A model generated the notes under the pieces. The model ran no database searches and had not been told where the DNA came from. It saw only the letters and a program-made list of their open reading frames with translations. The position numbers were made by a program, and so were the translations under genes. 64,000 bases of DNA from the NCBI RefSeq assembly GCF_017309385.1, contig NZ_JAFJMJ010000001.1, forward strand, positions 1,674,001-1,738,000, written 5' to 3'. Below are positions 1-64,000 of this stretch, one piece after another; position 1 is the stretch's first letter, and every line of letters begins with the position of its first letter. The stretch comes from Amycolatopsis sp. 195334CR. GTDB taxonomy: Bacteria > Actinomycetota > Actinomycetes > Mycobacteriales > Pseudonocardiaceae.

Positions 1-672
1 GAACAGGCGCTGCTGATCGAACGGCTGGCGGCCAGCCGGTCGGAGGTGGCGCGGCTGTCGCACGAGGCGGGCACCGCCGCCGAGCGCGAACGGCTGGCCA
101 GGGAAATCCACGACACGCTGGCACAGGGGTTCACCAGCATCGTGGCGCTGGTGCAGGCCATCGAGTCCGAATTGGACACCGATCCGGCGGCGGCGCGGCG
201 GCACCTGGAGCTGACCGCGCGGACCGCGCGCGAGAACCTCGACGAGGCGCGGTCGATGGTCGCCGCGCTGACCCCGTCCGCGCTCGCCGCGGGCACGCTG
301 GCCGACGCGGTGCGGCGGCAGGCGGACCGGCTGGCCGACGAAACGGCGCTGACCGTCACCTGCCGGATCGACGACGGCCTGCCGAAACTGCCCACCGCCG
401 CGGAAGTGGTGCTGCTGCGGGCCACGCAGGAGGCACTGCACAACACCCGGCGGCACGCGCACGCCACCACCGTGGCGCTGAGTTTGTCTATTGTGGATGG
501 ACTGGTCCGGTTGAGCGTGTGGGACGACGGCGTCGGCTTCGACCCGGACGCGCCGGCCGCCGGTTACGGCCTGGCCGGGATGCGGGCCAGGGCACAGCAG
601 GTGGGCGGTGAGCTGACCGTCCACTGTGGCGAAAGAGGCGGGACGGAGCTGGTGGTGGAGGTGCCGGGGTGA
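1..672 (+). CDS. Sensor histidine kinase, NarL/DegS type (5' end outside window)
   Basis: This is the C-terminal part of a two-component sensor kinase; the reading frame is open back to base 1, so the start and the sensor region lie outside the window. The visible 223 residues hold a HisKA_3 phospho-acceptor motif (REIHDTLAQGF, with the phosphorylated His) and then a GHKL ATPase domain with an N-box around QEALHNTRRHAHA and the G-box WDDGVGFDP followed by GYGLAGMRARA. This layout is specific to kinases that pair with LuxR/NarL-type regulators, and the next gene is one. The stop overlaps the regulator start (GTGA), so the two are co-transcribed and probably translationally coupled. The signal sensed cannot be read from this fragment. 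Confidence 0.93.
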   Translation, partial: EQALLIERLAASRSEVARLSHEAGTAAERERLAREIHDTLAQGFTSIVALVQAIESELDTDPAAARRHLELTARTARENLDEARSMVAALTPSALAAGTLADAVRRQADRLADETALTVTCRIDDGLPKLPTAAEVVLLRATQEALHNTRRHAHATTVALSLSIVDGLVRLSVWDDGVGFDPDAPAAGYGLAGMRARAQQVGGELTVHCGERGGTELVVEVPG

Positions 673-1295
673 TCCGGATCCTGCTGGTGGACGACCACCC
701 CGTGGTGCGGGAGGGCCTGCGCGGCATGCTCGACACCGAACCGGACCTGACCGTGGTCGGCGAGGCGGGTTCCGGCGACGAGGCGGTGGCGCAGAGCCGG
801 GTCAAGGAACCCGACGTGGTGCTGATGGACCTGCGCATGCCCGGGCTGGACGGGGTCGGCGCGACCCGCCAGATCCTGCGGGCCGATCCGTCGAGGCGGG
901 TTGTCGTGCTGACCACCTACGAGACCGACGCCGACATCCTGCGGGCGGTCGAAGCGGGGGCGGCGGGCTACCTGCTCAAGGACGCGTCGCGCGCCGAGCT
1001 GGCCGGGGCGATCCGGGCCGCCGCCCGGGGCGAGACCGTGCTGGCCCCGTCGGTCGCCGGACGGCTGGTGAAGCAGGTGCGCACCCCCACCGGCCCGCAG
1101 CTTTCGCCGCGGGAGGTGGAGGTGCTGCGCCTGGTGGCCAAGGGCCACACGAACGCCGAGATCGGGCGGGACCTGCACATCAGCGAGGCCACGGTGAAGA
1201 CGCACCTGCTGCGCGTGTTCGGCAAGCTGGACGTCTCCGACCGCACGGCAGCCGTCACGACGGCGATGTCGCTCGGGCTGCTCCCGCCCTGCTGA
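669..1295 (+). CDS. Response regulator, NarL/LuxR family
   Basis: A 208-residue DNA-binding response regulator. The receiver domain (about residues 1-120) has the acidic pair D8-D9, phospho-acceptor D54 in VLMDLRMPG and conserved K104 in YLLKDAS. The C-terminal LuxR-type helix-turn-helix (about 140-205) starts at LSPREVEVLRLVAKG and contains HISEATVKTHL. The GTG start overlaps the stop of the upstream kinase by four bases, so this is the cognate regulator. The gene ends three bases before the end of the convergent serC gene. Target genes are unknown. Confidence 0.95.
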   Translation: MIRILLVDDHPVVREGLRGMLDTEPDLTVVGEAGSGDEAVAQSRVKEPDVVLMDLRMPGLDGVGATRQILRADPSRRVVVLTTYETDADILRAVEAGAAGYLLKDASRAELAGAIRAAARGETVLAPSVAGRLVKQVRTPTGPQLSPREVEVLRLVAKGHTNAEIGRDLHISEATVKTHLLRVFGKLDVSDRTAAVTTAMSLGLLPPC

Positions 1296-1298
1296 AGC

Positions 1299-2438
<1,140 letters not shown>

Positions 2439-3800
2439 TCACCCGATCCGCCAGCCCTTCGGGTCCACCCCGCCGGGTACCGGGACCGCCGGGTCGTACG
2501 GCGTGCGGGTGAACACGAAGGTGGCCAGGTCGAGGTGGGTCACCGCACCTTCGGTGTTCTTGACCACACGCAGCGTCTCGCCGGTGTAGTAGCCGTCGAG
2601 GCCGATCCAGGTGCCGTCCTCCTGCGGCCGGAACCGCGAGGCGCGACCGGATCCGGCCGCCGGGCTCAGGTCCAGCCAGCCGCCGGGCAGCACGCGCAGG
2701 TGGTACGGCGTCGGGCCCCAGTGCCAGAGGCCGGTCAGCGCGAGCAGCTCGGGCGCCACCTCGGACGGCCGCCACTCGGCGGGCAGCCGGGGCTCGTAGT
2801 CGTCGGCGATGGTGAGCAGGTCGACCGCGAGCGACAGGATCGCCACGCCGGAGGTGGTGTTGGTCATCGCCAGCGCGCCGGTCTGGGTGGCCGGGTCGAT
2901 CAGCGTGGTGGCCAGGAAGCCGGGCATCGAACCGGTGTGCCCGGCGAGGCGCCGCCCGTTGTGGCGGAGCACCTGGAAGCCGAGGCCGTACCCGACGGTC
3001 CAGGCGTCACCGTCGTCGACGGCGGCCATCTCCCGCATCTCGGCCACGGTCTCCGGACGCAGCACCTCACCGGTGCGCCCGCCGACGAACGCGGTCCAGG
3101 TGGCCAGGTCGCGCACGGTGGCCCAGAGCTGGCCGGCCGGCGCCATCGCCCCGGCGTCCGGCGAGGGCTCGGGCAGCAGCACGTCGGCGAACGGGTGCAC
3201 GGCGAAGCCCTCGGCGTGCTTGCCCTCCGGGTGCGGGCTGGTCCTGGTCATGCCGAGCGGGTTCAGGATGCCGGTGCGCAGCGCGTCCAGCCAGGTGGTG
3301 CCGCGCAGGCGCGCGATCAGCTCGCCGAGCACGCCGTAGCCGACGTTGGAGTAGTGGAACCGGGCGCCGGGGCGCAGCTTGATCTCGTCGGCGCCCAGGC
3401 TGGCGTCGAGCGCGGCCCAGTCACCGCCTTCGCTGCGCTCCCACCAGGAACCGGGCGATTCGGCGGTGACGCCGCCGGTGTGCGAGAGCAGCTGCGCCAC
3501 GGTCTGCCCGCCGAGCGCGGTGCCCGGCACGTGCTTGTCCAGCGCGTCGGTCAGGTCGAGCTTGCCCTCGTCGCGCAGGCGCAGCACCTCGGCGGCGACG
3601 ATGGACTTGGTGATCGAGCCGAGGCGGTACTGGGTGTCCTCGTCCGGGGCCTCGCCGCCGACCGTGCCGCGCGCACCCGACCAGACGATCTCCCCGTCGC
3701 GGACGACGGCCGCGACCAGTGACGGCGCGCGGTTGGCGGACTGCTCCGTGGCGATGCGGCGCAGCAGGGCGAACTCGGTGGTAGGCAGCATGGCCGTCAT
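2439..3800 (-). CDS. Serine hydrolase, beta-lactamase class C / DD-peptidase-like
   Basis: A 453-residue protein of the beta-lactamase/penicillin-binding (S12) superfamily. The nucleophile motif SxxK is S62-ITK65, and a YSN motif follows in FHYSNVGYG. No signal peptide is visible, which suggests a cytoplasmic esterase or peptidase rather than a secreted beta-lactamase. After the catalytic domain about 100 residues form a beta-rich C-terminal extension. The start chosen is the ATG that overlaps the upstream GT87 stop as ATGA; a second ATG lies three codons further in. A longer frame into the upstream gene exists but is only overlap. The substrate cannot be inferred. Confidence 0.88.
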   Translation of the reverse strand: MTAMLPTTEFALLRRIATEQSANRAPSLVAAVVRDGEIVWSGARGTVGGEAPDEDTQYRLGSITKSIVAAEVLRLRDEGKLDLTDALDKHVPGTALGGQTVAQLLSHTGGVTAESPGSWWERSEGGDWAALDASLGADEIKLRPGARFHYSNVGYGVLGELIARLRGTTWLDALRTGILNPLGMTRTSPHPEGKHAEGFAVHPFADVLLPEPSPDAGAMAPAGQLWATVRDLATWTAFVGGRTGEVLRPETVAEMREMAAVDDGDAWTVGYGLGFQVLRHNGRRLAGHTGSMPGFLATTLIDPATQTGALAMTNTTSGVAILSLAVDLLTIADDYEPRLPAEWRPSEVAPELLALTGLWHWGPTPYHLRVLPGGWLDLSPAAGSGRASRFRPQEDGTWIGLDGYYTGETLRVVKNTEGAVTHLDLATFVFTRTPYDPAVPVPGGVDPKGWRIG

Positions 3801-4978
3801 TCTGCCCGTGCGGTCCGACAACTTCGAGCGACCCACGCGAGCGCGCCCAGCAGGAGCGCGCCGAGCAGCACGTAGCTCTCGCGGAGCGGCCACACGTCCC
3901 GGTTGTTCCACAGTGGACTGTCCACGAACACGTACACGGACAGCGCGGCGAGCGCCAGCAGTACCACCTGCCGCACCCGGTCGCGGTCACGCCAGGCCAG
4001 CACCACCAGCAGCCCGACCACCGGACCGCTCCACACCCAGTGGTGGGTCCAGGAGACCGGCGACATCAGCAGGGCGCCCAGCGCGCAGGCGAGCATCGCG
4101 AGCACGCGGTTCCCGGCCACCAGGGCCCGGCGCACCACCAGTGCGGTCACCGCCAGCACGACCACCACGGCGATCTGCCAGACCAGGCTCTGCACCCCGG
4201 GTTCCCAGCCGAAGCGGGCGATCATCCCGCGCAGCGACTGGTTGCCGATGTACCCGGGATCGCCGATCCGCTCCCCGGCGAAGACCAGCTCGGTCCAGTA
4301 GTGCACCGAGGCCGACGGGGAGAGCAGCCAGGCGGCGGCCACACAGCCCGCGAACGCCGCCACCGCCCGGCCCGCCGCCTTGAAGTCCTTCTCCAGCAGC
4401 AGGACCAGGACGAAGGCGGCCGGGGTCAGCTTGACCGCGGCGGCGATGCCGAGCAGCACCCCGCGACCGCGGCGGACGGCCAGCAGGTCCACCGCGACCA
4501 TCAGCATCAGCACCAGGTTGATCTGGCCGAAACCGAGCGTGGCGCGGACCGGCTCGCTGAGCAGCGCGACCGTCTGCACGGCCAGCACCGCGGCCCCGGC
4601 GGCGAGCAGCCGAGGCTGGTAGGGGGCCAGGCTCAGGGCGAGCACGGCACCGAGCGCGAGCACGCCGACCACGGTGATCGCCACCAGCACCAGGCCGTGC
4701 GGCAGCACCACCAGCGGCGCGAAGGCGATCGCGGCGAACGGCGGGTAGGTGAACGGGAGCCAGGTCCCGTTGCGCGTCGGCGGGAGCGGGCCGTACGGGT
4801 CACCGCTGGTGAAGAAGGCCTCCGCGCCGTTGCGGTAGACGTCCAGGTCGAGCCCGTCGAGCCGCTTCCACACCAGCACCACGGCCAGCAGCACCAGTTC
4901 GACGGCCACCAGCGCGACCAGCGTGCGGCGGCCGGTGCTGCCGGATTCGATGCTGCGCGTCACCCGGCCATCCAACAC
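3797..4978 (-). CDS. GT87-family mannosyltransferase (DUF2029), membrane
   Basis: A 393-residue polytopic membrane protein resembling the GT87 polyprenol-phosphate-mannose-dependent alpha-mannosyltransferases that build PIM, lipomannan and arabinan-like envelope glycans. A first transmembrane helix (LVALVAVELVLLAVVLV) is followed by the DVYRNG segment carrying the early acidic residue typical of GT-C enzymes, and then by about nine more hydrophobic helices. The GTG start has AGGGG five bases upstream. It ends in an ATGA overlap with the serine hydrolase, so the two form a small operon. The acceptor is unknown. Confidence 0.85.
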   Translation of the reverse strand: MLDGRVTRSIESGSTGRRTLVALVAVELVLLAVVLVWKRLDGLDLDVYRNGAEAFFTSGDPYGPLPPTRNGTWLPFTYPPFAAIAFAPLVVLPHGLVLVAITVVGVLALGAVLALSLAPYQPRLLAAGAAVLAVQTVALLSEPVRATLGFGQINLVLMLMVAVDLLAVRRGRGVLLGIAAAVKLTPAAFVLVLLLEKDFKAAGRAVAAFAGCVAAAWLLSPSASVHYWTELVFAGERIGDPGYIGNQSLRGMIARFGWEPGVQSLVWQIAVVVVLAVTALVVRRALVAGNRVLAMLACALGALLMSPVSWTHHWVWSGPVVGLLVVLAWRDRDRVRQVVLLALAALSVYVFVDSPLWNNRDVWPLRESYVLLGALLLGALAWVARSCRTARAE

Positions 4979-5005
4979 GACGCCCCTCGGCCGGCCCGCG
5001 CCGAT

Positions 5006-5062
5006 GTGCAGTGAATGTGGCTTTCACTGCGGAATTCGCAGTGAAAGCCACATTCACTGCAC
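5006..5062. repeat. Palindromic repeat, class I, copy 1
   Basis: A near-perfect 57-bp palindrome with 25-base arms around a 7-base centre. The shared arm core is GTGAATGTGGCTTTCAC and its complement. It lies between two genes of the same strand and ends directly before the stop codon of the ABC permease. Three more class I copies occur at 11879, 22716 and 59622, plus one class II copy at 32987. No run of T follows, so it is not a standard intrinsic terminator. Confidence 0.95.
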
Positions 5063-6259
5063 TCAGGCGAGCGCTTGGGTGGGGGGTAGGCGGGCGGCCC
5101 GCATGGCCGGGTAGGCACCCGCCACCGCGCCGACCACGGCGGCCACCCCGACCCCGCCCAGCAACGCCGGGACCGGCAGCACCGCGGGCCAGTCCTGGCT
5201 CAGCGAGTACCCGGCCGTGGCCAGCACCCCGAGCAGCACCCCGCAGGCACCACCGAGCCCGGACAACAGCATCGACTCGGTGAGGAACTGCCCCCGCACC
5301 TGCCCGCGCGTGGCCCCGAGCGCCCGCCGCAGGCCGATCTCCCGGCGGCGTTCGAGCACCGAGATCACCATCGTGTTGGCCACCCCGACCCCGCCGACCA
5401 GCAGTGCGACCCCGCCGAGCCCGAGGAACAGCGCGCTGTAGGTGTTCTCGGTGAGCCGCTGCGCCTCGATCGCGTCGGACGGCCTGCTCACCTTGACCTC
5501 CTCCGGGTGCGCCGGGTTCAGCGTCGCCGCCAGCACCTGCCGCACACTGTCCAAACGCGACTCCTCGGCCCGGACGTAGACCGTGCTGGGGTGCCCGTCG
5601 AACCCGAGGTGGCGCTGCGCGGCGGGCCAGCCGACCAGTGCCGCGCGCTCGATCTCGGTGGCCAGCGGCATCGGGTCGAGGATGCCGACCACGGTGAACC
5701 ACTTGTCGCCGATCCACACCTGTGGCCGGTGCTGCGCGTCCACCCGGTCGATGCCGAGCCTCGTGGCCGCGACCGAACCGAGCACCACGACCGGGTACTC
5801 GGCGTTGGCCGCGCCCAGGAACTCCCCCGCCTTCAGGCTGCCCTCCAGCAGGCCCAGCAGGTCCGGGTTCGCCGCCAGCACGGACAACCCGGAGGTCTCC
5901 GACTCGGGCACCTTGTCCGTGCGGCGCACCGTTTCCCCGGTGTTGCCGGTGGCCGCGGCGCCGTCCACCGGCCCGATCCGCTGGGCCATCGGCACCGCGG
6001 TGTCGGGCAGCACGGCGTCCTCGCCGAACAGGGTCTGCCCCGGTTCCGCGCGCAGCAGGTTGGTGCCGAGCGCGGCCAGCTGGTCCTGCAACGCCTTGGC
6101 GCTGGACTCCGGGATCGCCAGCACCGAGACCATCGCGGCGATGCCGATCGCGATGCCCAGCGCGGAGAGCACCGCGCGCAACGGCCGCGTGCGCATCCCG
6201 TGCGAGCCGAGCGAGAGCAGGTCCACCGGGCCGAGCCGGGCGGGTGACGGCGGCTTCAC
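5063..6259 (-). CDS. ABC transporter permease, MacB/FtsX type
   Basis: A 398-residue permease with the MacB layout: one N-terminal transmembrane helix (about residues 25-45, [20 protein letters not shown]), a large extracytoplasmic domain (about 50-260), and a C-terminal FtsX domain with three helices that contains [17 protein letters not shown], the usual coupling segment. Its ATG overlaps the ATPase stop as ATGA. With the ATPase, adaptor and lipoprotein it would form a tripartite exporter working at the cell surface rather than across an outer membrane. Likely cargo is an antimicrobial peptide or lipid, but nothing in the sequence identifies it. Confidence 0.92.
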
Positions 6260-6948
6260 CGCGCTGCTCCGATCGGGGTCCCGGTGTCCAGCCGGATCGT
6301 GCCGTCGAGCACGTCGATCCGGCGTGGTGCCCCGGCCGCGATGTCGCGGTCGTGCGTGATCAGCACGACCGTGGTGCCGTCACCGCTCAGTTCGGCGAGC
6401 AACCGCAGCACGGACGCGCCGTTCTCGGTGTCCAGGTTCCCGGTCGGCTCGTCGGCGAGCAGGATCATCGGGCGGTTGACCACCGCCCTGGCGATCGCCA
6501 CGCGCTGCCGTTCCCCACCGGACAACTCGCTCGGCAGGTGCCCGGCGCGGTGCGCGAGGTGGACGCGGTCGAGCGCGGCCATCGCCCGCTCCCGGCGCTG
6601 CCGCCTCGGCACGCCCGCGTACAGCAGGCCGGTGGCCACGTTGTCCACCGCGGACACCCCGTCGTTGAGGAAGAACTGCTGGAAGACGAAGCCGATCCAG
6701 GCCGAGCGCAACGCGGAGAGCTGCCGGTCCGACAGCTCGGCCACGTCCAGCCCGCCCACCTCGACGCGGCCGCTGGTCGGCCGGTCCAGCGTGCCCATCA
6801 ACTGCAGCAGGGTGGACTTGCCGGACCCGGACGGCCCGGCGATGGCCACCATCTCTCCGTCCTCAATGGACAGCGAGACCTCGCGGAGCGCCCGCACCCC
6901 ACCGGGATAGGTGCGCCCGGCGCCGTGCACGGCGAGCACCGGGCTCAT
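6256..6948 (-). CDS. ABC transporter ATP-binding protein, MacB/LolD type
   Basis: A 230-residue nucleotide-binding subunit. Walker A is GPSGSGKST, the signature is [14 protein letters not shown] and Walker B is [13 protein letters not shown], with the H-loop in [12 protein letters not shown]. The frame continues far upstream, but that part is antisense-like noise; the ATG at 6948 overlaps the adaptor stop as ATGA and starts exactly at the family N-terminus. It energises the permease encoded next. Confidence 0.95.
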
Positions 6949-8042
6949 GAGGTGGTCACCACCTTGGCGCCTTCGGCCAGCCCGTTCCCGGTGACCTCCA
7001 CCCGGCCGCCGGCGAACAACCCGGGATCGACCGCCACCAGCCGCCGTTGCGCGCCCTCGACGACCTCCACCGCGTAACCGCCCTCGGCGAGCGCGAGCAG
7101 TGCCCCGACCGGCACGGTCAGCACGCCCTCTCGCTGGCCGGTGGTCACCACCACCTCGACCGGCGCCGAGTCGAAGCCCGCGGTGGCCGGATCGTCCGGC
7201 TTCACCGTGACGGCGACCTTCGGCTTGTCCTGCCCGCCGGGGCCGTTCTCCTCGCCGGAATCGGACTCGACCTCGGTGCCGACCGCCGAGACGGTGCCCT
7301 TGACCTGCTTGCCACCGGCGATCGACAGGTCCACCTTGTCGCCGACCTTGAGCAGCCCCTGCTTGGCCACCTCCACCTCCACGGTGACCACGCGCTCGGT
7401 GCCGGTCCCCTTGAGCAGCGGGCCGGTGCCCTCGCCGCCGAGCTTCGCGCTCACCGTGCCGACCCGCAGCGAACCGGTGTCCACCACCACGTCGGCGGGC
7501 GTGAGCGTGCCGGTTTCCTCCAGCTTCAACGACTTCTGCCACTTGCGGACGGCGGTGGCGGTGGCCGCGGTGAACTTCTCGTCCGGTTTGCCGAAGCCGC
7601 CGAACCCCAGGTCACGCAGGTTCTCTTCGAGCACCTTCACGTCCGGGCCGTTGCCCACGCCCTCGGCCAGGTCCCGGTAGAACGGGATCGAGCCGGCGAA
7701 CAGCGGCACCGGCTTGTCGTCCACCTTGTACACCGGCTCACCCCGGTCGACCACGTCACCGGCGTTGGGCAGCCAGGTGATCGTGCCCGGTTTGCGCCCG
7801 GCGATCTCGCGTTCGGCGCCGTAGCCGAGCGTGCCGTCCATGGTCTCCTGTTCGGCGAGATCGGTCCTGGTCACCTCGGCCGTTTCCACCGGCGCCGCGG
7901 CGGGCGGGCCTTCGCCGGCCGATCCGGCGGCGACCCTGGCCACCACCACGGTCGCGCCGGTGCCGAGCACCGCCACCCCGGCCAGCGCCGCCAGCAGCCA
8001 CCGCGTGCGCCGGGAGCGGCGCACCTGTTCGATCTCGCTCAT
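6945..8042 (-). CDS. Membrane-fusion/adaptor protein with peptidoglycan-binding domain
   Basis: A 365-residue HlyD/MacA-like adaptor. It has an N-terminal membrane anchor ([20 protein letters not shown], about residues 15-34), a lipoyl-like segment ending in [19 protein letters not shown], a peptidoglycan_binding_1 module at about 120-185 ([18 protein letters not shown] and AVRKWQKSL), and a C-terminal beta-barrel. The peptidoglycan-binding insert is typical of Gram-positive adaptors and would anchor the exporter in the wall. Stop and start codons overlap with both neighbours, giving a tight four-gene operon. Confidence 0.9.
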
Positions 8043-8575
8043 CCGGCAGGCACCGCGCGCATCGCGGGCATCCCGTCACCGGCACACGCTTCCATGGCCT
8101 TCTGCATCTTGGGGTCCTGCGGATCGAGGCTCGGCAGGGCCATGCCGGGGTTCTGCGGGTCCGGGTCCGGCACGTCGATGCCGTTGTCCCGGAAGCACTG
8201 CGCCATCTTGCGCATCTTGTCCAGCTCTTCGGGCGTCGGCGGCTGGGGCACGCCGCCGTTGGGCAGCAGGTGGCGGCAGGCTTCGTTCGCCTTCTCCGCC
8301 TTCGCCATCTCCTCCGGCCCGCCCGCCGCCTCGATCATGATCTTGCCGTCGACCGGGTCCGGCATGTCGACGCCGTTCTCCCGCATGCAGCGGGCGAAGG
8401 CGAGCTGCTCGTCCTGGGTGAACTCGTCGTCGGCCGCCGCCTCGGGGGCCTGGCTGTTCTGCCCGTTCGAACCGTTGAGGCTGGCCACCCCGTCACCACC
8501 GGGGTCGTCCCCACCCCCGCAGGCGGTCAGCGAGAACGCCGCCGCCACGAGCACCAGCCCGTACCTGAACCTCAT
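8039..8575 (-). CDS. Secreted lipoprotein with duplicated Cys motif, first gene of export operon
   Basis: A 178-residue lipoprotein: signal peptide with lipobox LTAC at C19, then a Gly/Asp-rich linker. The mature part has two similar modules: FARCMRENGVDMPDP with a later NEACRH, and MAQCFRDNGIDVPDP with a later MEACAG. Each module thus carries a Cys pair, suggesting two disulfide-closed units or metal sites. An AAGGAG ribosome site precedes the ATG. It is the first gene of the exporter operon and could be a substrate-binding or sensing subunit. I know proteins of this type next to MacAB-like operons in actinomycetes but not their function. Confidence 0.85.
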   Translation of the reverse strand: MRFRYGLVLVAAAFSLTACGGGDDPGGDGVASLNGSNGQNSQAPEAAADDEFTQDEQLAFARCMRENGVDMPDPVDGKIMIEAAGGPEEMAKAEKANEACRHLLPNGGVPQPPTPEELDKMRKMAQCFRDNGIDVPDPDPQNPGMALPSLDPQDPKMQKAMEACAGDGMPAMRAVPAG

Positions 8576-8744
8576 GCCTTCTCCTTCCGGGTGCTGGGGC
8601 GGGGCCGCCCCCGACGAACGACCCCGCCCGGTGGCCGAAGTTCTACGGATCCGGTGATCTGCACCCGTTAAGCGAAGTCGTTTATCTCCCCCTTATCCCC
8701 ACTTGAAGGAAACTGTGCGTCCGAGTGGAAGAGGGAGGCCCTGG

Positions 8745-9401
8745 GTGCGGGTGCTCGTCGTCGAGGACGAACGGCTGCTGGCGGACACCGTCGCCGAAGG
8801 ACTGCGCAGGCTGTCCATGGCGGTGGACGTCTGCTACGACGGCGGACAGGCGCTGGAGCGGATCGGTGTGCACGACTACGACGTGGTGGTGCTCGACCGG
8901 GACCTCCCGGTGGTGCACGGCGACGAGGTGTGCCGCGCGGTGCTGGGCAGCGGCGGGGTGGCGCGGGTGCTGATGCTGACCGCGGCGGCCGAGGTGGAGG
9001 ACCGGGTCACCGGGCTCGGCCTCGGTGCCGACGACTACCTGACCAAGCCGTTCGCCTTCGCCGAACTGGTCGCCCGCGTGCAGGCGCTGTCGCGGCGGGC
9101 CCGGCCGGCGCTGCCCCCGGTGCTCGAAGCCGGTGGCGTGGTGCTGGACCTGCCCCGCCACCAGGCCGCCAGGGACGGGCGGTTCCTGCCGTTGTCACCG
9201 AAGGAGTTCGCCGTGCTCGAAGTGCTCATGCGGGCCGAGGGCGCCGTCGTCAGCGCCGAGGAACTGCTGGAGAAGGCGTGGGACGAGCACGCCGACCCGT
9301 TCACCAACGCGGTGCGGGTCGCGGTGATGACCCTGCGGCGCAAGCTCGGCGCGCCGGGGCTGATCGAGACGGTGCCCGGCGCCGGCTACCGGTTCGGCTG
9401 A
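8745..9401 (+). CDS. Response regulator, OmpR/PhoB family
   Basis: A 218-residue response regulator. The receiver domain begins VRVLVVEDERLLADT; the phospho-acceptor Asp is in YDVVVLDRDLPVVHG and the conserved Lys in DDYLTKPFAFAEL. A winged-helix output domain follows (PLSPKEFAVLEVLM to RRKLGAPGLIETVPGAGYRF). The start is the GTG at 8745, with GGGAGG just upstream; a longer frame from TTG at 8703 has no support. It is divergent from the exporter operon with 169 bases between, so that operon is its likely target. Confidence 0.93.
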   Translation: MRVLVVEDERLLADTVAEGLRRLSMAVDVCYDGGQALERIGVHDYDVVVLDRDLPVVHGDEVCRAVLGSGGVARVLMLTAAAEVEDRVTGLGLGADDYLTKPFAFAELVARVQALSRRARPALPPVLEAGGVVLDLPRHQAARDGRFLPLSPKEFAVLEVLMRAEGAVVSAEELLEKAWDEHADPFTNAVRVAVMTLRRKLGAPGLIETVPGAGYRFG

Positions 9402-10552
9402 TGACCGGGCTGCGCCTGTCCGTCCGGACCAAGCTGACCGCGCTCTACGGCGGGTTGTTCCTGCTCACCGGGGTCGCCCTGCTGCTGATCAACTACCTGC
9501 TGGTCAGCACCACGCTGCCGGCCACGCAACCGTTCGCCACCGCGGCCGTGGCCGCCCGAGGGCCCGCCGTCCCGTCCGACACGCAGGTGTACCCCACCAC
9601 GCCGACGATCGAGGTGGTCAGCACCTCGCTCGACGAGTACCGCGATTCGACCCTGGCCACCCTGCTGCTGCAGTCGGGCATCGCGCTGGTGATCGCCGCC
9701 GCGCTGGCCGTGCTGCTGGGCTGGCTGACCGCGAGCCGGGTGCTGCGCCCGGTGCACGAGGTCACCTCGGCCGCGCGCAAGCTCGGCGCGGAGAACCTGG
9801 ACCGGCGGATCAACCTGGACGGCCCGTCCGACGAGCTGAAGGACCTGGCCGACACCTTCGACCAGATGCTCGACCGGCTGGCCGGCTCGTTCGACAGCCA
9901 GCGGCGGTTCGTCGCCAACGCCTCGCACGAGCTGCGCACCCCGCTGGCCGTGCAGCGCACGCTGATCGAGGTGGCGCTGGCCGATCCGGACGTCACCCCG
10001 CAGGTGCGGCGGCTCGGCGAGCACCTGCTGCACACCAACGAGCGCAGCGAGCGGATGATCGAGGGCCTGCTCACGCTGGCCCGCAGCGATCGCGGGCTGC
10101 CGAGCCGGGTGCCGGTGCAGCTGGCCGAGGTCGCGTCGAACGTGGTGCGCGCGCTGGCCCCGCTGGCCGCCGAGCACGAGGTGGAGGTCACCACCGAACT
10201 GGCCGAGCGGACCGTGGCCGGTGATCCGGTGCTGCTCGAACGCCTCGCCACGAACCTGGTGGAGAACGCCATCCGGTACAACCGGCCCGGCGGCACGGTG
10301 CACGTGCGCGTCGGCCGCAACCCGGCGCTGACCGTGCAGAACACCGGCCCGGTGATCCGCGCCGACGCCATTCCCGCGTTGTTCGAACCGTTCCGGCGGC
10401 TTGACCACGAACGCACCAGCGGCGCGAAGGGCGCCGGGCTCGGCCTGTCCATCGTCCGGTCCGTGGCCCAGGCGCACGACGGCAGCGTCTACGCCCAGCC
10501 CGCCGAGTCCGGTGGCCTGGTCACCGGGGTTTGGTTACCGGAATCGAGATGA
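9401..10552 (+). CDS. Sensor histidine kinase, OmpR-partner type
   Basis: A 383-residue kinase whose ATG overlaps the regulator stop by one base (TGATG). It has two transmembrane helices (about residues 15-35 and 88-108) flanking a short 50-residue extracytoplasmic loop, a HAMP domain, the phospho-acceptor motif FVANASHELRTPL, N-box LVENAIRYN, and the G2 box GAGLGLSIVRSV. The short loop suggests membrane-proximal sensing, as in cell-envelope stress kinases that control exporters. A much longer frame upstream is a shadow of the regulator gene. Confidence 0.93.
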   Translation: MTGLRLSVRTKLTALYGGLFLLTGVALLLINYLLVSTTLPATQPFATAAVAARGPAVPSDTQVYPTTPTIEVVSTSLDEYRDSTLATLLLQSGIALVIAAALAVLLGWLTASRVLRPVHEVTSAARKLGAENLDRRINLDGPSDELKDLADTFDQMLDRLAGSFDSQRRFVANASHELRTPLAVQRTLIEVALADPDVTPQVRRLGEHLLHTNERSERMIEGLLTLARSDRGLPSRVPVQLAEVASNVVRALAPLAAEHEVEVTTELAERTVAGDPVLLERLATNLVENAIRYNRPGGTVHVRVGRNPALTVQNTGPVIRADAIPALFEPFRRLDHERTSGAKGAGLGLSIVRSVAQAHDGSVYAQPAESGGLVTGVWLPESR

Positions 10553-10635
10553 TCGGTCACTCCGCGTGTCGGCTCGGTTCCGGGCGGACCATCGGGCAAG
10601 ATCATCGAAAGAAGTGAACAGAGTCGGTCATGCAT

Positions 10636-10702
10636 CGGCGCGCCTACCGCGTCAAGCCGACGCGCCGAAGTAGCCTGGACACCCACACGAGTGTTCCTCG
10701 TG
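10636..10702 (+). promoter_or_regulatory. Putative sepH promoter and leader hairpins
   Basis: Upstream of sepH lie an inverted repeat (CGGCGCG at 10636 and CGCGCCG ending at 10668), a TAGCCT hexamer at about 10671-10676 that fits a -10 element, and a small stem (CACGAG and CTCGTG, about 10686-10702) in the expected leader. The first repeat could end transcription from the kinase gene. This is assigned by pattern only. Confidence 0.4.
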
Positions 10703-10759
10703 CGGAACGGGTTCGGCCGTGGGATTGACGGAGTGGAGAGCAGCGGGGAGGCGAGGAAG

Positions 10760-11626
10760 ATGCGAGCGCTGAGGGTGGTCGGGTTGCACGAGGACGGCCG
10801 GTCCATCGTGTGCGAAGACACGGCCCGCGGTGAGCGCTTCCTGCTGCCCGCCGACGAACGACTGCGGGCGGCCGCCCGCGGCGACATCACGCGACTGGGG
10901 CAGATCGAAATCGAGCTGGAGAGCCAGATGCGTCCACGCGAGATCCAGGCCAGGATCCGGGCCGGGGAGTCCGTCGAACAGGTAGCCAACAGCGGCGGCA
11001 TCCCGGTCGCGCGCGTGGAGCGGTTCGCCTACCCGGTGCTGCTGGAGCGCTCGCGCACGGCGGAGATGGCCCAGGCCGCGCACCCGGTCCGCGAAGACGG
11101 CCCGGACGTGCAGACGCTCGGCGAGGTGGTGGCCTACGCGTTCGGCGTGTTCGGCCAGGACTACACGAACGCCAGCTGGGACTCGTGGAAGGGCGAGGAC
11201 GGCAAGTGGGTGGTCGGCCTGAACTGGCAGACCGGCCGCTCGGACAACCGCGCGCACTGGTGCTTCGCGCCGGGTGCGCACGGGGGCACCGTCTCCGCGC
11301 TGGACGAGAACGCGCAGGCGCTGATGGACCCGAACGCCTACCGCTCGCTGCGGGCGGTGGACGCGCTCGGCAGGCCGTCGGCGCCGGTGGAGGAGCAGCC
11401 CGCGCTGGAGGACGTCGAGGAGACCGTGGTCGAGGCCCCGGTGGCCGAGGTGCCCGAAGAGGAGCCCGCGTCGGCGACCGCGGACGGCGGCTTGGCACTG
11501 CCCGGTGTCGAAGAGCAGGTCGAGGCCGCGAAGGCGGCGCCGCGTCCGGCCAAGAAGAAAAAGGGCCACCCGGCGGTGCCCGCGTGGGAGGACGTCCTGC
11601 TCGGGGTCCGCTCTTCGCGCGGGTAA
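10760..11626 (+). CDS. sepH: Cell division protein SepH (DUF3071)
   Basis: SepH is an actinobacterial division regulator that binds FtsZ and stimulates Z-ring assembly. The 288-residue protein matches by its N-terminal DUF3071 domain: MRALRVVGLHEDGRSIV, LPADERLRAAARGD, the strongly conserved GQIEIELESQMRPREIQARI, and a helix-turn-helix around VEQVANSGGIPVARVERF. The C-terminal third is acidic and Pro/Ala-rich and ends in a Lys-rich tail (PAKKKKGHPAVPAWEDVLLG). The start is the ATG at 10760 with GGGGAGG upstream; an in-frame GTG-like start further upstream adds residues not found in the family. It corresponds to Rv0883c. Confidence 0.93.
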   Translation: MRALRVVGLHEDGRSIVCEDTARGERFLLPADERLRAAARGDITRLGQIEIELESQMRPREIQARIRAGESVEQVANSGGIPVARVERFAYPVLLERSRTAEMAQAAHPVREDGPDVQTLGEVVAYAFGVFGQDYTNASWDSWKGEDGKWVVGLNWQTGRSDNRAHWCFAPGAHGGTVSALDENAQALMDPNAYRSLRAVDALGRPSAPVEEQPALEDVEETVVEAPVAEVPEEEPASATADGGLALPGVEEQVEAAKAAPRPAKKKKGHPAVPAWEDVLLGVRSSRG

Positions 11627-11662
11627 GAACGCGTTCCTGCGCTCGGAGACCCTCCGTCGAGG

Positions 11663-11880
11663 CTAGTCGAGCTTCGCCGCGAGCGTCTTCGGCGCGATCT
11701 GCTTGTAAGCCCGCGATCTGCTTATAAGCCTCGGTGACCACCGCGGCCAGTTCGATCCAGTCCACCTCCACGTCGAGGTAGACACCGAGCCAGCCGCGGT
11801 GGCCCACGTACGGGGGCCGGAAGAAGCGATCGGGCTCGGCCTCGACGAGTTCCTCCTGCACGCCAGCCGAGCCAGTGATG
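11663..11880 (-). pseudogene. MmcQ/YjbR-family gene remnant, truncated and frameshifted
   Basis: The minus strand encodes the C-terminal half of a YjbR/MmcQ DNA-binding-like protein: PDRFFRPPYVGHRGWLGVYL, then VDWIELAAVVTEAYKQIA. The natural ending PKTLAAKLD and stop lie in another frame, because a 19-base segment is duplicated (11693-11711 and 11712-11730). The N-terminal half is absent: homology stops where the palindromic repeat at 11879-11933 begins. No start codon or ribosome site serves the fragment. Confidence 0.8.
11693..11730. repeat. 19-bp tandem duplication inside the yjbR remnant
   Basis: Two adjacent 19-base copies (CGCGATCTGCTTGTAAGCC and CGCGATCTGCTTATAAGCC) differ at one position. 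Since 19 is not a multiple of three, the duplication shifts the frame. Removing one copy joins the two homologous parts in frame. Confidence 0.95.
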
Positions 11881-11933
11881 CTGTGAATGTGGCTTTCACT
11901 GCCGATTCCGCTGTGAAAGCCACATTCACAGCA
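11879..11933. repeat. Palindromic repeat, class I, copy 2
   Basis: A 55-bp palindrome: a 20-base arm GCTGTGAATGTGGCTTTCAC, 13-base centre TGCCGATTCCGCT, then the complementary arm. It abuts the truncated end of the yjbR remnant and lies 15 bases beyond the 3' end of the DUF2537 gene. Confidence 0.95.
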
Positions 11934-11948
11934 CATCGGGCGCCCCCG

Positions 11949-12569
11949 TCAGGCGAAGACCACGGCCAGTACGCCGATCCACGAGAAGGCGATGCCCGCC
12001 GCCGCGCCCAGGACGACCCAGCGCAGGATCGGCAGCTTCCGCCCCAGCCACAGCGAGGGGGCCAGCCCGGCCGAGACCAGGACCGCCGCGACGAAGGCCA
12101 GCAGGCCGCTCGTCTCCGCGGCCAGCGTCCGCGCCAGCGCCAGCATCGCCACGAAGACCACCACGCCGACGAACGCCGCCACCGTCAACCCCGTCGCCCA
12201 CGGGGTGGGTTCCTCGGGCCGCACCGGCTTCCGCACTAGCGCGTCCGGAGGAGGGATCACCGAACCCGCGTCGGTCACCGGGTCGACGTAGTAGACCGTC
12301 GTGCCCATCACCTCGGCGACCCGGCCGGCCAGCTGGCGCCCGCGTTGCGAGACCACGGCGGCGGCTTCGCGATCACCGTTGGCGCGACGGACGGCGGCGG
12401 CGACCCTGGCCCACTCGTGCAGCGCGTCGGCGAGGTCCGCGCCGATCGCCACGTTGTGCGGATCGACCTCCTCGCCGAGCACCGCGCGCTCACCGCGGAC
12501 CCGCAGTTCCACTCTCGCCAGCCTCTCGCTCGTCAAGCCCCCGTCCGCCCCAAACCTACCGAGCGCCAC
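11949..12569 (-). CDS. DUF2537-type membrane protein (Rv0882-like)
   Basis: A 206-residue protein with a soluble N-terminal half (about 1-125) and four hydrophobic helices at the C-terminus (TGLTVAAFVGVVVFVAMLAL, then SGLLAFVAAVLVSAGL, and two more). Size, layout and position next to the SpoU methyltransferase and SepH match the actinobacterial DUF2537 family (Rv0882). Function is unknown. The GTG start overlaps the methyltransferase stop by 14 bases; a TTG 12 codons inside is an alternative start. It is downstream of the methyltransferase in one operon. Confidence 0.8.
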   Translation of the reverse strand: MALGRFGADGGLTSERLARVELRVRGERAVLGEEVDPHNVAIGADLADALHEWARVAAAVRRANGDREAAAVVSQRGRQLAGRVAEVMGTTVYYVDPVTDAGSVIPPPDALVRKPVRPEEPTPWATGLTVAAFVGVVVFVAMLALARTLAAETSGLLAFVAAVLVSAGLAPSLWLGRKLPILRWVVLGAAAGIAFSWIGVLAVVFA

Positions 12570-13359
12570 CGAGTTCGTAGAACGCGACGGCCGCGGCGGT
12601 GGCCACGTTGAGCGAGTCGACCCCGGCCGCCATCGGGATCCGGACCGCGAGATCGGCCGCGGCCAGCGCTTCTTCGGTCAGGCCCGGCCCCTCCGAGCCG
12701 ACCAGCAACGCCACCTTCCCCAGCCCCCGCACCTCGCGGAGCGACACCGAGCCGGGCCGCGGGGTCAGCGCGGCCACGCGATAGCCGTGTTCGCGGAGCA
12801 GGCCCAGCCCCTCCGGCCACGGCTCCAGCCGCGCGAACGGCACCCGCAGCACGTTGCCCATCGACACGCGGACGCTGCGCCGGTACAGCGGATCGGCGCA
12901 GCCGGGCCCGAGCAGCACGCCGTCGATGCCGAGCGCGGCGGCGTTGCGGAACAGCGAACCCAGGTTCTCGTGATCACCGACACCTTCGAGCACGGCCAGT
13001 GTCCGAGCCTGCGCGATCAGTTCCGGCGCGCCGGGCTGGGGCGCGCGGTCGGCGACCGCGAGCACCCCTCGGTTGAGGTGGAAGCCGACCACGTCGGCCA
13101 TCGTCTGCGCCGGGGTGACGTAGGCCGGTACGTCCGCCGGCGCGAGTTCCTCGCCCAGTTCCTCGATCCGCCGCTCGACCCCGAGCAAAGCCCGCACCGG
13201 GTAAGGCGATTCCAGCAGTCGTCGCACCACCACCGTGCCCTCGGCGATGACAAAACCGCGCCCGCCGGGGCGATCCGGGCGCCGATCCGCGGTGGAGAGG
13301 TTTCGGAAGTCGTCCAGCCGGGGATCTGCGGGGTCATGGACGTGAATGGTGTGGGCCAC
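12556..13359 (-). CDS. SpoU/TrmH-family RNA 2'-O-methyltransferase
   Basis: A SAM-dependent methyltransferase of the SPOUT class, about 267 residues, that probably methylates a ribose in rRNA or tRNA (Rv0881-like). An N-terminal substrate-binding domain (VIAEGTVVVRRLLES) is followed by the knot domain with motif 1 GVGDHENLGSLFRNAAALG, motif 2 LLVGSEGPGLTEEAL and motif 3 IPMAAGVDSLNVATAAAV, all complete. The GTG at 13359 fits the family N-terminus (TIHVHDPADPRL); longer in-frame starts are ATG 13383 and GTG 13410, the latter near a possible -10 element, so the start is uncertain. Confidence 0.9.
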   Translation of the reverse strand: MAHTIHVHDPADPRLDDFRNLSTADRRPDRPGGRGFVIAEGTVVVRRLLESPYPVRALLGVERRIEELGEELAPADVPAYVTPAQTMADVVGFHLNRGVLAVADRAPQPGAPELIAQARTLAVLEGVGDHENLGSLFRNAAALGIDGVLLGPGCADPLYRRSVRVSMGNVLRVPFARLEPWPEGLGLLREHGYRVAALTPRPGSVSLREVRGLGKVALLVGSEGPGLTEEALAAADLAVRIPMAAGVDSLNVATAAAVAFYELGGAR

Positions 13360-13585
13360 CCGGCGAGTCTGCCATCCGGTCATCCCACGGGCTGGTGGGC
13401 CGAACGACACCGGTGCTCTAGTACAAACGGATGATTATCGCGGATAGTTAAGGAAAGGTAACTCACAGCACCAGTTTGGGCCTAGCTCATCCGCAGGGGC
13501 TGTGTAACGGTTGTCCGCCTGGCTGGCAAAACGCCAAGGCGCACCAGGGGCCGCCTCGGCCGGAACGAAGAACAAGGGATGGGCC

Positions 13586-15082
13586 ATGGGCAAGGACGTG
13601 TCAGCGGACCCGTTCAACCCCCGCGACCGGGGGCGCTACCGAAGAAAAGTGCAGCGCTGCCTCGACACCCTCGCCCGAATGCTCTCGGATGGGAGTTTTT
13701 CCTTTCCCCGCAAGCACATCGGGCTCGAGGTCGAGCTGAACCTGGTGGACGACAAGATGCGTCCGTCGATGACGAACGCCGCCGTGCTGGAGGCACTGGA
13801 CGACCCGTCGTTCACCACCGAACTCGGGCAGCACAACATCGAACTGAACGTGCCACCCCGCCCGCTCGCCGGGGATTCCGCGCTGGAACTGGAAGACGAG
13901 CTGCGGTCCTACCTGAACCGCGCCGCGGCCAAGGCCCGTGAGGCGCATTCGCACGTGGCCCCGATCGGCATCCTGCCGACCCTCGGCCACGAGCACTTCG
14001 ACCAGAAGTGGCTCACCCCGAACGCGCGTTATTCCTTGCTGAACGACCAGATCTTCGCCGCGCGCGGTGAGCAAACGGTGTTATCGATGGAAGGCGCGGC
14101 CCTGCCGGGGCAGAAGGCCGAGCGCCTGCGCAGCTATGCCGAATCGATCCTGCCCGAGGCCGCGTGCACCTCGGTCCAGTTGCACCTGCAGGTGGCGCCC
14201 GAGGAGTTCGCCCCGCACTGGAACGCCGCCCAGTGCCTGGCCGGGGTGCAGGTGGCGCTCGGCGCGAATTCGCCGTTCCTGCTGGGCAAAGCGCTCTGGC
14301 ACGAGACCAGGATCCCGTTGTTCCTGCAGTCCACCGACACCCGGCCGGAGGAGCTGAAGAACCAGGGCGTGCGGCCGAGGGTCTGGTTCGGCGAGCGCTG
14401 GATCACCTCGATCTTCGACCTGTTCGAGGAGAACGTCCGCTACTTTCCCGGCCTGCTCCCGGAAACGGACGCCGAGGATCCGGTTGAGGCGCTGGAGTCC
14501 GGGCAGGCGCCGAAGCTGACCGAACTGCGCCTGCACAACGGCACCGTCTGGCGCTGGAACCGGCCGGTGTACGACGTGGTGGACGGGAAACCCCATCTGC
14601 GGGTGGAAAACCGGGTGCTGCCCGCCGGGCCGACGGTGCTCGACACGATGGCCAACGCAGCCTTCTTCTACGGCGCCCAGCGCGCGCTCGCCGAGGCGGA
14701 GCGCCCGATCTGGACCCAGATGTCCTTCCAGGCCGCCGAAGAGAACCTCTACGCCGGCGCGCGCAACGGCTTCGACGCGCAGTTGTACTGGCCGGGCATC
14801 GGCTGGATCCCGCCGGACGAGCTGGTGCTGCGCATCCTGCTCCCGCTCGCGCACGAGGGGCTGCGGCAGTCCGAAGTGTCCGATGTGGCCAGAGAGCGCT
14901 TCCTCAACGTGATCGAGCAGCGCTGCCTGACCCGGCGCACCGGCGCGCGGTGGCAGCGGGACACCGTTCAACTGGCCCAGGAGCGCGGCGCCGACCGCGA
15001 GTCGGCGCTGGCCGCCATGCTGGCGCGCTACCTCGAACTGACCCAGACCGAGGAGCCGGTCCACACCTGGCCCGTCGACTAG
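13586..15082 (+). CDS. Glutamate-cysteine ligase (GCS2) family protein
   Basis: A 498-residue ATP-dependent carboxylate-amine ligase of the GCS2 group. It carries the family motifs GLEVELNLVDD (metal-binding Glu residues), ELGQHNIELNVPPRPL and the mid-protein VQLHLQVAPEEF. Actinomycetes of this group use mycothiol rather than glutathione, so the real product may be a gamma-glutamyl peptide or a different amide; the sequence does not settle this. The start is the ATG at 13586 with AAGGGA upstream; a longer frame starts at 13511. It stands alone with a 175-base leader that contains no gene. Confidence 0.87.
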   Translation: MGKDVSADPFNPRDRGRYRRKVQRCLDTLARMLSDGSFSFPRKHIGLEVELNLVDDKMRPSMTNAAVLEALDDPSFTTELGQHNIELNVPPRPLAGDSALELEDELRSYLNRAAAKAREAHSHVAPIGILPTLGHEHFDQKWLTPNARYSLLNDQIFAARGEQTVLSMEGAALPGQKAERLRSYAESILPEAACTSVQLHLQVAPEEFAPHWNAAQCLAGVQVALGANSPFLLGKALWHETRIPLFLQSTDTRPEELKNQGVRPRVWFGERWITSIFDLFEENVRYFPGLLPETDAEDPVEALESGQAPKLTELRLHNGTVWRWNRPVYDVVDGKPHLRVENRVLPAGPTVLDTMANAAFFYGAQRALAEAERPIWTQMSFQAAEENLYAGARNGFDAQLYWPGIGWIPPDELVLRILLPLAHEGLRQSEVSDVARERFLNVIEQRCLTRRTGARWQRDTVQLAQERGADRESALAAMLARYLELTQTEEPVHTWPVD

Positions 15083-15136
15083 GCGCTCCGTCGAGCGCGG
15101 CGGGATTAGGATGGAACCTCCCACTGGGAGGTGCGG

Positions 15137-15739
15137 ATGCCCAAGATCATCGGCGGTTCGCTCAACGCGCACCGCGAGCAGGTGCGCGAGCGGGTGTTCA
15201 CCGCCCTGCGCAACCAGCTCTACGAGCGCGGGTTCGACGCGATCACGCTGGCCGGGGTGGCCGCCGAGGCCGAACTCGGCCGCACCGCGATGTACAACCA
15301 CTTCCCCGACAAGGAGAGCCTGCTCGTCGCCTTCGTCGAGGAGGAGGCCGCGCAGTACGTGCGGCGGCTGGAGGCGGCGGTGGACGCCGCCGCCGACCCG
15401 GTGGACCAGCTGGCCGTGTTCGTCCGCCTGCAGCTGCGCGCGCTGGCCGAGTACCACCTGCCGCCCGGCGGCGCGCTGGCCACCACGCTCGGCCCGGCCT
15501 CCTACCGGCGCATCGCCGCGCACGCCGACCCGATCACCCAGCGCCTGCGCACCATCCTCACCGACGGCATGGCGGCCGGACGGTTGCCCGAGGAGGACCC
15601 CGACCTGCTCATCCCGATGATCACCTCCGCACTGGCCAGCCGCCAGATCATCGACGTGCCCGCCGAGCAGCTCGACGCGGCGATCGCCGGTGCGGTCCGG
15701 TTCATCCTGCGCGCGGTCGGGGTGAAAACCGGAAAATAA
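15137..15739 (+). CDS. TetR-family transcriptional regulator next to heme oxygenase
   Basis: A 200-residue TetR regulator. The N-terminal helix-turn-helix spans ALRNQLYERGFDAITLAG to LGRTAMYNHFPDKESLL; the rest is an all-helical ligand domain. The start chosen is the ATG at 15137, six bases after GGGAGG. It ends 72 bases before the heme oxygenase gene, and a 23-bp perfect palindrome lies between, so it may control that gene. The inducer is unknown; heme is a reasonable guess from context only. Confidence 0.9.
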   Translation: MPKIIGGSLNAHREQVRERVFTALRNQLYERGFDAITLAGVAAEAELGRTAMYNHFPDKESLLVAFVEEEAAQYVRRLEAAVDAAADPVDQLAVFVRLQLRALAEYHLPPGGALATTLGPASYRRIAAHADPITQRLRTILTDGMAAGRLPEEDPDLLIPMITSALASRQIIDVPAEQLDAAIAGAVRFILRAVGVKTGK

Positions 15740-15755
15740 GGGTAGCCTAAGTCTA
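15737..15755 (+). promoter_or_regulatory. IdeR/DmdR-like iron box before heme oxygenase
   Basis: The 19-mer TAAGGGTAGCCTAAGTCTA matches about 15 of 19 positions of the actinobacterial iron box TWAGGTTAGSCTAACCTWA; the left half is almost perfect, the right half weak. Its position fits iron-dependent repression of the heme oxygenase, the standard logic for heme-iron release. Confidence 0.6.
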
Positions 15756-15771
15756 GGATATCGCTTACGCT

Positions 15772-15794
15772 CTTTCTGACAGGTTGTCAGAAAG
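15772..15794. promoter_or_regulatory. Palindromic operator between tetR and hmuO
   Basis: A perfect inverted repeat with 10-base arms CTTTCTGACA and TGTCAGAAAG around GGT. It ends 17 bases before the heme oxygenase ATG and just before its ribosome site. Arm length and short centre are typical of TetR-family operators, and a TetR gene lies directly upstream. Confidence 0.75.
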
Positions 15795-15811
15795 TCTGGA
15801 GGGCGTGTCCC

Positions 15812-16483
15812 ATGGCTGCACCGGTGACCGAGGAGCTGGCCCTGCGCCCGTTCTCCGAATCCCTCCGCAACTCGACCAAGGCCGTGCACGAGCGCGCGCA
15901 CCACTCCAGCTACATGGACGCCCTGCTCAGCGGCTCCCTCACGCTGGAGGGCTACGGCCTGCTCGCGGCCCAGTACTACTTCATCTACCGCGCGCTGGAG
16001 CAGGTCACCGACGCCATGGCGGGCGACCCGGTCGGCGGCGACTTCGTCATCGACGAGCTGCGCCGCCTGCCCGCGCTCGAAGCCGACCTGGCCTTCCTGC
16101 TCGGTGAAAACTGGGCCGAGAAGATCGAGCCGGTCCCGGCGACCACCGCCTACGTCGCCCGACTCGGCCGGATGACCGACTGGGCCGGCGGGTACGTCGC
16201 CCACCACTACACGCGCTACCTCGGCGACCTCGCCGGCGGCCAGGTGGTGCGCGCGCTGCTGAAGAAGACCTACGACGTCACCGGCCCCGGCGCGTTGTTC
16301 TACGACTTCGAGAGCGCCGGCAGCCCGAGCGCGTTCCGCAAGCGCTACCGCGCGCTGCTCGACGCGGCGCCGTGGGGCGTGGACGAGCGACGGCGGATCA
16401 TCGACGAGACGCTGATGGCCTTCGAGCTGAACATCGCGGTGCTCGCCGATCTGGCCGAGACCACCGGGCTGGAGTCGGCCTGA
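15812..16483 (+). CDS. hmuO: Heme oxygenase (biliverdin-producing), HmuO type
   Basis: Opens the heme ring with O2 and reducing equivalents to give biliverdin, CO and Fe2+, so that host or environmental heme can serve as an iron source. The 223-residue protein has the proximal His H26 in KAVHERAHHS (equivalent to H20 of Corynebacterium HmuO) and the distal-helix glycines in LGDLAGGQVV. GGAGGG precedes the ATG. An iron box and a TetR-like operator lie just upstream, implying control by iron and by the neighbouring regulator. No heme uptake genes are adjacent. Confidence 0.95.
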   Translation: MAAPVTEELALRPFSESLRNSTKAVHERAHHSSYMDALLSGSLTLEGYGLLAAQYYFIYRALEQVTDAMAGDPVGGDFVIDELRRLPALEADLAFLLGENWAEKIEPVPATTAYVARLGRMTDWAGGYVAHHYTRYLGDLAGGQVVRALLKKTYDVTGPGALFYDFESAGSPSAFRKRYRALLDAAPWGVDERRRIIDETLMAFELNIAVLADLAETTGLESA

Positions 16484-16493
16484 TCACACCGCG

Positions 16494-16524
16494 TTGACCT
16501 CCACCAAGCTGGAGGTAGGACGCT
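16494..16524 (+). promoter_or_regulatory. MerR-type promoter candidate upstream of sod
   Basis: TTGACC (-35) is followed by the dyad ACCTCCA-N6-TGGAGGT and, after a 19-base spacer, GACGCT as a weak -10. A long 19-base spacer with a dyad filling it is the hallmark of promoters activated by MerR-family proteins such as SoxR. The transcript would carry a leader of about 130 bases before sod. The same arrangement occurs at 17343 before nat. Confidence 0.6.
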
Positions 16525-16664
16525 GGTTTGCGGAGGCGGCACCCCGGGTACCGCCCCCGGAGCGGCGTTGTCCCAGCGGGCGGCCCCAGCTCGCCCCGAC
16601 CTGGTGAAAGGCACTAGGTTTGACAGCGCAAGAAACCTGCGTCGAACAAGAAGAAGGAGGGCCG

Positions 16665-17288
16665 ATGGCCCGCTACGAGCTTCCCGACCTCGACTACGAC
16701 TACGGCGCCCTCGCCCCGCACATCTCCGGCGAGATCAACGAGCTGCACCACAGCAAGCACCACGCGACCTACGTCAAGGGCGCGAACGACACGCTCGACA
16801 AGCTCGCCGAAGCCCGTGAGGCCGGCAACTTCGGTGACATCGTCGGCCTGCAGACCACGCTGGCGTTCCACCTCGCCGGGCACGCCAACCACGTGGTGTG
16901 GTGGAAGATCCTGTCCCCGGAAGGCGGCGACAAGCCGACCGGCGAGCTGGCCGCCGCGATCGACGAGGCCTTCGGCTCGTTCGACAAGTTCAAGGCGCAG
17001 TTCACCGCGGTCGCCACCACCATCCAGGGGAACGGCTGGGGCGCGCTGTCCTGGGACCCGATCGGCAAGACGCTGATCACCCAGCAGTTGCGCGACCACC
17101 ACAACAACCTGGTCCTGCCGACCACGCCGATCCTGCTGGTCGACGTCTGGGAGCACGCGTTCTACCTGGACTACAAGAACGTGAAGCCGGACTACGTCAA
17201 GGCGCTGTGGAACATCTTCAACTGGGCCGAGATCAGCAAGCGGTTCGACAACGCCGTCGCCGGTGGCAACGGCCTCCTGCTCGGCTGA
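16665..17288 (+). CDS. sodA: Superoxide dismutase, Fe/Mn family
   Basis: Dismutates superoxide to H2O2 and O2; cytoplasmic (no signal peptide). The 207-residue length is typical. Metal ligands are visible in order: His in [11 protein letters not shown], His in [13 protein letters not shown], and Asp and His in [14 protein letters not shown]. Sequence alone does not fix Mn versus Fe. The start is the ATG with AAGGAGG eight bases upstream; an in-frame TTG at 16620 adds a non-homologous leader. A strong terminator follows. The upstream MerR-like promoter would fit oxidative control. Confidence 0.96.
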
Positions 17289-17305
17289 GCACCCGCTCAA
17301 CCCCA

Positions 17306-17341
17306 ACGGGGCTCTCCCACACCGGGAGGGCCCCGTTTTTC
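17306..17341 (+). terminator. Intrinsic terminator after sod
   Basis: A GC-rich stem (ACGGGGC..TCTCCC pairing with GGGAGG.GCCCCGT) is followed directly by TTTTT on the plus strand, the standard intrinsic terminator form. It separates sod from nat, so nat needs its own promoter. Confidence 0.9.
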
Positions 17342-17342
17342 G

Positions 17343-17373
17343 TTGACCTCCACCGCGGTGGAGGGGGCAGGCT
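17343..17373 (+). promoter_or_regulatory. MerR-type promoter candidate directly before nat
   Basis: TTGACC (17343-17348) overlaps the perfect 18-bp palindrome CCTCCACCGCGGTGGAGG. After a 19-base spacer CAGGCT (17368-17373) can serve as -10, which puts the transcription start about at the ATG of nat (17380), so the mRNA would be leaderless. It is closely similar to the element at 16494. Confidence 0.65.
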
Positions 17374-17379
17374 GGTGGC

Positions 17380-18129
17380 ATGGACGCCTACCTGACCCGC
17401 CTCGGCCTGGGCGAGCGGCCCGCCGCCGATCTCGACGGCCTGCGCCTGCTGCACCGCACCCACCTGGCGAAGGTGCCCTTCGAGAACCTCGACATCCACC
17501 TCGGCGTGCCGGTCACCCTGACCGAGGAGTCCCTTGTGGACAAGATCGTGCACCGGCGCCGCGGCGGCATCTGCTACGAGCTGAACGGCGCCTTCGCCCT
17601 GCTGCTGCGCGACCTCGGCTTCGAGGTGACGCTGCTCGGCGCGGCGACCTTCCGCGAGGACGGCGAGCTGTACCCCAAGCTGACGCACCTGGCGCTGCGG
17701 GTGGACCTGGACGAGCCGTGGCTGGTGGACGTCGGCTTCGGCCGGTTCGCGCGGCAACCGCTGCGCCTGACCGAGCCGGGCGAGCAGCTCGACGAGGACG
17801 GCGTGTTCACCGTGATCGGGCTGCCGACCGGGCAGTTCGAGGTGCACCACGACGGCTCGCCCGTCTACCGCACCGATCCGCTGCCGCTGCGCCTGGCCGA
17901 CCTGGTCCCGAGCTGCCACTGGACGACCACCTCGCCGGAGTCGCGCTTCACCAGTAAATCCAGCTGCTCCTTGCGCACCGACGCCGGACGGTTCACGCTT
18001 TCCGGTGATCGGCTGATCACCACCGTGGCCGGGGAGCGAACCGAGGAGACACTGGCGGACGACACGGCGATCCTGGCCGCGTACCGGACTCGATTCGGCG
18101 TCGAGCTGGATCGGGTACCCCGGACATGA
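17380..18129 (+). CDS. nat: Arylamine N-acetyltransferase
   Basis: Transfers acetyl from acetyl-CoA to arylamines and hydrazines by a Cys-His-Asp triad. In this 249-residue protein the triad is C65 in GGICYELNG, H103 in LTHLALRVD and D117 in PWLVDVGFG; the PFENLDIHLG motif is also present. The ATG has no ribosome site but sits at the predicted transcription start of the MerR-like promoter. It may serve detoxification or amide synthesis with an aromatic amine starter; no biosynthetic cluster surrounds it. Confidence 0.95.
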   Translation: MDAYLTRLGLGERPAADLDGLRLLHRTHLAKVPFENLDIHLGVPVTLTEESLVDKIVHRRRGGICYELNGAFALLLRDLGFEVTLLGAATFREDGELYPKLTHLALRVDLDEPWLVDVGFGRFARQPLRLTEPGEQLDEDGVFTVIGLPTGQFEVHHDGSPVYRTDPLPLRLADLVPSCHWTTTSPESRFTSKSSCSLRTDAGRFTLSGDRLITTVAGERTEETLADDTAILAAYRTRFGVELDRVPRT

Positions 18130-18170
18130 ACGAGGCCCCGCTCCCGGGGTGCCCGGTTGCGAGGCCTCGT
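18130..18170 (+). terminator. Stem-loop after nat
   Basis: ACGAGGCC pairs with GGCCTCGT across a 25-base GC-rich loop starting right at the nat stop codon. No T-run follows, so it may only stabilise the mRNA 3' end. Confidence 0.5.
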
Positions 18171-18215
18171 CCGTTCCCGAACTGACTGCCGCTCCCACCA
18201 CGAAGCGGACGTGTA

Positions 18216-18234
18216 TGAGGTTAGCCTAACCTGA
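18216..18234. promoter_or_regulatory. Near-consensus IdeR/DmdR iron box without an adjacent gene start
   Basis: TGAGGTTAGCCTAACCTGA matches 17 of 19 positions of TWAGGTTAGSCTAACCTWA and is almost fully palindromic. Both neighbouring genes converge on this region, so it does not precede a protein gene start. TAGCCT or TAGGCT inside it could be a -10 element on either strand. Confidence 0.8.
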
Positions 18235-18320
18235 CTCATCCGCGCAAGGGGTCGGTTCGTGGGTGTTTCGAAGCGGCGGAGCCGCTTGCTGTGGGCCGCC
18301 AGCTCGCACCGCAGCGGGTT

Positions 18321-18406
18321 CTCAGGCGGCTTCTCGCGAGGACAGCTTCACCGTGGTGAATCGGTTATTCATGAGGTGGAGCTCCCGGAGCGAGAAGCCG
18401 CCTGAG
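18321..18406. repeat. Long inverted repeat, 17-bp perfect arms
   Basis: CTCAGGCGGCTTCTCGC (18321-18337) and its exact complement (18390-18406) enclose 52 bases; weaker pairing extends outwards. RNA from either strand would fold into a long hairpin. It lies 45 bases beyond the 3' end of the secreted-protein gene on the minus strand. No transposase is associated. Confidence 0.9.
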
Positions 18407-18451
18407 GTTCCGCTCCCCGCACCGCCACGCAAGCCGCCTTCGAAATACTCC

Positions 18452-18976
18452 CTAGTTGCTGTTGCCGCGCTTCCAGCCGAGGTAGTTGCCGAAGTAGTGC
18501 TGCTTGGCGTGCCCGATCTTGCCGTTCACGCTGGTCGCCCACACTCCACCATTGCCGTCCGCCAGGCCCACGTGTCCATACTGCGAGATGTTCCAGAAGA
18601 CGAAGGCGCCGCGCGGCGGGGTGCCGGTGTGGTGCCGGGCACCGTCGGAGGAGCGCCAGTGGGCGATCGCGCTCGCGTGGTGGGTCTTCCGGTTCCAGGC
18701 CAGTCGCACGGCGCGCTCGCAGTACCCCTGGTAGGCGGTGCTGCCGTTGCGGGCCTTGAACCAGTTGATCGCGCCGTTCGCGGTCTGCGCGGCGTCGAAC
18801 CCGGTGTCCTCCTCCGGGCCGAGCAGCGCGGTCGGGTCGGCGATGTCGGCCGCGGTGATCTCGCTGTACAGGTCCACCGGCGCCGGCTCGGCCGACGCCG
18901 TCACCGCGGTCGTGCTCCCGGCGAACACCAGCGCCGCGGCCACCACGACCGCCCGGCCCAACTTGGTGAGCTGCAT
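18452..18976 (-). CDS. Secreted CHAP/NlpC-like protein, putative Cys-His hydrolase
   Basis: A 174-residue exported protein with a signal peptide (hydrophobic core VVVAAALVFAGSTTAV, cleavage near AEPAP at about 29-30). The mature part has a single Cys in YCERAVRLAW and a His in ISQYGHVGLADGNGG, separated by GAFVFWN; this Cys...GH order resembles CHAP and NlpC/P60 amidase folds, which cut peptidoglycan peptides. Similarity is only at motif level, so activity is uncertain. It lies alone between two intergenic regions. Confidence 0.75.
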   Translation of the reverse strand: MQLTKLGRAVVVAAALVFAGSTTAVTASAEPAPVDLYSEITAADIADPTALLGPEEDTGFDAAQTANGAINWFKARNGSTAYQGYCERAVRLAWNRKTHHASAIAHWRSSDGARHHTGTPPRGAFVFWNISQYGHVGLADGNGGVWATSVNGKIGHAKQHYFGNYLGWKRGNSN

Positions 18977-19032
18977 GTTTCCTCCCAGTTCTCGACTTCG
19001 GGAGGAGCGTGCAGCGGACCGCTACGCGTTCG

Positions 19033-20385
19033 CTAAGCGCGCCGGTCCAGCACCCGGAAACCGGCGAACCGGCGCCGCGGCAGGGTGACCCCGCCCCGGC
19101 GCACCAGGATCACCGCGCACACCAGCGCGGCCAGCGCCGAGATCGCCCCACCGATGACGAACGGCGAGCGCCCGCCGAAGGCCTCGGCCATCCAGCCGGT
19201 CATCGGCGCGCCGATCGGGTTGCCGCCGACCAGCACCAGCACGTACAGCCCCATCACGCGCCCGCGCATCTGCGGGCTGACCGCGGTCTGCACCAGCGCG
19301 TTCGCCGTGTTCAGGAAGGTGATGGTGGCGTACCCGAGCGGGATCAGCGCGATGCCGAAGGCGAGATAGGTCGGCATGTACCCGGTGGCCACCTCGAGTA
19401 GGCCGAGCGCCAGCGCGGACAGCAGCAGCACCCGCACGCGCGGGCGCCCCCGTGAGCCCCGCCGGGCCGACATCAGCGCGCCGGTGAAGGTGCCGACGGC
19501 GAGCAGCGTGGACAGCAGGCCGTACCCGTCGGCCTCGGTGCCGAACACGTTGGCCGCCACGATCGCCAGCGAGGTGAAGAAGGTGATGCCGAACGTACTG
19601 ACGAAGAACACCAGCACCATCACGGTCATCAGGTCGGCGCGCCGCCGCACGTAGCTCAGGCCCTCGCGCAGCTGCCCCTTCGCGCGTTCCACCCTCGGCC
19701 CGCGGAACAGCTTGTCCGGGTTCATCAGCAGCAACCCGGCCAGCACCGCCAGCGTGCTCACCGCGTTCGCCAGGAACAGCCAGCCGGTGCCCACCCAGAC
19801 GATCACGAACCCGGCGATCGCCGGGCCGACGATCCGCGCCATGTTGAAGATCGTGGAGTTCAGCGCGACCGCGTTCGCCACCTGCTCGCGGCCGACCATC
19901 TCGGCCACGAACGACTGCCTGGTCGGCACCTCCATCGCGGCCACACAACCGAGCACGAAGCACAGCACGAACACGTGCCACATCTCGACCACGCCGGTGA
20001 TGTCGAGCAGCCCGAGCACCAGCGCCTGCGTGCCAGCCACCACCTGCAGGCCGATCAGCAGCTTGCGCTTGTCCGCGCGGTCGGCCAGCACACCCGCCCA
20101 CAGCGAGAGGAACAGGATCGGGGTGAACTGCAGGCCGACCGCGATGCCCAGGGCCACCGGGTCGTTGCCGCTGAGGGTGAACACCAGCCAGTCCTGCGCG
20201 ATGCGCTGCATCCAGGTGCCGATGTTGGAGATCACCTGGCCGCTGAAGAACAGCCGGTAGTTGCGCACCTTCAGCGAGCTGAACGTGCCCGCCTTGCGTG
20301 GTCTCGTCGCGGGACCGGGTACCGGTTCCCGGGTAGCTGTCGTCGTGGGAGTGGACTCGGCTTCGCTACCCAGGTTTCTCGGCAC
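19033..20385 (-). CDS. MFS transporter, putative drug efflux (Bcr/TetV-like)
   Basis: A 450-residue permease. An N-terminal 40-residue Thr/Pro-rich stretch precedes about twelve transmembrane helices; the first is SGQVISNIGTWMQRIAQDWL, typical of the enterobactin exporter/EntS-type MFS group (DHA3). The loop motif GVLADRADKRKLLIG is present. The GTG start lies five bases after the marR stop, so the two genes form an operon. A frame running further upstream is a shadow of marR. Likely function is efflux of a toxic compound or siderophore. Confidence 0.87.
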   Translation of the reverse strand: MPRNLGSEAESTPTTTATREPVPGPATRPRKAGTFSSLKVRNYRLFFSGQVISNIGTWMQRIAQDWLVFTLSGNDPVALGIAVGLQFTPILFLSLWAGVLADRADKRKLLIGLQVVAGTQALVLGLLDITGVVEMWHVFVLCFVLGCVAAMEVPTRQSFVAEMVGREQVANAVALNSTIFNMARIVGPAIAGFVIVWVGTGWLFLANAVSTLAVLAGLLLMNPDKLFRGPRVERAKGQLREGLSYVRRRADLMTVMVLVFFVSTFGITFFTSLAIVAANVFGTEADGYGLLSTLLAVGTFTGALMSARRGSRGRPRVRVLLLSALALGLLEVATGYMPTYLAFGIALIPLGYATITFLNTANALVQTAVSPQMRGRVMGLYVLVLVGGNPIGAPMTGWMAEAFGGRSPFVIGGAISALAALVCAVILVRRGGVTLPRRRFAGFRVLDRRA

Positions 20386-20390
20386 CGCTG

Positions 20391-20822
20391 TTAGTTCCCC
20401 GCCATCCTGTCGATGATCTCGGCGGCTCGGGAGAGCACTTCGCGCTCCTCGCCGCTCAACTCCGCCAACTGCGCGTCCAGCCAGGCCTCCCGCACGGAGA
20501 TGGTCTGCCGGATGTGCGCCAGCCCGGTTTCCGACAACTCCACGATGGCCTGCCTGCCATCGGTGGGGTGCGGCCGCCGTTCGACGTACCCCTGCTCCTC
20601 CAGCGCCGCGATCACCCTGGTCATCGACGGGGGCTGCACGCCCTCCTTGGCCGCCAGCTGCCCCGGGGTCAGTGCCCCGCACTTGTGCAGCGTGGACAGC
20701 GCCGAGATCTGGGTGAGCGAGATGGTCTCGGTCGCGCTCTGCGCCCGCAGCCGCCGGTTCAACCGGACGACGGACAGGCGCAGCCTGCTCGCGAGCGAGC
20801 GGTCCTGCGCACTGTCGGGCAT
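20391..20822 (-). CDS. MarR-family transcriptional regulator
   Basis: A 143-residue winged-helix repressor: helices around LTQISALSTLHKCGALTPGQ, recognition helix VQPPSMTRVIAALEEQGYV and the wing RRPHPTDGRQAIVEL. The ATG at 20822 is six bases after TATGCT, so the transcript is probably leaderless; longer in-frame starts lack support. It is co-transcribed with the MFS gene and probably represses that unit. It corresponds to Rv0880 in the syntenic mycobacterial block. Confidence 0.92.
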   Translation of the reverse strand: MPDSAQDRSLASRLRLSVVRLNRRLRAQSATETISLTQISALSTLHKCGALTPGQLAAKEGVQPPSMTRVIAALEEQGYVERRPHPTDGRQAIVELSETGLAHIRQTISVREAWLDAQLAELSGEEREVLSRAAEIIDRMAGN

Positions 20823-20869
20823 ATAGTTAGCATACCTCACGATCGCAAGGTGGCGGTGCTCAGCCCAGC

Positions 20870-22312
20870 TCAGGCCAGCGCGGACCGGATCGGCCCGATC
20901 GCGAAGTAGATCACGAAGGCCACCGCGACCACCCACATCAGCGGGTGCACCCGGCGCGCCTTGCCGGTGGCCAGCTGGATCAGCACGTAGCTGACGAAGC
21001 CGGCGCCGATGCCGTTGGCGATCGAGTAGGTGAACGGCATCACCACGATGGTGAGGAACGCGGGCAGCGCGATGGAGAAGTCGCTGAAGTCGATCTCGGT
21101 GATCTGCCGGATCATCAGCGCGCCGACGATCACCAGCGCGGGCGCGGCCGCCTCGACCGGCACCACCTCGTACAGCGGGGTGAGGAACATGGCGGCCAGG
21201 AACAGCAGCCCGGTGACCACGTTCGCCAGCCCGGTCCGCGCGCCCTCGGCGATGCCGGAGGCCGACTCCACGAAGACGGTGTTGGAGCTGGACGAGGCCG
21301 CTCCCCCGGCCACCGCCGCCGCGCTGTCGACGAAGAGGGCCTTGCCGACACCCGGCAGCTTGCCGTCCTTGTCGATCAGGCCGGCTTCCTTGCCCAGCCC
21401 GGTCATCGTGCCGATGGTGTCGAAGAAGTCGGTCAGCACCAGGGTGAACACCAGCAGCGCGGCGGTGATCGCCGGGATCTGCACCCAGGCGTCGAAGTTG
21501 AACTCGCCGAGCAGCGACAGGTCCGGCACGCCGAGCACGTGGTCCGGCAGGCCCGGGTAACCGAGGTTCCAGCCACGCGGGTTGGTGCCCTGCGACGGGC
21601 CCGCGCCGACGACGGCCTCCAGCGCGATCGAGACCACGGTCGCGGTCAGCACGCCGATCAGGATCGCGCCGCGCACCTTCTTCGCCACCAGGATGCCGGT
21701 GAGCACCAGGCCGAACACAAAAACGGCGGTGGGCCAGGAGGCGATCGAGCCGTCGATGCCGAGGCCGACCGGCACGGTGGTCTTCGCCGCGTCCGGCACC
21801 CGGCGCACGAAACCGGCGTCGACCAGGCCGATCAGGCAGATGAACAGGCCGATGCCGACGGCGATGGCCGCCTTGAGCGCGGCGGGCACCGCGTTGAACA
21901 CCATCGTGCGCACGCCGGTGACCACCAGCAGCAGCACCACCAGGCCGTTGACCACCACCAGGCCCATCGCGGCCGGCCAGCTCATCTGCGGTGCGATGGT
22001 GACCGCGACCAGCGAGTTCACCCCGAGGCCGGTGGCGATGGCGAACGGGTAGTTGGCGACCAGGCCGAACAGGATGGTCATCACCCCGGCCACCAGCGCG
22101 GTCACCGCGGCGACCTGGCCGACCGGGAGGATGTTGCCGAAGGCGTCCTTGTGCGCGCCGGCGTCGTCGGCGGAGAAGCTGCCGAGGATCAGCGGGTTGA
22201 GCACCACGATGTAGGCCATCGTGACGAAGGTGACGATCCCGCCGCGGACCTCACGGCCGGGCGTGGAACCGCGTTCGCTGATCTTGAAGAAGCCATCGAT
22301 CTTCTGCTTCAT
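20870..22312 (-). CDS. NCS2 purine permease, AzgA type
   Basis: A 480-residue membrane transporter of the adenine/guanine/hypoxanthine (AzgA) branch of NCS2. It begins with the amphipathic segment typical of the group (IDGFFKISERGS then EVRGGIVTFVTMAYIVVLNP) and has the motif GALMIRQITEIDFSDFSIALP and about twelve helices. A proton-coupled uptake function for purines is expected. The start is the ATG at 22312; the frame continues upstream without homology. It precedes marR but the 47-base gap and a likely leaderless marR promoter suggest separate units. Confidence 0.9.
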   Translation of the reverse strand: MKQKIDGFFKISERGSTPGREVRGGIVTFVTMAYIVVLNPLILGSFSADDAGAHKDAFGNILPVGQVAAVTALVAGVMTILFGLVANYPFAIATGLGVNSLVAVTIAPQMSWPAAMGLVVVNGLVVLLLVVTGVRTMVFNAVPAALKAAIAVGIGLFICLIGLVDAGFVRRVPDAAKTTVPVGLGIDGSIASWPTAVFVFGLVLTGILVAKKVRGAILIGVLTATVVSIALEAVVGAGPSQGTNPRGWNLGYPGLPDHVLGVPDLSLLGEFNFDAWVQIPAITAALLVFTLVLTDFFDTIGTMTGLGKEAGLIDKDGKLPGVGKALFVDSAAAVAGGAASSSSNTVFVESASGIAEGARTGLANVVTGLLFLAAMFLTPLYEVVPVEAAAPALVIVGALMIRQITEIDFSDFSIALPAFLTIVVMPFTYSIANGIGAGFVSYVLIQLATGKARRVHPLMWVVAVAFVIYFAIGPIRSALA

Positions 22313-22364
22313 CCTGGGGATTCCTGCCTCCGCTGTGATGCCGACGCGGGGTACCCTGCCTGAC

Positions 22365-22652
22365 GTGGCCGAATCGATCAATTCCGGGGCGGTAAAGAGC
22401 AAGTTTCAGCACACTCCGGAGCTCCCGGAGCGCTGGATCGCGCTCTGGCCGGTGGTGGTCGCCGGCACCGGGCTGTGGGCGCTGGCGTTCCTCGTGCTGC
22501 TGGTGCTCAAGCTGATCAACGGCAGCGGTTCGGACGTGTGGCTGTGGACCTGCGTGGCCGGCGTCGGGCTGGGGTTCATCGGCCTCGGCATCATGACCTG
22601 GCAGCGAGCCGCCTTCCGGCGCGGCTCGAAGTCCGCCCAGCGCGGCGCCTAA
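22365..22652 (+). CDS. DUF2530 small membrane protein (Rv0879c-like)
   Basis: A 95-residue protein with two transmembrane helices (WPVVVAGTGLWALAFLVLLV and DVWLWTCVAGVGLGFIGLGI) joined by a short loop, and a basic C-terminus (RRGSKSAQRGA). Size, helix pair and position near MarR match DUF2530. Function unknown. GTG start is seven bases after TACCCT, pointing to a leaderless mRNA. Divergent from the NCS2 gene. Confidence 0.8.
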   Translation: MAESINSGAVKSKFQHTPELPERWIALWPVVVAGTGLWALAFLVLLVLKLINGSGSDVWLWTCVAGVGLGFIGLGIMTWQRAAFRRGSKSAQRGA

Positions 22653-22715
22653 CCGCCCGGCTAGACGCCCGCGGCGCCCGACCACCCGGCTCGACGCCCG
22701 ACCGCCCGGCTCGAC

Positions 22716-22768
22716 GCAGTGAATGTGGCTTTCACTTCGGATTCCGCTGTGAAAGCCACATTCACTGC
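22716..22768. repeat. Palindromic repeat, class I, copy 3
   Basis: A 53-bp palindrome with 20-base arms (GCAGTGAATGTGGCTTTCAC and complement) around TTCGGATTCCGCT. It lies between the convergent ends of the DUF2530 gene and the sacsin-like gene, 11 bases from the latter stop. Confidence 0.95.
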
Positions 22769-22779
22769 ACGGCGGCGGC

Positions 22780-25542
22780 TCAGGCGTGCAGGCTTTCGGC
22801 GGTGGGTTCGTCCAGGAACGCGGTGATGGTGTGCCGGTCGTCCCAGCGGTCCATCGCCCAGGCGAGCGCCCGCGCCAGGCCCTCCGAGGTGTCGGCGGCG
22901 TGCAGATCCCCATCCGACCACCACGGCACCGCGACCGAGGTGCCGTCGTACGCGACCGTCAGCTCCTCGTGGATGTACACCCCGCCGTCGGGCAGCTCCA
23001 GCCCGAGCAGGTCGGCGACCACCACGACCGCGGCCAGTTCGCGCCACGGGATCAGCTCGCCCTCGCTGTCCACCCGCACGTCGGCCACGCGCTCCGCGGC
23101 GAGCGGCAGGTCCAGCAGTTCGGCCAGCCTCGCCGCGCGTTCGGCCCCCGGTAGCGCGGCGACCACGCGCGAAGCGGGCAGCACCCCCAGCGGCCACGGC
23201 GTATCCAGCACCACCGCGTCCTCGGCGTCGCACACCGAACCGTCCAGTGCGCGCACCCGCGAAGGCACGTAATCGTCAGCGAACTCGGCGTCCGCGAGCA
23301 CGGTGTGCGCCCGCGCCGCGAGCCCCGGCGAGACCTCGCGCGCGTCGTCCGCGAGCCGGTCCATCAGCTCGGCCACGTCGTCGGCGTCGGTGAGCGCCAA
23401 CGTGGTGCGCACGCCGGCGGCGATCAGCACCTCGTCGGTCAGACCGACGTCCGGCACCGGGTCGTACAGCCCGGCCAGCGTGGTCGCGCCCGGCATCCGC
23501 CACTCCGCGGGCGCGCGCCCGGCGAGTTCGGCGTGCACGGCGAGCCACCGCGCGGTCCGGCTGGTCGGCTCGGACAGCACGCGCCAGGTGTTCGGCCGCG
23601 CGGCGAGCAGGCGCAGCGCGTCGGGCCAGCGATCGTCGGCGACCAGGTCGAGGTCGCGGACTTCCGGCTCGTCCTCGTCTTCCTGGAGCACGAACGTGTC
23701 CAGCACCCCGGCACCGGCGAGCACATCGGCGGGCCAGTCCTCGGCGAAGTCGGCGTCGAGCACGTCCAGCGGGGCGTCCTCGCCGAGCGCGTCCGGGTCG
23801 AAGATCTTCAGCAACGGCGAGGTCGGCAGCACGAGTTCGTCGGCCCGCCGCCAGCCGCGTTCGGTCGGCAGCACGAGCGAACCCAGCCAGTCGACCGGCG
23901 CTTCGTAGGCCAGCCGCAGCACGGCCCCGGCCAGCGGGACCACGTCCGAACCCTCGGCCCCGCGCTCGACGGCCTCCCGCAGCGCGGGCGACTCCAGCAG
24001 GTCGCGTGCCTCGGCCTGCTTGGCGCCGAGGCGTTCCAGCAGCGGGTGCGCGGCCTCGGGGTGGACCAGGCGCAGCCCGCCGATCCCGGCCTCGGCGAGC
24101 AGTTCGAGCAGGTCGTCGGCGGCCCCGAAGAGCAGCGAACCCCGCGGCCCCGGCAACGTCCGGCCGTCGACCAGCGGCACCGGCAGCCCGCCGAGTTCGT
24201 CGGCGGAGACCGAATGCGCCTCCAGCAACGGCAGGAGCTGGTCGTACAGATCGCGCCACCAGGCCGGATCACGCGCGATGCCGGTGATCTGCTCGATCAC
24301 CTGCGCGATGCTGATCGGCTCGACGCCGACCGGCGCGAGATCGCGCTGCACCCGCGGCCCGGACAGCGAGATCAGCCCGGGGATCGCCTCGGCCAGCAGC
24401 TTGACCAGCTTCGGCGACTCGGCGGTGAGCACCCTGCCGCGGCCGCCGGTCAGGTCGTCGCCCTCGGCGGCGGGCAGCCAGGCGTCCGCCCGCAGCCGCT
24501 CGGTGATCAGCTCGCGGAGTGTGGTGTCCACTTCGGACAGCGGGAAGGTGGCGGCGGGCACCAGCGCCGGGCGGTACTCCGCGTGCAGCTTCCGCACCAG
24601 GCCCGGGTACGCGGCGGCCGCGGCCTCGAGCGCGGCCCGCACCCCCGGCCCCGGCATGACCCGGCGGCGCGACGGTTCGATCGGGATGGCCGCGATCAGC
24701 CGGGCGGGCAGGGAAAGGCGTTCGTCGGTGGGCGTCGGCGCGTGCAACACGCTCGACTCCAGCCGGATCGGCTCGCCCGAGGCGAGCACCCGCACCGCCC
24801 ACACGCAGTCGATGTCCAGCGAGCCGTGGCTGAGCCAGCGGCTGGTCTTGCCGTCGGGCGCGGTGATCACCAGCGCCCCGGCCACCTCGGACCGCAGCCA
24901 CACCCGGCCGTCCACGTCCACCCGGTTCAGCCAGGGCAGCGCGAGCAGCAGGTCCTCGGCGGCGGAGTCCAGTTCGGCCAGCAGCCCCGGACCGTCCACA
25001 TCGGACCGCAGCGGCAGCCGGACCTCGGTGTCGAAGCCCGACGGCAACGTGGGTTCGCCGTCCTCGGTCGGCCACGGCAACCGGAGCACCGGCACCTCGC
25101 CGTCCCGTCCTGATTCGGCCCGGGTCCGGGCCGCGGAGAACCGCACCCCGCCGGAGGTCGAGACCACGCGCGGCTCGTCGGTCACCGCGAGCACGGCGGC
25201 GAAGCCGACGCCGAACCGGCCGACCAGGCCCTCGCCCTTCGAGGACGCTCGCAACGAGGCCAGCGAGGCCACCCCGGCCGCGTCCAGCGGCGCACCGGTG
25301 TTCGCCACCCGCAGTTCGCCGTCCACAATGGACACCCGAAGGGTGCCCGGTCTGCCGCCCAGCTTCGCCGCGTCGGCGGCGTTCTGCGCGAGCTCGACGA
25401 ACAGCCGGTCCCGGTACCCGCCGACGCGCAGATCGCGCTCGGTGTTGGTGTCCTCGGTGAACCTCGTCGGCGAATCTCGCCAGGCCGTCAGTACGGGGGT
25501 GCGAATGCTCTCGGTGCCGAAGGGATCACTCGGAAGTGTCAC
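22780..25542 (-). CDS. Sacsin/Hsp90-type GHKL ATPase domain protein
   Basis: A 920-residue cytoplasmic protein with an N-terminal Hsp90-like ATP-binding fold as in sacsin: N-box LFVELAQNAADAAKLGG (about residues 50-66), G1 box VANTGAPLDAAGV (about 79-91) and G2 box GLVGRFGVGFAAVLA (about 105-119). The remaining 700 residues are helical, leucine-rich and very acidic and lack other known motifs. Proteins of this type occur singly in actinomycetes and are called molecular chaperones by similarity only. Its ATG lies inside the end of the DUF3027 gene (17-base overlap), so the two are translated from one mRNA. Confidence 0.85.
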   Translation of the reverse strand: MTLPSDPFGTESIRTPVLTAWRDSPTRFTEDTNTERDLRVGGYRDRLFVELAQNAADAAKLGGRPGTLRVSIVDGELRVANTGAPLDAAGVASLASLRASSKGEGLVGRFGVGFAAVLAVTDEPRVVSTSGGVRFSAARTRAESGRDGEVPVLRLPWPTEDGEPTLPSGFDTEVRLPLRSDVDGPGLLAELDSAAEDLLLALPWLNRVDVDGRVWLRSEVAGALVITAPDGKTSRWLSHGSLDIDCVWAVRVLASGEPIRLESSVLHAPTPTDERLSLPARLIAAIPIEPSRRRVMPGPGVRAALEAAAAAYPGLVRKLHAEYRPALVPAATFPLSEVDTTLRELITERLRADAWLPAAEGDDLTGGRGRVLTAESPKLVKLLAEAIPGLISLSGPRVQRDLAPVGVEPISIAQVIEQITGIARDPAWWRDLYDQLLPLLEAHSVSADELGGLPVPLVDGRTLPGPRGSLLFGAADDLLELLAEAGIGGLRLVHPEAAHPLLERLGAKQAEARDLLESPALREAVERGAEGSDVVPLAGAVLRLAYEAPVDWLGSLVLPTERGWRRADELVLPTSPLLKIFDPDALGEDAPLDVLDADFAEDWPADVLAGAGVLDTFVLQEDEDEPEVRDLDLVADDRWPDALRLLAARPNTWRVLSEPTSRTARWLAVHAELAGRAPAEWRMPGATTLAGLYDPVPDVGLTDEVLIAAGVRTTLALTDADDVAELMDRLADDAREVSPGLAARAHTVLADAEFADDYVPSRVRALDGSVCDAEDAVVLDTPWPLGVLPASRVVAALPGAERAARLAELLDLPLAAERVADVRVDSEGELIPWRELAAVVVVADLLGLELPDGGVYIHEELTVAYDGTSVAVPWWSDGDLHAADTSEGLARALAWAMDRWDDRHTITAFLDEPTAESLHA

Positions 25543-26317
25543 TCGCGCGATTCTCTTCCTCTGCCGGAGCGGTGTCCAGCATCGAATCGTCGTAGACCAG
25601 TTCGGCCACCGGGACCGACGAGGTCACCTCGACGCGGACCTCGGAATGCGCCCCGCAGCCGTAGGCCACGTCGACCACGTGCCCGTCGGCGGGCGAGATG
25701 TCGTTGGCGCAGGCCCCGAAGCCCGCCCGCATCGAACCGGCGAGCGGCAGGAAGAAACCGCAGGTACCGCAGGCTCCCGGGGCGCTGCGCGCCATATCCG
25801 AGCGCGGTCCGAACTCGCCGCCGTGCCAGCGCGTGGCGGCCTCCTCGCGGCCGTAGCGGGAGAGCACGTGCACCCGGCCGAGGCCGACCTCGGTGGCCAC
25901 TTCCTCCACGGCGGGGTCGTCGGAAGCCAGGTAACCCGGCGCGAGCCGGAGGTCGTTCTCGTCGGCCGGGAAGATGTCGCCGACGCCCAGATCACCGGCG
26001 CGGACGCGGCGCTCCCACGGGATCCACGACGGCGCGGTGAGCGCCTCGGGACCGGGGCGCAGCACGACCTCGCTCACCGTCACCGGTTCGTCCGTGCCCG
26101 CGGTGGCCACCGTGACCGACCAGCGCCAGCCGCGGTACCCGGGCACGTGGGCCTCGAACAGGTGGGTGATGGACACCGCGTCCTCGCGCTCGACGCCGGC
26201 GTGCGCCCCCACCTGCTCGGCCCCGGCATCCCGCTCGGCGGCCGCTCGAGCCAGCTCGACGGCTTCGACCAGGGACTCCCGCACGGAACCGTCGTCGAAG
26301 GTCAGCAACAGCGTCAT
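25526..26317 (-). CDS. DUF3027 family protein with Cys cluster
   Basis: A 263-residue soluble protein of the actinobacterial DUF3027 family. The N-terminal half contains ELARAAAERDAGAEQVGAH and GYRGWRWSVTVA, the middle APSWIPWERRVRAGDLGVGD, and the C-terminal part a likely zinc site: CGTCGFFLPL and later FGACANDI and YGCGAH. Function unknown. The ATG at 26317 is chosen because the upstream frame covers the divergent gene. It forms an operon with the sacsin-like ATPase, making it a candidate partner. Confidence 0.82.
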   Translation of the reverse strand: MTLLLTFDDGSVRESLVEAVELARAAAERDAGAEQVGAHAGVEREDAVSITHLFEAHVPGYRGWRWSVTVATAGTDEPVTVSEVVLRPGPEALTAPSWIPWERRVRAGDLGVGDIFPADENDLRLAPGYLASDDPAVEEVATEVGLGRVHVLSRYGREEAATRWHGGEFGPRSDMARSAPGACGTCGFFLPLAGSMRAGFGACANDISPADGHVVDVAYGCGAHSEVRVEVTSSVPVAELVYDDSMLDTAPAEEENRASDTSE

Positions 26318-26357
26318 GGGTCCATGATGCCGCACGGCTTCGTGGGAAGCTGGGCAG

Positions 26358-27128
26358 GTGCGTACTCCCGCCGCGTTGCTGCTGACCGCCGTCGCCGGGC
26401 TGACCGGCTGTGCCGCGAACAGCACGGAGAGTCCCGTGAGTCCCGCGGCCGAGGAGCTGCGGGTCCAGGTGCTCGAGACGCTGCCGCACGACCCCGGCTC
26501 GTTCACCCAGGGCCTCGAACTGGACGGCGGCACGCTCTACGAGGGCACCGGGCTGGTCGGGAAGTCGCGGCTGCTGGCCGGGCCGCCCGGGCAGGCGCCG
26601 GTCACCCAGATCCCGCTGCCGTCACCGCTGTTCGGCGAGGGCATCACCACCACCGCCGACTCGGTCTGGCAGCTCACCTGGCAGAACGGCGTGGCCATCG
26701 AGTACGACAAGGCCACGCTGACCGAACGCCGTCGCGTGCCGTACACCGGGGAGGGCTGGGGCATCTGCCAGCAGGACTCCGGGCGGCTGGTGATGAGCGA
26801 CGGGAGCGGGAAGCTCACCTTCCGCGATCCCGTGACCTTCGCCGAAACGGGTTCGGTGTCGGTCGCGCGGGATAAACTCAACGAACTGGAGTGCGTGGGC
26901 GACTCGGTGTACGCGAACGTGTGGCAGACCGACGAGATCCTGCGGATCGGGCCGGACGGCGCGATCACCGGCCGCGTCGACGCCTCCGGACTGCTCAGCG
27001 CGCAGGAGAGGGGGAGCGCGGACGTGCTCAACGGCGTCGCGGCCGTACCGGGTACGGACGAATTCCTGCTCACCGGCAAGCTGTGGCCGAAGATGTTCCG
27101 GGTGAAGTTCGTCCCCGCCACGCCCTGA
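26358..27128 (+). CDS. Glutaminyl-peptide cyclotransferase, lipoprotein
   Basis: A 256-residue glutamine cyclotransferase of the bacterial/plant beta-propeller type, which converts N-terminal Gln of peptides to pyroglutamate. It has a lipobox signal (AVAGLTGC, Cys at about 17) so acts on the outer membrane face. Family motifs: LPHDPGSFTQGLELDGGTLY near the start, GEGWGICQQD in the middle and LNELECVGDSVYANVWQTD followed by NGVAAVPGTDEFLLTGKLWP. GTG start. It stands between divergent DUF3027 and the MFS gene. Confidence 0.92.
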   Translation: MRTPAALLLTAVAGLTGCAANSTESPVSPAAEELRVQVLETLPHDPGSFTQGLELDGGTLYEGTGLVGKSRLLAGPPGQAPVTQIPLPSPLFGEGITTTADSVWQLTWQNGVAIEYDKATLTERRRVPYTGEGWGICQQDSGRLVMSDGSGKLTFRDPVTFAETGSVSVARDKLNELECVGDSVYANVWQTDEILRIGPDGAITGRVDASGLLSAQERGSADVLNGVAAVPGTDEFLLTGKLWPKMFRVKFVPATP

Positions 27129-27167
27129 CCCGGCGGACGACGGCGGTGATCAGGCAGGATTGCAGGT

Positions 27168-29330
27168 GTGATGCGTTTCGGTTCGTCCTCGGGCAAGGGT
27201 CGTGCCGGGAAGAAGGGCAAGCGCAAGTGGACCCCGGAACCCGGTAGCACCCGGCACGAGTCGCCACCCCCGCCGCCGCCCCCGCGCGAGCGGCCGCCGA
27301 CGCGCGTCATGCCGGCCTCGGAGCCGGAGTTCCCCACGCGCTGGGCGGCCGAGGCCGACCAGCGGGCGCGTGGGGTGCCGCCCGCCGAGCAGAGCTACCC
27401 GCACTCACGGACACCCGCCGCCGACTACCCGCCGCGCCCGGCAGAGCAGAGTTACCCGCACTCGCGCACGCCCGCGTCGGACTACCCGCCGCGCGCGGCG
27501 GAGCAAAGCTATCCGCAGTCCCGCACCCCCGCGTCCGACTATCCGCCGCGTGACTTCCCGCCGCGGCGAGGGCCGACGGCGGACGACGCGCCCACCGGTG
27601 CCGTGCCGCAGCAGTCGTACGCGCCCAACCCGGACCACTTCTACACCCAGCCCGTCCGCCGCGACCGCGATCGCGAACGGCAGGCACCTCCCCCGCCACC
27701 GCCACCGCGCCCCGGCACCCGCTCGAACCTGCCGCCGGTCCCGCCGCCCCCGCTCAACCGCCCGCGCGGCCACTCCGGTGAGCACGAGCGCTACGACACC
27801 GGCGGCTTCGCGAACGAACAGCAGCGCCGCTCCTTCGAAGAGTCCGAGCACGGCACCGGGGATCAGCCAGCCGCGCACGGCTTCGAAGGGCCACCACCCG
27901 CCGCGGGCAAGAGCATGCCCCGGCTGCCCAAGAAGCTGACCGTGACCAGGGTCGCCGCGCTGCGCAGCCGTCAGCTGACCGGCCAGGCGGTGGACGCCTT
28001 CCAGCGCGCGGCCAAGGCCGACGGCGCGGACAAGTCCGGGCTGACCTCGCTGACCTACGCCACCATGCTCAACTACGCCAGCGACGCCGCGATGGCGATC
28101 GCGCTGGCGAACACCCTGTTCTTCGCCGCCAGCAGCGGCGAGAGCAAGGGCAAGGTGGCGCTGTACCTGCTCATCACCATCGCGCCGTTCGCGCTGGTCG
28201 CGCCGGTGATCGGGCCGGCGCTCGACCGCATCCAGCGCGGGCGGCGGCTGGCCATGTGCGCCACCTCGGCAGGCCAGGCGCTGATGTGCGTGTTCATGGC
28301 GCTGCACTTCGACGACTGGGGCCTGTACCCGGCGGCGCTGGGCAAGATGGTGCTGTCCAAATCGTTCATGGTGCTGAAGTCCTCGGTGACGCCACGCGTG
28401 CTGCCACCGGAGATCACGCTGTCCAAGACGAACGCGAGACTCACCGTGTTCGGCCTGGTGGCCGGGGGTGCGTTCGGCGCGATAGCGGCCGGGATCAACG
28501 GCATCTTCGACTCCTCGGGCGCGTTGTGGTTCACCGCGGTGATCTGCGTGGTCGGCGCGGTGCAGGCGATGCGCATCCCGTCGTGGGTCGAGGTGACCGA
28601 GGGCGAGGTGCCCGCGTCGCTGGGCGCGCACCCGCAGAAGAAGAAACGCCAGCCGATGGGCCGCCAGATCGTGGTCTCGTTGTGGGCCAACGGCTCCATC
28701 CGGCTGGTCACCGGCTTCCTGTTCCTGTTCGCCGCGTTCGCGGTGAAGGCGCAGACCGAGGGCAGCGGGCAGAGCCCGTTCATGCAGTTGCTGCTGCTCG
28801 GCGTGATCGGCGGCGCGGCGGGCGTCGGCGGGTTCATCGGCAACGCGCTGGGCTCGCGGATGACCTTCGGCAAACCCGACCAGGTGGTGATCGGCTGCGC
28901 GGCCGCGACGCTGGCGTCGACCGTACTGGCCGCGATACTGGCCGGGCTGGCCACCGCGGCCATCGTCGGCCTGGTCGGCGCGACGGCGAGCGCGCTGGCG
29001 AAGATCAGCCTCGACGCGGTGATCCAGGCCGACCTGCCGGAGGAGTCACGCGCGTCGGCGTTCGGCCGCTCGGAGACCGTGCTGCAGCTGGCCTGGTGCT
29101 TCGGCGGGGCGGTCGGCCTGCTGCTGCCGCCGAGCTACTGGATCGGCTTCCTGGTGATCTCCGCGCTGCTGGCGATCGGTGTGGTGCAGACGATGCTGGT
29201 GCACCGCGGCAGCTCGCTCATCCCCGGCCTCGGCGGTGACCGTCCACTTCGGCCGGACGCGACCAGTACCCCGCCGCGTGGCGTGCGCAGCGGGGGACCG
29301 GCTCCGTCGCGCGAAGAGGCGGGCTCGTAG
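27168..29330 (+). CDS. MFS-like membrane protein with long proline-rich N-terminus (Rv0876c-like)
   Basis: A 720-residue protein. Residues 1-250 are a disordered, Pro/Arg/Tyr-rich cytoplasmic tail with a three-fold repeat (EQSYPHSRTPAADYPPR and two variants at about 67-130). Residues 290-700 hold about twelve helices of an MFS fold, including NTLFFAASSGESKGKVALYL. Rv0876c has the same position and general design. Substrate unknown; the tail suggests protein interactions. GTG start (27168), with ATG next; CAGGAT seven bases upstream suggests a leaderless mRNA. Confidence 0.85.
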   Translation: MMRFGSSSGKGRAGKKGKRKWTPEPGSTRHESPPPPPPPRERPPTRVMPASEPEFPTRWAAEADQRARGVPPAEQSYPHSRTPAADYPPRPAEQSYPHSRTPASDYPPRAAEQSYPQSRTPASDYPPRDFPPRRGPTADDAPTGAVPQQSYAPNPDHFYTQPVRRDRDRERQAPPPPPPPRPGTRSNLPPVPPPPLNRPRGHSGEHERYDTGGFANEQQRRSFEESEHGTGDQPAAHGFEGPPPAAGKSMPRLPKKLTVTRVAALRSRQLTGQAVDAFQRAAKADGADKSGLTSLTYATMLNYASDAAMAIALANTLFFAASSGESKGKVALYLLITIAPFALVAPVIGPALDRIQRGRRLAMCATSAGQALMCVFMALHFDDWGLYPAALGKMVLSKSFMVLKSSVTPRVLPPEITLSKTNARLTVFGLVAGGAFGAIAAGINGIFDSSGALWFTAVICVVGAVQAMRIPSWVEVTEGEVPASLGAHPQKKKRQPMGRQIVVSLWANGSIRLVTGFLFLFAAFAVKAQTEGSGQSPFMQLLLLGVIGGAAGVGGFIGNALGSRMTFGKPDQVVIGCAAATLASTVLAAILAGLATAAIVGLVGATASALAKISLDAVIQADLPEESRASAFGRSETVLQLAWCFGGAVGLLLPPSYWIGFLVISALLAIGVVQTMLVHRGSSLIPGLGGDRPLRPDATSTPPRGVRSGGPAPSREEAGS

Positions 29331-29340
29331 AGTCCTGGTC

Positions 29341-29841
29341 ATGCGTCGTCTCGGTGTTGTTGCCGTTCTCGCCGGTGGTGCGTTCGCGCTGTCCGGCTGC
29401 TCCCCGGTGCCTCCGCCCGAGGTGACCTTCTTCGCCGACGGCAACACCGTGCGGACCGGCCCGTTCATCCACTGCGACGCCCGCGTGGCGTCCTGCGAGC
29501 AGAACGACGGCGCCGAGGCGCGGCTGAAGGTGCGTCCCGGCAAGCCGGTGCAGATCTCGCTGCCGAAGGAGATCGTCGACACGCCGTGGCTGGTCAACGT
29601 CCAGTACTCGGACGCGGCGGGCAACCTGCAGCCGGTGAAGCAGGAGTTCTTCTCCCCCGGCAAGCAGCACGCCTACACCGCCACCGCCGGTCCCGGGGAC
29701 CAGCTGGTGGTGGTGGAGATCCAGCAGATCAGCGCGGCCACCGCGATCGACGGCACCGGCGCGGCCATCGAGGACGAGCAGGGCAACCCGCAGCTGGTCG
29801 TGCGCGGGATCTGGACCCTGCAGATCGAGCCGGCGGCTTAG
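29341..29841 (+). CDS. DUF2771-type lipoprotein (Rv0877-like)
   Basis: A 166-residue lipoprotein with signal [17 protein letters not shown] (lipobox Cys at 20). The mature part is beta-rich with a Cys pair ([13 protein letters not shown]) and ends WTLQIEPAA. Position directly after the MFS gene matches Rv0876c-Rv0877. Function unknown. TAGAGT overlapping the MFS stop lies seven bases before the ATG, so it may have its own leaderless promoter. It overlaps the 3' end of the convergent cold-shock gene by four bases. Confidence 0.82.
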
Positions 29842-30224
29842 GGGTCGAGGTCCCGCGCGACCGCGCGCATGATCTCGGCGATCTGCTTGGTGTGCTTGCG
29901 GTCCGGGTAGCGGTTGCGCCGCAGGTCCGGCTGCACCTTGAGTTCGAGCAGCTTGATCATGTCCTCGATCAGGCCGTGCAGTTCCTCCGCGGGACGGCGC
30001 CGGGCCTCGGCCACCGACGGCGGCGGGTCGAGCAGCCGGACCGACAGCGCCTGCGGGCCGCGGCGGCCGTCGGCCACCCCGAACTCCAGCCGCTGGCCGG
30101 GCTTGAGCGCCGCTACGCCCTGCGGTAGCGCGTCTTTCCGGATGTAGACGTCCGCTCCGCCATCCTGGGTGACGAAACCGAAACCCTTCTCCGCGCTGTA
30201 CCACTTGACCTTGCCGGTCGGCAC
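29838..30224 (-). CDS. Cold-shock domain protein, CspB-like with C-terminal extension
   Basis: A 128-residue nucleic-acid-binding protein. The cold-shock domain (about 1-65) has RNP1 KGFGFV and RNP2 DVYIRK; it binds single-stranded RNA or DNA. A 60-residue helical extension ([20 protein letters not shown] and later [17 protein letters not shown]) is found in the actinobacterial type (Rv0871). The GTG at 30224 gives the family N-terminus ([12 protein letters not shown]) and has GAGGG upstream; a frame starting at 30245 adds seven residues. Confidence 0.9.
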
Positions 30225-30389
30225 TGCCCTCACCCGTTCCTTCACTCACGTGTCCCGCGTCGCGCAGCCATGCACGACGAACGCGCGCCAGGGCGTACCC
30301 AGACGCGCGTACCTACAAGCGTATCCCCCACCGTCCGGTGAAGCGAAGCACATACCGGACACGCTCCGTCGCGCTCTAATCTGGAGCGC

Positions 30390-30710
30390 ATGGAGAGGGT
30401 GCCCAGGACCAAGCCGTTGCTGATGCGTGCCGGGATCGGCCTGTTCGCCGTCGGCATGCTGGCGGTGCTCGCCGTTTTCGTGCTGTTCGCGGCCGGTCTG
30501 GAGGACCTGCCCGTCTGGCTGAGCGCGGCGGCCGGCGTGATCACCCCGCTGGGGCTCGGGCTGGGCCTGTGGGCCCTGATCCGCGAGCACCGGAAGGCCG
30601 CGAAGAAGGCTTCGCAGCCTTCGGCTACGGCCACGGCCGCGGCTTCGGCTTCGGCGCCGACCTCGGCTGAGGAGTCCGAGGCCCCGGCCGACCAGGCCAA
30701 GCGCGGCTAG
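30390..30710 (+). CDS. Small membrane protein, two TM helices, Ala/Ser-rich tail
   Basis: I do not recognise this gene. The 106-residue product has two hydrophobic helices (IGLFAVGMLAVLAVFVLFAA and LSAAAGVITPLGLGLGLWAL) and a low-complexity Ala/Ser/Glu tail. TAATCT lies seven bases before the ATG, a convincing leaderless promoter, which supports it being real. The stop overlaps the convergent HAD gene by four bases. Confidence 0.7.
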   Translation: MERVPRTKPLLMRAGIGLFAVGMLAVLAVFVLFAAGLEDLPVWLSAAAGVITPLGLGLGLWALIREHRKAAKKASQPSATATAAASASAPTSAEESEAPADQAKRG

Positions 30711-31309
30711 CGCTCGGCGAACCAGGCCGGGAACTCGGCCAGGCTGTCGAACACCACGTCCGCGCCTGCCTCCACCAGCTCGTCCCGGTCGCACGGGCCC
30801 GTGGTCACCCCGACCGCCACCGCCCCGGCGGCCAGTGCGCCGTTGATGTCACCCAGGTGGTCGCCCACGTAGATCCCGGCGCCGTGTTCGGTGAGGGCGG
30901 CGGCCTTCCCGGTCGACCACAGCTCGCCGACCAGCACGTCCACCTCGAAACCGAGTGCCTTGATGTGCAGCGCGGCGTTCGGCCCGAACTTGCCGGTGAC
31001 CACCACCGTGCGCCCACCCGCGCGGTGCACCGCGTCCAGCGCGGCGTGCGCGCCGGGCAGCGCCACCGTGCTCGGCACCACGATCTCCGGGTAGATCTCG
31101 CGGAAGCGGTCGACCAGCCCGGGGATGCGTTCCTCCGGCGCCTCGAACCCGCGCAACACGGCGTCCAACGGCGGGCCGAGGTTCGCGGCGAACTGCTCAC
31201 CGTCGAGCGGGAGGCCCGATTCCTCGGCGAGCGCGTCGAGCGCCGCGACCATGCCGGGCCGCGGATCGATCAAGGTCATATCGAGGTCGAACCCCACAGT
31301 GATCCCCAC
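30707..31309 (-). CDS. HAD-family hydrolase (phosphatase, Gph-like)
   Basis: A 200-residue haloacid dehalogenase-type phosphatase. Motif I is FDLDMTLID (nucleophile and general-acid Asp), motif II TVVVTGK, motif III Lys region GELWSTGKAAAL and motif IV IYVGDHLGDINGA. The helical cap lies between motifs I and II, as in phosphoglycolate phosphatase. Substrate cannot be told. GTG start. Confidence 0.88.
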   Translation of the reverse strand: MGITVGFDLDMTLIDPRPGMVAALDALAEESGLPLDGEQFAANLGPPLDAVLRGFEAPEERIPGLVDRFREIYPEIVVPSTVALPGAHAALDAVHRAGGRTVVVTGKFGPNAALHIKALGFEVDVLVGELWSTGKAAALTEHGAGIYVGDHLGDINGALAAGAVAVGVTTGPCDRDELVEAGADVVFDSLAEFPAWFAER

Positions 31310-31356
31310 GCCTGCACGGTAGCGGACTGGACAACCGATCGGACGACGTCAACGCT

Positions 31357-31383
31357 CTTGACATACAGTCGCCCTGTGTCAAG
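31357..31383. promoter_or_regulatory. Inverted repeat operator before tetR-R2lox
   Basis: CTTGACA (31357-31363) and TGTCAAG (31377-31383) are complementary and 13 bases apart, ending eight bases before the tetR GTG; weaker symmetry continues inside (ACAG/CTGT). The left arm contains a TTGACA -35 hexamer. It is a good candidate for autoregulation by the TetR protein. Confidence 0.65.
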
Positions 31384-31391
31384 CTGGGGAT

Positions 31392-32012
31392 GTGTCCGAG
31401 GTCACTTCCTTCACCCAGCGAGCCAAGGCCTCCCTGCGCGAGGAACTGCTCGTCGCGACCACCGACCTGCTGATCGAGAAGGGCTACGCGGCGCTGCGGA
31501 TGGTCGACGTGGCCACGCGCGTCGGCGTGAGCAGGCAGACGCTCTACAACGAGTTCGGCACCAAGGCCGCGCTGGTGGAAGCGGTCGCCCTGCGCACGAC
31601 GGCGGAGTTCCTCGACGGCATCCACCAGCGCCTCGACGCCGCACCCGACCTGCTCGACGGCGTGCGCGCGGCCACCGTGTTCACCATCGAGCACGCGCGG
31701 GAGAACCCGCTGGTCGCCGCCGCGCTCGGCACCGGGCCGGCGGAGGACCTCCTGCCGCTGCTGACCACCCGCGCCGAACCCGTGCTGCGCGCCGCCGCCG
31801 ACGCGGCCGCCGAGCACTACCGTTCGCGCACCCCACGGCTCAGCGACGAGCACGCGGAACTGCTCGCGGAGACCGTGGTCCGGCTCAACCTGAGCCACCT
31901 CGTGCTGCCGACGCACTCCCCCGCCGACGCGGCGGACCAGGTGTGCGCGGTGATCGCCCCGGCGATCGAGCGGTACACGTCCACAGCGTCCACAGCGTCC
32001 ACAATGGAGTGA
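31392..32012 (+). CDS. TetR-family regulator upstream of R2lox (Rv0232-like)
   Basis: A 206-residue TetR regulator. Helix-turn-helix: [20 protein letters not shown] to [23 protein letters not shown] start. It ends seven bases before the R2lox gene, as Rv0232 precedes Rv0233, so the two are co-transcribed. Ligand unknown, presumably lipid-like given the R2lox ligand. Confidence 0.92.
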
Positions 32013-32019
32013 GGGGCTC

Positions 32020-32982
32020 ATGACCACCACCGAGCTGCGCAGCGGCTTCAGTTCCCTGCGCCGGGGCGGACTCAACTGGGACTCGTTCCCGCTGCGCCTG
32101 TTCGTCAAGGGCAACGCCAAGTTCTGGAACCCGGCGGACATCGACTTCAGCCAGGACGCCGCCGACTGGCGGACGCTCACCGACGAGGAACGGCGGTCGG
32201 CGACCTTCCTGTGCGCCCAGTTCATCGCCGGTGAGGAGGCGGTGACCGAGGACATCCAGCCGTTCATGAAGGCGATGGCCGCCACCGGCCGCTTCGGCGA
32301 CGAGATGTACCTGAGCCAGTTCTGCTTCGAGGAGGCCAAGCACACCGAGGTGTTCCGCCGGTGGATGGACGCGGTCGGACTGACCGAGGACCTGCACCCG
32401 TACGTGGCGGAGAACCCGCACTACCGCAAGCTGTTCTACGAGGAGCTGCCGCAGTCGCTCGGCGTGCTGGCCGACGACCCGAGCCCGGTGAACCAGATCC
32501 GCGCGAGCGTCACCTACAACCACGTCGTCGAGGGCAGCCTGGCGCTGACCGGGTACTACGCGTGGCAGAAGGTGTGCACCACCCGGAACATCCTGCCCGG
32601 CATGCAGGAACTCGTCCGCCGCATCGGTGACGACGAGCGGCGGCACATGGCCTGGGGCACCTTCACCTGCCGACGGCACGTCGCCGCGGACGACTCGCTG
32701 TGGGAGGTGGTGCAGCAGCGGATGGGCGAGTTGCTGCCGCACGCGCTGGGCATGATCCAGTGGGTGAACGAGCAGTTCGAGGAGCCGCGGCCGTTCGACA
32801 ACGATCCGCAGGAGTTCATCTCCTACGCCGCCGACCGCGCGCAGCGGCGGCTGGGCGCGATCGAGTCGGCGCGCGGGACCCCGGTGGAGCAGATCGACCT
32901 GGACTACACCCCGGAGATCCTGGAAGACACCTTCGGCGAAGAGGACGCGAAGGCCTTCGCGGAAGTGGTGGCCCCGGCCTGA
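32020..32982 (+). CDS. R2-like ligand-binding oxidase (R2lox), Mn/Fe type
   Basis: A 320-residue ferritin-like protein homologous to Rv0233. R2lox builds a Mn/Fe centre, binds a long-chain fatty acid and forms a Val-Tyr ether crosslink on O2 activation; its physiological reaction is unknown. Offset by four residues from Rv0233, the ligands E72, E105, H108, E171, E206 and H209 and the crosslink pair V75 and Y166 are all present. It is not a ribonucleotide reductase subunit despite common labels. It is translated with the TetR gene and followed by a class II palindrome. Confidence 0.93.
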
Positions 32983-32986
32983 CGAT

Positions 32987-33041
32987 TGCTATGAGTGGGG
33001 CATTACTTGCAATCAACGCTAGTAATGCCCCACTCATAGCA
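32987..33041. repeat. Palindromic repeat, class II
   Basis: A 55-bp palindrome: arm GCTATGAGTGGGGCATTACT (32988-33007), 13-base centre TGCAATCAACGCT, complementary arm (33021-33040). It sits between the convergent ends of R2lox and the acyl-CoA synthetase. Arm length, centre length, outer GCT and centre ends (TGC, CGCT) equal those of class I, while the arm matches at 13 of 20 positions. Confidence 0.95.
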
Positions 33042-33053
33042 TTCGGCCGCCGA

Positions 33054-34697
33054 TCAGGCGTGGCGTGAGGAGGCGGCTGCCTCCAGGCCCAGCAGGGTCA
33101 CCGCCTGCTCCCGCATCTCGACCTTCCGCACCTTCCCGGTCACCGTCATCGGGAACTCGTCGACCACGTGCACGTACCGCGGGATCTTGTAGTGCGCCAG
33201 CTTCCCCGTGCAGAACTCCCGCAGCGACTCGGCGGTCAGCTCCGCGGCACCCTCCCGCAGGCGCACCCACGCCATCAGTTCCTCCCCGTAGCGCGCGTCC
33301 GGCACGCCGATCACCTGCGCGTCCAGCACATCCGGGTGCGTGTACAGGAACTCCTCGATCTCCCGCGGGTACACGTTCTCCCCACCCCGGATCACCATGT
33401 CCTTGATCCGCCCGGTGATGTTCACGTACCCCTCGTCGTCCATCACGGCGAGGTCGCCGGTGTGCATCCACCTCGCGGCGTCGATCACCTCGGCGGTCTT
33501 CTCCGGCTGGTCCCAGTACCCCAGCATCACCGAGTACCCGCGCGTGCACAGCTCCCCCGGCTCCCCGCGCGGCACCGACAACCCCGTCTCCGGGTCGACC
33601 ACCTTCACCTCCAGGTGCGGCCCCACCCGGCCGACGGTGGACACCCGGCGCTCCACCGAATCGTCCGCCCGCGTCTGCGTGGACACCGGCGAGGTCTCGG
33701 TCATGCCGTAGCAGATCGACACCTCCGCCATGCCCATCCGCTCGATCACCTGCTTCATCACCTCGACCGGGCACGGTGAACCGGCCATGATCCCGGTGCG
33801 CAGGCTGCTCAGGTCGTAGCTGTCGAAGTCCGGTTCGGACAGTTCCGCGATGAACATCGTCGGCACGCCGTACAGCGAGGTGCACCGCTCGGCCTGCACC
33901 GCCTCCAGCGCCGCCTTCGGTTCGAAGGCCTGCGACGGGATCACCATGCACGCCCCGTGCGTGGTCGCCGCGAGATTGCCCATCACCATGCCGAAGCAGT
34001 GGTAGAAGGGCACCGGGATGCAGATCCGGTCGACCTCGGTGTACCCGCACAGCTCACCGACGAAGAACCCGTTGTTCAGGATGTTGTGGTGCGAGAGCGT
34101 GGCGCCCTTGGGAAAACCGGTGGTGCCCGAGGTGTACTGGATGTTGATCGGGTCGTCCGCGCCGAGCGTGGCGCCGATCTCGGCCAGCCGGTCGGCATCG
34201 ACCTCGTTGTCCAGCAAGGAATCCCACGCCGGCGTGCCGAGCAGCACCACGTGCTCCAGCCCGGGGCACTCCGGCCGCACCCGCTCGATCATGCCCGCGT
34301 AGTCGGAGGTCTTGAACGACTCGGCGGCCACCAGCAGCCGGACCCCGGCCTGGTTGAGCACGAACTTCAGCTCGTGCGAGCGGTAGGCCGGGTTGATGTT
34401 GACCAGGATCGCGCCGATCTTCGCGGTGGCGTACTGGATCAGCGTCCACTCGGCACGGTTGGGCGACCAGATGCCCACCCGGTCACCCTTGGTGATGCCG
34501 AGGCCGAGCAGGCCGAGCGCGAGCGCGTCCACGTCGGCGGCCAGTTCGGCGTAGGTCCACCGGCGGCCGGTGAGCCGTTCGACCAGCGCGTCGCGGTCGC
34601 CGAAGGCGGCCACCGTGCGCGCCAGGTTGTCGCCGATGGTGTCGCCGAGCAGGGGCACGTCGGAGGTTCCGGAGGAGTAGCTTGGCACGGCGGGCAT
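33054..34697 (-). CDS. AMP-dependent acyl-CoA synthetase (FadD-like)
   Basis: A 547-residue adenylate-forming enzyme that activates a carboxylic acid with ATP and transfers it to CoA. Motifs: P-loop-like [18 protein letters not shown], core [10 protein letters not shown], hinge region [20 protein letters not shown] and the catalytic Lys in [14 protein letters not shown]. Closest in layout to medium/long-chain fatty acyl-CoA synthetases. The ATG at 34697 has AGGAGG upstream. It ends near the class II palindrome and is divergent from phzF. Confidence 0.92.
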
Positions 34698-34747
34698 GGG
34701 GCCTCCTGCGAGTCGACGGTGACGCACTGCTCAGCTTAAATCGGAGT

Positions 34748-35518
34748 ATGCGGATGTACCTCGTGGACTCGTTCACCGATCGCGCCTTCGCCGGGAACCC
34801 GGCGGGCGTGGTGCTACTCGACTCCCCCGCCGACGAAGCCTGGATGCAGTCGGTGGCCGCGGAGCTGAAGCACTCCGAGACTGCCTTCGTGGTCACCACC
34901 GCCGAAGGCGCCAAGCCGTTGCGCTGGTTCACCCCGGTCGCCGAGGTCGCCCTGTGCGGGCACGCCACCCTGGCCACCGCGCACGTGCTCGGCGGCGACC
35001 AGGTGTTCAGCACCCTGAGCGGCGACCTGCGCTGCACCTCGGCCGACGGCTGGGTGCGGATGGACTTCCCGGCCGACCCGTCCGAAGCGGTGGCCGTCGA
35101 CCCCGCCGCCGCGCTGCCCGGGGTGACCGTCGAGCACGTCGCCAAGGGGAAGTTCGACCTGCTGGTGGTCGCCGAGAACGCGGCGCAGGTGCGCGGGTTG
35201 CGGCCGGACCTCGACGCGATCCGGGCGATATCTTCCTCGGACGTCCGCGGGATGACCGTCACCGCGCCCGGCGACCGCGACGGGATCGACTTCGTCAGCC
35301 GGTTCTTCGCCCCGGCGAAGGGGGTCGACGAGGACCCGGTGACCGGTTCGGCGCACTGCACGCTGGCGCCCTACTGGGCCGCCCGCCTCGGCCGGGACGA
35401 ACTGGTCGGCGAGCAGGCGTCACCACGTGGTGGAGTCGTGCGTGTGGCACTGGACGGGGACCGCGTCACCCTGGCCGGCCAGGCCGTGACCGTGTTCTCC
35501 GGCGAACTCAGCGCTTGA
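34748..35518 (+). CDS. PhzF-family isomerase/epimerase
   Basis: A 256-residue protein of the PhzF/diaminopimelate-epimerase fold. It begins YLVDSFTDRAFAGNPAGVVL; the catalytic Glu is in KHSETAFV, and the family signature ends VDEDPVTGSAHCTLAPYW. PhzF itself isomerises DHHA in phenazine synthesis, but no other phz genes are here, so a generic isomerase role is likelier. TTAAAT six bases before the ATG at 34748 supports a leaderless start; ATG 34754 is an alternative. Confidence 0.9.
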   Translation: MRMYLVDSFTDRAFAGNPAGVVLLDSPADEAWMQSVAAELKHSETAFVVTTAEGAKPLRWFTPVAEVALCGHATLATAHVLGGDQVFSTLSGDLRCTSADGWVRMDFPADPSEAVAVDPAAALPGVTVEHVAKGKFDLLVVAENAAQVRGLRPDLDAIRAISSSDVRGMTVTAPGDRDGIDFVSRFFAPAKGVDEDPVTGSAHCTLAPYWAARLGRDELVGEQASPRGGVVRVALDGDRVTLAGQAVTVFSGELSA

Positions 35519-35544
35519 CCCGGACTTCACGGGACAATGGGGAC

Positions 35545-35919
35545 ATGAAGACGATCCTGAACGTCATCTGGCTGGTGCTCTGCGGCTTCTGGATGGCGGT
35601 GGGCTACGCCATCGCGGGGATCATCTGCTGCATCCTGATCATCACCATCCCGTTCGGCCTCGCCTCGTTCCGGATGGCGAACTACGCGCTGTGGCCGTTC
35701 GGCCGGACGCTGGTCGACCGGCGCGGGTCCGGGGTGGCCTCGGTGCTGGGCAACATCATCTGGATCATCGTCGCGGGCTGGTGGCTGGCGATCGGGCACC
35801 TGGTCACCGGGCTGGCGCTGTGCATCACCATCATCGGCATCCCGCTGGGCGTGGCGAACTTCAAGATGATCCCGGTCGCGCTGGTCCCGCTGGGCAAGGA
35901 GATCGTGCCGGTGCCGTGA
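35545..35919 (+). CDS. YccF-domain membrane protein (Rv0870c-like)
   Basis: A 124-residue inner-membrane protein with two YccF repeats. Each repeat has a hydrophobic pair: TILNVIWLVLCGFWMAVGYA then IICCILIITIPFGLASFRMA, and LGNIIWIIVAGWWLAIGHLV then LALCITIIGIPLGVANFKMI. The duplicated CIxIITIP/GIP pattern is diagnostic. Function unknown. GACAAT lies six bases before the ATG. It corresponds to Rv0870c, next to cspB and moaA2 in mycobacteria. Confidence 0.9.
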   Translation: MKTILNVIWLVLCGFWMAVGYAIAGIICCILIITIPFGLASFRMANYALWPFGRTLVDRRGSGVASVLGNIIWIIVAGWWLAIGHLVTGLALCITIIGIPLGVANFKMIPVALVPLGKEIVPVP

Positions 35920-35947
35920 AGGTGGCTTCCACGGCACCGGGAACGGA

Positions 35948-36508
35948 TCAGAACGCGGCTACCGGGGTCTCGTCGTAGAAGCCCCGGAAGTCCGCGGCCG
36001 CGCGCGAACCGGCGAAGTTGGCCTCGACCTCGGCCTTCTCCTTGGCGTTCGGGTTCGGGTTGGCGCACGACACCGGTGCGCTCGAACCCGACATCAGGTC
36101 CTGGCACAGCCCGGTCCGCCGGTCCGGCAGGCCGAAGATGTGGCCGATCTCGTGCGCGGCGATGCGGGTGGTGTTGTAGCCCTGGTTGACCGCCTGCCGC
36201 CCGAACCAGATCTTGCCCCGGCCGAGCGAGTAGGTCTGCGCCCGCGGCCAGCCGTTGTCGGCGACGATGACCAGTGACGCGGGCGATCCCTTGACCAGCC
36301 GGACGTTCTTCACGCTGTTGTTCCACACCGCGGCGCCGGCGTCCACGGCGTCCTTGAACTCCGCCGCGCCGCTCGAGTCGTAGTACACCGTGCGCACGGC
36401 GATTTCGGCTGCCGAGGCGGGCATGCTCGTGGCGACCTGCGAGAGCACGAGCGGGAACAACAGGGCGAGCGCGGCCAGTACCGATCTGAAGGTTTTCCTC
36501 GTCGACAC
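35948..36508 (-). CDS. Secreted snapalysin-like metalloprotease (M7)
   Basis: A 186-residue exported zinc protease. Signal peptide (core VLAALALLFPLVLSQVA, cut near ASAAEI), then a domain of about 150 residues with the metzincin motif HEIGHIFGLPD, in which the two His and the final Asp bind zinc as in Streptomyces snapalysin. The Cys pair (GLCQDLM and VSCANP) probably forms a disulfide. The GTG at 36508 has GAGGAG upstream. It may be cell-wall or milk-protein-type proteolysis; no prodomain or regulator is adjacent. Confidence 0.9.
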   Translation of the reverse strand: MSTRKTFRSVLAALALLFPLVLSQVATSMPASAAEIAVRTVYYDSSGAAEFKDAVDAGAAVWNNSVKNVRLVKGSPASLVIVADNGWPRAQTYSLGRGKIWFGRQAVNQGYNTTRIAAHEIGHIFGLPDRRTGLCQDLMSGSSAPVSCANPNPNAKEKAEVEANFAGSRAAADFRGFYDETPVAAF

Positions 36509-36659
36509 TTGGAACTCCTCACGGGGGGGATACGGGTTCTTCCGTTGTTCCGAGAGAACCGCTCCCACCCGAAACCCTCAAGACCGAGGTTTTCACAGAA
36601 TTGAGGAACCGCAGGCCAGAGGACGCGTGGCGAGCCGATTCCGGCCGAACGTAGGAACC

Positions 36660-37142
36660 ATGCGCAAACTCCTCGTTCTGCTGACCGCGGCCGCCGCGAC
36701 GCTGGTGCTGGGCGCGACGCCCGCGGCCGCCGGCACGGTGACCGTCGACTACCACTGCGCCGTCGGTGGCGGGATCGTCGCCTGGGACGTGCAGTACCGC
36801 ACGACGATCACCGCGCCGGCCACCGTGTCGCAGGGCCAGACCGCCACGGTGACGATCGAGTACACCGGCGTGAAGGACTGGACCACGCACTCGCCGGCCG
36901 GCACCTACACCGGCTGGGGCAGCTTCAAGCTCGGTGGTGCGGCCACCGGCACGATCACCGCGCCCGGCCTGACCAATCCCGAGGTCCAGCCCGGCGAGAA
37001 GATGCGCTTCACCGGCGCGAGCGCGCAGGTTTCCTTCCCCGCCAAGGGTCAGGTCACCTACACGCCCGCCACCTTCAACTACGGCCCGAACTGCATCGTG
37101 TGGAAGCCGGCCGGGGTCGCTGCCACCACGTCAGTCGTCTAA
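36660..37142 (+). CDS. Secreted beta-sandwich protein of unknown function
   Basis: I do not recognise this with confidence. The 160-residue product has a signal peptide (LLVLLTAAAATLVLGATPAA, cut before AGTVTV) and a Thr/Gly-rich beta domain with two Cys (VDYHCAVGG and YGPNCIVW) placed at the two ends, probably a disulfide. The repetitive beta pattern resembles Ig-like actinomycete surface domains. It is divergent from the protease and overlaps the convergent TauD gene by four bases. Confidence 0.7.
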   Translation: MRKLLVLLTAAAATLVLGATPAAAGTVTVDYHCAVGGGIVAWDVQYRTTITAPATVSQGQTATVTIEYTGVKDWTTHSPAGTYTGWGSFKLGGAATGTITAPGLTNPEVQPGEKMRFTGASAQVSFPAKGQVTYTPATFNYGPNCIVWKPAGVAATTSVV

Positions 37143-38059
37143 AAAGGACGGTCGCCGGCGATGGCCACCCGCTCGGCCACCCGTGCGTGCGGGAAGTAGT
37201 CGTTCACCGCGTAGTGCTGGGTCGCCCGGTTGTCCCAGAACGCCACCGAGTTCGGCCGCCACTTGAACCGCACCTGGAACTCCGGCACGTGCGCCTGCTG
37301 GAACAGCAACCGGAGCAGCCGGTCGCTCTCCTCGCGCTCCAGTCCGACGATGTGCGTGGTGAAGGCCTGGTTCACGAAGAGCATGCGGCGGCCGGACTCG
37401 GGGTGCGTGCGCACCACCGGGTGCTCCACCGGCGGGAACTCGTCCTGCTTGGCGGCGAGGAAGTCCGCGTCGGAGAAGCGTTCGAAGCCGGGGATGAAGT
37501 CGTGCACCGCGGTGAGCCCGTCGATCCGCGCGCGCACCTCATCGGGCAGGTTGTCGTAGGCGGCGGCCATGTCCGCCCACATGGTGTCGCCGCCGAGCGG
37601 CGGCACCTCGATCAACCGCAGCACCGAACCGAGCGCGGGCGCCGGCCGGAAGGTGACGTCGGTGTGCCAGATGTTCTCGAACCCGGGCATGGAGGCGCTG
37701 CGGGCGAACCGGGTCACCTGCTCGCTGTCCCCGGTCGGGATGAACGGGTTCGTCTCAAGTGGACCCCAGTTGCGCGCGAACGCCCGCTGCTGCTCGGAAG
37801 TGATGTCCTGGTCGCGGAAGAACAGCACCTTCCACTCGAGCAGCGCGCGGTTCAGCTCCGCCCGCAGCTCACCGGTCAGCGGGGCGCCGAGGTCGACGCC
37901 GTCGATCTCGGCGCCGATCACCGCGCCGAGCGGGGTCAGCGAGAACAGTTCGTAGGGCTGGGATTCCCCGCGGTGCAGCACGCGCGGGCCTTCCAGGATT
38001 CCGTCGGCGGGAACGCGCGCGGTGCGCAGGGCAGCACGAATCGGCAGGTCGACAGACAA
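37139..38059 (-). CDS. TauD/TfdA-family 2-oxoglutarate-dependent dioxygenase
   Basis: A 306-residue Fe(II)/2-oxoglutarate oxygenase of the type that cleaves sulfonates such as taurine to release sulfite. The iron triad is H132 and D134 in IWHTDVTF and H282 in RATQHYAVND, with R293 for 2-oxoglutarate. VLFFRDQDIT is also typical. No transporter or other sulfur genes are adjacent, so the substrate is open. A 239-base leader upstream contains a hairpin (GGCGGT/ACCGCC at 38175-38192) but no gene. Confidence 0.9.
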   Translation of the reverse strand: MSVDLPIRAALRTARVPADGILEGPRVLHRGESQPYELFSLTPLGAVIGAEIDGVDLGAPLTGELRAELNRALLEWKVLFFRDQDITSEQQRAFARNWGPLETNPFIPTGDSEQVTRFARSASMPGFENIWHTDVTFRPAPALGSVLRLIEVPPLGGDTMWADMAAAYDNLPDEVRARIDGLTAVHDFIPGFERFSDADFLAAKQDEFPPVEHPVVRTHPESGRRMLFVNQAFTTHIVGLEREESDRLLRLLFQQAHVPEFQVRFKWRPNSVAFWDNRATQHYAVNDYFPHARVAERVAIAGDRPF

Positions 38060-38298
38060 CGCATTTCCTCACTGTGCGAAGGGATCGGTACTAACGCGGG
38101 AAGAGCGCGTTACCTCGGCGGGGAGCCGAGACGGCCGCGGCGCACGAGCAGCGCGCAGACGCCGATACCGACCAGGCGGTGAGGAGACCGCCTAGGCCGC
38201 GGGACAACACAACGGTGACCCTGGGCTTCGGACATACGAGGAACTATGGACCCGCGTCCGGACGATGGTCAATATCTCCCACACGCTGGGAGGAGTCC

Positions 38299-39117
38299 CT
38301 AGTCCTCCGGTTCCCAGGGCAGCGGCACGATCAGGCAGGGGCCGCCGACGAAGAGGCCGCCGTCGACGCCGAGCACCTTGCCGCCCGCGTACAGGTACGG
38401 CGCCTCGATCTGCGCCGGGTGGATGCCGAGCTGGTCGGCGATCACGCTGTGGCCGTGCACGATCCGCTCGCCGCCGAGCCGCTCCAGCAGCAGCTGCGCG
38501 ATCTCCGGCCCGTTCGGCCCGCGGAAGGCGTAGCGCGTGGTCATCCGGCGCCACACCTCCCACCACTCGGAGATGTCGTCGCCGGCCAGCACCTCGCCGA
38601 CGTTCTGGTTGATCTCCTCGACGTCGGCACCCCATTCGAGGTACTCCAGCGTGTCGGAGTGCATCAGCAGGTAGTCCTCGGCGTGCGCCAGCAGCGGGCG
38701 CTCGACCAGCCACGCGATGTGCTCGTCGGTCAGCTTCTCCTGGTCCGACGGCTGGCCGCCGTTGATCTCCCAGCTGCGGCCGAAGCTGCGCGGGCCGAAG
38801 TCCGACGGCACCTCGGTGTCGCCGAAGCGGTGCCTGCCGAGCAGCAGGATCTCGTGGTTGCCGAGCAGGCTGTGCACCTGGCCACCGGCTTCGGCGGCCT
38901 GCTCCTGCAGGCGCATGACCAGCTCGATGACGCCGACGCCGTCGGGACCGCGGTCGACGAAGTCGCCGAGGAACCACACGCAGCTCTTGCCGCCGGCCCA
39001 GTCGCCGTCGGCGTCCACCAGCTCCTTCGCCAGCAGTGCCTCGGTCAGCCCCTCACGATGCCCGTGTACGTCACCCACCACATAGGTCGGCTGTCCCGCC
39101 GCACCGGCATCGTTCAT
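38299..39117 (-). CDS. Calcineurin-like metallophosphoesterase
   Basis: A 272-residue phosphoesterase of the serine/threonine phosphatase type. Metal motifs in order: GDVHGH, GDFVDRGPD, GNHE, HSD and GHS (VHGHSV). ApaH and PrpE-type enzymes share this order, so it may hydrolyse diadenosine polyphosphates or phosphoproteins. The ATG at 39117 is preceded by TATCTT at the leaderless distance; a GTG 8 codons upstream is possible. Confidence 0.88.
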   Translation of the reverse strand: MNDAGAAGQPTYVVGDVHGHREGLTEALLAKELVDADGDWAGGKSCVWFLGDFVDRGPDGVGVIELVMRLQEQAAEAGGQVHSLLGNHEILLLGRHRFGDTEVPSDFGPRSFGRSWEINGGQPSDQEKLTDEHIAWLVERPLLAHAEDYLLMHSDTLEYLEWGADVEEINQNVGEVLAGDDISEWWEVWRRMTTRYAFRGPNGPEIAQLLLERLGGERIVHGHSVIADQLGIHPAQIEAPYLYAGGKVLGVDGGLFVGGPCLIVPLPWEPED

Positions 39118-39153
39118 CCCCTGAAGATAAGGCCTGCTCACTGGAGAGGTTCG

Positions 39154-39951
39154 TCACCCCTGCGCGAAGGGATCCTTGGTCCGCCCGATCAGGTCGGCCA
39201 CCGAGTCGAGCACGCGCGTCGGCCGGTAGGGGTACAGCTCGGCGGTCTCCCTGGTGGAGATCCCGGTGAGCACCAGGATGGTCTCCAGCCCGGCTTCGAT
39301 CCCGGCGTGCACGTCGGTGTCCATCCGGTCGCCGATCATCAGCGTGTGCTCGGAGTGCGCGCCGAGGGCCCGCAGCGCCGAGCGCATCATCAGCGGGTTC
39401 GGCTTGCCGACGAAGTAGGGCTGGCGGCCGGTGGCCTTCTCGATCAGCGCGGCGACCGAGCCGGTGGCCGGCATCGAGCCCTCCAGGCTGGGGCCGGTGG
39501 CGTCCGGGTTGGTGGCGATGAACTTGGCGCCCGCCTCGATCATCCGGATCGCCCTGGTGATCGCGGAGAAGCTGTAGGTGCGGGTCTCGCCGAGCACCAC
39601 GTAGTCGGGGTCGCGGTCGGTCAGCACGTAGCCGACCTCGTGCAGCGCGGTGGTCAGCCCGGCCTCGCCGATCACGAAGGCCGAGCCGTTCGGGCGCTGG
39701 CGGTGCAGGAACTCGGCGGTGGCCAGCGCGGAGGTCCAGATGGCCTGCTCGGGCACGTCCAGCCCGGTCCTGGCCAGCCGCGCGCGCAGGTCGCGCGGGG
39801 TGTAGATGGAGTTGTTGGTCAGCACCAGGAAGCCGATGTCGTTGGCGCGCAGCTCGGCGAGGAACTCGTCGGCGCCGGGCACCAGGTGCTCCTCGCGGAC
39901 CAGCACCCCGTCCATGTCGCTGAGATAGCTCCAACGCGGTTCGTCGCTCAT
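39154..39951 (-). CDS. HAD-IIA sugar phosphatase, NagD-like
   Basis: A 265-residue phosphatase of HAD subfamily IIA. Motif [12 protein letters not shown], motif II LVLTNNS, Lys in [10 protein letters not shown] and motif [15 protein letters not shown]. NagD-type enzymes dephosphorylate nucleotides and sugar phosphates. The ATG at 39951 has AAGGTGG upstream; a long upstream frame is a shadow of the regulator gene. Confidence 0.92.
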
Positions 39952-40022
39952 GGGCGCCACCTTATTAGGCGCTGTCCGGTGAGGCTGGTCGATGGGCTTC
40001 GTGATCCAGGCGGACAGCGCCT

Positions 40023-40421
40023 TCAGCCGTTGGGCGTCTCGACGATCACCGTCGTCGCCTTCACCACGGCGACCGCGAGCGAGCCGGGTTTCAGCCCCAT
40101 TTCGGTGACCGCCTCGGTGCTCATCAGCGAGACCACCCGGTGCGGCCCGCACTGGATCTCCACCTGCGCCATCACCTTGTCCTGGACGACCTCGGTGACC
40201 AGCCCGACGAACCGGTTGCGCGCGGACCGCCCGACCCGCGACGGGTCCGGCGGCTCGTCGGCCTGCGCCCTGGCGAAGGCGGCCAGCTCGGCCCCGTCGA
40301 CCACCTTGCGGCCGCTGGTGTCGTCGACGGCGGTCAACTGGCCGGCGCGGACCCACCGGCGCACCGTGTCGTCGCTGACCCCGAGCAAGCGGGCTACCTC
40401 GGCCAACCGAAACTGCGGCAT
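40023..40421 (-). CDS. HTH-TOBE molybdate/molybdopterin-binding regulator
   Basis: A 132-residue protein: an N-terminal MerR/excisionase-type helix-turn-helix ([20 protein letters not shown]) and a C-terminal TOBE/Mop domain ([20 protein letters not shown] and [20 protein letters not shown]) that binds molybdate or molybdopterin. It is divergent from moaA by 92 bases and most likely controls molybdenum cofactor genes in response to molybdate. Confidence 0.9.
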
Positions 40422-40513
40422 GAGCAGGAGGCTAAACCCGCAGATGCGGATGCGCTACGGGCTCGTCCGAAGCTTGACCGCTGATCGTCGGGATCGGCAC
40501 TACCCTGGGCAGC

Positions 40514-41578
40514 GTGACGGCGGTAGATCTTGGCATTCCCCGACCATCCGGGAAGCGGCAGAACCCCGCCGAACCCCGGCCCGACCACCCCGGGCTGATC
40601 GACTCGTTCGGCCGGGTGGCCACCGACCTGCGGGTGTCGCTGACCGACAAGTGCAACCTGCGCTGCACCTACTGCATGCCCGAAGAGGGCCTGGACTGGC
40701 TGCCCGGCGACCAGGTGCTCACCGACGACGAGCTGCTCCGGCTGCTGCGCATCGCGGTCGAGCTGCTCGGGGTCACCGACATCCGGCTCACCGGCGGTGA
40801 GCCGATGCTGCGACCGGGGCTCGAGCGGATCGTGGCCGAGGTGTCCGCGCTGCGGCCGAAGCCCCGGCTGTCGATGACCACGAACGGCATCGGCCTGGCG
40901 AAGCGGGCCGAGGGCCTGGTCGCGGCCGGGCTGGACCGGATCAACGTGTCCCTGGACACCATCGACCGCGACACCTTCGCCCGGCTGACCAGGCGGGACC
41001 GGCTCCGGCACGTGCTGGAGGGCCTGGCCGCCGCCCGCGACGCCGGGCTGTCGCCGGTGAAGGTCAACGCGGTGCTGATGCGCGGGGTCAACGACCACGA
41101 GGCCGCGCCGCTGCTGCGGTTCTGCCTGGACAACGGCTACCACCTGCGGTTCATCGAGCAGATGCCGCTGGACGCGCAGCACGGCTGGGACCGCCGCGGC
41201 ATGATCACCGCGGCCGACATCCTCGACCTGCTCGGCGCGGAGTTCGAGCTGACCCCGAGCGAAGCGCCGCGCGGTGGCGCGCCGGCCGAGCGCTGGCTGG
41301 TCGACGGCGGCCCGGGTGACGTCGGCGTGATCGCCTCGGTCACCCGGCCGTTCTGCTCGGCCTGCGAGCGCACCCGGCTGACCGCCGACGGGGCCGTCCG
41401 CTCCTGCCTGTTCAGCAACGACGAGACCGACCTGCGGGCCCTCGTGCGCGCGGGCGCGCGCGACGAGGAGATAGCGGGCGCCTGGCGCGACACCATGTGG
41501 GGCAAGCTGGCCGGGCACGAGATCAACGAGGCCGGGTTCGCGCAGCCGATCCGGCCGATGAGCGCGATCGGCGGTTGA
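40514..41578 (+). CDS. moaA: GTP 3',8-cyclase MoaA
   Basis: Radical-SAM enzyme that starts molybdenum cofactor synthesis by converting GTP to 3',8-cyclo-GTP. The 354-residue protein has the SAM cluster C47, C51, C54 (DKCNLRCTYCMPEEG), GGEPMLR, the second cluster in FCSACERTRLTADG with a third Cys in RSCLFS, and the essential C-terminal Gly-Gly (SAIGG). GTG start seven bases after TACCCT, so probably leaderless. Co-transcribed with moaD (TGATG). Confidence 0.97.
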   Translation: MTAVDLGIPRPSGKRQNPAEPRPDHPGLIDSFGRVATDLRVSLTDKCNLRCTYCMPEEGLDWLPGDQVLTDDELLRLLRIAVELLGVTDIRLTGGEPMLRPGLERIVAEVSALRPKPRLSMTTNGIGLAKRAEGLVAAGLDRINVSLDTIDRDTFARLTRRDRLRHVLEGLAAARDAGLSPVKVNAVLMRGVNDHEAAPLLRFCLDNGYHLRFIEQMPLDAQHGWDRRGMITAADILDLLGAEFELTPSEAPRGGAPAERWLVDGGPGDVGVIASVTRPFCSACERTRLTADGAVRSCLFSNDETDLRALVRAGARDEEIAGAWRDTMWGKLAGHEINEAGFAQPIRPMSAIGG

Positions 41579-41838
41579 TGCGGGTGACCACGGTCCAAGT
41601 GCGGTTCTTCGCCTCGGCGCGGGCCGCCACCGGAGTGGACAGCGAGGTGCTCACGCTCCCGGCCGGTTCGTCGGTGGCCGAGGCGGTCGAGCAGCTGCGG
41701 CAGCGGCACCCGGAGCGGCTGCCGAAGGTGCTGGAGGTGGCCAGCTTCCTGCTGGACGGCGTCGCGGTGCGGGACACGTCGTTCCGCCTGCCCGACGGGG
41801 CCGAGCTGGACGTCCTGCCGCCTTTCGCCGGTGGTTAA
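41578..41838 (+). CDS. moaD: Molybdopterin synthase sulfur-carrier subunit MoaD
   Basis: An 86-residue ubiquitin-like protein ending in FAGG, whose C-terminal Gly is thiocarboxylated and delivers sulfur to cPMP in the MoaD-MoaE complex. Fold signs: VQVRFFASARAATG at the start and LPDGAELDVLPPFAGG at the end. Start overlaps the moaA stop. Its partner MoaE is encoded about 2.5 kb downstream as part of a fused gene on the other strand. Confidence 0.95.
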   Translation: MRVTTVQVRFFASARAATGVDSEVLTLPAGSSVAEAVEQLRQRHPERLPKVLEVASFLLDGVAVRDTSFRLPDGAELDVLPPFAGG

Positions 41839-41884
41839 CCCGGGCGTCACCCACCGGACGTCGAGTTCGCCGAGGCTGTCGCGC

Positions 41885-42715
41885 ATGCGCCGCCTCCTCG
41901 TGCTCCTGCTGACCGCGTTCGCCGTGGCCGGGCTGGCCACGCCCGCGTCGGCTTCCCACTGGGTGAAGCCGCTGGCACAGGCGCACGCGCACAACGACTA
42001 CGAGCACGACCGGCCGCTGCACGACGCGCTGGACCACGGGTTCACCAGCGTCGAAGCGGACATCTACCTGGTCGACGGGCAGTTGCTGGTGGCGCACGAC
42101 CTGGCGGACGTGACCCCGGAGCGCACGCTGGAGTCGCTGTACCTGGAGCCGCTGCGGGAGCGGGTGCTGCGGAACTCCGGGCACGTCTACCCGCGGCGCG
42201 TGCCGTTCCAGCTGCTGGTCGACCTCAAGAGCGGCGCCGAGGACACCTACGCGGCGCTCGCGAAGGTGCTGGCGTCCCCGCGGTACTCCTTCCTCTTCAC
42301 CGCCTACCGGGACGGCTGGGTGCGGGACAAGGCCGTCGAGGTCGTGCTGTCCGGTAACCGGCCGCGAGAGGTGCTGGCGGGGCAGCGGGACCGGTTGGCC
42401 TTCTACGACGGCCGCATCGCCGCTCAGGACGATCTGGGGCCCGGTTCCGACGCCCGCCTGGTGCCGCTGGTCTCGGACAACTGGACGAAGCTGTTCACCT
42501 GGACCGGCGAGGGCCCGTTCCCTGCGGCCGAGCGGGCCCGGCTGGCCGAGATCGTGGCGACCGCGCACGCGGCGGGCCAGCGGGTGCGGTTCTGGGCCAC
42601 GCCGGACGCGCCAGGACCGGCCCGTGAAGCGATCTGGACCGAACTCGCCGACGCGGGTGTGGACCACATCAACACCGACGACCTGGCCGGGCTGGCGGCC
42701 TTCCTCCGGGATTAA
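41885..42715 (+). CDS. Secreted PI-PLC/GDPD-like phosphodiesterase
   Basis: A 276-residue exported protein with signal peptide (LLVLLLTAFAVAGLATPASA). The mature part has the TIM-barrel phosphodiesterase pattern: AQAHAHNDYEHDRPL, VEADIYLVDGQLLVAHD and, near the end, RVRFWATPDAP then DHINTDDLAGL, as in glycerophosphodiester phosphodiesterases and PI-PLC-like enzymes. The ATG at 41885 is chosen for the signal peptide; a GTG at 41831 overlaps moaD. Confidence 0.85.
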   Translation: MRRLLVLLLTAFAVAGLATPASASHWVKPLAQAHAHNDYEHDRPLHDALDHGFTSVEADIYLVDGQLLVAHDLADVTPERTLESLYLEPLRERVLRNSGHVYPRRVPFQLLVDLKSGAEDTYAALAKVLASPRYSFLFTAYRDGWVRDKAVEVVLSGNRPREVLAGQRDRLAFYDGRIAAQDDLGPGSDARLVPLVSDNWTKLFTWTGEGPFPAAERARLAEIVATAHAAGQRVRFWATPDAPGPAREAIWTELADAGVDHINTDDLAGLAAFLRD

Positions 42716-42870
42716 CGCACTTTGTGCGTAAGTGCACTAACGGCCTACGGATGCGTTTTACACGTGACCCAAGCCTCACGATCAGTGAATTATCTCGAGA
42801 AGGAAACGGCCCGGTAACGGCCACCTGAGCTGCGAAAACACCGGAATCGTCAGAGGTTGCCCGCTGTTAC

Positions 42871-42886
42871 AGTGATGCAGGTCACA
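42871..42886. promoter_or_regulatory. CRP-family binding site upstream of rpf
   Basis: AGTGATGCAGGTCACA matches TGTGA-N6-TCACA in nine of ten defined positions. In M. tuberculosis the cAMP receptor protein Rv3676 binds upstream of rpfA, so this site has a known parallel. It lies about five bases before a -10-like AATAAT, a position fitting activation or repression. Confidence 0.75.
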
Positions 42887-42961
42887 CCTCGAATAATTTC
42901 CGATCACGCCGAAGGTTACGTACCGTCGCTTTTCGGTTGGCCCCGACCGACCAGAGCAACA

Positions 42962-43039
42962 CCGGGATTCCGAAGCGCCGAACCCTGTCCGGCGGAATCC
43001 CGGCCCATACCCCGAGCGAAAGAAAACTTCCGGACAGGG
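42962..43039 (+). promoter_or_regulatory. Predicted H-type pseudoknot in the rpf 5' leader
   Basis: Two perfect stems interlock: CCGGGATTCCG (42962-42972) with CGGAATCCCGG (42993-43003), and CCCTGTCCGG (42983-42992) with CCGGACAGGG (43030-43039). The second stem's 5' strand abuts the first stem's 3' strand with no gap, allowing coaxial stacking. Loop 1 has 10 bases; loop 3 has 26 and is A-rich near its end (GCGAAAGAAAAC). It ends 51 bases before the rpf ATG. The conserved core of the ydaO (c-di-AMP) riboswitch is not visible. Confidence 0.7.
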
Positions 43040-43090
43040 ACGACACGAACCCCCCGATGTTCAGCAGGCGCGGGAAGTGAGTAGTAACCA

Positions 43091-43735
43091 ATGGCTTACC
43101 GAGGCAAGCACCGCAAGATGTCCGCCGCCACCAAGCACATCGCCCGCGTGGCGATCGCCGGTATGGCGGTCGGCGCCCCGCTCGCCATCGCCGCGACCCC
43201 CGCGCAGGCCGAAGGCACCAACTGGGACGCGATCGCCCAGTGCGAGAGCGGTGGCAACTGGTCCACCAACACCGGCAACGGCTACTCCGGTGGCCTGCAG
43301 TTCTCGCCGAGCACCTGGAAGGCCTACGGCGGCAAGGGCAGCGCCCACAACGCCTCCCGCGAGGAGCAGATCGCCGTGGCCGAGAAGGTCAAGGCTGGTC
43401 AGGGCATCAACGCGTGGCCGACCTGTGGCAAGAAGGGTGGCTCGTCCGCCAGCTACAAGGGCAAGAACACCCAGGGCTCGGCCAAGAAGAGCGCCCCGGC
43501 GGCGAAGAAGAGCGCCCCGAAGTCGGCCCCGGTCCAGCAGTCGGCCCCGGTGGCCACCGGCGTGGCGAAGTCGAACCCGGCCGGTGACTACACCGTGGTC
43601 GCGGGCGACACCCTGTCGAAGATCGCGTCGGCGCACGGCGTCGAGGGTGGGTTCGCCAAGCTGCAGGAGCTGAACAAGGAGTTCATCCCGAACGCGGACT
43701 TCATCGTGGTCGGCCAGAAGATCGCCACCAAGTGA
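43091..43735 (+). CDS. rpfA: Resuscitation-promoting factor with LysM domain
   Basis: A secreted muralytic enzyme (lytic transglycosylase-like) that revives dormant cells. The 214-residue precursor has a signal peptide (cut near AQAEGT at about 40), the Rpf domain with catalytic E52 in AIAQCESGGNW and the Cys pair C51/C116-region (WPTCGKKG), a Lys/Ala/Ser-rich linker and a C-terminal LysM domain (YTVVAGDTLSKIASAHG) that holds it in the wall. The ATG lacks a strong ribosome site (GGGAAG 13 bases upstream), which fits control by leader structure. Syntenic to Rv0867c. Confidence 0.96.
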   Translation: MAYRGKHRKMSAATKHIARVAIAGMAVGAPLAIAATPAQAEGTNWDAIAQCESGGNWSTNTGNGYSGGLQFSPSTWKAYGGKGSAHNASREEQIAVAEKVKAGQGINAWPTCGKKGGSSASYKGKNTQGSAKKSAPAAKKSAPKSAPVQQSAPVATGVAKSNPAGDYTVVAGDTLSKIASAHGVEGGFAKLQELNKEFIPNADFIVVGQKIATK

Positions 43736-43777
43736 CACCAGCGTGCGCGATCACGGCCCGATAACGCCGTGACAAGC

Positions 43778-43820
43778 GAAAAGGTCCCACCGCCAATCCC
43801 CTGGGCGGTGGGACCTTTTC
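43778..43820 (+). terminator. Strong intrinsic terminator after rpf
   Basis: A perfect 17-bp stem (GAAAAGGTCCCACCGCC and complement) with a 9-base loop; the stem's 3' side ends in CTTTTC. The A-run on the other side makes it potentially bidirectional. Confidence 0.9.
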
Positions 43821-44317
43821 GTGCGTTCAACAACATAACGTCGCCGCGCATTTACTGAGCGCCGCCATTCCGCTCCGCTGAATCCCGGCCCCAGCAACCG
43901 ATTTCCCCGCGGGGTCGATGGTTACGCCTTCAGTGGGGAATGCGGAGGCTTGAGAGCCGCCCTCAGCCACCCGAATACGGCCCGCAGGTGGGGCCCAGAG
44001 GCCTCCGGCAGCCATCAGCCGCTGAATGCGGGCCGCCAAGCGCCCGAGGCGGCGTTCAGCCAGCCGAACACAGGTCGCGAGCAAGCTGCCGGATGCACCC
44101 GGCAGCCCACAGCCACCCGATACCGCCGCGAGCGGCCACCAGGCGCCGAGGCGGCATTCAGCCGCCTGATGCCGCCCTTGAGCGGGCCCCCATGCGTTCC
44201 ATGCGGCATCCAGCCGCCCGAATGCGAGATTCGAGCTGGGGGTCGGATCCAGCCAGCAGAGCGTTCAGCCACCCGATGCGGCGCGTGAGCCGTCGGGCGG
44301 TCAGGTCAGCCAAGCCC
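43821..44317. other. Gene-free region between rpf and moaB-moaE holding a repeat array
   Basis: About 500 bases without a believable gene; the open frames are low-complexity and arise from the repeats. Most of the region is the degenerate array described separately; bases 43821-43949 show nothing definite. Confidence 0.75.
43950..44290. repeat. Array of eight degenerate palindromic repeats, about 50-bp period
   Basis: Units with the core CAGCC[A/G][C/G]C[C/T]GA(A)TGCGGC begin at about 43964, 44016, 44057, 44110, 44159, 44211, 44250 and 44266. Many are extended on the left by GGCRTT, giving an imperfect dyad such as GCGGCATTCA and TGATGCCGC. Intervals are mostly 49-55 bases (41 once). Repeats are not identical and no cas genes exist. 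Confidence 0.75.
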
Positions 44318-45301
44318 TCAGGGGGAGTTGACCCATTCGTCCGTGCCGTCCGTGAAGGTCTGGTGCTTCCACACCGGCAGCCGCGCCTTGACCTCGTCCA
44401 CCAGGTCCGAGCACGCCAGGAACGCCTCCCGCCGGTGGTCGGCGGCCACGGCGCACGCCAGCGCCACGTCACCGATCGCCAGCGTGCCGATCCGGTGGCT
44501 CACCGCCACCGCCCGCACGCCTTCGAACCGCGTCGCCAGTTCCGACACCACGCGCGCCAGCACGTCCCCGGCACTCGGGTGGCCCTCGTACACCAGGCCC
44601 CGCACGCCCTTCCCGCCGTCGTGGTCGCGGACCACGCCCGAGAAGGTCACCACGGCACCCGCCGCGTCGTCGCCGACCAAGGCGGCGTGCTCCTCGACCG
44701 AGATCGGGGCGTCCGTCACGGCGGCCAGCGCGATGCGCGCCCCGGCGGCGACCGGAGCGACCGACGTGCCCGATATGCCCGACGTGCCCGACATGCCCGA
44801 CGTGCCCGACGCAGCCGACGTGGCAGTCACGTGGTCGCCCCCGTGCAGCTGCTCGACCGCGTGGTCCAGCACGCCCTCCAGCACCCCGAGACCGTCCTTC
44901 ACCCCACCTCGGGACCCCGGCAGGTTCACCACCAGCGTCCGCCCAGCCACCCCGGCGACCCCCCGCGAGAGCACCGCCGTCGGCACCTCGGGCAGCCCGG
45001 CCGCCCGCACCGCGTCCGCCACCCCCGGCAGCTGGTAGTCCAGCACCGACGTGGTCGCCTCCGGCGTGCGGTCGGTCGGCGAGATGCCGGTCCCACCGGT
45101 GGTGATCACCACGTGCACGTCCTCGGCCAGGCAGGCCCGCAGCGCCCGCGCCACCGGCTCCCCGTCCTCGACCACGATCGGCTCCGGCACCTCGTAGTCG
45201 CGCTGGGCCAGCCAGTCCACGATCACCGGGCCGGTGCGGTCCGGGTACACCCCGGCCGCCGCCCGGTTGGACGCCACGATCACCCTCGCCGCACGCTTCA
45301 C
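44318..45301 (-). CDS. Fused MoaB/Mog - MoaE protein
   Basis: A 327-residue fusion of two molybdenum cofactor enzymes. Residues 1-160 are MoaB/Mog-like (adenylylates molybdopterin; motif [17 protein letters not shown] and [14 protein letters not shown]). Residues 190-327 are MoaE, the large subunit of molybdopterin synthase ([37 protein letters not shown], catalytic Lys region PVWKHQTF). A Gly/Ser/Thr linker made of 9-bp repeats joins them. In M. tuberculosis mog and moaE2 are adjacent separate genes. The GTG start overlaps the moaC stop. Confidence 0.93.
44762..44824. repeat. 9-bp tandem repeat in the MoaB-MoaE linker
   Basis: Seven units of the type CGACGTGCC (variants CGATATGCC, CGACATGCC and others) lie in tandem. 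They encode the Gly/Ser/Thr-rich linker on the minus strand. The unit is a multiple of three, so length changes would keep the frame. Confidence 0.9.
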
Positions 45302-45783
45302 CGGGCGCCTCCCGCCGGACGTTCCCAGAGGCCGGTCTTCCCGCCCTCCTTGCGATCCAGCCGCACCTCGTCGAGCGTCGCGGCCGGATCCACCGCCTTG
45401 ATCATGTCGTGCACGGTCAGCCCGGCCACCGCCACCGCGGTCAGCGCCTCCATCTCCACCCCGGTGCGGTCCTTGGTCCGCACCGTGGCCAGGATCCGGA
45501 TCTCCGCCGCGCCCAGTGCGAACTCGACCTCGACCCCGGACAGCGCCAGCTGGTGGCACAGCGGGATCAGGTCCGGCGTGCGCTTGGCACCCATGATCCC
45601 GGCGATCCGCGCGGTGGCCAGCGCGTCGCCCTTGGGCAGGCCGTTCGACGACAGCAGCCCGACCACCTCCTCGGTGGTGCGCACCACGCCACTGGCGTAG
45701 GCGATCCGGACCGTCGAATCCTTGCCGGAGACGTCGACCATGCGAGCCGCGCCCGCCGCGTCGACGTGCGTAAGTTCGCTCAC
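45298..45783 (-). CDS. moaC: Cyclic pyranopterin monophosphate synthase MoaC
   Basis: Converts MoaA product 3',8-cyclo-GTP to cyclic pyranopterin monophosphate. The 161-residue protein has the family motifs [44 protein letters not shown] and the active-site HDMIKAVD. Ends in a GTGA overlap with the moaB-moaE fusion and starts with a four-base overlap with the malic enzyme stop, making one operon. Confidence 0.97.
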
Positions 45784-47174
45784 CCGCCGGAGACTACCCG
45801 CGTCGCGTTCTTCACCGCTTCCGCGACCGCCGGCGCCACCGCCGAGTCGAACACGCTCGGCACGATGAACGAGGCGTTGAGCCGGTCGCCGTCCACCACG
45901 TCGGCGATCGCGTCGGCGGCGGCCAGCAGCATCTCGTCGTCGATGTGCCGGGCGTGCGCGTCGAGCAGGCCGCGGAAGACGCCGGGGAAGGCGAGCACGT
46001 TGTTGATCTGGTTCGGGTAGTCGCTGCGGCCGGTGGCGACCACCGCGGCGTGCCGCTGGGCCTCCAGCGGGTCGATCTCCGGGTCCGGGTTGGCCAGCGC
46101 GAACACCACCGCGTCGGAGTTCATCGTGGCGACCTGCTCGGCCCCGAACAGGTTCGGCGCCGACACCCCGATGAACACGTCCGCGCCGACCAGCGCGTCA
46201 TGCAGGGTGCCGGAGATGCCGTCCTTGTTGGTGGCCGCGGCGATCTCGGTCAGGTTGTCGTCGAGGTTGCCGCGGGCCGAGTGCACGATGCCGTCGATGT
46301 CGGCGGCCACGATGTCGGCCGGCTTCTTGCGCAGCAGCAGCCGGATGATCGCCGAACCGGCCGCGCCGACCCCGCTGACCACGATCTTGCAGTCCTCGAT
46401 GCGCTTGCCGACCACGCGCAGCGCGTTGCGCAGCGCGGCGACCACCACGATCGCGGTGCCGTGCTGGTCGTCGTGGAAGACCGGGATGTCCAGCAGCTCG
46501 CGCAGCCGCGCCTCGATCTCGAAACAGCGCGGCGCGGCGATGTCCTCCAGGTTGATGCCCGCGTAGACCGGGGCCAGCGCCTTGACGATGCTGATGATCT
46601 CCTCGGTGTCCTGGGTGTCCAGGCAGACCGGCCAGGCGTCGACGTCGGCGAACTTCTTGAACAGCGCCGCCTTGCCCTCCATCACCGGCAGCGCCGCGGC
46701 CGGGCCGATGTTGCCGAGGCCGAGCACGGCCGAGCCGTCGGTGACCACGGCGACCGTGTTGCGCTTGATGGTCAGGCGCCGCGCGTCCTCGGGATTGGCG
46801 GCGATCGCCTGGCAGACGCGGGCCACACCCGGGGTGTAGGCGCGGGAGAGGTCGTCACGGTTGCGGAGCGCGACCTTGGGCGTGACCTCGATCTTGCCGC
46901 CGAGGTGGATCAGGAAGGTGCGGTCGGAGAACTTCCGCACCCGGACGCCCGGCAGCGCGTCGAGCGCCTCGGTGATGTCCTGGGCGTGGTTGGCCGACAG
47001 CACGTTCGCACTGATGTCCACCACGATCGAGGCGGGGTGCGACTCGACCACGTCGAACGCGGTGAGCACGCCGCCGACGCGGCCCACCGCGCTGGTCAGG
47101 TCACCCGCCGCACTCGCCGAGGAGGGTGCCTCGACACGGACGGTGATCGAATATCCGGGACCGGGAACCGGCAT
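45780..47174 (-). CDS. NAD-dependent malic enzyme with N-terminal ACT domain
   Basis: Oxidatively decarboxylates malate to pyruvate. The 464-residue protein has an ACT-like regulatory domain (about 5-85, [15 protein letters not shown] and later [12 protein letters not shown]), the malic domain starting [16 protein letters not shown] with catalytic Lys in [12 protein letters not shown], and the Rossmann motif [17 protein letters not shown]. The ATG at 47174 is preceded by GGGGGTT. It heads an operon with moaC and moaB-moaE, an unexpected pairing of carbon metabolism with cofactor synthesis. Confidence 0.93.
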
Positions 47175-47273
47175 GGGAGAACCCCCGCGATCTGCGCTGG
47201 AACAGTGGTGCACAGAACCCTAGCCCCGTGATCGCCGACACTGGCGATCTGCCGGTTTACCAGCCGGTAACCG

Positions 47274-47459
47274 CTATTTGTTGATCTCCGTCCGCGGGTG
47301 CACGTAGGGCACCGAGTCCAGCGGGAAGGTCACGTCGCCGAACGGGGACAGCGCGCCCTGGCGGTCCGCGGCCAGTTCGGACACCGGGTGCTCCCCCTCG
47401 GCCACGTGCGGCCAGGTGGGGTCGATGCCGTTCTTCTTACCGGTCTTGGCCTTCGCCAC
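47274..47459 (-). CDS. Small conserved protein, Rv0863-like position
   Basis: A 61-residue soluble protein starting AKAKTGKKNGIDPTWPHVAE and ending PYVHPRTEINK. No domain is recognised. The GTG at 47459 has GGAGG five bases upstream; an ATG at 47471 is an alternative. It is divergent from the helicase-associated gene, as Rv0863 is from Rv0862c, which supports it being real. Confidence 0.7.
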   Translation of the reverse strand: MAKAKTGKKNGIDPTWPHVAEGEHPVSELAADRQGALSPFGDVTFPLDSVPYVHPRTEINK

Positions 47460-47542
47460 GTCGTCCTCCATGGTTCGAACTCGCGGGTCCAGTGTGCCAG
47501 GTGACCCCGGCACGGGTCCGAACAGGCGATATTCTGGACCGG

Positions 47543-49786
47543 ATGCCCGGAACCTCGTTGGCGGACTGGCTGCGCTCCAGACCGGATGGAACGCTGGTCG
47601 CGCTGTTGCGGACCCGGCGTGACCTGGCCACGCCGCCGCCGTCCAACAGCACCGTGCTGGCCACCCGCGCGGGCACGCCGGGCTCGATCTCCCGCGCCTG
47701 TGAGGACCTGGACACCTTCACCCTCGCCGTGCTCGACGCGCTGCTGCTCGCCGGTGCCGACACCGAGGCGGTCACCGCCGCCGAAGTGGACGAGTTGCTC
47801 GGCCGGTCCGCGAAGCGCGGGCTGGAGCGGCTGCGCGACCGCGCGCTCGCCTGGGGCGAGGACGACGCGATCCGCGTGCCGCCGACGGCGCGGGAGGCGC
47901 TCGGCCCGTTCCCGGCCGGGCTCGGCAGCCCGTCGAAAGCGCTCTCCGAAACGGACCTGGCCGCCGCGGTCGACGAGGTGACCGACGCCGAGCGCGCGCT
48001 GTTGCAGAAGCTCGCCGCCGGACCGCCGATCGGCAACACGCGCGACGCCGGCGCGATGGTCCCGCTCGACGAAGCCACCACCCCGGTGCAGAAGCTGCTC
48101 GCGCGCGGGCTGCTGCTGCGCCGCGACGACACCACCGTCGAACTTCCCCGCGAACTCGGTGTCCTGCTGCGCGGCGGGCACGTGTTCAGCGACGCGCAGC
48201 TGACCGAGCCGGAGCTGCCGACCCACCCGCACCAGCAGTCCACAGTGGACGAGGCGGCGGCCGGTGAGGCGATGGAGTTCCTGCGGCACACCGAACGGCT
48301 GATCGCGCTCTGGTCGGAGCAACCGCCGCCGGTGCTCAAGTCCGGCGGGCTCGGCGTGCGCGAGCTGCGGAAGCTGGCGCGGGAGCTGGACGTGGACGAC
48401 CAGCGCGCGACGTTGGTCGCCGAGGTGGTCGTCGGCGCCGGGCTGGCCGGGGACGACCAGAGCGGCACGCCCGAGTGGGTGCCGACGGTGCTCGCCGACA
48501 GCTGGCTCGCCTCGGAACCGGCGGCGCGCTGGGCGGTGCTCGCGCAGGCGTGGCTGGACCTGCCGCGCTCCCCCGGGCTCGCCGGGCAGCGCGACGCGAA
48601 GGACAAGCCGCTAGCCCCGCTTTCGGAGGAGTTGCGCCGACCGCTCGCGCCAGCCGGGCGCCGCCGGGTGCTCACCACGCTCACCGAACTGCCCTCGGGC
48701 ACCGGGGTGAAGAGCGTGGAGGAACTGGTCGCGTCGCTCGCCTGGCACGCGCCGCGGCGGGGTGGCCGGTTCCGCGACGAGAACGTGCGCTGGGCGATGG
48801 CCGAGGCGACCGCGCTCGGCCTGGTCGCGCTCGGCGCGATCACCACGGCCACCGGCATGCTGCTCGAGGACGACCGTCCGAACGCGACACTCGCGATGGC
48901 GGAGGCGTTGCCGGACCCGGTGAACCACGTGCTGGTGCAGGCGGATCTCACGGTGGTCGCGCCCGGTCCGCTGGAGGCCGACCTGGCCACCGAGATCACC
49001 GCGGTGGCCGACATCGAGTCCGCCGGGCACGCCACGGTGTACCGGGTCACCGAGACGTCGGTCCGGCGCGCGCTGGACACCGGGCGCACGGCGGCGGAGC
49101 TGCACTCGCTGTTCGGCGAGCGGTCGGCGACGCCGGTGCCGCAGTCGCTGACCTACCTGATCGACGACGTGGCGCGGCGGCACGGGCGGCTGCGCGGTGG
49201 CGTGGCGGGCTCGTTCCTGCGCTGCGACGACGAGGTGCTGCTCGCCGAGGTGCTCAGCAATCCGGCGGCCGAGCAGCTCGATCTGCGCAAGATCGCGCCG
49301 ACCGTGCTGATCAGCACGTTCCCGCTGGCCGAGGTGCTCGACGGCCTGCGCGCGGCGGGATTCGCCCCGGCCGCCGAGGGGCCGGACGGGCGGGTGGTCG
49401 ACCTGAACCGCAACCGCGGTCGGCGCATCCCGGCACGCAGCCGGAACGCGCGGCGCGTGCACGCCGAACCGACTTCGCCCGGTGGTGACCAGATCGCGTC
49501 GATCGTGACGAACCTGCGGGCGGGCGACCGCGCGGCGGGTACGCGGCGCGGCACCGCGGTGCGCGCCCCCGGTGGCGGCGGCGCCGACACGTCGATGACG
49601 CTCGCGCTGCTCGCCAGGGCCACGCGGGAGCAGCGCGAGGTGTGGATCGGTTTTGTCGACGACCGCGGCACGGCGGCGCAGCGCGTGGTCACCCCGGCGC
49701 GCGTGGGCGGTGGGATGCTGGAGAGCACGGACAACCAGCGGTATCCGTTGCACCGCATCACTTCCGCCGCCCTCGTCGAGGACTAG
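47543..49786 (+). CDS. Helicase-associated domain protein (Rv0862c-like, XPB partner type)
   Basis: A 747-residue soluble protein of the actinobacterial family called helicase C-terminal/Ssl2-XPB-associated. It starts SLADWLRSRPDGTLVALLRT, has repeated winged-helix-like segments and a C-terminal WYL-like part (REQREVWIGFVDDRGTAAQR). In mycobacteria Rv0862c stands next to the XPB helicase gene Rv0861c, and a DNA-repair link has been suggested from that; here the helicase gene is not next door. TATTCT seven bases before the ATG points to a leaderless mRNA. Confidence 0.85.
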   Translation: MPGTSLADWLRSRPDGTLVALLRTRRDLATPPPSNSTVLATRAGTPGSISRACEDLDTFTLAVLDALLLAGADTEAVTAAEVDELLGRSAKRGLERLRDRALAWGEDDAIRVPPTAREALGPFPAGLGSPSKALSETDLAAAVDEVTDAERALLQKLAAGPPIGNTRDAGAMVPLDEATTPVQKLLARGLLLRRDDTTVELPRELGVLLRGGHVFSDAQLTEPELPTHPHQQSTVDEAAAGEAMEFLRHTERLIALWSEQPPPVLKSGGLGVRELRKLARELDVDDQRATLVAEVVVGAGLAGDDQSGTPEWVPTVLADSWLASEPAARWAVLAQAWLDLPRSPGLAGQRDAKDKPLAPLSEELRRPLAPAGRRRVLTTLTELPSGTGVKSVEELVASLAWHAPRRGGRFRDENVRWAMAEATALGLVALGAITTATGMLLEDDRPNATLAMAEALPDPVNHVLVQADLTVVAPGPLEADLATEITAVADIESAGHATVYRVTETSVRRALDTGRTAAELHSLFGERSATPVPQSLTYLIDDVARRHGRLRGGVAGSFLRCDDEVLLAEVLSNPAAEQLDLRKIAPTVLISTFPLAEVLDGLRAAGFAPAAEGPDGRVVDLNRNRGRRIPARSRNARRVHAEPTSPGGDQIASIVTNLRAGDRAAGTRRGTAVRAPGGGGADTSMTLALLARATREQREVWIGFVDDRGTAAQRVVTPARVGGGMLESTDNQRYPLHRITSAALVED

Positions 49787-49791
49787 CCGGG

Positions 49792-50949
49792 TCAGAGTTC
49801 GCGCAGGCCCTGGAGGACGCGCTCCATGAACTCGCGGGCGGACGGGTCGCCCTGGATCAGGCTCGACTGGTGGATCAGGACCAGCCCGGCGTCGGCCAGA
49901 TCGCCGACGAAGACCTTCACCACGCCGAGCGGCAGCCGCAGGTAGGCGGCGATCTCGGCGATGGAGTGCGTGTCGTGGCACAGCTCGCAGATGAGGCGGT
50001 ACTCGGTGGGGAGGGTGGTGGTCTGGGTCCGGCCCTGGTCGGTGGTGGAGATCAGGGCTTCCAGCGCGAGGTCGTGCGCGGAATGGGTGCGGCCGCCGGT
50101 CCGGGCGTAGGGACGGACGAGCGAGCGGGACGCGCGCCCGGCAGGCCACGCCGGCGCCGCGGGCCGGGGGGCGGGGCGGACGGGGGCCATGGCGCGCATC
50201 GGCGCAGGCTCCATGGGTTCGGGAGGCTCGTAGCGAGCGGGGGCCGGGGGTTCGGGGGGTGTGTATGGCTCGGGTCGGGTGTGTGGCTCGGGTGGCGCGT
50301 AGGCCTCGGACCGCGAGTACGGCTCGTGGGGCGCATACGGCTCATGGGGCTCGGGCGGCGCGTAAGCCTCGGAGCGCGCGTAAGGCTCGGGTGACGCGTA
50401 AGGCTCGGAGCGCGCGTACGGCTCCGATGGCGCATAAGGCTCGGACCGCGAGTACGGCTCGGAAGGCGCGTAAGACTCAGGCTGCGCATAGGAGTCGTAG
50501 GGTTCGTGCGGTTCGGGCGACTCTGGCCAAGCTGGGGACTCTGGAGACGCGTACGGATCCGGCTCGTCGTAGGCGTATGGCTCGGTTTTCGAGTAGAAGC
50601 CGGGGGGTGCGGGTGGTCCGGACCAGGCGGGTGGCCCGGATGGAGCAAGCGGCCCAGGCGGCGGAGCGGGCGGCGGCGGCACCGAAGGCAGTGGCGCGGA
50701 AGGCGAAGCAGAGCGCGAAGAAGCACCAGGAGAAGACCGCGAAGAAGAAGCGCCCGGAGAAGAAGCACCAGAGGAAGCCGAAGAAGAAGCACCTGAAGAA
50801 GGCGTGACCGGAACCGAAAAGCGGCCCGTGGTGTACTTCGCGATGTCGAAGCGGCTTGGGTTGTCCAAAGCCTCCCGCTCGCTGCCGGCGTGCAGCGCGT
50901 CCCAGTCGGCGCTCACCGGATCGCGCCCGAAGTCCCGCGGAGTGCCCAT
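49792..50949 (-). CDS. DUF742 protein with long Tyr/Pro/Glu repeat region (second conservon C protein)
   Basis: A 385-residue protein. The C-terminal DUF742 domain (about 270-385) includes the conserved LVRPYARTGGRT, LALEALISTTDQGR, RLICELCHDTHSIAEIAAYL and RLPLGVVKVFVGDLADAGL, resembling a winged helix. Ahead of it are a Ser/Ala stretch, a Pro stretch and about 100 residues of EPYA[P/R]S hexapeptide repeats (about 150-250). DUF742 proteins bind Roadblock and GTPase partners in conservons. The usual DUF742 protein is near 130-260 residues, so the repeat insert is large. It follows a Roadblock gene by two bases. Confidence 0.92.
   Translation of the reverse strand: MGTPRDFGRDPVSADWDALHAGSEREALDNPSRFDIAKYTTGRFSVPVTPSSGASSSASSGASSPGASSSRSSPGASSRSASPSAPLPSVPPPPAPPPGPLAPSGPPAWSGPPAPPGFYSKTEPYAYDEPDPYASPESPAWPESPEPHEPYDSYAQPESYAPSEPYSRSEPYAPSEPYARSEPYASPEPYARSEAYAPPEPHEPYAPHEPYSRSEAYAPPEPHTRPEPYTPPEPPAPARYEPPEPMEPAPMRAMAPVRPAPRPAAPAWPAGRASRSLVRPYARTGGRTHSAHDLALEALISTTDQGRTQTTTLPTEYRLICELCHDTHSIAEIAAYLRLPLGVVKVFVGDLADAGLVLIHQSSLIQGDPSAREFMERVLQGLREL
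50210..50600. repeat. 18-bp tandem repeats encoding EPYA[P/R]S units
   Basis: Imperfect 18-base units in the DUF742 gene encode a tyrosine at every sixth residue (for example SEPYAPSEPYSRSEPYA). The period is a multiple of three, so unit gain or loss keeps the frame. Confidence 0.85.
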
Positions 50950-50951
50950 CG

Positions 50952-51368
50952 TCAGCCGCGTACCCCGCCTTGCAGTTGCGCGCGCAGCTCCGGGGTCAGC
51001 TGCTGGCCGACCCGGTCCACCAGCAGCGTCATCTCGTACGCCACCGTCCCGATGTCACTGGTCGGCGCGGCCAGCACGGCCAGGCTCGAACCGTCCGAAA
51101 TGGACATCAGGAACAGGTACCCCCGCTCCATCTCCACCACCGTCTGGTTGACCACACCCGCCTCGAAGCACCTCGCCGCCCCCTGGGTCAGGCTGACCAA
51201 CCCGGACGACACCGCGGACAGCTGCTCGGCCCGCTCCACCGGCAACCCGTCCGAGCTGGCGAGCAGCAGACCGTCGGCCGACACCACCACCGCGTGGGCG
51301 GCACCGGGCACCCGGCGCACGAAGTCGGTGACCAGCCAGCCGAACCCACCGGATGAGGTGGTAGCCAT
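50952..51368 (-). CDS. Roadblock/LC7 domain protein (second conservon B protein)
   Basis: A 138-residue Roadblock protein: [34 protein letters not shown] and [20 protein letters not shown]. In conservons the B protein works with the GTPase in a membrane-associated signalling complex. ATG at 51368 with AAGGAGG seven bases upstream. It is about 72% alike by eye to the Roadblock protein at 52889 in its core, indicating duplication. It begins 109 bases after the GTPase gene. Confidence 0.93.
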
Positions 51369-51477
51369 CACTGTCCCTCCTTGCTCCGGCGACTACCCGG
51401 CACGCACAACTGCTTCGCACCAGCGTATTCGCGTCCGGGGCAGGGTTCGACCCCGCCCCGCGGTGAAAAGGGGAACT

Positions 51478-52086
51478 TCAGCCCGCCCGCAACGCGGTGT
51501 CGTGCTGGATGGCGTGCTGGACCACCGAGATCAGCACCTGCTTCGCCGACTCCCGCTCGCGCGCGTCACAAGCCATGATCGGCACGCTCGGCGAGATCGT
51601 CAGCGCGTGCCGGACGTCCTCGATCTGGTGGTGCAGCAGCCGGTCGAAGCAGTTGATGGCGACCACGTACGGCAGCTTCCGGTTCTCGAAGAAGTCGATC
51701 GACGGGAACGCGTCCGAGAGCCTGCGGGTGTCCACCAGCACCACCGCGCCGATCGCGCCCAGTGCCAGGTCGTCCCACATGAACCAGAACCGGTGCTGCC
51801 CCGGCGTGCCGAACACGTACAGCACGATGTCCGAGTCCAGGGTGATCCGGCCGAAGTCCATCGCCACCGTGGTGGTCGTCTTGTTCGGCGTCGCCGAGAC
51901 GTCGTCGACGCCGGAACTGGCCTCGGTCATCGAGGCCTCGGTGGTCAGCGGGTCGATCTCGGAGACCGCACCCACCAGCGTGGTCTTTCCCGACCCGAAC
52001 CCGCCCGCCACCACGATCTTCGCCGACGAGGTCGGTCCCGCGGCCGCCGACGTGTTCGCGTCGGAGCTAAATTCTCCGAAGCCCAC
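51478..52086 (-). CDS. Conservon GTPase (CvnD-like)
   Basis: A 202-residue Ras-like/MglA-like ATP/GTP-binding protein. P-loop GGFGSGKTTLVG, G3 FGTPGQHRFWFMWDD, and G4 in AINCFDR, where NxxD keeps the Asp but lacks the usual Lys. The GTG at 52086 overlaps the end of the upstream DUF742 gene by 20 bases and has AAAGGG upstream; a longer frame is a shadow. Last gene of the complete A-B-C-D set. Confidence 0.93.
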   Translation of the reverse strand: MGFGEFSSDANTSAAAGPTSSAKIVVAGGFGSGKTTLVGAVSEIDPLTTEASMTEASSGVDDVSATPNKTTTTVAMDFGRITLDSDIVLYVFGTPGQHRFWFMWDDLALGAIGAVVLVDTRRLSDAFPSIDFFENRKLPYVVAINCFDRLLHHQIEDVRHALTISPSVPIMACDARERESAKQVLISVVQHAIQHDTALRAG

Positions 52087-52858
52087 TGAGCACCCTTTCC
52101 ATGAACTCGATACTCGGCCTGTCCCCGACGACCGTGCTCCCGCTGTGCACGAGAACCAGTCCGAGACCGGCGACATCACCAATCAGCACCCGCACCACAC
52201 CGAGGGGCAGCCGCAGATGCGCGGCGATCTCGGCGACCGACCGGGTGTCCAGGCACAGGTCGCAGATCGACCGGTGCTCGGGCACCCGAACCGAATCGAT
52301 CAGCCTGCCCCGTTCACTGGTCGAGATCAAGGCCTCGATGGCCAGGTCGTAGCTGGGCTTGGTCCGCCCGCCGGTCCGGAAGTACGGCCGGACCAGGCCG
52401 GAGGTCTCCACCGGCTCCTCCGGCGGCGTGCTCGGGCGCGCCGACGGGATGAACTGCTCCGGTTCGGGCTCCTCCGGGCCGCCGAAGGCGGTGAACCCGC
52501 CCGCCGCGTCCCGCAGCGAGCCGCCGCCCACGCCGTACAACTCCGACACCGGCCCGCTGAGCAGCCGGTCGCGGAAGTCGTCGACGTTGAATTCGGCGGG
52601 CCCGCGCGTGCCGGGCTCGTCCGCCGGGTTCAGCCACGACGACGGATCCGGCGCCACCGGCTCCGGTGCCACCTCGTCACCGCCTCGCCGGGACCGCCAC
52701 TCGCGGTCTATCCGGTCCCGGAAACTCTTCCAGTCCTCCCCTGCGACCTCGCCCCCACGGCTGTCCGAAATGTTCGAGTTGTCCGACTCATTCGGCCAAC
52801 GCGCACTGGAGAAGTCGTCGTCGAACCGACGTTCGCCTCTCGAGCGCCCCGAGTCCAC
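52067..52858 (-). CDS. DUF742 protein (conservon C)
   Basis: A 263-residue protein with the DUF742 domain in the C-terminal half (LVRPYFRTGGRTKPSYDLAI, RSICDLCLDTRSVAEIAAHL, VLIGDVAGLGLVLVHS) and an acidic N-terminal half. The GTG at 52858 has GGAG upstream. It lies between the Roadblock and GTPase genes, as in conservons. Confidence 0.93.
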   Translation of the reverse strand: MDSGRSRGERRFDDDFSSARWPNESDNSNISDSRGGEVAGEDWKSFRDRIDREWRSRRGGDEVAPEPVAPDPSSWLNPADEPGTRGPAEFNVDDFRDRLLSGPVSELYGVGGGSLRDAAGGFTAFGGPEEPEPEQFIPSARPSTPPEEPVETSGLVRPYFRTGGRTKPSYDLAIEALISTSERGRLIDSVRVPEHRSICDLCLDTRSVAEIAAHLRLPLGVVRVLIGDVAGLGLVLVHSGSTVVGDRPSIEFMERVLSGLRRI

Positions 52859-52888
52859 GGTTATCTCCTCTGTGTCCCGCCGACCGCC

Positions 52889-53368
52889 CTAGCGGCGGGC
52901 GGCGCCCTGCAGCTGAGCGCGCAGTTCCGGGGTCATCTGCTGCCCGACCCGCTCGACCAGCAGCGTCATCTCGTAGACGACCAGCCCGATGTCACTGTCC
53001 GGTGCACCCAGCACCGCCAGGCACGAACCGTCCGAAACCGACATCAGGAACATGAACCCGTTGGCCATCTCGACCACGGTCTGCGCGACGGCTCCGCCGT
53101 CGAACACCTTCGCCGCCCCGCGCGCCAGGCTGGTCAGCCCGGAGGCCACCGCGGCGAGCTGATCGGCCCGGTCCTTGGGCAGCCCTCGTGAGGCCGCCAG
53201 CAACAACCCGTCCGCCGAGACCACTACCGCATGCGCGGCACCGGGTACCCGGTGCACGAAATCGGTGATGAGCCAAGCGAAACTGCCCTGCTGACCGGCC
53301 CCCGGCTGCTGCACCGCCTTGCCCGGCTGCGCCTGCCCGCCCGGCTGCACTGACCCCGCCCGTGTCAC
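52889..53368 (-). CDS. Roadblock/LC7 domain protein (conservon B)
   Basis: A 159-residue Roadblock protein: [36 protein letters not shown] and [18 protein letters not shown], preceded by a 30-residue Gly/Gln/Pro-rich tail. The GTG at 53368 has AAGGAG upstream; an overlapping GTG at 53374 is possible. Directly follows the CvnA kinase stop. Confidence 0.93.
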
Positions 53369-53370
53369 TC

Positions 53371-56300
53371 TCACTCCTTCGCGCTTGGTTCAGTAGGTCG
53401 TCCCGCGACGCCGTCCTCTACGGCGTCCGGACGCGTTTCCGGCACCGCGGTACCGGCCTCCGGATTCTCCTGGACGGCATGCCTGCCGCTCTGGTAACCC
53501 CGCTGAAAACTGACCATACGGCTTCGCGCCACCGAAGCCGACCTAGTCATTGACGGGGCCGCCTCCGGCTGCGGGGAGGAACTGTCGGTGAAAGCGCTCT
53601 GATCCGCCGATTCCCCGGTCACCGAGCCGGGGACCAGGTAGGCGTTGGGCACGCGTTTGGGCAGGCCGGCCTCGGTGACGCCCTCGGCCTTGTCCTCCAG
53701 CAACGACTGCGCCGCCTGCCAGCCCTCGTCCGAGGCGCTCTGCCATCCTCCGTCGGTCACGCCCGCTCCCTCTCGCCCCTCCGGCGCGGCCGCGGTCCCC
53801 TCCGGTGTCTCCGCGGGCCAGCCGGTCTCTTCCGGTCCAGTCTCCTCCGCTTCACTGAACCATCGGGAGAGCACGGACTGGTAGATCGGCAACCGGCGAG
53901 TCGGCACGTCGTCCTCGAGCGCGCTGCGGCCGCTCTCGTCCGAGGTGTCCGGCTCCGGCCTGCCCATCGGCGGCACGAAGGTGGGTTCACGGGTGGGCAG
54001 GGCCAGCGGGAACGGCTCGCTGCCGTGCCCGTTGGTTTCGGCGGGAGCACTGCCGTTGGTGCCGTTGCTCGACGGCGAAGACGGCGAAGACGGCGAAGAC
54101 GGCGAAGACGGCGATGCCGGCGAAGTCGGCGCGGGCGTGGTGACCGTGGGGAACGCGTTCTCGTCGAACTCGGCCACCGGGAAGCCCTGGTCGTCCACCG
54201 GCTCCTTCGGCGGCTCCGGGACGTCGCTCAGGAACGGGCCCGCCGCGCTGGACGAACCGTGCACCAGGTCGTCGAGGCTGATCGGCTGGTCGAGCGCGAC
54301 CAGCCCGCCGGTGCTGGGACCGGAGCTCGCGGACGGCACCGGGGCCTGCGGACGGCTGATCTCGGCGGGCTCCTCGGGCGGGGCCTGCTGGTTCAGCGGG
54401 GTCAGCGTCATCGGCGAGGTGAGCGAATCGACACCCAGCTCGCTCGGCGGCTGCGGCGGCGGGCCGCCGATCGGCGACATCTGCGGCAGCGACGACTCCG
54501 ACCGCGGGCGCTCGGTGGCCGGCACGCTGGTCAGCAGCTGCGCCGGGACCACCACCCTGGCGATGATGCCGCCGTCGATGTCCTCGTTCTCGCGGAGCTG
54601 CACCTCGATGCCGTGGCGCTGGGCCAGCCGCGCGACCACGTACAGGCCCATCCGGCGGGTCACCGACACGTCCAGGTCGGGCGGGTCGGCCAGGCGGCGG
54701 TTGGCCTCGGAGATCTGGTCGTCGGACATGCCGACGCCCTTGTCGGTGACCTGGATGGCCAGGGCGCGGCGGCGGGTCATCACCGCGCGCACGGTCACCT
54801 TGGTCTCCGGCTCGGAGAAGTAGGCCGCGTTGTCCAGCAGCTCGGCCAGCACGTGCACCAGGTCGTGGATGGTCAGGCCCTGCACGGCCACGTCCGGGAT
54901 GACGCCGACCTCGACGCGCGAGTACTGCTCGATCTCGGAGACCGCGGCACCGATCACGTCGGCGGCGGGCACCGGCCGCGGCACCGACTTGGCCAGCCCG
55001 GCGCCGGAGAGCACCAGCAGGCTCTCGCCGTTGCGGCGGAGGCGGGTGGCGAGGTGGTCCAGCTCGAACAAGCTGGCGAGGTGGTCGGGGTCCTGCTCGT
55101 CGGCCTCGAGCCGGTCGATCACGCCGAGCTGGCGCTCCACCAGCCGCTGCGAGCGGCGGGACAGGTTGACGAAGATGCCGTTGACGTTCTCGCGCAGCAG
55201 GGCCTGCTCGGCGGCCAGTCGCACGGCCTGCGCGTTGACCACGTCGAAGGCGCGGGCCACCTGGCCGATCTCCTCGGTGGTGTGCACCGGCACCGGATCG
55301 ATGGCGCGCTCGGCGGCGGCCTTCGGGTCCGACTCCGACATGATCTTCTCGACCGCTTCGGGCAGGTGCCGTTCGGCCACTTCGAGCGCGTTGGTGCGCA
55401 GGCTCCGCAGCGGGACCAGCATCGAGCGGGCGACCACGAACATCAGCGTCAGCGCGACCAGCAACCCGGCGAGGATGCCCGCCGAGACGAAGATCAGCGT
55501 GCGCTGCTCGCTGCCGGCCAGGTCACCGGTGTACGAACCGGCCTCGTCCAGCAGGCGGTTCTCCACCTGGCTGATCAGGTTCAGCGTGGCCGCCGAGGAC
55601 TGGGCGACCGCACCGGGGTCGATCGCCACGTTGATCTTCGCCTCCGCGCGCAGCAGCGCCAGCTGCTGGTACTGGAAGCGCCGGGAGACCAGCTCACCGG
55701 TGATCGTGTTGGCGTAGTCCTGGCGGGCCTGCGAGGTGGCGACGTTGTTGAAGGCGTCGATCTGGGAGACCAGGTTCGCCTCGGCGCTGTTGATGCTGGA
55801 CAGCTCGGCGGGCTCGAAGCTGCCGCGGATCGCCGCGTTGCGCAGGAACGCGTTCTGCTGGGCCGAGAACTCCTTGGCGTGCGACAGCGCGGCGAGCGCG
55901 TCGTGCCGGTCCTGCAGGCCCTTGTCGGTGACGTCGGCGCCGAACTCGTCGGAGACGGCGAGCAGCGCGTCGATGACGCCGGCGTAGGACTCGAGCGCGG
56001 CCAGCGCGGCGAAGGAGGCGTCATTCGCGGACACGCGCAGCTGGCCGAGGCCGTCGAGACGGGCGGTGGCCTGGCCGAACAAGGCGGTGGTCACCGGGTC
56101 GTCGATGCCTTCGACCTCGGGGGCGTCCCGCAGCGTGGTGGCGGCGCGGTCGGAGCGGGCGATCTGGTCGTCCAGCTCACCGCGGCCCTGCGGCCGCCCG
56201 GAGACGATCCAGGCGGACATGGTCTCGCGCTCGGACTGCAGTTCGTCGACCGTGGCGGCGACCTTCTGGCTGAGCGCGATGCGCTGCTCGGCGCGGTCGT

Positions 56301-56580
56301 AGACGCCGATGTCCTCGAAGCCCTCGTAGACGCGCAGGCCACCCAGGAAGAGCGCGGCGATGGTGGGGAGCAGGAACACCACGACGAGCTTGTTGCTGAC
56401 CCGCCAGTTCCTCAGCCCACGGGTGCGCGGTCCCCCCGGTGGCGGGGCGAGGGCACCGGACCGCGACGGGGTTACTCCGTTCGGGCCGTCCTGTGCTGCC
56501 GCGTCATTACCTTCTGCGACACGAGGGTGCGCCGAGGACACCGCCTTTCGACCGTGCTCCCCGCTCGTGAGCTGGGGCAC
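53371..56580 (-). CDS. Conservon sensor kinase-like protein (CvnA-like) with NIT domain
   Basis: A 1069-residue membrane protein that anchors the conservon complex. After a 60-residue Pro-rich start come a TM helix ([17 protein letters not shown]), an extracytoplasmic nitrate/nitrite-sensing-like domain (about 85-370), a second TM ([20 protein letters not shown]), HAMP, a DHp-like helix ([16 protein letters not shown]) and a GHKL ATPase domain ([40 protein letters not shown]). The final 350 residues are disordered and end with [11 protein letters not shown] and [13 protein letters not shown]. First gene of A-B-C-D-(B-C). GTG start. The DHp is poor in a canonical His motif, as is usual in this family. 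Confidence 0.93.
54071..54124. repeat. 9-bp tandem repeat in the CvnA tail
   Basis: Four exact GACGGCGAA units and two variants encode the SPSSPSSPS segment of the disordered tail on the minus strand. Unit changes stay in frame. Confidence 0.93.
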
Positions 56581-57148
56581 CGAGGACTTCCTTCCCGTTT
56601 TCCGTTACCGCTGTCCGGTGGCAACCAGGTTCCCACGCGCCGGGAGCCCGGGCAGCCCGATCCGCCCGGCTGGGTCGCCGAGAAATTGGCCGCCCCCAAG
56701 CCAGGCACATGACGTCGGTCACCCGATTGGGGCTAGAGGGTATCGATAACAAGCGCGAAACGGAAGCAGGGCGACCTGCGTCACTCGGGCGAACGGGGCA
56801 ACTGTCAACCGACCGAAATTCGTCCACCCGGCACTATGGTGATCTTCGCGCCCACCTGGTGATCTTCCGGTGAATATTTCGCATCGATCATCGGTTCCCA
56901 TGATGTGAGAGACCGGCCTGGACCTGTGACAACAGTGTTTTAAGGCCTCGGCGGCACCCGCGGCGGAGATCACCGCAGCTTGACGCGCCCCGGCGGACTG
57001 AACCATTCTTCGGCGCAAGCGCCGTGTGTCCGCTTCGCACCACTGGGTGAGCTTCGGAACGTCACGTGCTACCAGAAGTAGCACTCCGCGGTGGCACCGC
57101 TCGGACCCGGCACACACGGCCGCCAGTCGGGAAAGGAACAAGTCCACC
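56581..57148. other. 568-base divergent intergenic region between cvnA and amino-acid ABC operon
   Basis: No gene. It holds a direct repeat TGGTGATCTTC (56837 and 56857, exactly 20 bases apart), two TGTGA boxes downstream (about 56903 and 56926), and a small hairpin CGGCG-CAAG-CGCCG (57011-57024). Promoters for both divergent operons must be here. Confidence 0.65.
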
Positions 57149-58078
57149 ATGGCCAAGGCGTCTTCGACGCGCACGAGGATCGCGCTGTTCTGCGCGGTCG
57201 TCACCCTGGGAGCGGCGGCGGGCGCCTGCTCCGGCGGCACCGAAGCGGTCCCCGGGGCGAACAACGCCGCGCAGAGCATGCTCGACCGGGCCCCCGTGGC
57301 CACCGAGGCGGAGCTGGCGGCCAGCCCCACCGCGATGGCGATCAAGCAGCGGGGTGAGCTGTTCATCGGCGCCTCGCTGGAGACCCCGCTGATGTCCCAG
57401 CAGAACCCGACCACCGGTGAGGCCGAGGGCTTCGACGCCACGCTCGGCAAGCTGCTGGCCAAGTACATCCTCGGCGAGCCCAAGCGCAAGATCATCACCA
57501 CCACCCCGCAGATCCGGGAAGCGCTGATCCAGAACAGCACGGTGGACGCGGTCATCCAGAACTACTCGATCACCCCGAAGCGCGCGGAGAAGGTGGCCTT
57601 CGCCGGGCCGTACTTCATGTCCGGCCAGGCGGTCGCCACGCTGAAGGGCAAGCCGGACATCGCCCGGCCGGAGGACCTCAACGGCAAGAAGGTGCTGGTG
57701 GCCACCGGCAGCACCGGCGCCGGGGTGGTCAAGGAGCTGGCCCCGCAGGCGCAGCAGATCTCGTTCAACACCGACCCGGAGTGCGTGCAGGCGCTGGAGC
57801 AGGGCCGCGGCGACGCCTGGGTGAAGGACCTGCCGGTGATCGCCGGCGAGACCAAGCTGAACGACAAGATCCAGCTGGCCAGCGGCACCTTCGGCACCGA
57901 CCCGTACGGCATCGGCATCAAGCACGGGGACGACGCGTTCAAGAAGTTCGTCAACGGCTGGCTGAAGAAGATCCAGGACGCCGGGCTGTGGCAGCAGGCG
58001 TACCAGGAGTCGCTCGGCACGGTGATCCCCGGTGAGCCGCCCGTCCCGCCCGCCATCGGCTCGGTCGCCGGTTCCTGA
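57149..58078 (+). CDS. Amino-acid ABC transporter substrate-binding lipoprotein (GluB-like)
   Basis: A 309-residue extracytoplasmic solute-binding protein of family 3 (glutamate/glutamine type). Signal with lipobox AAAGAC (Cys about 29). Body: FIGASLETPLMSQQNPTTGE, GFDATLGKLLAKYILG, VDAVIQNYSITPKRAEKVAF and GPYFMSGQAVATLKG. AAAGGA lies 12 bases before the ATG. It leads an operon with two permeases; no ATPase gene follows. Confidence 0.92.
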   Translation: MAKASSTRTRIALFCAVVTLGAAAGACSGGTEAVPGANNAAQSMLDRAPVATEAELAASPTAMAIKQRGELFIGASLETPLMSQQNPTTGEAEGFDATLGKLLAKYILGEPKRKIITTTPQIREALIQNSTVDAVIQNYSITPKRAEKVAFAGPYFMSGQAVATLKGKPDIARPEDLNGKKVLVATGSTGAGVVKELAPQAQQISFNTDPECVQALEQGRGDAWVKDLPVIAGETKLNDKIQLASGTFGTDPYGIGIKHGDDAFKKFVNGWLKKIQDAGLWQQAYQESLGTVIPGEPPVPPAIGSVAGS

Positions 58079-58137
58079 TCCCCGCTCGACGGGCCGGGCA
58101 CCCGGTTCCCGGCCCGTCCGCGGCAGGCCATGACTAG

Positions 58138-58782
58138 ATGAACGTCCTCCTCGACTACCTCCCCGAGTTCGGCCGCGGTGTGCTCACCACGATCGAACTG
58201 ACCGTGCTGTCCTTCGCCGGCGCCATGCTCGTCGCGCTGCTGGTGGTCTCGTGCCGGGTGTCCCCGGTCAAGCCGCTGCGCGCGTTCGCCATCGTCTACG
58301 TGGAGGTCTTCCAGAACATCCCGCTGCTGCTCTGGCTGATCCTGATCATCTTCGCGCTGCCGGAGATCGCGATCAACTTCGACCTGTTCCTGTGCGCGGT
58401 GCTCGCGCTCTCGCTGTACTCGGCGGCCTACTACGCCGAAGCGCTGCGCTCGGGCATCAACTCCGTGTCGAAGGGGCAGGCCGAGGCCGCCAGGGCGCTC
58501 GGGCTCGGGTTCTTCCGCACGCAGTCCAGCGTGGTGCTGCCGCAGGCGCTGCGCTCGGTGCTCCAGCCGCTGTGCAACATCACCATCGGGCTGCTGATGA
58601 ACACCGCGATCACCGCGGGCACCGGCATCCCGGAACTGACCGCGGCGGCCAACGCGGTCAACGTGATCACCTCCGACCCGCTGCCGGTCTACATCGGCGC
58701 CGGCATCGTCTACGGGCTGCTCGCGCTGCTGATCTCGCTGGCCACCTCGCGGCTGGAGAAGAAGCTGGTGATCCACCGATGA
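58138..58782 (+). CDS. Amino-acid ABC transporter permease 1 (GluC-like)
   Basis: A 214-residue HisM/GltJ-type permease. Opens LPEFGRGVLTTIELTVLSFA; the ATPase-contact EAA loop is AEAARALGLGFFRTQSSVVL followed by PQALRSVLQP. Five helices. Its stop overlaps the next start (ATGA). Confidence 0.93.
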   Translation: MNVLLDYLPEFGRGVLTTIELTVLSFAGAMLVALLVVSCRVSPVKPLRAFAIVYVEVFQNIPLLLWLILIIFALPEIAINFDLFLCAVLALSLYSAAYYAEALRSGINSVSKGQAEAARALGLGFFRTQSSVVLPQALRSVLQPLCNITIGLLMNTAITAGTGIPELTAAANAVNVITSDPLPVYIGAGIVYGLLALLISLATSRLEKKLVIHR

Positions 58783-59606
58783 ACGTGCTCTTCGACGAGC
58801 CGGGCCCGCGCGGCAGGCGCCGCATCCGGATCGCCACCGCGGGCGCGTTCGTGCTCGGCGCGGCCCTGCTGGGGCTGGCGCTGTACCAGTTCGGCGTGAA
58901 CGGGCAGCTGGATCCGGAGAAGTGGCAGCCGTACGGCACCTGGCCGATGTGGAAGTACCTGCTCAACGGCCTGGGCGGCACGCTGCTCGCGGCCGGGCTG
59001 GTGCTGGTGCTGGCGATGCCGCTGGGTCTGCTGCTGGCCTTCGGCCGGATGTCGCGGTACCGCTGGATCCGGCTGCCCGCGCGCACCTACATCGAGGTGT
59101 TCCGGGTGGTGCCCGCGCTGCTGATGGTGTTCATGATGCTGTTCGCGCTGCCGCGGTACGGGCTGGACCTGCCGACGCTGTGGAAGCTGGTGGTGCCGCT
59201 GACGCTGAACCGGTCGGCGCAGCTGGCCGGGGTGTTCCGCGCGGGCATCCTGTCGCTGGACGCCGGCCAGGGCGAGGCGGCGGCCGCGCTCGGGCTGCGG
59301 CCGTGGCAGGCGATGTGGCACGTGATCCTGCCGCAGGCGCTGCGGCACGTGCTGCCGTCGCTGATCAGCCAGTCCGTCGGCACGGTGAAGGACACCTCGC
59401 TCGGGTACGTGCTGAGCTTCGCCGAGGTGATCACCATCGGGAAGCAGCTGGCCTCGTACAACCGGTACCTGATCCAGACGTACCTGGTGATCGCGCTGAT
59501 CTACTTCGTGGTGAACTTCGCGCTGTCGCGGCTCGGGCGGTGGCTGGAACGGCGGGAACGCCGGGTCGGTCACGTCGCCGCCCCCGCGGACCCCGGAATC
59601 ATCTGA
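58779..59606 (+). CDS. Amino-acid ABC transporter permease 2 (GluD-like)
   Basis: A 275-residue permease. After a cytoplasmic lead and first helix (TAGAFVLGAALLGLALYQF) comes the conserved core: YLLNGLGGTLLAAGLVLVLA, TYIEVFRVVPALLMVFMML and the EAA loop GEAAAALGLRPWQAMWHVIL. ATGA overlap with permease 1. Last gene of the unit; a palindromic repeat follows. The required ATPase must be encoded elsewhere. Confidence 0.93.
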   Translation: MNVLFDEPGPRGRRRIRIATAGAFVLGAALLGLALYQFGVNGQLDPEKWQPYGTWPMWKYLLNGLGGTLLAAGLVLVLAMPLGLLLAFGRMSRYRWIRLPARTYIEVFRVVPALLMVFMMLFALPRYGLDLPTLWKLVVPLTLNRSAQLAGVFRAGILSLDAGQGEAAAALGLRPWQAMWHVILPQALRHVLPSLISQSVGTVKDTSLGYVLSFAEVITIGKQLASYNRYLIQTYLVIALIYFVVNFALSRLGRWLERRERRVGHVAAPADPGII

Positions 59607-59621
59607 GCTTGCGGCCGCAGC

Positions 59622-59674
59622 GCTGTGAATGTGGCTTTCACTGCGGAATCGGCTGTGAAAGCCACATTCACTGC
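59622..59674. repeat. Palindromic repeat, class I, copy 4
   Basis: 53-bp palindrome, arms built on GTGAATGTGGCTTTCAC around TGCGGAATCGGCT with one outer mismatch. It lies 16 bases past the permease stop, before the MFS gene. Confidence 0.95.
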
Positions 59675-59736
59675 ATCGGGTCGGCGGGCCCGGCGAGCTG
59701 AGCTGGGGCTTTAGCGCGGCTGCTTACGCTGCGCCG

Positions 59737-60909
59737 GTGGACGTGCAGCAGGAAACCCCGCTGAGGTACTGGCTCGCCGTGCTCTCGGTGACGGTCGGGA
59801 CCTTCTCGATCGTCACCTCCCAACTGCTCCCGGTGGGCCTGGTGCCGCAGATCGCGGCCACGCTCGGCGTGTCCGAGGGCACGGTCGGGCTGACCCTGAC
59901 CGTGCCGGGCTTCGTCGCCGCGGTGGCGGCGCCCGCGCTGGTGGTCGCCGCGGGCAGGCTCGACCGCAGGCTGGTGCTGACCGGGCTCAGCGCGCTGCTC
60001 GTCGGCGCGAACCTGGTCAGCGCCCTCGCGCCGAACTTCACCGTGCTGCTCGTCGCGCGCATCCTGGTCGGGCTGAGCGTCGGCGGGTTCTGGGGCATCG
60101 CGGGCGGGATCGCCGTGCGGCTGGTGCCGGAGCGCGTGGTCGGGCGGGCGACCGCGACGATCTTCGCCGGGGTCTCCACCGCCACCGTCGCCGGGGTGCC
60201 TGCCAGCAAGCTGCTCGGCGACCTGACCGACTGGCGCACCGCCTTCGCCGTGGTGGGGGTGGTCGCGCTCGGGGTGCTCGCGGCGCAGGTGTTCCTGCTG
60301 CCACCGCTGCCGGCCAGCCGCACCACGAAGCTCGGCGACCTGCTCTCCTTGTTCCGCCACCCGGAGATCCGGGTCAGCTTCGTCGCGGTGTTCCTGCTGG
60401 TGATCGGGCACTTCAGCGCGTACACCTTCATCACCCCGATCCTGCGCGAGACCGGCGGCGTGGCCCCGGCGCTGAGCACCGCGCTGCTGCTGGCCTACGG
60501 CGGCGCGGGGTTCGCGGGCAACTTCCTCGGTGGCACCGCCGCCTACCGGAATCCCCGCCGCACGCTGATCGTCGCGGCGGCCGGGCTCGGGGCCGCGCTG
60601 CTGCTCTTCGACGTCGTCGGGCACTCGCTGCCGGGTCTGGTCGCGTTGCTGCTGGTCTGGGGCGCGGCCTACGGCGCGGTCCCGGTCAGCCTGCAGATCT
60701 GGCTGGGCAGCGCGGTGCCGGACCGCCGGGAGGTCGCCGGTTCGCTGTTCGTCACCGCGTTCCAGGTGTCCATCTCGCTCGGCGCGTTGTTCGGCGGGCT
60801 GTGGGTGGATTCGCTCGGCCCCACCGGGGTGCTGCTGTTCGCCGGCACGCTCACCGCGCTCACCTCGGCCGGTTTGCTGGCCGTGCGGTCGAAATCAGCC
60901 GTGGACTAG
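59737..60909 (+). CDS. MFS transporter, sugar/drug efflux (AraJ/YdhP type)
   Basis: A 390-residue DHA1-type exporter with twelve helices. Opens LRYWLAVLSVTVGTFSIVTS; GRLDRRLVLTGLSALLVGAN is the first-loop motif and GLSVGGFWGIAGGIAVRLVP the motif of helix 4. GTG start six bases after TACGCT, so likely leaderless. Its end overlaps cutC by 15 bases (convergent). Confidence 0.9.
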   Translation: MDVQQETPLRYWLAVLSVTVGTFSIVTSQLLPVGLVPQIAATLGVSEGTVGLTLTVPGFVAAVAAPALVVAAGRLDRRLVLTGLSALLVGANLVSALAPNFTVLLVARILVGLSVGGFWGIAGGIAVRLVPERVVGRATATIFAGVSTATVAGVPASKLLGDLTDWRTAFAVVGVVALGVLAAQVFLLPPLPASRTTKLGDLLSLFRHPEIRVSFVAVFLLVIGHFSAYTFITPILRETGGVAPALSTALLLAYGGAGFAGNFLGGTAAYRNPRRTLIVAAAGLGAALLLFDVVGHSLPGLVALLLVWGAAYGAVPVSLQIWLGSAVPDRREVAGSLFVTAFQVSISLGALFGGLWVDSLGPTGVLLFAGTLTALTSAGLLAVRSKSAVD

Positions 60910-61566
60910 TTCCGCCCACCGGCGCACGGCGATCGCGTCGACCGCCTCCACCCAGCCCAGCGGCCGCACCCCGGAACCGACGTGGAAGGCGTGCACCCCG
61001 GCCTCGCGCAACCGCGCCACCTGCTGCGCGCGCAGGCCGCCACCGGCCATCAGCACCGGCGGTTCGTCGTGCAGCGCCAGCTGTTCCAGCGCGGGCGCGC
61101 CTTCGGTGACGCCGTCGGGGTGCCCGGCGGTGAGGATCGTGTCGCAGCCGAGCCGCGCGGCCGTCGCGTAGGCGGCGCGCACGTCGCGGGCGTGATCGAC
61201 CGCGCGGTGGAAGGTCCAGCTCGCACCGTCCAGCTCGCGCACCAGCGTGCGGGTGGCTGGTTCGTCGACGATGCCGCCGTCGGTGAGGAAGCCGAGCACG
61301 AACTCCTTGGCGCCCAGCGCCAGCAGCTCGTTCGCGCGGGCACGCAGGCCGGGCAGGTCCGCGGCCAGGAAGGAGCCGCGTGCCCGCAGCATCACGCGTA
61401 CCGGCAGGTCGGTCGCGGCGAGCACCTCGCGGACCACGTCGTCGCTGGGGGTGAGCCCGTCGAGCGCCATCTCGGCGACCAGTTCCACCCGATCGGCACC
61501 GCCGAGCTGCGCCTGTTCGGCGTCCCGCGCGTCGAGCACGATCACTTCCAGCAAGCCGCGGTTCAC
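60895..61566 (-). CDS. cutC: CutC-family protein
   Basis: A 223-residue TIM-barrel protein of the CutC family, once linked to copper homeostasis; its true enzyme activity is unproven. Motifs: GGADRVELVAEMALDGLTPS, VMLRARGSF, FHRAVDHARD and ILTAGHPDGVTEGAPALEQL, HVGSGVRPLGW. The GTG at 61566 overlaps the stop of the kinase gene (GTGA). A long upstream frame is a shadow of that gene. Confidence 0.93.
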   Translation of the reverse strand: MNRGLLEVIVLDARDAEQAQLGGADRVELVAEMALDGLTPSDDVVREVLAATDLPVRVMLRARGSFLAADLPGLRARANELLALGAKEFVLGFLTDGGIVDEPATRTLVRELDGASWTFHRAVDHARDVRAAYATAARLGCDTILTAGHPDGVTEGAPALEQLALHDEPPVLMAGGGLRAQQVARLREAGVHAFHVGSGVRPLGWVEAVDAIAVRRWAELVHG

Positions 61567-64000
61567 TCGTACCCCTTCTCCCGTTGCCGGTCGCGCACGT
61601 AGCGGCCGCGCTCGAAGCCGTTCTGCAGACTCGCCATTCTTCCGCGCACGGCATCCGGGCTCAGCGTCAGTACCGCCTGTTCCGCGCTCGCGCGCGCGTG
61701 CTTGGCCGTGCGCTCGTCGGCCGCGCCTTCGTCGTCGCGGAACCAGCGGGTGAGCACCTCGGCGTAGGCGGGCATGCGCTCGGTCGGGCCGTCGATGCCC
61801 GCTTCGTCGTCGAGGTGGGCGTCGTCCTCGGTCGGCCAGTCCGGCGGTGCCTGGTACACCGGCGCCCGGGTCGGCGGCTCCACCGGCCGGCGCGGTTCGG
61901 GGGGCTCGGGGTCGTACTCGGGCCAGTCGGGCTCGTAGGCGTCGTGGGCCTCGGCGACCTCGTAGGCGTCGCGTGGCTCGGCGACCGCGTGGGCCGGGTA
62001 GGCCTCGTGGGCCTCCTCGGCGACCGGCTCGGCGGGCCACTCCGGCTCCGGCTCGTACTCGGAGAACGGCTCGGGCTCGGGCTCCGGCTCGTAGAACGGC
62101 TCCGACTGGTACGACTCCGACTGGCGCGGCTCGGCGTCTGGCTGGTACGGCTCGGGTTCCGACTCCGGCTCGTAGGACGGCTCCGGCTGGTAAGGGTCGG
62201 GGTCCGGCTGCCGCTCCGGCGGGGCCACCACGACCTCCGCGGCGGGCCCGTTCAGCACCGGCAGCGCCGCCACCGGCTCGGGCGGCAGCAGCGAAACCGG
62301 GGCGGCCGCGCTGACCAGTTCCGGTGGTACCACCACCGTCGCGGTCATCCCACCACTGCGCCGGTTGGCCAGCCGCACGCTGATCCGGTGCCGGGTGGAC
62401 AACCGCGCCACCACGTACAGCCCCATCCGCCGCGACACCTCGACGTCCACCTTGGGCGGTTCGGCCAGCCGCGCGTTGGTGCGCCGGACCTCCGCCTCGG
62501 CCATGCCGCTGCCCCGGTCCACGATGTCGATCTTCCACGCGCCATCGTCGAGCAGCGTGCTGACCACCGAGACCATGGTGGCCGGCGGCGAGTACGCGGT
62601 CGCGTTCTCCAGCAGCTCCGAGATCACGTGCACCAGATCGCTGACCGCCTCCGCGCGCACGGTCAGCTCCGGCGCCGCGGGCAGTTCGATGCGCTGGTAG
62701 TGCTCGACCTCCGACAGCGCGGCGCCGACGATCTCGTCCGCGCTGACCGGGCCGGCCACCTCGCGCGCCGGGTCGGTGCCCGAGAGCACCAGCAGGTTCT
62801 CGCTGTTGCGGCGCATCCGGGTGGCGAGGTGGTCCAGTTCGAACAGACCACCGAGGATCTCCGGGTCCTGCTCGTCGGCCTCCATCCGGTCCAGCACGGA
62901 CAGTTGCCGCTCCACCAGTTCCTGGCTGCGGCGTGAAAGGTTGACGAACATCGAGTTGACGTTCTCCCGCAACCGCGCCTGTTCCCCGGCCAGCCGCACG
63001 GCCTCGCCGTGCACCGCGTCGAAGGCCCGCGCGACCTGCCCCAGCTCCTCCTTGCTGAACACCGGCACCGGCGCGATCCGCGGTGCCGACGGCGTGCCGG
63101 GGTGCGGCGGCTCCGGGTCGGTGAGGATGCCCTCCACCGCCGCGGGCAGCTGGTGCTCGGCGACCTCCAGCGCGCTGCGGCGCAGGATCCGCAGCGACCG
63201 CAGCAGCGAGCGCGTCACGATCACCGCGAGCACCCCGCCGATCAGCACCACGCCGAGCACGATCGCCGAGTCGCGGATGGCCGAGGCCCGCGCGGTGGCG
63301 GCCAGCGCCTCGGTGCGGGACTGGCTGTTCTGCTGCAGCGCGTCCTCCACCTGGCGCACCAGGTTGATGGTGTAGGTCGACGCGATATCCCACTGAATGG
63401 GATCCAGGCCGGTCAGCGGCTGGTTCGCCTCGGACCGGCGCAGCACCGACTCGACCATGTTGTTGCCGTTGTCGACCACCATGCCGAGCACCGTGTCGTC
63501 GTACATCCGGCGTTGCTCGGGGGTGGCGAACTGGCGGAAATCCTCGCGCGCGGCGTCGAATTCGGCCTCCGCGCCGAGCAGTGCGCGCGTGCGGTCCACG
63601 CTGAGCGAGCCCTGCGCGAGCGCGTCGGCGAGCACCGCGCGCTTGACCGACATGGTGTCCTTCACCTTGGCCAGCGCGTTCACCGCCAGTCGCAGCCTGG
63701 CCAGTTCCGGATCGGTGATCTCGGCAGCGGATTGATCACCGACGGTGAGCGTGGCGGTGATCAGGTCGCTGTAGGAGCGGAGCACCGAATCCGGCGGGAA
63801 ATTGGAGAACTCCCCGGCATAACGCAGCCCGGTCAGCCCGCCCAGCTGATCGCGCAGTTGGCGGAAATCGGCAGCCACTTCGGGCGCCAGCCGGGATTCG
63901 TCATCGCTCAGCGCACGTTCGAACGCACCCAGCGATTCGTTGACCTTGTCGCGCTGGCCGCGCAACTCCTCGATGCCGGTTTTCCGCCCAGTGGCGACAA
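61563..64000 (-). CDS. Second CvnA-like sensor kinase (5' end outside window)
   Basis: At least 812 residues, open to the window edge. NIT-like sensing domain, a TM helix (DSAIVLGVVLIGGVLAVIVT), HAMP, LDHLATRMRRNSENLLVLSG, ATPase motifs [43 protein letters not shown] 150-residue tail rich in EP and Y (for example YEPESEPEPYQPD) follows, then RMPAYAEVLTRWF and RMASLQNGFERGR, matching the ends of the first CvnA. No Roadblock, DUF742 or GTPase gene follows; cutC does. Confidence 0.92.
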   Translation of the reverse strand, partial: VATGRKTGIEELRGQRDKVNESLGAFERALSDDESRLAPEVAADFRQLRDQLGGLTGLRYAGEFSNFPPDSVLRSYSDLITATLTVGDQSAAEITDPELARLRLAVNALAKVKDTMSVKRAVLADALAQGSLSVDRTRALLGAEAEFDAAREDFRQFATPEQRRMYDDTVLGMVVDNGNNMVESVLRRSEANQPLTGLDPIQWDIASTYTINLVRQVEDALQQNSQSRTEALAATARASAIRDSAIVLGVVLIGGVLAVIVTRSLLRSLRILRRSALEVAEHQLPAAVEGILTDPEPPHPGTPSAPRIAPVPVFSKEELGQVARAFDAVHGEAVRLAGEQARLRENVNSMFVNLSRRSQELVERQLSVLDRMEADEQDPEILGGLFELDHLATRMRRNSENLLVLSGTDPAREVAGPVSADEIVGAALSEVEHYQRIELPAAPELTVRAEAVSDLVHVISELLENATAYSPPATMVSVVSTLLDDGAWKIDIVDRGSGMAEAEVRRTNARLAEPPKVDVEVSRRMGLYVVARLSTRHRISVRLANRRSGGMTATVVVPPELVSAAAPVSLLPPEPVAALPVLNGPAAEVVVAPPERQPDPDPYQPEPSYEPESEPEPYQPDAEPRQSESYQSEPFYEPEPEPEPFSEYEPEPEWPAEPVAEEAHEAYPAHAVAEPRDAYEVAEAHDAYEPDWPEYDPEPPEPRRPVEPPTRAPVYQAPPDWPTEDDAHLDDEAGIDGPTERMPAYAEVLTRWFRDDEGAADERTAKHARASAEQAVLTLSPDAVRGRMASLQNGFERGRYVRDRQREKGYE

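Follow-up and report, generated by a model that had tools for sequence, protein, structure and literature searches.

We suggest that the leader of rpf in the 64-kb stretch of Amycolatopsis DNA analysed here (the window) is the scaffold of a c-di-AMP riboswitch, which probably persists as a translational leader that is independent of the ligand or has been re-targeted. Judged by its sequence, this leader is a derivative of the ydaO riboswitch (RF00379) and not an unrelated device, and comparison with homologous leaders shows it to correspond to the 5' half of ydaO with an added pseudoknot clamp. The lineage of the window seems to have lost the c-di-AMP core as well as the c-di-AMP synthase.

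A covarying H-type pseudoknot in front of rpf

The H-type pseudoknot is real: it consists of two interleaved helices, each of which is conserved by covariation. On the + strand of the window, the 5' strand of stem A (42962-42972, CCGGGATTCCG) forms 11 bp with its 3' strand A' (42993-43003, CGGAATCCCGG) and the 5' strand of stem B (42983-42992, CCCTGTCCGG) forms 10 bp with B' (43030-43039, CCGGACAGGG), leaving 10 nt in loop 1, 0 in loop 2 and 26 nt in loop 3. All stem positions and lengths, the loops and the A-B-A'-B' order agree with the original prediction. The ATG of rpf (43091) lies 51 bases 3' of B'. When the + strand was scanned for H-type knots with one stem of at least 11 and the other of at least 10 perfect pairs within 120 nt, this was the sole knot of such size in the window; dinucleotide shuffles of the window (n=30) contained a mean of 0.033 such arrangements.

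Leader DNA was matched in 80/80 Amycolatopsis genomes. A covariance model built from 58 Amycolatopsis leaders (R1), whose matches were sought genome-wide and blind to gene positions, matched at E<=0.1 in 212 of the 249 family genomes and in 45 of the 46 genera; 37 family genomes were R1-negative, and among the 20 of these that were listed, 19 come from genera g3, g5 and g42. In the genus alignment (55 distinct rows), 7 of 27 pairs are doubly changed, with 0/500 shuffles as high. The family alignment A2 comprises 79 rows, 78 of them distinct and the spurious L180 (see below) included. In A2, which was fitted by the model to stem A and to a 5' hairpin, P0, and hence leans towards both, with stem B lying outside the model, 23 of 27 pairs have changes on both sides, namely 11 of 11 in stem A, 7 of 10 in stem B and 5 of 6 in P0. 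Its doubly changed cells number 255 against a shuffled mean of 48.3 (0/500 shuffles as high), and pairing, which is 93.9% in register, does not exceed 54.6% once the partners are slid by 1-3 columns. Thus, a search for compensatory changes in relatives, the check originally proposed for this pseudoknot, finds both stems covarying. The perfect 11-bp stem A of the window is atypical, 49 of 58 genus rows having one or more gaps or non-pairing positions in it, mostly central, and the good conservation of stem B is limited to its outer 8 bp.

Of the 79 R1 loci that were read, 76 could be checked for an rpf frame, recognised by its catalytic motif with at most 4 substitutions; the other three, all from Amycolatopsis, were pieces of insufficient length. 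Such a frame follows the pseudoknot leader in 75 of these 76 loci, and the predicted location in an rpf leader holds. The second and third leader copies per genome, among the loci read, also lie 5' of rpf paralogues. The single locus without rpf is L180, the weakest R1 match (20.3 bits), which we take to be spurious; it was dropped from alignment A3, from the core count in 61 and 17 leaders, from the covariation count in DAC-negative rows and from the 78-leader CCCCGA count given below, and A3 also excludes L141, L154, L161, L171-L174 and L179. Beyond the family, the signal is weak: a further search, R2, matched 8 genomes besides the source genome among 148 of the class (E<=0.1) and 72 of 259 genomes of the order (E<=0.5), 42 of these from the family. 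An rpf frame is present at 13 of the 20 order and class R2 places that were read; L245, L250 and L256 look like chance matches and were rejected. Four clamp-like, core-bearing leaders from other families (L239, L240, L241 and L244) have no rpf motif in the ~1 kb read, and RF00379, scanned in L239 and L240, is above cut-off in both.

In the window, rpf (43091-43735, + strand) encodes a resuscitation-promoting factor of 214 aa with Transglycosylas and LysM domains (Pfam PF06737, E 5.7e-33; PF01476, E 1.3e-8). Upstream of the promoter, the + strand carries AGTGA-N6-TCACA (42871-42886), which we take to be a CRP-like site and which belongs to a conserved genus block with the consensus TGTGACGTAGGTCAC. 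It is followed by a -10-like TACCGT (42921-42926) conserved in the genus alignment; a scan with the sigma-70 consensus found no promoter. We infer that transcription starts between this -10-like element and 42935. P0 (42935-42952, + strand; GGTTGG/CCGACC, loop CCCCGA) is a hairpin of 6 bp in which 99.6% of cells are paired, and its covariation argues for a transcript that starts before 42935. Near-copies of the rpf promoter block, spanning the CRP-like site to TTACGTACCGTCGCTT, also occur before other frames without a pseudoknot (L081, L082, L083 and L084, from G027, G007, G006 and G076; in L084, the upstream half only). P0 and a long-range helix, P1 (42975-42979 with 43067-43071), are further helices of the pseudoknot RNA. 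In loop 3, the motif ACCCCGAGCGAAAG (43009-43022, + strand) is identical in 58/58 genus rows. The hexamer CCCCGA occurs twice in the window leader, in the P0 loop (42941-42946) and in loop 3 (43010-43015). Among 78 leaders, it is found in the 5' hairpin region in 64, in loop 3 in 72 and in both places in 63, a conservation that none of the model's base pairs explains.

Descent of the leader from the ydaO riboswitch

Searched with Rfam at gathering score, the whole window gave no match, including to known pseudoknot riboswitch classes, and the Rfam check suggested with the original prediction thus returned no known class. At E<=5, the leader gave one chance microRNA match, which was set aside, and RF00379 was not found in 30 Amycolatopsis genomes at E<=0.1. 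In distant leaders of the family, the sequence beyond stem B' contains GGGGGAACC, GGGGTGAAGCC and CCGAACCCGACAGCTCACTTCGCAGGCG, i.e. the c-di-AMP riboswitch. RF00379 is above cut-off in 9 of 14 distant family loci scanned. Of 19 further loci, 14 are positive as well, each of these lying outside the family; the five misses among the 19 are two leaders of g48, a sister-family genus, and the window's three nearest relatives. The original prediction had noted that ydaO riboswitches precede rpf in other actinobacteria, which these homologous leaders confirm, and had proposed that the lineage of the window uses a different RNA device. The latter proposal is contradicted by the same RF00379-positive homologues and by the correspondence of P1 and P2 to ydaO helices. 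In other words, the candidate new riboregulator stands as a conserved, covarying knot without an Rfam match but not as a separate device in place of ydaO, being derived from it.

The correspondence is as follows. RF00379 has the order P1 cGCc, linker gAA, hairpin uccc/ggga and gCGgGGGAaCC, and the leader reads GCGCC-GAA-CCCUGUCC...GGACAGG-GGCGGGGGAACC in a register set by eye, Infernal having put P1 further 3' in such leaders. Because the order of elements corresponds, loop 1, with GCGCC at 42975-42979 (+ strand), carries the 5' strand of P1, and stem B is P2, the optional hairpin of RF00379, with B and B' as its 5' and 3' strands and A' within its loop. P1 is present in the window leader, supported by covariation and not by folding energy, and P2 follows P1 and a GAA-type linker, with stem B covarying. 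The core of RF00379, GGGGGAACC ... GGGGUGAA ... CCGAACCCGUCAGCU, within which the residues of the c-di-AMP pockets presumably lie, is absent from the window. In its former place (43040-43066, + strand), a comparison by eye with core-bearing leaders indicates that GAACCC is kept and that the GGGGGAACC and GGGGUGAA arms are gone.

Stem A is an extra that the RF00379 model does not contain, a clamp made by pairing of the P2 loop to the 5' flank. In a parse anchored on P1, with clamp-like defined as a score >=6 and P<=0.1, a clamp-like stem was present in 13 of the 14 parsed core-bearing leaders of the family (16 in total) and in 11 of 16 other-family leaders picked by R2, a set biased to clamp-like sequences. 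The clamp is in its canonical place in seven leaders from other families (L213, L238, L239, L242, L246, L248 and L249), and its positions are unusual in L237, L240, L241 and L244. Among loci found by RF00379 alone, a clamp-like stem was present in 1 of 21 parsed (25 in total); the P2 loop is shorter than 9 nt in 11 of the 20 clamp-less ones. Three g48 leaders outside this parse were checked by direct pairing.

Joint absence of the riboswitch core and the synthase

The DAC domain (PF02457, E<=0.001) had no match in the source genome, with a control that matched in 11/14 genomes. A DAC match is present in 33 of the 249 family genomes. DisA-like matches account for 27, 26 of them at E<=8e-24 and one, in G145, partial (E 8e-8) and counted because the other two RF00379-positive genomes of its genus have full DAC matches; the remaining six are divergent (E 3e-20 to 9e-16). 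The RF00379 cut-off is passed in 110 of the 148 genomes of the class and in 30 of the 249 of the family. In the family, the core and a DisA-like match occur together in 27 genomes, the core only in 3, a DisA-like match only in 0 and neither in 219, the six genomes with divergent DAC being counted here as without DisA; the association has a Fisher p of 4e-33, which ignores relatedness. Without G145, 26 genomes have both, 4 the core only and 0 a DisA-like match only. The three core-only genomes are all from g3 and 87-90% complete. In the class, 107 genomes have both the core (E<=0.01) and DAC, 4 the core only, 11 DAC only and 26 neither. Among relatives with DisA, Saccharopolyspora erythraea is one in which research on c-di-AMP has been published (PMC11076491).

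DisA-type DAC was found in 0/80 Amycolatopsis genomes, including 63 that were searched additionally; two of the 80, G040 and G051, have divergent DAC matches. Together with those in G099, G107, G136, G184, G279 and G310, these matches (E 3e-20 to 1e-9) lie in frames of 551-2110 aa and are possibly another kind of DAC enzyme; in these genomes, the ydaO core was below cut-off or unsought.

Of the 216 DAC-negative family genomes, 179 retain the pseudoknot. Both core motifs are present in 0/61 leaders of DAC-negative genomes, a set that does not contain the RF00379-positive leaders from g3 (three DAC-negative genomes), and in 12/17 leaders of DAC-positive genomes. Of the five DAC-positive misses, L158 comes from a genome whose DAC is divergent; the other four are extra copies in genomes that also carry an intact leader. 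Extra core-less pseudoknot leaders before rpf paralogues in DisA-positive genomes are L177, L178, L179 and L181. Two g47 genomes, G557 and G639, have no DAC match yet carry an RF00379-positive leader before rpf (L249 and L254); in both of these leaders, the core's CAGCU motif is shortened by one base.

Genera g46 and g25 hold both states. Leaders with an intact core in genomes with DisA (L310, L311, L314; L312, L313, L315, L157) are found beside leaders from genomes without a DAC match (L160, L161; L159, L167), in which the core is eroded and P0, the clamp and P2 are intact. In g48, 4/4 genomes have no DAC match, and RF00379 had no match in two of these four. The g48 leaders, in 3/3 genomes read, have the P0 loop motif, an 8-bp clamp, P2 and a 7-bp P1 before rpf; they are core-less, with a spacing of only 21 nt from B' to P1. 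Among DAC-negative rows (60 distinct), doubly changed cells number 43 in P0, 115 in stem A and 27 in stem B, each higher than 500/500 shuffles, which did not preserve relatedness. Identity within Amycolatopsis is 89% for the pseudoknot module (54 distinct among 80) and 59% for the stretch from B' to P1, the former core (74 distinct among 77 parsed). As binding core and c-di-AMP synthase are both seemingly lost, the scaffold would have been kept without its signal.

A retained scaffold and its possible function

The 3' strand of P1, GGCGC (43067-43071, + strand), lies beside the ribosome-binding region and covaries with loop 1. In 67 leaders, 328 of 335 cells of GCGCC/GGCGC are paired, with 14 double changes, and 0/2000 shuffles reach either value. 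For the 52 leaders of DAC-negative genomes, the figures are 254/260 cells and 12 double changes, again with 0/2000 shuffles; for the 15 DAC-positive leaders, too small a sample, 97/2000 shuffles do as well. The 3' strand was found by its similarity to a GGYRY consensus and not by its pairing with loop 1, and the shuffles control for the bias of this consensus towards pairable letters. The parse skipped three leaders as too short, and the automatic pick looks wrong in the short leaders L133, L139 and L140. Variants of P1 include GCACC/GGTGC, GTGCC/GGCAC and AACGCC/GGCGTT. The first base of the 3' strand is 19-28 nt 5' of the ATG in 62/67 leaders, and P1 ends ~14-23 nt upstream of the start codon; this distance is steady regardless of the length from B' to ATG, which varies from 30 to 186 nt. 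The Shine-Dalgarno sequence of the window is weak and does not overlap with P1. No terminator-like site was found on the + strand between 42800 and 43800, and intrinsic termination was therefore rejected as the mechanism. The steady place of P1 by the ribosome-binding region and the missing terminator together favour translational control.

Folding with ViennaRNA, which cannot include the pseudoknot, gave P1 a probability of 0.13 in the window with A' kept unpaired; the medians are 0.06 for short (n=17) and 0.63 for long (n=37) DAC-negative leaders, and 0.15 for DAC-positive leaders (n=16). The idea that deletion of the core closes P1 thermodynamically was not supported, as there is no trend to a stronger P1 in short core-less leaders. 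That P1 closes upon shortening of the core is something we infer with no help from thermodynamics.

By comparison with the homologous leaders, P1 joins loop 1 to the ribosome-binding region, stem B is P2, and A with A' forms the clamp. In the model that we suggest, what is left of this RNA would act as a structured leader of rpf, in which P1 restricts access of the ribosome and thus holds output of the wall-degrading enzyme at a fixed, low level in the absence of c-di-AMP. By pinning P2 as well as the 5' end, the pseudoknot would let P1 form or persist, and it may also protect the mRNA. A new trigger, such as a ligand, a protein, an ion or temperature, is conceivable. c-di-AMP riboswitches are described as off-switches, and a likely translational ydaO switch is that of nlpC in C. 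glutamicum (both in the available parts of PMC9960051). Loss of the ligand in an off-switch would result in over-expression of a wall-cutting enzyme unless the leader were held off otherwise; we propose that P1, P2 and the clamp are retained because a ligand-less leader must stay off.

Other readings would give the leader a different role. The pseudoknot could have been repurposed to sense a new ligand or protein, perhaps via the CCCCGA loops, and control rpf translation through the old P1. The two hexamers, unpaired by the model, are indeed conserved (64/78 and 72/78), and both are retained in the three leaders of g48, whose genomes have no DAC match. However, CCCCGA is also present in family leaders with the c-di-AMP core and may serve the scaffold, and inspection by eye of core-bearing leaders outside the family did not reveal P0 with CCCCGA in several of them; we regard this reading as unlikely, if worth keeping in mind. 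Alternatively, the leader could be a passive structure that stabilises the 5' end of the mRNA or shields it from RNases, P1 being incidental. This would fit a thermodynamically weak P1 and the position of a hairpin and a pseudoknot where the mRNA probably begins. Against it stand the covariation of P1 in DAC-negative leaders and the steady spacing of 19-28 nt between P1 and the ATG (62/67 leaders), despite 30-186 nt from B' to ATG, and we find it doubtful.

Continued sensing of c-di-AMP by a diverged pocket, the ligand being made by a cyclase that escaped recognition or taken from the surroundings, would agree with the ydaO-like P1, P2 and rpf context and with the divergent DAC matches in two Amycolatopsis genomes. 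It is rendered very improbable by the DAC-negative source genome (control 11/14), the 0/80 genomes of the genus with DisA-type DAC, the loss of the GGGGGAACC and GGGGUGAA arms in the window and the finding that 0/61 DAC-negative leaders bear both core motifs. As for a new and unrelated riboswitch class, as originally proposed, the classic H-type geometry and the window's lack of an Rfam match at gathering score are what it would predict, but a series of homologous leaders reaches RF00379-positive ones and P1 and P2 correspond helix by helix, so that we give it hardly any credence. A retained ydaO scaffold acting on translation is the reading that we prefer.

Because synthase and riboswitch core are jointly missing in most sampled members of a large family, the system is a natural experiment, apparently repeated in a sister-family genus, in which the outer scaffold is kept with strong covariation. 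It is testable whether the scaffold survives as a ligand-free translational element or has been re-targeted to a new signal; the latter, if true, would exemplify a riboswitch that has exchanged its signal in nature. The comparison also adds a conserved clamp pseudoknot to the c-di-AMP riboswitches of rpf leaders; in the family, the Rfam model finds 30/249 genomes and the clamp model 212/249. In the open-access literature, as far as its available text extends, we found no description of the clamp, of core-less leaders or of the loss of DisA in the family; the clamp may have been drawn elsewhere, the subscription literature being mostly outside our search.

Among pseudoknotted riboswitches, preQ1, SAM-II and SAM/SAH are of the H-type, with the A-B-A'-B' order and adjoining stems, and their stems are shorter than those of the window. 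The window knot differs from them in that it is the peripheral clamp of a larger fold and has no Rfam match; the term H-type is used for the SAM/SAH riboswitch in the available part of PMC7367207. Riboswitches of the ydaO class in actinobacterial rpf leaders have been published (PMC9960051, PMC6009663 and PMC9569102, each available in part). The window leader shares with ydaO/yuaA (RF00379) P1, the linker GAA, the P2 hairpin and the rpf target, and homologous leaders are above the gathering cut-off. By contrast, it has neither the two-pocket core nor an RF00379 match, its genome has no DAC match, and its A/A' clamp is absent from the Rfam model. With the rpfB RNA switch of M. tuberculosis, which we liken to it by description, it has in common that it is a leader RNA of an rpf gene; the available part of PMC6009663 presents that switch as transcriptional and, it would seem, confined to some of the pathogenic species. 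A further system for comparison is domain 2 of the nadA riboswitch, an aptamer-like domain that "has withdrawn from detection" according to the accessible text of PMC7708056. That domain, as described there, is one of two tandem domains, whereas the scaffold in the window is the leader's only aptamer and the synthase is also absent.
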